Assembly (NCBI GenBank): GCA_934569045.1
Contig: CAKTJX010000044.1
Span: 1 to 12,581, forward strand
Direction of reading: 5' to 3'
DNA from: an uncultured Oscillospiraceae bacterium
Lineage (GTDB): Bacteria > Bacillota > Clostridia > Oscillospirales > Oscillospiraceae
DNA: 12,581 bases
How positions within the stretch are numbered: position 1 is the first letter of the stretch; each line of letters opens with the position of its first letter. Positions 1 through 12,581 of this stretch are shown piece after piece. The translations under genes and the position numbers were made by a program. The notes under the pieces are model-generated. The model saw only the letters and a program-made list of their open reading frames with translations. It ran no database searches and was not told the origin of the DNA.

Positions 1-215
1 GGGTCAACCAGAATGTCCAGAACCGCGGCAATGGCCTCGGAATGGGTGGGCATGGGAATGTCCTTGACAACCTTCTTGTCGCCAACCTTGTGGGTCAGAC
101 GGCCGTCAATGTAGATACGCTCGCACAGGCCCTTGGCAGAGACGTCCCCGGTCTCGGGGTTCATCAGCTGGTACTTCAGGGAAGAACTGCCGGCGTTGAT
201 AATCAAAACGTTCAT
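1..215 (-). CDS. ackA: Acetate kinase, N-terminal part (runs off the left edge)
   Basis: Acetate kinase interconverts acetyl phosphate plus ADP and acetate plus ATP in the cytoplasm, the last step of fermentative acetate production. Only the first 71 codons are visible. The protein begins MNVLIINAGSSSLKYQL, which is the acetokinase signature (N-A-G-S-S-S-L-K) that sits in the first strand of the ASKHA fold and binds substrate. The later text (KVVKDIPMPTHSEAIAAVLDIL) also fits the family. The start is the ATG whose complement lies at 213-215, with a strong AGGAGG site at about 222-229 on the minus strand. It is divergent from tmcAL and has its own well-formed promoter. The close relative propionate kinase shares the signature, but this N-terminus fits AckA best. 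Confidence 0.95.
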   Translation of the reverse strand, partial: MNVLIINAGSSSLKYQLMNPETGDVSAKGLCERIYIDGRLTHKVGDKKVVKDIPMPTHSEAIAAVLDILVD

Positions 216-259
216 TGGAATCTCCTCCTAAAAATATTGTTTTCTTTTGCTTTAATCTG

Positions 260-268
260 TGATACAAT
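260..268 (+). promoter_or_regulatory. Candidate extended -10 box for the tmcAL operon
   Basis: The plus strand reads TGATACAAT at 260-268, an extended -10 motif (TG-N-TACAAT). No convincing -35 box is placed 16-18 bases upstream; TTGTTT at 237-242 is 20 bases away. A second candidate is TGCTATTAT at 274-282, which overlaps the ackA -10 box on the other strand. Either would make the two divergent promoters overlap or nearly touch. Confidence 0.35.
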
Positions 269-277
269 ATCGGTGCT

Positions 278-306
278 ATTATATTCCATCTTTCCGATTT
301 TCTCAA
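278..306 (-). promoter_or_regulatory. Sigma-A-type promoter for ackA
   Basis: On the minus strand the -35 box TTGAGA (complement of 301-306) and the -10 box TATAAT (complement of 278-283) are separated by exactly 17 bases. This is close to the housekeeping consensus. Transcription would start near 271, giving a leader of roughly 55 bases before the ackA start codon. Confidence 0.8.
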
Positions 307-344
307 GCCCTATCTGAAAAATTTTTGCTTTTGGAGGAAAAACT

Positions 345-1487
345 TTGGCTGTTGTCGGTATTATCTGCGAATACAACCCTTTTCACAAAGGCCACCGGAA
401 GCAGTTTTCCATGATCCGGCAGCACTTTGGGGAAGAAACGGCCATTGTCTGCCTGATGAGCGGCAATTTCGTTCAGCGGGGCGCTCCGGCGGTTTTTGAC
501 CGCTGCGCGCGGGCAGAGGCCGCGGTGCGCTGCGGGGCCAGCCTGGTGCTGGAGCTGCCGGTGACGGTCAGCCTTTCCTCCGCGGAAGGCTTCGCCTCCG
601 GCGGGGTCTCCATTCTCTCCCAGCTCTGCGATACCCTGTGCTTTGGAACAGAGAGCGGCAGCACGGACAGCCTGACGCGGACGGCAGAGGCCCTATTGTC
701 CCCCGCATTTGGAACACGGCTCCGGGAGCAGCTTGCCGCGGGCATCAGCTTTCCCGCCGCCCGGCAGCGGGCCCTGGAAACTCTGGGCATCCCCAATGCC
801 CTTCTTGAAAAGCCCAACGACATTCTGGCCGTTGAATACTGCAAGGCCATTCTTTCCAAGGGCAGTCCCCTCTTCCCCTTCCCCGTGACCCGGCAGGGCA
901 GCTACCACGCGGAAATACCGGAGGACGAGAATCCCTCCGCCACCGCGCTGCGCAGGTGCATCGCTATGGGGGAGGACTGGCTGCGTTTTGTGCCGGAGGA
1001 GGCCGCTTCCTCTTTGGAACACGCCGCGGTTCACACCCTGGATGCCGGAGAACGGGCCATCCTCGCCAGGCTTCGCACCATGGAGGATGCCGAATTTGAG
1101 GCGCTGCCCTATGGCTCCGAAGGCCTGTGGCGGCGGCTCATGCACGTGTGCCGGGAAGAGGGCGGTCTGGAGGAAATTCTGACCCGGGTCAAAACCAAGC
1201 GCTACACCCGCTCCCGGCTGGATCGGATGGTGCTGTGCGCCTTTTTGGGGATTTCCAGGGAGGATTTGCGCGCCCCGGCCCCCTACGCCCGCATTCTGGC
1301 CTTCGATGACCGTGGGCGAAGTGTGCTCAAGGGCAGCTCCTTCTGCAAAAATCTGGGCTGGCAGGAGAAAAGCGGCTACGCCTCCTTAGAGCAGCGGTGC
1401 AACACCCTTTACGGCCTCTTCTGCCGGGACGAAATTTCAAAAGCCGATGCCGCCCAAGGTCAGCGGCTATTCTACCTCCACAGGTGA
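345..1487 (+). CDS. tmcAL: tRNA(Met) cytidine acetate ligase (TmcAL/YlbM family)
   Basis: TmcAL makes N4-acetylcytidine at the wobble position of elongator tRNA-Met, using acetate and ATP through an acetyl-adenylate. This family knowledge comes from Bacillus YlbM. The 380-residue product begins MAVVGIICEYNPFHKGH, the family's nucleotidyltransferase-like ATP-binding motif with the H-x-G-H histidines at residues 14-17. Further family blocks are MSGNFVQRGAP (about 45-55), KPNDILAVEYCKAI and the C-terminal YTRSRLDRMVLCAFLGI. The length is slightly under the roughly 400-415 usual for the family. The start is TTG at 345, supported by GGAGG at 333-337 seven bases upstream; no better ATG precedes the motif. 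It uses acetate, the product of the divergent acetate kinase. The next gene begins 4 bases after its stop, so it probably heads the operon. Confidence 0.92.
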   Translation: MAVVGIICEYNPFHKGHRKQFSMIRQHFGEETAIVCLMSGNFVQRGAPAVFDRCARAEAAVRCGASLVLELPVTVSLSSAEGFASGGVSILSQLCDTLCFGTESGSTDSLTRTAEALLSPAFGTRLREQLAAGISFPAARQRALETLGIPNALLEKPNDILAVEYCKAILSKGSPLFPFPVTRQGSYHAEIPEDENPSATALRRCIAMGEDWLRFVPEEAASSLEHAAVHTLDAGERAILARLRTMEDAEFEALPYGSEGLWRRLMHVCREEGGLEEILTRVKTKRYTRSRLDRMVLCAFLGISREDLRAPAPYARILAFDDRGRSVLKGSSFCKNLGWQEKSGYASLEQRCNTLYGLFCRDEISKADAAQGQRLFYLHR

Positions 1488-1491
1488 TATC

Positions 1492-2916
1492 ATGGTATTT
1501 TCATCCTATATTTTCCTCTTTGTCTTTCTGCCGCTGGTGCTGGCCGGCTACTATCTGCTGTCACTGGTGAAAAATCCTATTTATCAACGGCTGTTTCTCA
1601 TCGGGGCTTCTCTGTTTTTCTACGGCTATTTTAATCCCAGCTATCTGCTCATCATCGTGGTTTCCATCCTCGTGAACTACCTGCTGGCCTCCTGCATACG
1701 TGGAGGCACGGGCCGCTTTCAGACGGTCTGCTTCTGGCTTGGGGTTCTGTTCAACGTGGTGCTGCTGGGCTACTTCAAGTACCGGGATTTTTTCGTAGAG
1801 AATATCAACGCCCTGTTCCATACCTCGTTTCTCCTGAAGCATATTGCCCTGCCCCTGGGCATCAGCTTCTTTACCTTCCAGCAGCTTTCCTTCCTGGTCT
1901 CCATCCGCAAGGGGGAGGAACAGCTGGAGCGGTTTGATGATTACTGCATCTTTGTCCTCTTCTTCCCCCAGCTGGTAGCGGGTCCCATTGTGCTCTACAG
2001 CGAGATGATCCCCCAGTTCAAGGACCCCCGGCGGCGGTACTGGAACTGGGACAACATCGCAAAGGGCGTGTACATCTTTCTCATCGGACTCTTTAAAAAG
2101 GCCGTCATCGCCGACACCCTGGCTCTCTTCGTAGATACTGGCTTTGCCTCCTCCCGCCTGAGTTTCTGCGCCGCCTGGGCCACGTCTCTGTCCTACACCT
2201 TCCAGGTCTATTTTGATTTCAGCGGCTATTCCGATATGGCCGTGGGCCTGGGGAAGCTCTTCAATATCGACATTCCCTTTAACTTTCTCTCCCCCTACCA
2301 GTCGGAGAGCATCGGCGTTTTCTGGCGCAGGTGGCACATCACCCTGGGCCGGGCCCTGCAAAATTACATCTATTTTCCCCTGGGCGGCAGCCGGGAAGGA
2401 AAGCTGAAAACATACCGCAATCTGATGATTACCTTTCTGGTCAGCGGCCTGTGGCATGGCGCCGCCTGGACCTTTGTCCTGTGGGGAGCGCTCCACGGAC
2501 TGTTCAACGCCCTGGAGCGGGTCTTTGCCAAGCCAATCGGGAAGCTGCCCCACTGGCTCCGGGTTGGCTGCACCTTGCTGATCGTCAACGCGCTGTGGGT
2601 GCTGTTCCGGGCGGACAGCTTCCAGGCGGCAGGGGTTGTCTACCGGGGTATGGTGGATTTCGCAAATCCTGGCCTATTACAGGTGGCTCTGCTGGCCAAC
2701 GACGGTTTTGTGGGTGTTCCGGCGGTGCTGAATACGGCCTATGTAATTGCCCTGCTGGCCGCCCTGCTATTTGTCTGCCTGCGGGCCAAGAACAGCCGTC
2801 AAATGCTGGAAAGCTTCACCTGCCGCAAAGGGACCCTGTGGGCGGCGGCAATCCTTTTCTGCGTTGCGCTGGTGCATCTGTCCCGGGAGAGCGTGTTTAT
2901 TTATTTTAATTTCTAA
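1492..2916 (+). CDS. MBOAT-family membrane-bound O-acyltransferase (AlgI/DltB-like)
   Basis: This polytopic protein of 474 residues probably passes an acyl group, usually acetyl, across the membrane for modification of an extracellular polymer. Visible family blocks are a hydrophobic N-terminus (MVFSSYIFLFVFLPLVLAGY), FFPQLVAGPIVLYSEMIPQF, YFDFSGYSDMAVGLG, FWRRWHITL with His282, YFPLGGSR, and LWHGAAWTFVLWG with His322. His322 matches the invariant MBOAT histidine. The strings F-x-R-W-H-I-T-L and PLGGSR are typical of the AlgI branch. The start is the ATG at 1492, because AGGTGAT at 1482-1488 gives a Shine-Dalgarno site and the hydrophobic helix begins at once; the frame is open back to 1447 inside tmcAL, but that start has no ribosome site. 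The SGNH-like partner follows after 11 bases. The acceptor (wall polysaccharide, teichoic acid or exopolysaccharide) cannot be read; no dltA/dltC genes are present, which argues against D-alanylation. Confidence 0.9.
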   Translation: MVFSSYIFLFVFLPLVLAGYYLLSLVKNPIYQRLFLIGASLFFYGYFNPSYLLIIVVSILVNYLLASCIRGGTGRFQTVCFWLGVLFNVVLLGYFKYRDFFVENINALFHTSFLLKHIALPLGISFFTFQQLSFLVSIRKGEEQLERFDDYCIFVLFFPQLVAGPIVLYSEMIPQFKDPRRRYWNWDNIAKGVYIFLIGLFKKAVIADTLALFVDTGFASSRLSFCAAWATSLSYTFQVYFDFSGYSDMAVGLGKLFNIDIPFNFLSPYQSESIGVFWRRWHITLGRALQNYIYFPLGGSREGKLKTYRNLMITFLVSGLWHGAAWTFVLWGALHGLFNALERVFAKPIGKLPHWLRVGCTLLIVNALWVLFRADSFQAAGVVYRGMVDFANPGLLQVALLANDGFVGVPAVLNTAYVIALLAALLFVCLRAKNSRQMLESFTCRKGTLWAAAILFCVALVHLSRESVFIYFNF

Positions 2917-2927
2917 GGAGCAAAGCA

Positions 2928-3995
2928 ATGGCAAAAAAATGGCTGCTGCGGCTGCTGGCGCTGATTCTGGCTATCGTTGTGCTGATGTGCGCCTGCGTCT
3001 ATATAGTAGACCCCTATATGCACTACCGGGTCCGGGGCAACCAATATCTGCTGAATTCCCGGCTGGTCACCCCCGGGCTCATTCGCAATTACGATTACGA
3101 CACAGTGCTGATCGGCTCCTCCATGATCCAGAATACGGATATGGCCCTTTTCCGGCAGCTCCTGGGCGGGTCGCCGCTGAAAATCACCACCGGTGCCATC
3201 AGCCTGACGGAAATTCAAAAGCTCACCGCCAAGCTGCAAGAGGTGGGACGGGCGGAAAACTACTATATCTGCCTGGACGAATACCTGTTTGCCCCGGAAA
3301 AGTGGGACGATATGGACCGGTTTCCGGAATACCTGCTGGACGAAAATTCCTGGAACGACTACCGCTATCTGCTGGGCTACGAAACCTGGATGCGGTTTCT
3401 CCCCATCGATCTGGCCCTGTCCGCCGCCAAGGCTCTGGGCATCCCCCTGCCGGAAAAGTTCACCAAGGCCACCAGCATCGACTACCTGGAGGACTGGCGG
3501 GATGACTGGAGCTTTGGAGAGGATGTGACCCTGCGCTCCTATTCTCCCCCGCCCAAAGACAAGACTTACGATCCGGCAGCTCTGCTCTCCCACATGGAGA
3601 GACGGTTTGAGGAATACATATCCCAGCTGAATCTGGACGAGGGAAGCTATACCTTCTTCTTCCCGCCCTACTCCGCCCTCTTCTGGAATTACGCCTTTGA
3701 GGCGGGCTACGGGGAAACCTACCTGGCCTTCAAGGCCTACGCCATCGGGCGACTCCAGGGCCGGGAAAATGTCCGGCTGTTTGACTTCCAGAACGCGGAT
3801 TTTATCACCGATCTGAACAATTACAAGGACTATTCCCACTACACCTCGGAAATCAACGACTGGATGCTCTCCTGCTTTGCCTCCGGCACCTGCGCCGTAA
3901 CCGCCCCTGTCCGGGCCGAAGACGAAATTGCCCAGACCCATGATCAGGTAGCGGCTCTGCTGGAACGGTATCCGCAGATTCCCCACGAAAAATAA
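2928..3995 (+). CDS. Membrane-anchored SGNH-like protein, probable acyl-transfer partner of the MBOAT
   Basis: The 355-residue product has one N-terminal membrane helix (about residues 5-26, no clear lipobox) followed by an outside domain. The domain carries the marks of an SGNH hydrolase-like fold. The sequence VLIGSSMIQNTD places a nucleophile serine at Ser65 in block I, and KDYSHYT places Asp301 and His304 three residues apart, as expected for the D-x-x-H of block V. The phrase TFFFPPYSALFW resembles the F-F-P-P-Y seen in DltD- and AlgJ-like partners. In those systems the MBOAT brings the acyl group out and the SGNH protein transfers it to the glycan. The start ATG has AAGGAG at 2915-2920. 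Position directly after the MBOAT gene supports this role. I infer function from motifs and context; I do not recognise a named orthologue. Confidence 0.75.
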   Translation: MAKKWLLRLLALILAIVVLMCACVYIVDPYMHYRVRGNQYLLNSRLVTPGLIRNYDYDTVLIGSSMIQNTDMALFRQLLGGSPLKITTGAISLTEIQKLTAKLQEVGRAENYYICLDEYLFAPEKWDDMDRFPEYLLDENSWNDYRYLLGYETWMRFLPIDLALSAAKALGIPLPEKFTKATSIDYLEDWRDDWSFGEDVTLRSYSPPPKDKTYDPAALLSHMERRFEEYISQLNLDEGSYTFFFPPYSALFWNYAFEAGYGETYLAFKAYAIGRLQGRENVRLFDFQNADFITDLNNYKDYSHYTSEINDWMLSCFASGTCAVTAPVRAEDEIAQTHDQVAALLERYPQIPHEK

Positions 3996-4015
3996 GGAGG
4001 ACAGGAGGAACCGGA

Positions 4016-4713
4016 ATGGGGTATAAAATCGCCGTCTGTGACGATGCCCAGGCGGACCGGGACTATATCCGCACCCTTGCAGCCCGCTGGGCATCGGATC
4101 GGGGGATTTCGGTACAGGTTCAGGATTTTGCCTCCGCCGAGCGCTTTCTGTTTCACTGCGCGGAGGAAAGCGACTTTGATATTCTCCTGCTGGACATTGA
4201 AATGGACGGTATGGACGGGGTCACCATGGCAAAAAGGCTGCGGCAGGACAACGACACCCTGCAGATTATTTTCGTCACCGGCTACACGGACTATATTGCC
4301 AGGGCTACGAAGTGGCCGCCCTGCACTATCTTGTAAAGCCCCTGAAGGAGGAAAAGCTCTTCTCCGTCCTGGACCGTGCCGTGGAAAAGCTGCGCAGAAA
4401 CGAGAAGGTACTCCACCTGGAGTCCTCCGGGGAAATGATCCGCCTTCCCATCCACCGCATCCGCTGGGCAGAGGTCCGCGGAAACTATGTGACCATTCAC
4501 GGCAGCCCGGAATGCACCGTTAAAATGTCCCTGGGCCAGCTGGAAAAGGAGCTGGACGAGCGCTTCCTGCGAGTCGGGCGGTCCGCCATCGTCAACCTGA
4601 CCCAGATCAGCCGGGTCACCAAAACGGAAATCCGCCTCACCGGCGGAGGGACTATTCCTTTGCCCCGTGGCGCTTATGAGACGGTAAACCGGGCCATTAT
4701 CCAGATGAGGTAA
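4016..4713 (+). pseudogene. LytTR-family response regulator, split by a one-base frameshift
   Basis: The first frame (from 4016) encodes a receiver domain: acidic pair Asp9/Asp10, phospho-acceptor Asp60 in LLLDIEMDGMDG, and Thr88 in IIFVTGYTDY. After Ala95 (codon 4298-4300) it runs into an unrelated tail and stops at 4336. The other frame carries on without loss: GYEVAALHYLVKPLKEEKL with the conserved Lys-Pro, then a full LytTR DNA-binding domain to 4713 (motifs IRWAEVRGNYVTIHG, FLRVGRSAIVNL, LPRGAYETVNRAI). Adding one base at 4301-4304, most simply a G in the run GGG at 4302-4304, restores a 232-residue protein of normal length. Such regulators control target promoters when phosphorylated by a GHKL kinase, which is encoded next, 5 bases downstream. 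AGGAGG at 4003-4008 supports the start. It may be a true mutation or a sequencing or assembly error; both halves look intact, so any lesion is recent. Confidence 0.85.
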
Positions 4714-4718
4714 GATAT

Positions 4719-5381
4719 ATGGGACTTTTCTCGAAACGCATCGACCGGCAGCTGGAGGCCTATCAGCAGGAGCTGGTGGAGACCCACTACCGAGAGGTAG
4801 ACAATATGTACCGCCAGATGCGGGGCTGGCGGCACGACTATCGGAACCACATCCAGACCATGAAAGCCTACGCCGCCGCGGAAAACTGGGAGGCCATCCG
4901 CAATTATCTCGACCTGCTGGACGAGGACCTGACCACCGTGGACACCGTGATCAAAACCGGCAACGCCATGACGGACGCGATTCTGAACTCCAAAATCTCC
5001 CTGGCGAAATCCAAGGGAATCCAGGTCATTGCCGATGCCCACATTCCGGTGAAGCTCCGCTCCTCGGAAATTGACCTGTGCTGCATTCTAGGCAATCTCT
5101 TTGACAACGCCATTGAAGCCAGCCTTCCCCTGCCGGCGGAAAAGCGGCTGATCCGGGTGTATATGGACATGAAAAACACCCAGCTCTATATCTCCTTCAC
5201 CAATTTCACCGCCGGGAAAAAGCTTGTAAAAATCGGCAGCCGCTTCCGCTCCACCAAGGGGCAGGGCCACGGCTTTGGTCTGGCACGGATGGATGCCATT
5301 GTCGCCCGGCAGGATGGCTACATCAGCCGCAACAGCGAGGACGGCGCATTTACCACGGAAATTCTGCTGCCCCAGGTGTAA
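4719..5381 (+). CDS. Soluble GHKL-type sensor histidine kinase
   Basis: The 220-residue kinase probably phosphorylates the LytTR regulator encoded just upstream. A likely phospho-acceptor is His39 in MRGWRHDYRNHIQ, the arrangement of AgrC/VirS-like (HPK10) kinases, followed by a dimerisation helix pair. The ATP-binding domain shows an N-box with Asn126 and Asn130 (ILGNLFDNAIEAS) and a G-box GHGFGL at 183-188. Unlike AgrC, which has about 200 residues of membrane sensor before this core, the protein begins about 38 residues before the histidine and has no hydrophobic segment, so it should be cytoplasmic. The start ATG follows GAGG at 4707-4710 and the stop of the regulator by 5 bases. No upstream extension is possible because the regulator's stop is there. 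The signal it senses is unknown. Confidence 0.88.
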   Translation: MGLFSKRIDRQLEAYQQELVETHYREVDNMYRQMRGWRHDYRNHIQTMKAYAAAENWEAIRNYLDLLDEDLTTVDTVIKTGNAMTDAILNSKISLAKSKGIQVIADAHIPVKLRSSEIDLCCILGNLFDNAIEASLPLPAEKRLIRVYMDMKNTQLYISFTNFTAGKKLVKIGSRFRSTKGQGHGFGLARMDAIVARQDGYISRNSEDGAFTTEILLPQV

Positions 5382-5410
5382 AACCGCAATTCGTCCCCCA
5401 AAAATCACTG

Positions 5411-5443
5411 TTCATCCCCGGAATGCTCCGGGGATGAATTTCT
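5411..5443 (+). terminator. Intrinsic terminator or attenuator after the kinase gene
   Basis: A perfect 12-bp stem (TTCATCCCCGGA at 5411-5422, complement at 5427-5438) closes a 4-base loop, followed by a short, weak T stretch (TTTCT). On the minus strand the stem is followed by ATTTTT, so it could also stop leftward transcription. The T tract is short for a full terminator, so partial read-through into the exporter gene is possible. Confidence 0.65.
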
Positions 5444-5478
5444 ATAGTAGGATTGAGGCACAAACGAGGTGTTTCTTT

Positions 5479-7281
5479 ATGAAAACAAACAGACAGCCCC
5501 GGCCCTATTCCACGCTGCAAAACACGCTTTGGGAACTTTCCCTGGGCTGGCGCACCCGGAAACGTGGAATAGTCCTCTACGCCCTGTCCGCCCTGGCGGA
5601 GATTCTGAACAATCTGGCAGGCCTCTGCATTGCCCCAATCGTTCTGGGACTGGTGGAACAGCACGCGGCGCTGCCAGCCCTGATCGGAACCATTCTGCTA
5701 TTTACAATGGCGCTGCTGCTGGCCCAGGGCGGAAAGGCCTATTGCAGCGAATACGCCTCCTACTGCGTCATTGAAATTCGGGATGCCTTGATCCTGATGA
5801 TCAACCGCAAAAGCGGGGAAACCGCCTATCCCAACCTTATGAACCCGGCGTTTCAGCGCCTCAAGGACAAGGCCCGGGAGGCGACGAACAGCAACCGGGC
5901 GGCAACCGAAGAAATTTTCCGCACTTTGGCCGCCCTGCTTACCAACGTTGGCGGTTTACTCGTCTACCTTACCGTTCTCTCCGGCCTGAATCCCTGGCTG
6001 CTGGCGCTGATGGCCGCCACCTGTCTTGGTGAATTCGCCGCCTCCCGTTATAAAGGCAACTGGATGTACGCCCACCGGGACGATGACAATATTTACTACC
6101 ACAAGAAGCGATACCTTCGTGACAAAGCCGAGTCCATCGAGTTTGCCAAGGATATCCGCATTTTCGGGCTGCAAAACTGGATTTTCGACCTGTTCGACAA
6201 CATCCACGATGCCTACCTTGCCTTCCAGCTGAAGGTGGAAAGGAAGCGGCTGCTGGTCGATCTGGTGGGAGCCATTCTCACCGTGGCCCGAAACGGCATC
6301 GCCTATTGGTATTTGATCCGGCTGACTCTGGCGGATGGGCTGTCGGTCTCTCAGTTCGTCCTCTATTTTACCGCCGCCACCACCTTCACCACCTGGGTTT
6401 TGGGCGTTCTCGGCAGCGTCAGCACGCTGAATAAGCAAAGCCTGGATATCTGCCAGGTGCGGGAATTCCTGGATTTCCCCGAGCCCTTCCGATGTGAGGG
6501 CGGAGATCCCATTCCCCAGGCGGACTGGTATGAGCTGCGGCTGGACCATGTATCCTACCGCTATTCCGAAGCCGAAACAGACACCATTCTCGATCTGTCT
6601 TTGACGATTCACCCCGGCGAACGGCTGGCCATCGTCGGTCTGAACGGCGCCGGAAAGACCACCCTGGTCAAGCTCCTGTGTGGGCTGCTGGACCCTGCGG
6701 AAGGAACCGTTTTGCTGAACGGAACGGATATTCGGGTCTTTGACCGGAAGAAATACTACGCTCTCTTCAGCGCCGTCTTCCAGGACTATGCCCTGCTGAG
6801 CACCACGGTTGCCGACAATGTGGCCCAGTCCGCAGAGGAAATCGATGAGAAAAAGGTCTGGGACTGCCTGGAAAAGGCCGGTTTGACGTCTGCCATTCAG
6901 GCCCTGCCCGAGGGAATCCGCACCCATGTAGGACACGAAATATACCTGGACGGCGTTCTCTTCTCCGGCGGCCAGACCCAGCGGCTTATGCTGGCACGGG
7001 CACTCTATAAGGACGGCCCCATCCTTCTGCTGGACGAACCCACCGCCGCCCTGGACCCCATTGCGGAGGCGGAAATCTACGAAAAATTCAACGAGATTTC
7101 CGGAGACAAAACCGCCATCTATATCAGCCACCGGCTGTCCAGCTGCAAATTCTGTGACGAAATTCTGGTGTTTCAAAACGGCAGCATCGTCCAGCAGGGG
7201 CTCCATGCCGTGCTGCTTTCCCAGAAGGACGGCCTCTACGCCCAGCTCTGGAAGGCCCAGGCGCTGTACTATGTGCAATAG
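5479..7281 (+). CDS. ABC exporter, fused permease and ATPase
   Basis: This 600-residue protein is a half-transporter of the ABCB/peptide- or lipid-exporter type and should work as a dimer in the membrane. The N-terminal part (about 1-340) is hydrophobic with six likely membrane helices, for example ALIGTILLFTMALLLAQGG and VGGLLVYLTVLSGLNPWLL. The C-terminal ATPase shows Walker A GLNGAGKT (387-394, Lys393), Q-loop FQDYALLSTTVADN, signature FSGGQ (495-499, a common variant of LSGGQ), Walker B ILLLDEP with Glu520, and switch His551. There is no peptidase C39 domain. I chose the ATG at 5479 because of GAGGTG at 5466-5471; the frame is open further upstream, but those starts lie in the kinase gene or the hairpin. 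Substrate unknown; no bacteriocin precursor is visible beside it. Confidence 0.9.
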   Translation: MKTNRQPRPYSTLQNTLWELSLGWRTRKRGIVLYALSALAEILNNLAGLCIAPIVLGLVEQHAALPALIGTILLFTMALLLAQGGKAYCSEYASYCVIEIRDALILMINRKSGETAYPNLMNPAFQRLKDKAREATNSNRAATEEIFRTLAALLTNVGGLLVYLTVLSGLNPWLLALMAATCLGEFAASRYKGNWMYAHRDDDNIYYHKKRYLRDKAESIEFAKDIRIFGLQNWIFDLFDNIHDAYLAFQLKVERKRLLVDLVGAILTVARNGIAYWYLIRLTLADGLSVSQFVLYFTAATTFTTWVLGVLGSVSTLNKQSLDICQVREFLDFPEPFRCEGGDPIPQADWYELRLDHVSYRYSEAETDTILDLSLTIHPGERLAIVGLNGAGKTTLVKLLCGLLDPAEGTVLLNGTDIRVFDRKKYYALFSAVFQDYALLSTTVADNVAQSAEEIDEKKVWDCLEKAGLTSAIQALPEGIRTHVGHEIYLDGVLFSGGQTQRLMLARALYKDGPILLLDEPTAALDPIAEAEIYEKFNEISGDKTAIYISHRLSSCKFCDEILVFQNGSIVQQGLHAVLLSQKDGLYAQLWKAQALYYVQ

Positions 7282-7297
7282 GCTCTGTCTATTGCGT

Positions 7298-7431
7298 ATC
7301 TGCCGCAATCCGTGGCAGATCCAGTGAAATCCAGCCCGCGGCTGGGTGAAATCTGTCTTGTGACAGGTGAAATCCAATCACGGATTGGATGAAATCACCC
7401 GTTCCGGGTGGTTGTGGAGTCCCTGCGGGAC
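7298..7431 (+). repeat. Tandem hairpin array with (G/A)TGAAAT linkers
   Basis: Six short inverted repeats follow the exporter stop. H1: arms 7298-7306 and 7312-7320, with one G.T pair. H2: CCAGCC 7331-7336 with 7340-7345. H3: CTGTC 7353-7357 with 7362-7366. H4: CCAATC 7374-7379 with 7383-7388. H5: CACCCG 7396-7401 with 7405-7410. H6: GTCCC 7419-7423 with 7427-7431. The 7-base linker GTGAAAT occurs at 7324, 7346 and 7367, and ATGAAAT at 7389, a period of 22, 21 and 22 bases. The last linker (7411-7418) is degenerate. Loops are 3-5 bases. Stem sequences differ between units but each is fully paired. It lies before a terminator, so it is probably transcribed as the 3' untranslated region of the exporter mRNA. 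The family is not named here; it could be a structured RNA or a repeat of mobile origin. Confidence 0.8.
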
Positions 7432-7450
7432 GAATAAAAATAAGGAGAGC

Positions 7451-7491
7451 GGCCTGCTGCAAAATCAAAATTTGCGGCAGGTCCTTTTCTT
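7451..7491 (+). terminator. Intrinsic terminator of the exporter transcript
   Basis: The stem CCTGCTGCAAA (7453-7463) pairs with 7471-7481 through 11 bp including one G.T pair, with two further pairs possible outside it (7451/7483 and 7452/7482). The loop has 7 bases and is followed by TCCTTTTCTT. This is a good rho-independent terminator for the exporter gene and its hairpin array, and it insulates the promoter that follows. Confidence 0.85.
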
Positions 7492-7509
7492 AAGAAAACT
7501 TTAGGACAA
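7490..7509 (+). promoter_or_regulatory. Candidate autoregulatory repeat upstream of the OmpR-type regulator
   Basis: Two 9-base motifs, TTAAGAAAA at 7490 and TTAGGACAA at 7501, share 7 of 9 bases and start exactly 11 bases apart, the spacing at which PhoB/OmpR-family regulators bind tandem sites. The first copy overlaps the palindrome TTTTCTTAAGAAAA (7485-7498) and the T tract of the terminator; the second overlaps the -35 box. I infer an operator; no binding data exist here. Confidence 0.4.
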
Positions 7510-7532
7510 AATCGGGCGATTCATGCTATAAT
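7503..7532 (+). promoter_or_regulatory. Promoter for the OmpR-type regulator and kinase genes
   Basis: The -10 box is a perfect TATAAT at 7527-7532 with an extended TG at 7524-7525. A weaker -35 box, AGGACA at 7503-7508, lies 18 bases upstream. Transcription should begin near 7539, leaving a very short leader before AGGAGGT at 7544-7550. Confidence 0.8.
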
Positions 7533-7557
7533 GGGTTCAAAATAGGAGGTGTATGCT

Positions 7558-8208
7558 ATGCAGGAACCGATTCTTCTTGTGGAGGACGATTTGCCCCTCT
7601 CCCAGGGGCTTTTGGAGCTGCTGGAGAAAAACGGCTACGCGCCCACTGCCGCCATGGACCTTGCCGCCGCACGGGATGCCCTGGGGCGGCAGAGCTTCGA
7701 TCTGCTGATTCTGGACGTGACCCTGCCGGATGGGGACGGGGTCCGGTTCTGCCGGGAGCTGCGGGAGCGGAGCTGCGGCACCCCCATTCTGTTTCTCACC
7801 GCCCGTGACGAAGAGTTTGACATTGTGCGGGGGCTGGATGCCGGGGGCAATGACTATGTAACCAAGCCCTTCCGGGTTCAGGAGCTGCTCAGCCGAATCC
7901 GGGTGCTGCTGCGCAAGGACCCGGGCTGCCTGACCCGGGGCACCCTGGAAATCGACCAGCAGCGGATGCTGATCTCCCGGAATGGAACGGCCCTGCCGCT
8001 GACCCTGACGGAATACCGGATTCTATTGTGCCTGGTCCGCCAGCGGGGCGTGACCACCCGGGACGTTCTGCTGGGCGCTCTCTGGGACAATGACGGGAAA
8101 TTTGTAGATGACAATACCCTGTCCGTCCACATCAGCCGCCTGCGGGAGAAAATCGGCAGCGGGCACATTCAGACCGTCCGAGGGGTGGGCTACAAATGGG
8201 TGGACTGA
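7558..8208 (+). CDS. OmpR/PhoB-family response regulator
   Basis: This 216-residue DNA-binding regulator has a receiver domain (about 1-115) and a winged-helix effector domain (about 125-216). The receiver shows Glu9-Asp10-Asp11, phospho-acceptor Asp53 in LLILDVTLPDGDG, Thr81 in LFLTARD and Lys103 in DYVTKPF. The effector domain ends with the winged-helix phrase LSVHISRLREKIG and TVRGVGYKW, typical of Trans_reg_C. The start at 7558 is preferred over GTG at 7549, because AGGAGGT (7544-7550) would overlap that GTG, while it sits 7-8 bases before the ATG. The kinase gene overlaps its 3' end by 13 bases. It probably activates the transporter promoter at about 9066-9110, where 11-bp phased repeats suit this family. 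Subfamily (BceR-like, VanR-like) is not settled by sequence alone. Confidence 0.93.
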   Translation: MQEPILLVEDDLPLSQGLLELLEKNGYAPTAAMDLAAARDALGRQSFDLLILDVTLPDGDGVRFCRELRERSCGTPILFLTARDEEFDIVRGLDAGGNDYVTKPFRVQELLSRIRVLLRKDPGCLTRGTLEIDQQRMLISRNGTALPLTLTEYRILLCLVRQRGVTTRDVLLGALWDNDGKFVDDNTLSVHISRLREKIGSGHIQTVRGVGYKWVD

Positions 8209-9071
8209 TTCTTTTCCTGATTCTCTGTCTGATAGCTGCTCTGCTGCTTCTGCTGCGGCAGCGGCGGCAGACCCAAGCGCTGGCCCGGCAGATTGAAGCC
8301 TTCCTGGATGGAAGCGGCAGCCCCCTGACCCTTTCCTTAAAAGAAGGCACCCAGGCCGATCTGGAAAACGCCCTGGCCCGGCTGGAAAACAGCCTGCTCC
8401 TCTCCCGGGAGCAGACCCGGCAGGAGGCCAAGCGCAGCACGGACCTGCTGACGGACATCTCCCACCAGCTGAAAACCCCGCTGGCCTCTCTGCAGCTGTT
8501 TCTGGAGCTGGACAGCGGAGCCCATCTAGAGCAGGAGCAGGCCCAGGTTCAAAGAATGCAGACGCTCATTTCCAGTCTTTTGCGGCTGGAGCGGCTCTGC
8601 GCCGACGGCTACCCCTTCCATTTCGCACGGCATAACCTGCGGGAGCTGGCCGAGGGCTGCTGGCAGCCCTTGGCGGCCCTGTATCCCCAAAAGCAATTTT
8701 CCTGCGAGGGCGAGGCAACGCTCTACTGTGACGAAACCTGGCTGGGCGAAGCCATGACGAACCTACTCAAGAACGCCTGCGAGCACACGGCCCCGGCGGG
8801 GCACATCCGGATGGTGCTGGCGGAAAATGCCCAGGAGGTGCGCCTTCTCCTCTCGGACGATGGCGGCGGCGTGGAGTCCCAGGCGCTCCCCCGGCTCTTT
8901 GAGCGGTTTTACCACGGGAACCATCCCGGCCATGGGGTGGGCATCGGCCTTGCCATCGTCAAGCAGATCGTCTGGCGGCACCACGGCAGCATCTCCGCCG
9001 AAAACATCCCCGGCGGCCTGCAATTTACCCTGTACTTCCCGAAACTGGACGAATACCTTGCGAAATCGTAA
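8196..9071 (+). CDS. Short one-TM sensor histidine kinase of the transporter module
   Basis: The 291-residue kinase is the partner of the regulator whose gene it overlaps by 13 bases. Residues 3-20 form a single membrane helix (GLILFLILCLIAALLLLL), followed directly by a basic stretch and a helical linker. The catalytic core is complete: H-box DISHQLKTPLASL with His90, N-box NLLKNACEH at 189-197, G1 box DDGGG at 221-225, F-box LFERFYHG and G2 box GHGVGIGL around 245-252. There is essentially no outside sensing domain. In Bce-like systems such kinases are driven by the neighbouring transporter rather than by binding a ligand; that role is inferred here. Unlike BceS, only one membrane helix is evident, not two. 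GAGGGGTGG around 8180-8188 may serve as its ribosome site. Confidence 0.92.
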   Translation: MGGLILFLILCLIAALLLLLRQRRQTQALARQIEAFLDGSGSPLTLSLKEGTQADLENALARLENSLLLSREQTRQEAKRSTDLLTDISHQLKTPLASLQLFLELDSGAHLEQEQAQVQRMQTLISSLLRLERLCADGYPFHFARHNLRELAEGCWQPLAALYPQKQFSCEGEATLYCDETWLGEAMTNLLKNACEHTAPAGHIRMVLAENAQEVRLLLSDDGGGVESQALPRLFERFYHGNHPGHGVGIGLAIVKQIVWRHHGSISAENIPGGLQFTLYFPKLDEYLAKS

Positions 9072-9077
9072 GGTATT
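9052..9077. promoter_or_regulatory. Strong inverted repeat across the kinase stop codon
   Basis: AATACCTTGCG (9052-9062) pairs with 9067-9077 through 11 bp, with one G.T pair and a 4-base AAAT loop. It spans the kinase stop codon (9069-9071). No T run follows, so it is not a normal terminator. It could reduce read-through, protect the upstream mRNA 3' end, or act as a DNA site, since its right arm contains the first copy of the 11-bp repeat. Confidence 0.6.
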
Positions 9078-9110
9078 TGTCACCGGGCCGTAAGATGGGG
9101 ATGCTATTCT
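9066..9110 (+). promoter_or_regulatory. Regulated promoter of the ATPase-permease operon with 11-bp repeats
   Basis: Three 11-base units lie head to tail: TCGTAAGGTAT (9066), TTGTCACCGGG (9077) and CCGTAAGATGG (9088). The outer two share CGTAAG 22 bases apart; the middle one is weaker and matches at -GT-A-. The last core (9089-9094) is followed by 10 bases and then a -10 box TATTCT at 9105-9110 with extended TG at 9102-9103. No good -35 box is correctly placed (TTGTCA at 9077 is 22 bases away). This matches promoters that depend on a PhoB-type activator bound in place of the -35 box. The regulator encoded at 7558 is the obvious candidate. Confidence 0.6.
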
Positions 9111-9120
9111 GAAAGCATCC
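9099..9120. promoter_or_regulatory. Inverted repeat around the -10 box
   Basis: GGATGCT (9099-9105) and AGCATCC (9114-9120) form a perfect 7-bp inverted repeat with an 8-base centre that contains most of the -10 box. If transcription starts near 9117, most of it is not transcribed, which would favour a protein-binding DNA site over an RNA hairpin. Confidence 0.45.
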
Positions 9121-9141
9121 AAAGCACAAAGGAGGTACACA

Positions 9142-9828
9142 ATGAATATTTTGCAATGCGACCATCTTTCCAGATCCTATGGCTCCGGCGAGGAGCGGGT
9201 TCTGGCTGTGGACGGCGTTTCCTTTGCCGTGGAACAGGGCAGCTTTACCGCCATCACCGGCCCCAGCGGCTCCGGAAAATCCACCCTGCTGCATCTGCTG
9301 GGGGGCCTGGACAGACCCAGCGCCGGGTCTGTCCGGTTCCGGGATTGGGAAATCTACGATCTGAAGGATGATCAGCTTGCCATTCTCCGGCGGCGGCAGT
9401 TTGGGTTCGTCTTTCAGAGTTACAACCTGGTCCGAGAGCTGACAGGGTATGAAAACATTTTGCTGCCCCTGATGCTGGACAAACGCAAGCCCGATGAGGC
9501 CTACCTAGACCGCCTGATCGACATTCTGGGCATCCGGCAACGGCTCAACCATCTGCCCAGCGCCCTGTCCGGAGGACAGCAACAGCGCTTCGCCATAGCC
9601 CGGGCCCTGGCAAACAAGCCGGAAATTCTCTTCGCCGATGAGCCCACCGGCAACCTGGACGGCCAGACCGGCAGGCTGGTAATGGACCTGCTGCGCTCGC
9701 TGAACCGGGAGCTAGGGGTCACCCTGGTGCTGGTGACCCATGATCTGGGGGTTGCGGAACAGGCGGAGCGCATTCTCCACCTGACTGACGGAAAAATTCT
9801 CCGGGACAGTGGAGGGACACGGCCATGA
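9142..9828 (+). CDS. ABC transporter ATPase, MacB/LolD/BceA type
   Basis: The 228-residue cytoplasmic ATPase drives the FtsX-type permease encoded next. Walker A is GPSGSGKS (40-47), the Q-loop is FQSYNLVRELTGYENI, the signature is LSGGQQQRFAIARAL (from 142), Walker B is ILFADEPTGNLD (Asp166, Glu167) and the switch histidine is His200 in VTHD. The DEPTGNLD wording and the length of about 230 residues are typical of the mechanotransmission-type (type VII) exporters. GGAGG at 9131-9135 precedes the ATG. Its stop overlaps the permease start as ATGA, so the two are translationally coupled. The gene is preceded by its own regulated promoter, so transporter output may be raised independently of the two-component genes. 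Confidence 0.95.
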   Translation: MNILQCDHLSRSYGSGEERVLAVDGVSFAVEQGSFTAITGPSGSGKSTLLHLLGGLDRPSAGSVRFRDWEIYDLKDDQLAILRRRQFGFVFQSYNLVRELTGYENILLPLMLDKRKPDEAYLDRLIDILGIRQRLNHLPSALSGGQQQRFAIARALANKPEILFADEPTGNLDGQTGRLVMDLLRSLNRELGVTLVLVTHDLGVAEQAERILHLTDGKILRDSGGTRP

Positions 9829-12470
9829 AAACCCTCTCTATGAACCGCCTGGCCTACTCCGGCATCCGGTCCAACCGGAAGCACTATCGGCTCCTGGCCG
9901 CCAGCGTATTTCTCGCCGTGTTCATTGCCGTGGGAACCGTTCTGACCATCGGTGCTATGGAGGAAAAGGCGGCCCGCCAGCGCCAGGCCCGATATGGCCG
10001 GGAGGATGCCTTTTTCTTTGATGCCGACGAGGTGCAGCCGGATACCCTGGTCTCCCAGGGCCTCGCCTCCAAGGTCGGCACCGTCACCCTGACCGGCAGC
10101 GTCCGGGGCTTTCCCATGGGTTACTACGACGAAACCGCCGCCTCCCTGCTGTGCCGCCACCCCTTGGAGGGGCGGATGCCGGAGGGGGCAGGAGAGATCG
10201 CCATGGATCTGACGGCGCTGGAGCAGCTGTATCCGGGTAAACAGATTGGAGACTTTCTTTCCCTGACGCCGGACGGCGGCCGGGAAGCCAGGCAATACCG
10301 CCTGGTGGGCATTTTGCAGGCCCAATTTGACGATGACACCAGGCTGTATTTCCAGCGGGCCGTTCCCGCGGGCAGCCTGGGCATGCCCCGGATTCTCCTC
10401 TCCCGGCAGGAGGGGGGCGCCGCCGTCAACCGGCATCTGGTTCTCCTCTTCCCTTTCGGCGGAACCCTGGGTGCGCTTCAGGAAGCCTATCCCCAGGGAG
10501 CCCTGCTGGGCATCGGTCCCCAGGGGGAGCCCTACCAGGCAGACGCGGCCCATGCAGCGGATGGGCCCCGGCCGGATCGGGTGATCAGCAGCCAGATCTG
10601 GATGCTCCGCTGTGCCATGCTTTTCGGGTCCCTCAGCGGGATTCCCATGAGCAGTCAGACCCTTGTGGTGGGCTGTGCCCTGCTCTTTGGTTCCCTTCTC
10701 GGCATTTTTGAGGCCATGAGCGGCCAGTTTGACCGGAAGCAGCAGCAATACAGCCTGTACCGCACCATTGGTGTCACCCGGCGGCAGCTGCGGGCCATCA
10801 GCCGGCGGGAAGCCCTGGTGCTGGCGCTGCTTCTCTCCCCTGCCGCGGTGCTGTGTGCCGTGCTGGTAGTCTGGGGTGCCTGCCGCCTGTTCCCGGACAG
10901 TCTGATCTTTTCCCTCAATATTCCGGTAATCCTCCTGAGCATCCTTGTGACTTTCCTGCTGATCCGGCTTGCCTCCGGGATGCCGCTGCTGTTTACCGGA
11001 ACCCGGACACAGCGCCGCAGGCTGTCCCTGCCCCGCCGCTCCACCATCCGTTCCCGGAAAAACTACCGCCCGGAATGGCTGTGGAATCAGCGGAAGCTGC
11101 GGTTTCATCCCCTCCGGCAGATCGGCTGTGTGCTGCTGGTGCTGTGCATGAATCTGGCCCTCAGCTCCTCTGCGGATGTATTGCAGGATACCATTGACCG
11201 TCTCTATGTCCACCGGGATACCTTTCTCCCGGAAAAAAGCGAATTCCGGATTATCCGCACCTATTTCCCACTGAGCTCCAGCTTTACCCTCCGGCAGGAG
11301 AACCATCTGACCCCGGCGGATCTGGAGGAAATCCGTGCCTTGCCCCACATTCAGTCCGTCCAGGGCCGGTGGACGGAAAAGGTATTCGTTCCGGTAGACC
11401 GGGTTGGAGAACTCTTTGCCTATAATCAGCCGGACACGGACACCCTGCTGAACCGGCAGATCACCGACGCACTGGGAACGGATGGGACACCTCTGGAACT
11501 GAATCTGTGTGTCGTGTCGGATTTCTCGGAATTGGAATCCATTCTGCCCCAGGGGAGCGTCAGCAAGGAGGAAATTGACAGCGGCCAAAAGGTCATTCTC
11601 AACCTACCCCAATATGTCATCTCCACCCGTTCGGATGGCAGCACAAGCTATTCGGTGCGCCTGCCGGAGGACCCCATGCCCATCGGAAACGGAGTGCTGC
11701 TTGCCAACGATCAGTTCACCGTGGGGCAAGCCATCACCCTGTGCCAGCTCTGTGTGGACAGAGAAACCTACGAAAGAAACACCCAGTGGGAAGACAACAA
11801 TGCTCTGTTCGCCTCCGCAGAAAAGCGGACAGCGGAGACCACCGTTGGGGCCATCCTCGCGGCAGACTCTATGCGGTTTTATACCGTCTTTACCACCCCC
11901 GAGGGGCTGTCTTCTCTGGGTCTGTGCTGCGACTACACCTCCGAAATCGAAATGGAAACCGATGGCCCCACGGATGCCGAAACCGATGCTCTGCTGCAAA
12001 GCGCCCTGACCCGCATCGCGGCCCGGGAGGATGACATGGATCTCTCCTACTACACCGGCGCCCGGTTCAACGCCTTCGCCGCCAGCACATTGCGGCGGAC
12101 GCTTTTCTCCCTGTGCGTCACCCTGGGGCTGCTGCTCTTCTCCCTGATGATCGTCTCCGGCGATGTACTGCGGCAAATACGCGCGGACAAGCGCACCATC
12201 GGCATTCTCCGGGCCCTGGGCAGCGATGCGGCCATGCTGCAAAAGCACTACACCCTCCAGATCTGGGCCGTTACAGGCTCCGGCGGGTTGCTTCTGTTTC
12301 TCGCTATGGTTAGTGGGATAATCCATGTAATTTCCACCAGGCTCCCATTCTACGCCCTGTGCTGCATCCTCAGCACAGTCCTCATTTCCGTTGTCTGCGG
12401 CACCCTGGCCAAGGCAGAGCTGAAAAAGCTTTTAGGCCAAAGCGTGATGGAAACGATCCGGGATGCGTAA
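9825..12470 (+). CDS. FtsX-family (ABC3) permease with two large outside domains
   Basis: The 881-residue permease has two similar halves, each with one helix, a large outside domain and three helices. In the first half TM1 lies at about 22-44, the outside domain at about 45-270, TM2 near 279-298, TM3 near 330-356 and TM4 near 362-386. In the second half TM5 lies near 430-448, the outside domain at about 450-757, TM6 near 759-781, TM7 near 812-835 and TM8 near 840-863. The FtsX-type cytoplasmic phrases YRTIGVTRRQLRAISRRE and IGILRALGSDAAMLQKHY follow TM2 and TM6 at equivalent places. This 4+4 layout resembles a fused MacB/LolC-like pair and differs from BceB, which has ten helices and one outside domain. 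It starts inside the ATPase stop (ATGA) with GGAGGG at 9811-9816. Substrate unknown; antimicrobial-peptide or lipoprotein-related export are possible. Confidence 0.92.
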   Translation: MKTLSMNRLAYSGIRSNRKHYRLLAASVFLAVFIAVGTVLTIGAMEEKAARQRQARYGREDAFFFDADEVQPDTLVSQGLASKVGTVTLTGSVRGFPMGYYDETAASLLCRHPLEGRMPEGAGEIAMDLTALEQLYPGKQIGDFLSLTPDGGREARQYRLVGILQAQFDDDTRLYFQRAVPAGSLGMPRILLSRQEGGAAVNRHLVLLFPFGGTLGALQEAYPQGALLGIGPQGEPYQADAAHAADGPRPDRVISSQIWMLRCAMLFGSLSGIPMSSQTLVVGCALLFGSLLGIFEAMSGQFDRKQQQYSLYRTIGVTRRQLRAISRREALVLALLLSPAAVLCAVLVVWGACRLFPDSLIFSLNIPVILLSILVTFLLIRLASGMPLLFTGTRTQRRRLSLPRRSTIRSRKNYRPEWLWNQRKLRFHPLRQIGCVLLVLCMNLALSSSADVLQDTIDRLYVHRDTFLPEKSEFRIIRTYFPLSSSFTLRQENHLTPADLEEIRALPHIQSVQGRWTEKVFVPVDRVGELFAYNQPDTDTLLNRQITDALGTDGTPLELNLCVVSDFSELESILPQGSVSKEEIDSGQKVILNLPQYVISTRSDGSTSYSVRLPEDPMPIGNGVLLANDQFTVGQAITLCQLCVDRETYERNTQWEDNNALFASAEKRTAETTVGAILAADSMRFYTVFTTPEGLSSLGLCCDYTSEIEMETDGPTDAETDALLQSALTRIAAREDDMDLSYYTGARFNAFAASTLRRTLFSLCVTLGLLLFSLMIVSGDVLRQIRADKRTIGILRALGSDAAMLQKHYTLQIWAVTGSGGLLLFLAMVSGIIHVISTRLPFYALCCILSTVLISVVCGTLAKAELKKLLGQSVMETIRDA

Positions 12471-12477
12471 AGATAGA

Positions 12478-12509
12478 AAAAATCCCTTGCCTTTCGGCAA
12501 GGGATTTTT
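12478..12509. terminator. Bidirectional intrinsic terminator between the permease and tRNA-Ser
   Basis: AAAAATCCCTTGCC (12478-12491) pairs with 12496-12509 through 14 bp around a TTTC loop. The arm ends in TTTTT on the plus strand and in a T run on the minus strand. It can therefore end the plus-strand permease transcript and the minus-strand tRNA transcript. Its last base is shared with the complement of the tRNA 3' CCA. Confidence 0.9.
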
Positions 12510-12581
12510 GGCGGAGAAGGAGGGATTTGAACCCTCGATACCCTTTTGGGGTATACACGATTTCCAATCGTGCGCGCTCGG
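12509..12581 (-). tRNA. tRNA-Ser (anticodon GGA), 5' part beyond the right edge
   Basis: Read on the minus strand, the visible parts are the anticodon arm (stem CACGA/TCGTG, loop TTGGAAA, anticodon GGA at the complement of 12563-12565), a long type II variable arm with a 6-bp ATACCC/GGGTAT stem, a T arm (GAGGG, TTCAAAT, CCCTC), the 3' acceptor strand CTTCTCC, discriminator G and an encoded CCA. The long variable arm and G discriminator fit serine. The 5' acceptor strand and most of the D arm are missing because the window ends. Confidence 0.93.

Follow-up and report, generated by a model that had tools for sequence, protein, structure and literature searches.

The Gut-1 RNA was given in a table by Weinberg et al. 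in 2010 as 'Human gut only', and the accessible text of that paper treats it as a noncoding RNA (PMC2864571). The S23 proteins of family PF05635 are called of unknown function or uncharacterized in the accessible parts of two papers (PMC4990558; PMC11270868, the latter from 2024); a proposal exists that the IVS of the 23S rRNA is mobile, with its ORF as a component. The REP/BIME repeats with RAYT, as the accessible portion of PMC3733652 characterizes them, are composed of a short tag and a hairpin and occur between genes in many copies, often as inverted pairs and mostly behind genes. CRISPR arrays are built of constant short words at regular spacing. According to the accessible text of PMC3936711, 23S_rRNA_IVP genes have been recorded in cas loci.

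The array of small hairpins described here lies in the window, i.e., the whole stretch of 12,581 bases that was analysed. Its segment 7322..7400 (+) matches the whole covariance model of Rfam Gut-1 (RF01706, model positions 1-77 of 77) at 62.1 bits against a cut-off of 50, so that the sequence-only reading, which had found no named family for it, is to be corrected on this point. Compared with the Gut-1 of the accessible 2010 text, the family as seen here is one of several linker types, is present in the Clostridia of many animal guts and in Akkermansia, and is tied to S23. With the 23S rRNA IVS the arrays share the protein family PF05635 and a structured RNA beside an ORF, but in the loci compared they precede S23 genes that lie among other genes, in Clostridia often after tRNA genes, or stand without any gene; the window array itself is outside any 23S rRNA gene, the Rfam scan of the window having returned Gut-1 and one tRNA and nothing else. 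That tRNA match (12512-12581, minus strand, 29.8 bits) is truncated by the window end, and ARAGORN called no gene there. The features named above for REP/BIME are all shared by the arrays, which differ in their tags, in runs of usually three or four linkers, and in the partner, S23 and not the Y1 transposase. Constant short words and regular spacing are likewise shared with CRISPR, but the inserts of the arrays are self-paired hairpins, the words have about 5-7 bases, and cas families were absent from a Pfam scan of nine window ORFs.

The array follows an ABC exporter gene (Pfam ABC_tran on the ORF), whose stop codon TAG is at 7279..7281 (+), with 42 nt between this codon and the first linker; it is thus located in the exporter's sense 3' UTR, as the earlier reading had it, and this location is common to many single-sided copies. 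It opens with hairpin 0 (7298..7320, ATCTGCC ... GGCAGAT), in the position of the first hairpin of the single-sided arrays of genome G340, and proceeds on the same plus strand through linker 1 (GTGAAAT, 7324..7330), hairpin 1 (CCAGCC-CGC-GGCTGG, 7331..7345), linker 2 (GTGAAAT, 7346..7352), hairpin 2 (CTGTC-TTGT-GACAG, 7353..7366), linker 3 (GTGAAAT, 7367..7373), hairpin 3 (CCAATC-ACG-GATTGG, 7374..7388), linker 4 (ATGAAAT, 7389..7395), hairpin 4 (CACCCG-TTC-CGGGTG, 7396..7410), whose position is shared with the G340 copies, and hairpin 5 (GTCCC-TGC-GGGAC, 7419..7431), with a very similar GTCCC..GGGAC hairpin standing behind several of the G340 copies. An intrinsic-terminator-like hairpin with the tail CTTTTCTTAA comes behind it at 7451..7483 (+), one such hairpin being found against 0.5 expected by shuffle. 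At 7503-7532 (+), behind this hairpin and upstream of a response-regulator gene, there is a promoter-like site whose second hexamer is preceded by TG.

The head-to-tail row of hairpins over 7298-7431 and the linkers (G/A)TGAAAT at 7324, 7346, 7367 and 7389, with a period of 21-22 bases, had both been recognized from the letters, and both are borne out by the sequence and, for the linkers, by shuffles. The linker spacing is 22, 21 and 22 bases; the word [GA]TGAAAT occurs on the plus strand of the window at the four array linkers only, and its reverse ATTTCA[CT] once, at 5203; and when the whole window was dinucleotide-shuffled 400 times, the chain of linkers with paired inserts, four long in the window, never exceeded one linker (1 in 304 shuffles, 0 in 96). 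The segment 7282-7500 folds at -101.3 kcal/mol against -63.1 (sd 4.8) in shuffles (z -8.0, none of 200 as low). The claim of a conserved unpaired linker stands in so far as the linker is the conserved part, but in the minimum-energy fold its outer letters extend the stems, which leaves an unpaired core of fewer than 7 bases.

For membership in Gut-1 a covariance-model score of at least 50 bits, the curated cut-off of Rfam, was applied, and the window array has the build of the family, i.e., three hairpins with covarying stems, set between UGAAAU linkers. Recurrence in related genomes, the check proposed with the first description of the pattern, was found in a sample of 150 genomes from the family that lies closest to the exporter of the window: Gut-1 matched at E <= 0.001 in 30 of them, 21 above the curated cut-off, with at least 29 copies in G340, 27 in G282 and 23 in G291, the scoring having covered no more than 29 candidates per genome. 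Such copy numbers agree with the suggestion of a remnant or end of a mobile repeat. Among 14 control genomes one (E. coli) matched, below the cut-off. The three-linker DNA pattern was present in at least 120 stretches of named bacterial genomes, a part of them with hairpins, and the true hairpin arrays among the pattern stretches listed were nearly all of Clostridia, mostly from animal gut, with three of Akkermansiaceae (L116, L119, L194). In 30 genomes reached via such loci the pattern matches in 30/30 by construction, as often as 68 times in one genome, whereas its reversed form matches in 0/30. Viral carriage was considered and set aside: the three-linker pattern does occur in 114 stretches of viral contigs, but many of them are direct repeats without hairpins.

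The single-sided copies of G340 have a first hairpin, CA or CG, four linkers and a GC-rich fourth hairpin, several with an added GTCCC..GGGAC hairpin, which is the anatomy of the window array. In an alignment of 15 G340 arrays with the window, 96.9% of the cells are paired versus 87.1% when shuffled (0 of 500 as high), 11 of the 21 pairs are changed on both sides, and sliding the partners leaves at most 54% paired, so that the earlier statement of pairing retained despite sequence drift is confirmed; the count of further pair types was no better than in shuffles of this alignment. This alignment leaves out the paired arrays, L342 (a G340 array that carries an insert) and the second of the arrays in L323, and L334-L336, which gave no array cluster, are outside the G340 comparison. 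Across the Gut-1 copies TGAAAT is constant while the stems covary. A further repeat, starting about CGTAGGGGCGA, is seen behind several arrays in L323-L342 (G340) and L459-L471 (G027).

Apart from the single-sided arrays there are paired elements, in which a GTGAAAT half is joined to an inverted ATTTCAC half about 30 nt away or across a longer middle, and which may fold as separate hairpins or by pairing of linkers with complementary linkers, the energy model favouring neither. Positions relative to genes were counted over all collected loci, with duplicates dropped, as well as any array lying 150 bases or less from the end of its locus. Among 116 single-sided arrays, the stop codon of a same-strand ORF lies within 120 nt on the 5' side in 45, many at 14-40 nt, against 9 with the mirror arrangement (an opposite-strand stop 3' of the array); 10 have an opposite start on the 5' side, 9 a same-strand start on the 3' side, and 22 are inside a mechanically called ORF. 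For the 82 paired arrays the same four classes number 7, 2, 8 and 3, with 3 inside an ORF. The sense 3'-UTR bias of 45 versus 9 gives p = 7e-7, a value that is too strong because it treats copies of the same genome as independent and because overlapping loci may contribute a few of the arrays. At 42 nt from its stop codon, the window array is placed like the single-sided copies, and several copies of G019 likewise show a terminator-like hairpin after the array.

The S23 family was met first at an Akkermansiaceae locus (L366), where the small gene between two arrays is a PF05635 match (G005:C11:48695-48991). Dense paired GTGAAAT arrays surround Y1 transposase and S23 genes there (L366/L408, G005), with the linker of the Clostridia in another phylum. 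Of the array-positive genomes, 14 of 16 had a PF05635 match, and of the Gut-1-negative ones none of 8. Over the 150 genomes, both were present in 18, Gut-1 only in 12, S23 only in 19 and neither in 101 (p = 3e-6), the two draws of 150 being taken as identical on the agreement of the listed genome handles. The search for PF05635 was negative in those 12 of the 30 Gut-1 genomes, as well as in the array-rich G017 and G273; incomplete assemblies may be the cause for some of these. From the 19 S23-bearing genomes without Gut-1, 13 are represented on the S23 tree described below, none in its GTGAAAT group. Among the matches listed, Gut-1 stands 34-299 bases 5' of a same-strand S23 in ten cases (G227, G281, G283, G291, G334, G340, G351, G355 and two in G363), where the S23 match of G355 is a fragment below the cut-off and the matches of G334 and G363 are arrays of related linkers, GTGATAT or AGTTATAT. 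A GTGAAAT-type cluster lies within 1.5 kb of 9 of 30 PF05635 matches, hairpin runs with other linkers occur in 8 further PF05635 loci, some of them away from the gene, and an S23-like ORF is present in 11 of 120 array-pattern loci. In the window, PF05635 was absent from the nine ORFs scanned, both neighbours of the array included, and its array is a solo copy at most, because no S23 gene adjoins it.

Many S23 genes have paired arrays as their 5' leader. In the leaders compiled, i.e., those where the S23 ORF was recognised on the plus strand, the common order is a terminator hairpin, a T-run, linker-hairpin units, a complementary core, units of hairpin and complementary linker, about 20-55 nt and the start codon, with such different linkers as gtgaaat (L404, L405), gtgatat (L413), gtgatgt (L411, L431), tgatg/catcat (L389, L390), gtgaag (L401), atgaagc (L410) and gctaaat (L387). 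A 6-mer (with its complement) is repeated at least 6 times within 320 nt upstream of 37 of 64 distinct S23 genes versus 4 of 183 control ORFs, the set comprising the distinct S23 genes with enough upstream sequence, a gene in two overlapping loci being counted once; the genes of five PF05635 loci (L394, L403, L408, L426, L431) stand under the array loci L359, L286, L366, L307 and L312. By source, the repeat was present in 12/17 genes from array-picked loci, 17/25 from genomes mostly array-picked, 7/21 from the family survey and 1/1 for the remaining one, and the family-survey genes taken against the controls (7/21 vs 4/183) still give p = 1e-5.

The linker type follows the clade of the adjacent S23 protein. 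On a tree of these 64 S23 proteins (121 columns; 23 of 61 inner branches unresolved) the linker types need 13 changes, where the least possible is 8 and the shuffled mean 29.5 (0 of 200 as low), with 'none' counted as a type in 32 of the 64 rows. Confined to one group each are GTGATAT (4 rows, 100/94), SCGATAT (2 rows, 98/96) and ATGATGC (4 rows, 87/88); GTGAAAT has 15 of its 16 rows in one group of 19 rows (96/88), the other being of Akkermansiaceae; and GTGATGT (3 rows) needs two changes, with 15 of 500 shuffles as low. The window linker GTGAAAT is thus of a type used by an S23 clade. Several linker types occur with different S23 groups inside single genomes (G004, G013, G022, G027, G029), and the host therefore does not explain the linker type. 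At the genome level the corresponding prediction came out in part: arrays of GTGATAT are present in 3 of 4 genomes with an S23 of the GTGATAT group and also in 5 of 32 others (p = 0.03). These arrays without a GTGATAT-group S23 on the tree were observed in G004, G008, G237, G282 and G364; G004 and G282 have S23 genes outside the tree, and in G237 no S23 match was obtained. The earlier idea that a protein or RNA reads the linker fits this tracking of clade by word.

In Clostridia the S23 genes and arrays are often placed directly behind a tRNA or tmRNA gene, which is present in 23 of 54 S23 loci (L385-L438) versus 0 of 50 control loci (p = 2e-8); the nearest one is on the S23 strand in 23/23 and upstream of the S23 reading frame in 22/23, and in the other locus (L410) it is upstream of the S23 match. 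The S23 loci of Verrucomicrobiota (L496-L525) have a tRNA or tmRNA in 1/30. There, a 6-mer is repeated at least 5 times in the 320 nt on at least one side of 17 of 29 S23 genes, for which the comparison is the one-sided Clostridia control (16/183). Head-to-tail words free of hairpins are inverted across the S23 gene in L504, L507, L515, L516, L518 and L521, with words of 7-10 bases on both flanks (e.g., L507, L515, L516, L518), and hairpin arrays beside S23 genes occur in L520 and L523.

The copies suggest that the arrays have been dispersed. With the S23 locus of G013 used as a DNA query, its leader recurs at many sites of this genome and in three genomes of its genus, and 7 of the 8 long matches (>115 bases) that reach the end of the leader stop at query positions 1335-1337, about 50 nt before the S23 ORF, the remaining one extending to 1364. 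The G013 copies on contigs C64, C160 and C167 are gene-less, because PF05635 matches only on C115 and C171. In G027 most compiled copies have a sharp shared 5' edge with unrelated surroundings. No pair of occupied and empty sites was obtained; for the window no close relative appeared, either by its exporter (best identity 58%) or in a DNA search of 394 genomes, and the two flanks of the one G340 copy examined lie on different contigs in the relatives of the genus.

We consider it rather probable that the window feature is a dispersed, gene-less, single-sided array of an S23 element, filed as Gut-1, whose linkers would be read by an S23 protein; the array, its covariation and copy number, the place before S23 genes, the solo copies of G013, the match of linker to clade and the 3'-UTR bias belong to the sequences, and from these we infer the binding, its RNA or DNA level and the movement. 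Against this reading speak the 12 Gut-1 genomes without an S23 match, the half of the S23 genes on the tree that lack an assigned linker, the partial outcome of the GTGATAT prediction and the absence of S23 from the nine window ORFs scanned. The protein of these elements is a four-helix bundle of the S23 family. The gene-bearing form in Clostridia consists, in order, of often a tRNA or tmRNA gene, a terminator, linker-hairpin units, a short complementary core, mirrored units, about 20-55 nt and the S23 gene. Each S23 clade would read its own short word, an S23 oligomer presumably binding the unpaired linker words, with the hairpins as spacers which may keep several words at a fixed distance. 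The protein has a solved relative (PDB 2rld, E = 6e-22, five chains). To our knowledge, no catalytic domain is present in S23. In the accessible part of PMC4990558 the S23 protein of Xanthomonas is a ring of five four-helix bundles, and a ring of five-fold symmetry would suit the holding of several words at once. Recognition would most likely be of RNA, which is favoured over DNA because of the sense 3'-UTR bias and of the pairing kept with free stem sequence. The arrays would spread as passengers, through recognition in trans by the S23 protein; copies that come to lie after a stop codon would be tolerated and may shield or sequester the 3' end of the mRNA; in the window, S23 would likely bind at the 3' end of the exporter mRNA, with stability as one possible result.

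The strand of the copies bears also on a DNA-level alternative, which we regard as unlikely, namely that the S23-linked arrays act as inverted binding words, extruded or single-stranded in replication, and are the ends of a small DNA transposon, with the RNA form incidental. The complementary linkers in the two inverted halves of the paired elements speak for it, as do the hairpin-free word runs that are inverted across the S23 genes of Verrucomicrobiota in the manner of terminal inverted repeats and the location of several copies directly behind terminator T-runs, but a strand-blind DNA end would not be expected to produce the sense-strand bias of 45 to 9 among the single-sided copies, the type of the window. 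A REP-type repeat moved as single-stranded DNA, tag and hairpin together, by a Y1 tyrosine transposase (RAYT) is highly improbable in our opinion: the tag-plus-hairpin design, the high copy number, the inverted pairs and the position behind genes are as in the REPs of the accessible PMC3733652 text, and arrays lie around a Y1 transposase gene in the Akkermansiaceae locus L366, yet PF01797 occurs in 9 of the 16 array-positive genomes and in 2 of the 8 that are Gut-1-negative, was not found in the three pattern-richest ones (G029, G013, G004), has arrays near only 1 of 22 Y1 loci, and the tag is (G/A)TGAAAT, not GTAG or CGTC. The Y1 transposase was rejected as the mover, since PF01797 does not track the arrays.

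Two further explanations manage without S23. An ordinary host 3'-UTR element, i.e., a structured end and terminator that stabilise the exporter mRNA with no special protein, would account for the 42 nt from stop codon to first linker with a terminator-like hairpin after the array, for the many single-sided copies right after stop codons and for the terminator-like hairpins behind several G019 arrays; we hold it improbable, as it leaves the invariant linker, the clade-matched linker types and the leaders of S23 genes unexplained. For a stand-alone small RNA gene, as which Gut-1 is filed in Rfam (type 'Gene; sRNA'), the chance appears very slight, given that the sole promoter-like site in 7150-7650, that at 7503-7532, is downstream of the array and that many copies lie 14-40 nt after stop codons in sense or in the leaders of S23 genes.

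With the S23-linked array as the preferred reading, the array family itself is known, and what is new is the tie of Gut-1 with S23, the clade-matched set of linkers and the 3'-UTR habit; no paper that connects S23 or PF05635 with either Gut-1 or hairpin arrays was found in the texts accessible to the search, whose coverage left out preprints and most subscription papers. On a wider view, held tentatively and at somewhat less than even chances, the S23 proteins would be sequence-specific readers of short words, each clade repeating its own around its gene, spaced by hairpins in the gut Clostridia and in Akkermansia but free of them in a number of Verrucomicrobiota. Proteins and words together would constitute widespread minimal mobile elements, of which the 23S rRNA IVS would be one branch and Gut-1 the gene-less colonists of 3' UTRs. 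The Gut-1 RNA has been without a function since 2010, and a word matched to the clade would give Gut-1 and S23 a partner each, which can be tested jointly. It could furthermore extend the range of mobile elements by one that requires no more than a small helical protein and an array of words, and could explain many of the intergenic hairpins in the genomes of gut bacteria.
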